Shown here one piece after another: positions 1 through 7,618 of a stretch of DNA of 7,618 nucleotides. Every line of letters starts with the position of its first letter. The stretch's first letter is position 1. A model generated the notes under the pieces. The model was not told where the DNA came from. It saw only the letters and a program-made list of their open reading frames with translations, and did not search any database. A program made the position numbers and the translations under genes. The DNA is from Candidatus Dadabacteria bacterium (GTDB lineage Bacteria > Desulfobacterota_D > UBA1144 > Nemesobacterales > JADFKM01), in NCBI GenBank assembly GCA_022564935.1, contig JADFKM010000075.1:1-7618 (forward strand), in the 5' to 3' direction.

Positions 1-35
1 AGGCTAAACACCCCCAACACAATTGAGCAGGGCAT
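1..35 (-). CDS. 5' end of an unidentified gene downstream of the RavA-like ATPase (partial)
   Basis: An ATG at 35-33 lies five bases after a GAGGAGG ribosome binding site and opens a reading frame that has no stop before the window edge. Only about eleven residues are visible (MPCSIVLGVFS), mildly hydrophobic, too few to assign a family. It starts 42 nt after the stop of the ATPase gene on the same strand, so it is probably the next gene of the same transcript. RavA/MoxR ATPases are commonly followed by a von Willebrand factor A protein (ViaA-like) or another partner, but nothing here proves that identity. The call rests on the ribosome binding site, the spacing and the open frame. Confidence 0.45.
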   Translation of the reverse strand, partial: MPCSIVLGVFS

Positions 36-40
36 AGCCG

Positions 41-47
41 CCTCCTC
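41..47 (-). promoter_or_regulatory. Strong ribosome binding site of the left-edge gene
   Basis: On the minus strand this reads GAGGAGG and is followed by a five-base spacer and then ATG. It is one of the two best Shine-Dalgarno matches of the window and is the main reason for proposing a gene at the edge. Confidence 0.5.
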
Positions 48-77
48 GGTGACAGCTAAAAACTAAACACGAAAACC

Positions 78-1229
78 TCAGCTCATCTCGCCTTCCCCCG
101 AGAGAATGGCGTTTAGTATCTCTTTTTGTATCCCCTCGATCTTGTTCTTCACACCCTCGAGCTCATCTGTAGCCTTGCCCCTTTCCTTGCACTCTTCCAG
201 TATGGAATCGAAGTTAGAGAGTATCATCTTAAGCTTTGTCTGCGCTTCAATGTTGGCTTTCACCAGCATGTCGTCGTTATCCCATGGGCGCTTGGCGTAG
301 GATTCGATCTCCTTTGCCTGTATCAGGAGCTCGCGGGAGCGGTCGCGGTATCCGTGGAGAACCTGATGGACTACCGCCTGGATTTCAGCCCTTTCTCCGG
401 GCTCCCGCCACAGGAGGTTCTGGAACATCGCCATGTCTTCTTCCAAAACCCCTTCCCTGCCGTTCAATAGGGCTAGGGACTGGAGAACCGAAACGGATTG
501 CTTATAACGCCTGTCTGAGACTACGACGCCCTTTTTCCGCAATTCCCCTCTTATGCGCGCTATAAGCTTGAGTATCTGCGGGGAAACCTCAACGCCCGGG
601 AGGGCCCCGCGGCAGACTCTGAGTTCTTGGAGCGTTATTGTCGTTCTCTCGCTGCCTGCGGACTGTGAGCCGAGGAGCTTTAAAAATCTGAAATCCTCTT
701 TTATATAGTCAACGACATACCGCAGCAGGAACCTGTCGTACAGGGCTTCAAGCTCGTCTTCTTCCGAGGGTATCTCATTGCTTGCGCCTACAAGGGTGAT
801 AAGGGGAACATCAATATGGCCCGCGCCGTTGAAAAATATCCTCTCGTTCATGATTGTAAGAAGCGTGTTCAATATTGAAGAGCTCGACTTGAACACCTCA
901 TCTAAAAATGCAACATGGGCCTCGGGGAGCTTTGAGGTGGTCACTCTGCGGTACTCATCGTTTTCGAGCCCCTTGAGGCTCACCGCCCCGAAGATCTCTT
1001 CGGGGGTGGTGAATTTGGTGAGCAGCCATTGGAAATACCCGGCTCCGTTTATTCTGCCGCACACCTCATGGGCGAGCATTGACTTTGCAGTGCCCGGCGG
1101 CCCTATAAGCAGCATATGGGCGCCGGAGAGAAGGGCGCACATGGCCCCGTCCACGACTTCATCCCGCTCATAAAAACCGGCGCGCAGCTCTTGCCTTATC
1201 TGCCTTAATTTCTCTAATTCTCTTTCCAT
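78..1229 (-). CDS. RavA/MoxR-family AAA+ ATPase
   Basis: A 383-residue cytoplasmic AAA+ ATPase of the MoxR group, closest in style to the RavA subfamily, whose members act as ATP-driven chaperones or remodelers in assembly of protein complexes. Visible motifs are Walker A GPPGTAKS (43-50), a RavA-like segment FTTPEEIFG (73-81), Walker B VAFLDE (106-111), sensor 1 GASNE (148-152), an arginine-finger region LYDRFLLR (163-170) and sensor 2 SDRRY (238-242). E. coli RavA is about 500 residues and has an inserted LARA domain; this protein is shorter and ends in a charged, helical, probably coiled-coil tail (about 320-378). The ATG start is preceded by TAAGGG seven bases upstream and lies inside the last codons of gspK (16-nt overlap), which suggests translational coupling. 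The ATPase assignment is firm. A role in secretion is only an inference from position, and the substrate is unknown. Confidence 0.92.
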   Translation of the reverse strand: MERELEKLRQIRQELRAGFYERDEVVDGAMCALLSGAHMLLIGPPGTAKSMLAHEVCGRINGAGYFQWLLTKFTTPEEIFGAVSLKGLENDEYRRVTTSKLPEAHVAFLDEVFKSSSSILNTLLTIMNERIFFNGAGHIDVPLITLVGASNEIPSEEDELEALYDRFLLRYVVDYIKEDFRFLKLLGSQSAGSERTTITLQELRVCRGALPGVEVSPQILKLIARIRGELRKKGVVVSDRRYKQSVSVLQSLALLNGREGVLEEDMAMFQNLLWREPGERAEIQAVVHQVLHGYRDRSRELLIQAKEIESYAKRPWDNDDMLVKANIEAQTKLKMILSNFDSILEECKERGKATDELEGVKNKIEGIQKEILNAILSGEGEMS

Positions 1230-2317
1230 GAAATAACCCTTACTGCGGGAGACTGACCGGGACGCGATCTCCTCACAACGGCTCTTACGACCTTTACGGT
1301 GGGATTGTCCTGGCCTAGGACACCGACAGCCCGGACACCGAACACATCGCTGGCTCCCGTAGAATGCACGACTCCCGCGAGCCCCGAGTTTATGTTTAAG
1401 GTGGCGTCAACCTCCCTGACGATCTCGATGACCCTCCTGCGGGTTACGACGGATTCGTTCTGCCTTTCTTCCATTATTCTGCCGGCAATTGTATCGGCCA
1501 CATCGTCCCTGAGCTCATTCGTTTCTGCGCTCTGTCTTCTTTGAACGGCCGAGACCATAGCCGACTTCAAGACCGCCATTATAACCACTTTTGGAGCCGT
1601 GGAAAAGCTTACCTTCTTGCCGGGGGGATAGACGGTCACAAAATCCTTTATCTTGTTATAAAACTCATCGTCCATGCCCCGCACCATCCTTATCTCCTCG
1701 ACGCTGTCCAAGGTGCCGTTCTTTATAGTGTACGGGGTGTCCAGCCCGCGGTAATACCCCTCCCTGGCTCCACCGGGGTCCTGGTCGTTCTCGACCCCGA
1801 AGAGGGGCCTGTCGAGCCAGTTAATAAGGCTTGAGATAAAATCATCTGCATTGTCGCCGTCCACTTCCAGAAACCTGAGGAGCTCGGTGATCTGAGTGCG
1901 CACCTGCTCGTCAACCCTGTTTGTCCTTCGGCTTACAAGGGCGTTGAGGTTGATTTTCGACCTTTCATCGACGATCTCGATCGCAACCGAGCCGTCCCCG
2001 ATAGGGTAGCCGGGAACCACGATCGACCACATGCCCTCTCCCCCGTCTTCATCTTTGCCCCGGAACATCGCAAGCTCCGAGAACTCCTCTAAGTTCTGAG
2101 CGAGCATTGTGCCGGCCACGAAGTTCACCCCCGATTTTGCCAGATACCTCGCCTTGATGACGTCCCCGGTATTGCGCGCAATCTCGCCGTCCACCTGGGT
2201 GTAATACATCATATCCACCACAAGTGTTGTCAAGATAGCCACGATAATCAAAACCGTAATAAGGACAAATCCCCTTTCGTCTCTGGATTTTTCTCTCATT
2301 TGCTCAGTCATCTTCAC
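1214..2317 (-). CDS. gspK: Type II secretion minor pseudopilin GspK
   Basis: The largest minor pseudopilin, which with GspI and GspJ forms the tip complex that starts the periplasmic pseudopilus. About 367 residues. A basic leader ends at RDERG (16), followed by the hydrophobic helix FVLITVLIIVAILTTLVV. Position +5 of the mature protein is Thr where other pseudopilins have Glu, the expected GspK signature. Family blocks follow: DERSKINLNAL (about 117-127), a helical region with INWLDRPLFGVENDQDP (165-181), YYRGLDTPY (188-196), LDSVEEIRMVRGM (203-215) and FSTAP (238-242). The start is chosen as GTG at 2317 because AGGGGG lies seven bases upstream; ATG at 2311, two codons later, is the alternative. 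A longer frame to 2461 would run into the end of gspJ and place 50 unsuitable residues before the leader. It begins 23 nt after gspJ, and its end overlaps the ATPase gene. Confidence 0.95.
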   Translation of the reverse strand: MKMTEQMREKSRDERGFVLITVLIIVAILTTLVVDMMYYTQVDGEIARNTGDVIKARYLAKSGVNFVAGTMLAQNLEEFSELAMFRGKDEDGGEGMWSIVVPGYPIGDGSVAIEIVDERSKINLNALVSRRTNRVDEQVRTQITELLRFLEVDGDNADDFISSLINWLDRPLFGVENDQDPGGAREGYYRGLDTPYTIKNGTLDSVEEIRMVRGMDDEFYNKIKDFVTVYPPGKKVSFSTAPKVVIMAVLKSAMVSAVQRRQSAETNELRDDVADTIAGRIMEERQNESVVTRRRVIEIVREVDATLNINSGLAGVVHSTGASDVFGVRAVGVLGQDNPTVKVVRAVVRRSRPGQSPAVRVISWKEN

Positions 2318-2324
2318 AAGGTTT

Positions 2325-2330
2325 CCCCCT
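2325..2330 (-). promoter_or_regulatory. Ribosome binding site that decides the gspK start
   Basis: AGGGGG on the minus strand sits seven bases before the GTG at 2317 and thirteen before the ATG at 2311. It lies in the short gspJ-gspK spacer, so it favours the GTG start and argues against the longer upstream frame. Confidence 0.5.
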
Positions 2331-2340
2331 GCCGGTGGGC

Positions 2341-2982
2341 TCAGTTCGCGGCCGGTATGATAACAAACAAAGAAAATTCGACCTCTTCTCCACCCGGGCC
2401 CATCAAAACGACTCCGATCTCTACGCCTCTGGGAAGAGTCCCTCTGAGCGTGGAATCCCATTCATCAACCATATGCCCTTCGGCGTCTTCTGAAAAAAAT
2501 GAGGCGCTGAAGGCCACCACCCTTTCAGATATTGCGTATTCGATGCCAGTGTTTTCTATCCCGATACTGGGGTTTTCGCTTCTCATAAGGTAGAACAGAC
2601 CGTTCTCAGGGTTAGGGGCGAGAAAGTAGAATAGCTCGGCCTGATCCGAGGTTCTGGAGCCGGGGCCGGGGTGGTGGGTAAACGCAGTGAAGCGAAGCGA
2701 GCTCTTCCCCTCTCCGCCCCCGGAAATAAAGAAAGGGAAATCCGAGGCTTCAGTTGTAGGGTAGACCACGCCCCTGGGGAAGGCCATGGACAGATCCTCG
2801 GTCATCTTCGAGAGAATGAACCTCGCCTCATTGTACATCTCAAGCTGGTTTTCAGTAAACTCCTTTGACCTTATCACCTGAAAGAACGACGAGAAGGCCA
2901 CTGTTAATACCACCGCGCTTATGGCGATGGCGAGCATCAGCTCCATAAGGGTAAAGCCCCTACTGGAGGTCGGCTGCAACAT
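2341..2982 (-). CDS. gspJ: Type II secretion minor pseudopilin GspJ
   Basis: A minor pseudopilin of the tip complex with GspI and GspK. The 213-residue precursor has a nine-residue leader ending SSRG, then FTLMELM with Glu at +5 and a membrane helix to about residue 28 (LAIAISAVVLTVAFSSFF). The rest is a soluble periplasmic domain of mixed strands, with the usual GspJ segment LEMYNEARFILSKMTEDLSMAF shortly after the helix, and the total length is normal for the family. ATG at 2982 is preferred over a TTG at 2994, because it gives a typical short leader and has GAG seven bases upstream. It overlaps the end of gspI by 23 nt, consistent with coupled translation. Its order between gspI and gspK is the standard T2SS order and supports the call. 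Confidence 0.93.
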   Translation of the reverse strand: MLQPTSSRGFTLMELMLAIAISAVVLTVAFSSFFQVIRSKEFTENQLEMYNEARFILSKMTEDLSMAFPRGVVYPTTEASDFPFFISGGGEGKSSLRFTAFTHHPGPGSRTSDQAELFYFLAPNPENGLFYLMRSENPSIGIENTGIEYAISERVVAFSASFFSEDAEGHMVDEWDSTLRGTLPRGVEIGVVLMGPGGEEVEFSLFVIIPAAN

Positions 2983-3367
2983 AGATAATCTCAAAGTCTT
3001 CGGTTCCCTCGTCCCATGTTATTACCAAACGCACGAGCATCAGCTCCGAGCCCAGCCTGGGCATGGCGGCGGGCTCGATTACCAGAGTCCACGCGAACCC
3101 CGGAGCCTCTTCGAACTCGCCCTGGTCTTCGAAGGGCTCGGGCTGGCCCGTTAGCTCGATCTCGGCCAGCTTCTTCTGCGCCAGGGAGCCGGCGAGTATG
3201 AGGTTCTTAGAGAGCGCGCTCTGAAGCAGGCTGCTGTTGACGGCGCCGAGAAGCACTGCGGCGGAGGAGCCGAGTATCACGACGGCAACCAAAACCTCAA
3301 GCAGGGAAAAACCCCTCTGCGACCTGTCCCGTGCCCTTGCCGATTTATCGGTTCCTGTTAATTCCAT
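2960..3367 (-). CDS. gspI: Type II secretion minor pseudopilin GspI
   Basis: A small minor pseudopilin that links GspJ and GspK in the pseudopilus tip. The precursor is 135 residues with a 19-residue, strongly basic leader ending SQRG, then FSLLEVL with Glu at +5 (residue 24) and a hydrophobic helix VAVVILGSSAAVLLGAV. The segment that follows, with LAGSLAQKKLAEIEL, matches the usual GspI pattern of a helix carrying A..KLAE-type residues, and the C-terminal domain is short, as expected. ATG at 3367 is the first usable start in the frame, as a stop codon lies three codons upstream. No convincing Shine-Dalgarno precedes it; GGGAA lies too far upstream. It is separated from gspH by 120 nt and overlaps gspJ. 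Confidence 0.93.
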   Translation of the reverse strand: MELTGTDKSARARDRSQRGFSLLEVLVAVVILGSSAAVLLGAVNSSLLQSALSKNLILAGSLAQKKLAEIELTGQPEPFEDQGEFEEAPGFAWTLVIEPAAMPRLGSELMLVRLVITWDEGTEDFEIIYVAADLQ

Positions 3368-3487
3368 ATCGTATCAAATTCCCGGGCGAGCCCAATTATT
3401 AGAATAACTCAAAAGGGAATGATTACACACCTTTCATTGCTACACATTACCGTGACGAAAAGGTATTACAGCTACTCCGTCGCCGCC
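3368..3487. other. Non-coding gap between gspH and gspI
   Basis: A 120-nt spacer in an otherwise tightly packed pseudopilin cluster. On the minus strand I see no open frame longer than about a dozen codons. There is a short GC palindrome, GGGCTCGCCC, and an AT-rich patch (TTGAGTTATTCTAATAATT) that resembles promoter elements but has no well-spaced -35/-10 pair. An internal promoter or processing site is possible but not shown. Confidence 0.5.
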
Positions 3488-4000
3488 CTATTTAATTAGC
3501 AGCAACTCAACGAACTCGTCATACACTCTCACCCCGCCCGTGTATGGCTTGGTCTCTAGGGTGTAAATATCTCCGCCTTCGGTCTCCAGATATATCACCG
3601 CCGGCTCCACAAAGCCGGTAGGCAAAAACAGGATGAACTCGCTGCGCTCCTCTAGGGTAGAGCCGTATGTCCTCTCGGTGATTACGTCCTTGAAGAACAC
3701 CCCCGAGGGCAGCTTTCTCCTGTCCATGACCGGGTCGTTTACTACCAGAAATTCATTGCCTCTAAGCTCTTCAACCCAGTACTCCCCCTCATCGAGGTCG
3801 AACATGAGCCTGAATATCTTTCTCTTGAACGCCGCCTCGTTGTACAGGTACCTCACGGTAGTGATTATCCTTCTCGAGGCGCTCTTCACTTTGTAGTCGG
3901 TAGCGTCCTGCAGCCTCGGGACTGCGATGAAAACGAACATCCCGATTATAAACAGAACGACCGATATCTCAATGAGAGTAAAGCCGTTGTTTCTGCTCAT
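3488..4000 (-). CDS. gspH: Type II secretion minor pseudopilin GspH
   Basis: A 170-residue prepilin-like protein. It begins with a six-residue leader MSRNNG followed by FTLIEISVVLFIIGMFVFIAVP, giving Glu at +5 (residue 11) and the helix-breaking proline found in pseudopilins. The soluble domain (about 40-170) is strand-rich and fits the GspH/FimT fold, including the early helical stretch RRIITTVRYLYNEAAFKRK. GspH connects the tip complex to the GspG shaft. The start codon follows the gspG stop by only three bases, so the two are almost certainly co-translated. No strong Shine-Dalgarno is visible (AGTGAAGC just before the ATG). The position directly after gspG separates GspH from other short-leader pseudopilins; the sequence alone would also fit a type IV pilin-like FimT protein. 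Confidence 0.88.
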   Translation of the reverse strand: MSRNNGFTLIEISVVLFIIGMFVFIAVPRLQDATDYKVKSASRRIITTVRYLYNEAAFKRKIFRLMFDLDEGEYWVEELRGNEFLVVNDPVMDRRKLPSGVFFKDVITERTYGSTLEERSEFILFLPTGFVEPAVIYLETEGGDIYTLETKPYTGGVRVYDEFVELLLIK

Positions 4001-4003
4001 GCT

Positions 4004-4474
4004 TCACTGCGGGTCTCTGTTTGAGATGTCGTCGTCGCTTGGCTGACCGTCCTCCCCCAGGGAGATGATCTCGTAGCGGCCATACTGTGACTGATCGGGA
4101 CCGATATACACGAATTCCCCCCCCCAGGCATCTAGCGGAACCGCATCCCCTTCCAGATAACCCTCGGGTGGATACTTATTGAGATTGACGGCTCTCCCTA
4201 CGGCCGGGAGCTCCACGAGGGCCTGAAGACCCTGCTGGGTTTCAGGATAAAAGCCGTTGTGCAGCTTAAACAGCTTGAGGGCATTCTCCAAACTCTTTAT
4301 TTGAACCTTTGTCGTTGTTCTCTTAGCCTCTCCCAGCCTTTCAATAACTTTTGGAGCCACAAGGAAAGCGATGCTTGATATGATGACAAGAACGACCATA
4401 ATCTCAATGAGAGTAATTCCGGCCTCGGAGCGCCTGGCGGAGTTAACTGCATATAAATGTCGATTTAGAACCAT
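4004..4474 (-). CDS. gspG: Type II secretion major pseudopilin GspG
   Basis: The main subunit of the periplasmic pseudopilus. The precursor is 156 residues. A 19-residue leader ends SEAG, and the mature protein starts ITLIEIMVVLVIISSIAF, with Glu at +5 (residue 24) and the conserved Pro at 41. The family segment LENALKLFKLHNGFYPETQQGLQAL (62-86) is unmistakable, as are GYLEGDAVPLDAWGG (105-119) and the C-terminal calcium-site region SLGEDGQPSDDDIS (138-151), rich in Asp. Two departures stand out: Ile at +1, where Phe or Met is usual, and Arg in ISNRD where many GspG proteins have Trp. A nine-G run lies in the codons for W117-E120. It follows gspF by 16 nt, with AGGAGGT eight bases before the ATG, fitting the high output needed for the most abundant subunit. 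Confidence 0.96.
   Translation of the reverse strand: MVLNRHLYAVNSARRSEAGITLIEIMVVLVIISSIAFLVAPKVIERLGEAKRTTTKVQIKSLENALKLFKLHNGFYPETQQGLQALVELPAVGRAVNLNKYPPEGYLEGDAVPLDAWGGEFVYIGPDQSQYGRYEIISLGEDGQPSDDDISNRDPQ
4117..4125 (-). repeat. Nine-base G mononucleotide tract inside gspG
   Basis: Nine consecutive C on the plus strand, nine G in the coding strand, covering the codons TGG GGG GGG GAA of GspG residues 117-120. The frame is intact at this length. Gain or loss of one base would remove the last 35-40 residues, including the calcium-site region. Confidence 0.9.
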
Positions 4475-4482
4475 GTTTTTTT

Positions 4483-4489
4483 ACCTCCT
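4483..4489 (-). promoter_or_regulatory. Strong ribosome binding site of gspG
   Basis: AGGAGGT on the minus strand, eight bases (TAAAAAAAC minus one) before the gspG ATG and just after the gspF stop. It is a near-perfect anti-16S match with an A-rich spacer and the clearest site among the T2SS genes here, consistent with GspG being made in excess. Confidence 0.85.
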
Positions 4490-4490
4490 G

Positions 4491-5696
4491 TTATCTAATT
4501 GTTGAAGTTAAATCAAAAATCGGCAGCAATATCGCAAACACAATGAACCCTATTACCACGCCGAGCACCAAAATCATAACGGGCTCAAGCAGCGACATAA
4601 GCCCAGACATCGTGGTCTCGACCTGAAGGTCGTATGTGTCTGCCACCCTGAGCAGCATATCATCAAGCTCCCCGGTCTGCTCGCCCACGCTGACCATGCG
4701 CGTAACGAGCGGGGGGAACACGCCGCTTTCTCTCAGAGGGCCGGAGAAGCTCGTCCCCTCGCGAAGGTTCTCCCTCACGTTAACGAGCGCATCCCTGTAC
4801 ACGACGTTGCCCACAACGGATTCGGACACCTCCAAAGCCTCGAGAAGCGGGATGCCGCTCTGCAGCAGGGTGCCGAGGGTGCGCGTGAAGCGGGAAATGA
4901 TTATCATGCGGGTAATCTTGCCGAAAGTGGGGATTTTTAGTATAAGGCGGTCGAAGAACTTCCTTCCCCGGGGAGTCTTGTTAAACCTGTAGATGGAAAA
5001 TATTAAAGCCGCCGCACATAATAACATCAGCAGCAAATGGTCGCGGAACAGACTGCTCACCTCGATTAGCACAACGGTTATAGTAGGGAGCGCCTTTTTG
5101 CTCTGTTCGAATATCTTGGTGATGCTGGGGACGACGTAGGTCATCATAAACACGAGAACCCCGCTTCCCACTATCATCATGAAAAGGGGGTAAACAAGAG
5201 CGCTCCTTATTCTGGAGGTGAGCGCGTCCTGTCTTTCGAGGAAATCCGCAAGCCTCTCGAGCACAATCCCAAGGGTGCCGCTGACCTCGCCCGCCCTTAC
5301 GATGTTGATGTACAGGTCTGAAAACACCTCAGGGTGCTCGCCGAGGGCCTTCGCAAGGGAGCTGCCCTCGCCGATGCTATCCTTAACCCCGGCCATAACC
5401 TCAGTGAGATAGGCGTCCTCGGTCTGCTCGGAAAGCGCCTGGAGGGAGGCCTCGAGCGGCAGACCGGCAGAAATCATTGTTGCGAACTGACGGGTGGAAA
5501 TGGAAAGCTCCGTGGCGCTTACGGCGCGAAGGAACCTGAAGCCGCGGCGCTTGCCCCTCTTTACCTCTTCGATCGAAGACAGATAGATGCCGCTTCTCTT
5601 AAGCTCCTCGACTACGGAGCGGGCGGAGTCCGCATCCACTACCCCCTCTATCGAGCTCCCGCTTTCGTTAATGGCTTTGTACTTATAAACCGGCAT
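4491..5696 (-). CDS. gspF: Type II secretion inner-membrane platform protein GspF
   Basis: A polytopic inner-membrane protein that couples the GspE ATPase to the growing pseudopilus. It has 401 residues, the standard length. The N-terminal part (about 1-50, starting MPVYKYKAINESG) is the small cytoplasmic domain. Two homologous T2SSF helical domains follow, about 66-190 and 268-392, each with the repeated motifs ISAGLPLEASL / LQSGIPLLEALE and RAGEVSGTLG / SVGEQTGELDDML. Membrane helices are seen at about 168-190, 219-236 and 371-394. The ATG start is the only sensible one, because the frame is closed ten codons upstream, yet no Shine-Dalgarno precedes it (CCCTTATTTGCTCAT). The gene begins 204 nt after gspE. 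PilC of type IV pili has the same fold, but the adjacent gspG-K genes settle the T2SS assignment. Confidence 0.96.
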   Translation of the reverse strand: MPVYKYKAINESGSSIEGVVDADSARSVVEELKRSGIYLSSIEEVKRGKRRGFRFLRAVSATELSISTRQFATMISAGLPLEASLQALSEQTEDAYLTEVMAGVKDSIGEGSSLAKALGEHPEVFSDLYINIVRAGEVSGTLGIVLERLADFLERQDALTSRIRSALVYPLFMMIVGSGVLVFMMTYVVPSITKIFEQSKKALPTITVVLIEVSSLFRDHLLLMLLCAAALIFSIYRFNKTPRGRKFFDRLILKIPTFGKITRMIIISRFTRTLGTLLQSGIPLLEALEVSESVVGNVVYRDALVNVRENLREGTSFSGPLRESGVFPPLVTRMVSVGEQTGELDDMLLRVADTYDLQVETTMSGLMSLLEPVMILVLGVVIGFIVFAILLPIFDLTSTIR

Positions 5697-5900
5697 ATGA
5701 GCAAATAAGGGCGATATAAAAAACTACCTATAAGAGCCGAAGCGCACAAATCCAGCGCTGGCTTGTCTCACCCACTCCTGTACTAGTGACCGTCTTTACC
5801 CCTTGTTCGGACTGCCAATAATCTACCCATCCTTTCGTTCCATCACCCTATTCGTTTCACTCACCATTTCCCAAATTTCGCCGCCTGCTTTGTTTCACTA
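5697..5900. other. Long non-coding gap between gspE and gspF
   Basis: Two hundred and four bases without a supportable gene. On the transcript strand the gspE-proximal 140 nt are about 71 percent purine, with reiterated GTGAAACAAAG / GTGAAACGAAT / TGGAACGAAAG words. Frames here close after at most about 15 codons from any start and lack family character. The gspF-proximal part contains an inverted repeat, then a T6 run (5723-5718) about twelve bases beyond the hairpin, which is too far for a standard intrinsic terminator. A 5' leader, processing site or internal promoter is possible; none is shown. Confidence 0.55.
5746..5766. repeat. Imperfect inverted repeat centred on CCAGCGCTGG
   Basis: The core CCAGCGCTGG (5752-5761) is a perfect ten-base palindrome. 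The flanks extend the symmetry with ACAA and TTGT and one bulged base. As RNA it could fold with a GCGC loop, or alternatively GCCAGCGC could pair with GCGCTTCGGC (5736-5762, two-base bulge). It could be an operator, a transcript-processing hairpin or one copy of a dispersed repeat. The symmetry is certain but the function unknown. Confidence 0.6.
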
Positions 5901-7580
5901 TTAATCGTTCTCTTCCCCGGTGACCCTGAACAGCTCTTCTATAGAGGTCTCACCCTTGATCACCTTTTGCTTGCCGTCAACCCTGAGGGTTTGCATGCCG
6001 TTTTTAATCGCCTCTCTCTTAATTGTGGTAGAGTCGGCCGTGCTCAGTATCAAATTCCTGACAACGTCGTCTACGCTCATTATCTCGAATATGCCCGACC
6101 TCCCGCTGTAGCCGGTATCCACGCATTCCTTGCAGCCCACGGCCTTGTAGGTCTTTATGTCCTCGCCGCGAAGCTCGCTATCGCCGTTAAACTTGCTAAG
6201 TTCGTCTTCGCGGGGGGTGTAGAGCTGTTTGCAGTGAGGACAGAGCTGCCGCACGAGTCTCTGTGCTATCACGGCGATGAGCGAGGAGGCCACGAGGAAC
6301 GGCTCTATGCCCATGTCAACCAGCCTCGTTATGGCACTCGAGGCATCGTTTGTGTGCAGTGTGGCGAAGACAAGGTGCCCCGTGAGGGAGGCGTGAATGG
6401 CGATGTCGGCGGTCTCCCTGTCCCTTATTTCTCCCACCAGTATCACATCGGGGTCCTGGCGGAGAATGGAGCGGAGGCCGTTTGCAAAGGTCAGGTTCAC
6501 CTTGGGGTTTACCTGAATCTGATTAATACCCTGAATCTGATACTCCACGGGGTCTTCGATGGTAATGATCTTTTTATCGGGGGAGTTTATTTTCTGAAGC
6601 GCCGCATACAGGGTCGTCGTCTTACCGCTTCCTGTGGGCCCGGTCACAAGAATTATGCCGTAGGGACGCTTAATCAGGGAGTCCATAATGTCCTTCTTAT
6701 ATGACTCAAAGCCCAGGTCCTTAAGCGTCAGCATGACGTTGGAGCGGTCGAGAAGCCTCATCACGACGCTCTCTCCCCAGGTGGTAGGAACCGTGGAAAT
6801 CCGCACATCCACGTCCCTTCCTGCAACCTTTACCCTTATCCTGCCGTCCTGGGGCTTTCTCTTCTCGGCGATATCCAGCTCGGCCATTATCTTGACCCTG
6901 GAGATCACGGCACTCTGGAGTTTCTTCGGGATGCTGATCACCTCGTGGAGCATACCGTCCTTCCTGAAGCGCACCATGACCTCTTTTTCAAAGCACTCTA
7001 TGTGAATGTCGCTTGCCTTCTCCTTGACCGCCTGGAAGAGCAGGGAGTTGACGACCCTAATGATAGGGGCTTCGTCGTCGGCGTCGAGGATGTCCTCGGT
7101 CTCAGGTATGTCGGACTCGGTGATAACGCCTTCGTGCTCTTCTATGTCGTCGGCAATGCCCGCTGCGCGCTCATAGACCTTGTTTATACAGTCGATCACG
7201 GTGGCTCCTGAGGCCAGGTACGGCTCAATTTCGGCTCCGAACAGGCTCTTGACCTCGTCCATCACGCACAGGTCTAGGGGTGGGCCGAAAGCGATGTGCA
7301 CGGCTTGGTTATCCTTCTTTATGGGTATTAATTTGTACTTCTTTGCATAGCTTATCGGGAGGGTTTGTATTAGCTCTCTGTCGATCTCATCCTCACTCAG
7401 GGCGCCGATCAGGGGCACTCCGTAAAACTCCGAGAGGACCTCGAGCAGCTCTTCCGGGTCAAGGAGGTTCGAGCGGATTAGGACATCCTCAAACCTCTCC
7501 TTATCGTCTGATACTATTTCGTTAATCTTACCCCGGGCTTCGGGGTTCTTCTGGGCTATTATCTCCTCTAGAGTCTTCAA
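5901..7580 (-). CDS. gspE: Type II secretion traffic ATPase GspE
   Basis: The hexameric cytoplasmic ATPase that powers pseudopilus assembly. 559 residues. The N-terminal T2SSE_N-type domain (about 1-140) contains DVLIRSNLLDPEELLEVLSE and is followed by an acidic linker (143-170). The catalytic part shows Walker A GPTGSGKT (314-321), Asp box IEDPVEYQ (341-348), Walker B with catalytic Glu in DPDVILVGEIRD (376-387, E384) and His box TGHLVFATLHTNDA (400-413). A zinc-binding tetracysteine follows: C447/C450 and C483/C486. The start is TTG at 7580; an in-frame stop lies two codons upstream and no ATG or GTG lies nearby downstream. AGGGG ten bases upstream is the likely ribosome binding site. PilB of type IV pili is the main alternative, but the gspF-K neighbours make GspE far more likely. 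Confidence 0.95.
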   Translation of the reverse strand: MKTLEEIIAQKNPEARGKINEIVSDDKERFEDVLIRSNLLDPEELLEVLSEFYGVPLIGALSEDEIDRELIQTLPISYAKKYKLIPIKKDNQAVHIAFGPPLDLCVMDEVKSLFGAEIEPYLASGATVIDCINKVYERAAGIADDIEEHEGVITESDIPETEDILDADDEAPIIRVVNSLLFQAVKEKASDIHIECFEKEVMVRFRKDGMLHEVISIPKKLQSAVISRVKIMAELDIAEKRKPQDGRIRVKVAGRDVDVRISTVPTTWGESVVMRLLDRSNVMLTLKDLGFESYKKDIMDSLIKRPYGIILVTGPTGSGKTTTLYAALQKINSPDKKIITIEDPVEYQIQGINQIQVNPKVNLTFANGLRSILRQDPDVILVGEIRDRETADIAIHASLTGHLVFATLHTNDASSAITRLVDMGIEPFLVASSLIAVIAQRLVRQLCPHCKQLYTPREDELSKFNGDSELRGEDIKTYKAVGCKECVDTGYSGRSGIFEIMSVDDVVRNLILSTADSTTIKREAIKNGMQTLRVDGKQKVIKGETSIEELFRVTGEEND

Positions 7581-7618
7581 TCCTTAATTACCCCTGACAT
7601 AAATTTTTAAACGGCATA
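7581..7618. other. Upstream sliver before gspE
   Basis: Thirty-eight bases before the gspE start. On the minus strand AGGGG (7595-7591) serves as a probable ribosome binding site. Two of the three frames stay open from the window edge to a stop close to gspE (TAA ends at 7588 or 7584), so the 3' end of an upstream gene could lie here, but the stretch is too short to identify one. Confidence 0.35.

Follow-up and report, generated by a model that had tools for sequence, protein, structure and literature searches.

A RavA-type AAA+ ATPase encoded at the end of the T2SS operon in Dadabacteria

In a genome of the uncultured phylum Dadabacteria, the gsp genes of a T2SS are directly followed by the gene of a MoxR-family ATPase, at the site where, as a first-pass annotation remarked, gspL and gspM normally stand. 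The arrangement raises the question of whether the ATPase is a chance neighbour, a substitute for GspL and GspM, a factor acting on the T2SS, or a protein with another task whose gene was captured by the operon. The window, that is, the whole stretch of DNA analysed, is an entire contig (G000:C17) of 7618 bp from a MAG that is 88.6% complete. All of its genes lie on the (−) strand, in the order gspE, F, G, H, I, J, K and the ATPase gene:

78..1229, (−), RavA-subfamily MoxR AAA+ ATPase of 383 aa without the LARA insert; terminal gene of the gsp operon
1214..1229, (−), 16 nt shared by the end of gspK and the start of the ATPase gene; same length in 20 relatives
1214..2461, (−), gspK (minor pseudopilin), given as its longest frame; the start is likely GTG at 2317 or ATG at 2311, and 2461 is also plausible
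2341..2994, (−), gspJ, minor pseudopilin (NCBIfam models)
2960..3367, (−), gspI, minor pseudopilin (NCBIfam models)
3488..4000, (−), gspH, minor pseudopilin (NCBIfam models)
4004..4474, (−), gspG, major pseudopilin (Pfam and NCBIfam models)
4491..5696, (−), gspF, platform protein (GspF model above its cut-off)
5901..7580, (−), gspE, secretion ATPase (GspE model above its cut-off)

The ATPase and its junction with gspK

According to sequence and fold comparisons, the ATPase is a complete RavA-type member of the MoxR AAA+ family. It carries a Walker A motif (GPPGTAKS at residue 43), a Walker B motif (FLDEVFK at 108), sensor 1 (GASNE at 148), an arginine finger (YDRF at 164) and sensor 2 (SDRRYK at 238), and residues D110, E111, N151, R166 and R240 were invariant across 38 homologue sequences. 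The protein matched the NCBIfam RavA model NF010054 with an E-value of 3.6e-65; the score of 221 bits falls short of the equivalog cut-off of 681, and the ATPase is therefore not an equivalog of E. coli RavA. The sole other NCBIfam match was RuvB (0.0046). Pfam matches were to bpMoxR, AAA_5 and AAA_lid_8, and a sequence search of the PDB returned E. coli RavA (E 7e-55), with the next chain at 7e-4. The predicted structure, an AlphaFold model with a pLDDT of 90, superimposed on RavA (3nbx) with a Z-score of 35.8 over residues 1-369, as compared with 25.5 for the next non-RavA chain. Its C-terminal helices aligned to those of RavA, the LARA insert being skipped. LARA is a feature of E. coli RavA that we judged not to define the RavA subfamily. 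Together, the motifs and the model, Pfam, PDB and fold matches bear out the RavA-type assignment made in the first-pass annotation.

The ATG of the ATPase gene, at 1229, lies inside gspK, as had been proposed: gspK ends at 1214, and the two genes share 16 nt, read in different frames. The identity of gspK is supported by Pfam model T2SSK_1st (PF21687), which it matched above the cut-off, and by NF037980 (E 4e-37), for which its 128 bits are slightly below the 130-bit cut-off; the T2SSK model PF03934 had no match in this genome. In the loci of relatives, gspC and gspD lie upstream of gspE. The GspD secretin encoded at L060:16885-19596 has an N-terminal LysM domain (E 2e-11), which might serve as a peptidoglycan anchor in place of GspA/GspB. 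Since the contig stops 77 nt beyond the ATPase stop codon, the downstream context of the gene was taken from relatives.

Conservation of the junction was evaluated in 57 Dadabacteria genomes, nearly all MAGs, sorted by program into kinship groups that we call families f1-f8. An orthologue of the ATPase was present in 21 of the 57, belonging to four families (f1-f4), and the relatives' proteins were 58-69% identical to that of the window. In all 20 other carriers, to the extent of their contigs, the gene lies directly 3′ of gspK inside the gsp operon, with an overlap of 16 nt in each. The surroundings differ. Downstream of the ATPase gene, f2 genomes share a common gene set that mostly starts on the opposite strand, and f4 and f3 carry other genes. 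The genes upstream of gspC, named by sequence reading, are HAD-, UvrA-, DnaJ- and penicillin-binding-protein-like in two f2 genomes and GalT-like in the single f4 genome read. The gspK-ATPase linkage has thus outlived rearrangement on both flanks, and the ATPase gene is the last of the operon. The linkage is real and old, and the ATPase is likely co-expressed with the T2SS genes. An apparent in-frame TAG in MoxR matches of family f8 was rejected in L027, where it is the end of a gene with the alignment running past it.

The first-pass annotation had allowed that two operons might be adjacent by chance, or in this genome only, and had proposed a comparison of homologous loci; with the ATPase adjoining gspK in 21/21 carriers, that caveat is refuted. 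The short contig, ending 77 nt past the gene, might have suggested that the junction arose by chance or through faulty assembly of this MAG; this has practically no probability, as the same junction recurs in 20 further genomes drawn from many independent assemblies.

gspL, gspM and gspN at a second locus

As noted in the first-pass annotation, gspL and gspM are absent next to gspK in the window, and they were to be sought elsewhere in the genome. They were found behind dnaN, together with gspN, on another contig of this genome (G000:C64), at L165:6313-9356:

L165:7860-9356, (−), gspL, identified mainly by position
L165:7267-7845, (−), gspM, identified mainly by position
L165:6313-7266, (−), gspN, similar to the GspN of relatives (E 5e-44)

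GspL and GspM of this genome had weak or no model scores. In relatives, the same locus, with the order dnaN, usually a ComF-like gene, gspL, gspM and gspN, was located at L166:7004-9999 and L167:7018-10034, as well as in L168, L169, L171 and L172. The L166 proteins matched models for GspL (TIGR01709, E 6e-14), GspM (NF040576, E 3.6e-8) and GspN (TIGR04411, E 8e-35, above the cut-off), and in L172 GspL_C was above its cut-off. In 39 genomes of the phylum, TIGR01709 matched mostly a frame of ~500 aa located away from gspC-K, and a GspL-like match to this model was present in 37 of 38 gsp-positive genomes. A gene on contig C27 that matched PF05134 (T2SSL) was rejected as GspL; it encodes PilM within the pilM-N-O locus for a type IV pilus.

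These data bear on the possibility that the ATPase replaces GspL and GspM and occupies their place. In support of it, gspK is not followed by gspL or gspM in Dadabacteria, whereas in Binatota gspL lies directly 3′ of gspK. However, the gsp-positive genomes with a GspL-like match include ATPase-less ones, and G005 and G017, both without the ATPase, carry the gspL-M-N locus. Moreover, GspL is of the actin-fold/PilN type, not AAA+. Because gspL-M-N is encoded at a second locus, replacement is refuted, and we give it hardly any credence. T2SS gene sets can accordingly be split, with gspC-K and RavA at one locus and gspLMN at another, and this affects any annotation that infers missing GspL or GspM from the main operon alone.

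A putative ViaA-like partner and homologues in other phyla

In E. coli, RavA is encoded with ViaA, a VWA protein. The genome under study encodes a ViaA-like protein on a third contig:

G000:C37:52848-54380, ViaA-like VWA gene (ViaA the best NCBIfam match)

The best NCBIfam match of the VWA protein, here and beside the ATPase in other phyla, was ViaA (E 5e-20 to 7e-21); the Dadabacteria protein (E 5e-20) scored 72 bits, far below the equivalog cut-off of 500. The protein has a C-terminal VWA domain with a MIDAS-like motif, DCSSS. Its gene was found in 20 of the 57 genomes, unlinked from the ATPase gene, and in 17 of the 21 that bear the ATPase. In families f1 and f4, the VWA gene is followed in the same direction by a conserved alanine-racemase-like gene (L141-L144, L146-L148, L150).

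Among gsp-positive genomes in which the contig extends past the end of gspK, 17 had both the ATPase and the VWA gene, four had the ATPase only, none had the VWA gene only and 15 had neither. Fisher's test for this co-occurrence gave P = 7e-7, a value that overstates the evidence given the kinship of the ATPase-less genomes. According to a FastTree phylogeny of GspE/F/G/H/K from sampled genomes, these ATPase-less genomes (f6 and f7) form one clade with a support of 1.0; co-loss of the two genes may therefore be a single event, and the P-value is not to be taken at face value. The four genomes with the ATPase only include G024 (96% complete) and G021 (92% complete), in which the absence of the VWA gene is not easily explained by incompleteness alone.

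A scan of other phyla with two conserved ATPase peptides, which covers close relatives of the ATPase, identified the nearest outside homologues in three groups, with identities of 50-60% for Binatota, 44% for a Desulfobacterales MAG and about 40% for Bacillota. None of the loci examined in these three groups had gsp genes beside the ATPase gene; most homologues had a VWA gene directly downstream. In Binataceae, recO is found 3′ of the ATPase gene instead. This VWA protein is encoded in 19/19 Binatota-type genomes tested, including 14 in which the ATPase gene precedes recO. A phylogeny of the ATPase placed the Dadabacteria sequences as sister to Binatota, with VWA-linked outgroups, the support for the Dadabacteria node being only 0.52. 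From this topology, linkage to a VWA gene is likely the ancestral state. The first-pass annotation had held that a T2SS role would be refuted if the ATPase were strongly linked to some unrelated downstream system in relatives; such a link was thus encountered in other phyla and not inside Dadabacteria.

Two further observations concern these loci. The Binataceae-type loci L093-L113, with the ATPase gene before recO and the VWA gene elsewhere, represent an independent-looking second split of the pair. L087, on a contig labelled as a Klebsiella pneumoniae MAG, is a Binatota-like RavA and VWA locus (55% identity) that clusters with L097; the record is therefore probably mislabelled or contaminated.

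Possible roles and comparison with known systems

The VWA-adjacent homologues in other phyla and the co-occurrence of ATPase and VWA genes make it most likely that the ATPase represents RavA in a RavA-ViaA pair whose two genes have been split, and we consider it probable that its gene was captured by the T2SS operon. The reading is built on the RavA subfamily and fold of the protein, the operon position with its overlap, the unlinked ViaA-like gene and the co-occurrence of the two. Against it stand the possible single co-loss and the four ATPase-bearing genomes without a VWA gene. In the ancestor of the ATPase-bearing families, the ATPase gene would have parted from the ViaA-like gene and become the last cistron of gspC-D-E-F-G-H-I-J-K. 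From that position, joint transcription with gspK and translation coupled through the 16-nt overlap are expected. The ATPase most likely still works with the ViaA-like protein from the unlinked locus, presumably by physical pairing. The missing LARA insert is no obstacle, since binding to ViaA persists in E. coli RavA that lacks LARA, and both proteins localise and act at the inner membrane (PMC9489729). The VWA adaptor would recruit a RavA hexamer to the inner membrane, where the hexamer could remodel membrane-associated complexes.

What those complexes might be is a separate matter. The physiological clients of RavA-ViaA are debated, the candidates being Nuo, Frd and membrane lipids. One explanation, to which we assign somewhat less than an even chance, is that ravA landed behind gspK and stays there since the overlap makes separation costly, while the protein performs a RavA-ViaA task unrelated to secretion, such as the maturation of respiratory complexes. 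Consistent with this, the Binataceae orthologue lies before recO, unlinked to the VWA gene, which indicates that a change of neighbour need not reflect an evident functional tie. In addition, T2SSs without RavA exist (f6, f7), and work on E. coli connects RavA-ViaA with Nuo and Frd (PMC3893208, PMC10585395). The long retention of one arrangement over four families, with no split in 21/21 genomes, argues against it.

The alternative is a dedicated assembly or remodelling factor of the Dadabacteria T2SS, formed by the ATPase alone or together with the ViaA-like protein and acting from the cytoplasm on GspE, GspF, GspL or GspC, or in the handling of membrane pseudopilins. This we regard as possible, though less likely than not. 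The first-pass annotation had proposed such a remodeler, and the conserved linkage speaks for it: the operon position and the 16-nt overlap are constant over four families despite changed flanks, and the ATPase occurs in none of the 19 gspF-negative genomes of the phylum. A precedent also exists in Thaumarchaeota, where a vWA and MoxR/GvpN pair shows strong linkage to the loci for type IV pili (PMC4858521). The proposal is weakened by the 15 gsp-positive genomes of f6 and f7 that lack the ATPase; in four of these the gspK end was read. Both families retain gsp genes up to and including gspK, and f6 has gspLMN as well, but neither carries the ATPase or the VWA gene. Further, the ancestral partner VWA gene lies outside the gsp operon, and in Binatota, where gspK is present, genes of this ATPase family lie apart from gsp. 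As one clade has gspC-K without the ATPase, a client role of the T2SS is unproven, and we hold it only as a tentative prospect. Nevertheless, every Dadabacteria genome with RavA or ViaA also had some T2SS gene, and this restriction fits a T2SS-dependent role equally well.

Recruitment of a RavA-ViaA type pair as a T2SS accessory that remodels the inner-membrane platform or the pseudopilus in Dadabacteria is, on these data, possible but not the likelier outcome. If true, it would provide the first case of a T2SS-dedicated MoxR ATPase. The presence of ravA in the operon and of an unlinked ViaA-like partner makes it a testable hypothesis that the T2SS platform is a client. In the open-access literature searched, no T2SS operon was described as containing a MoxR ATPase, and the archaeal type IV pilus was the only precedent for MoxR with secretion or pilus systems.

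Compared with E. coli RavA (PDB 3nbx, 6q7l), the Dadabacteria ATPase shares the motifs and 32-33% identity, and the AAA+ core, lid and C-terminal helices align. E. coli RavA differs in having 498 aa and the LARA insert, through which it forms a cage with LdcI, as opposed to 383 aa without LARA. Its gene lies beside viaA, in an operon, whereas the Dadabacteria gene lies in the gsp operon and the VWA gene, similar as its product is to ViaA (E 5e-20), is unlinked. GspA/ExeA is likewise an AAA-type ATPase tied to a T2SS, in whose assembly it functions. It belongs to another AAA family, however, and by description is membrane-bound, has a peptidoglycan-binding domain and acts on the secretin. Finally, archaeal type IV pilus loci that encode a vWA protein (arCOG02900) and a MoxR/GvpN ATPase (arCOG00441) resemble the Dadabacteria operon in that a MoxR ATPase is genetically tied to a machine of the type IV filament class (PMC4858521); there, the ATPase is of the GvpN type, the filaments are archaeal pili and the VWA gene resides at the same locus.
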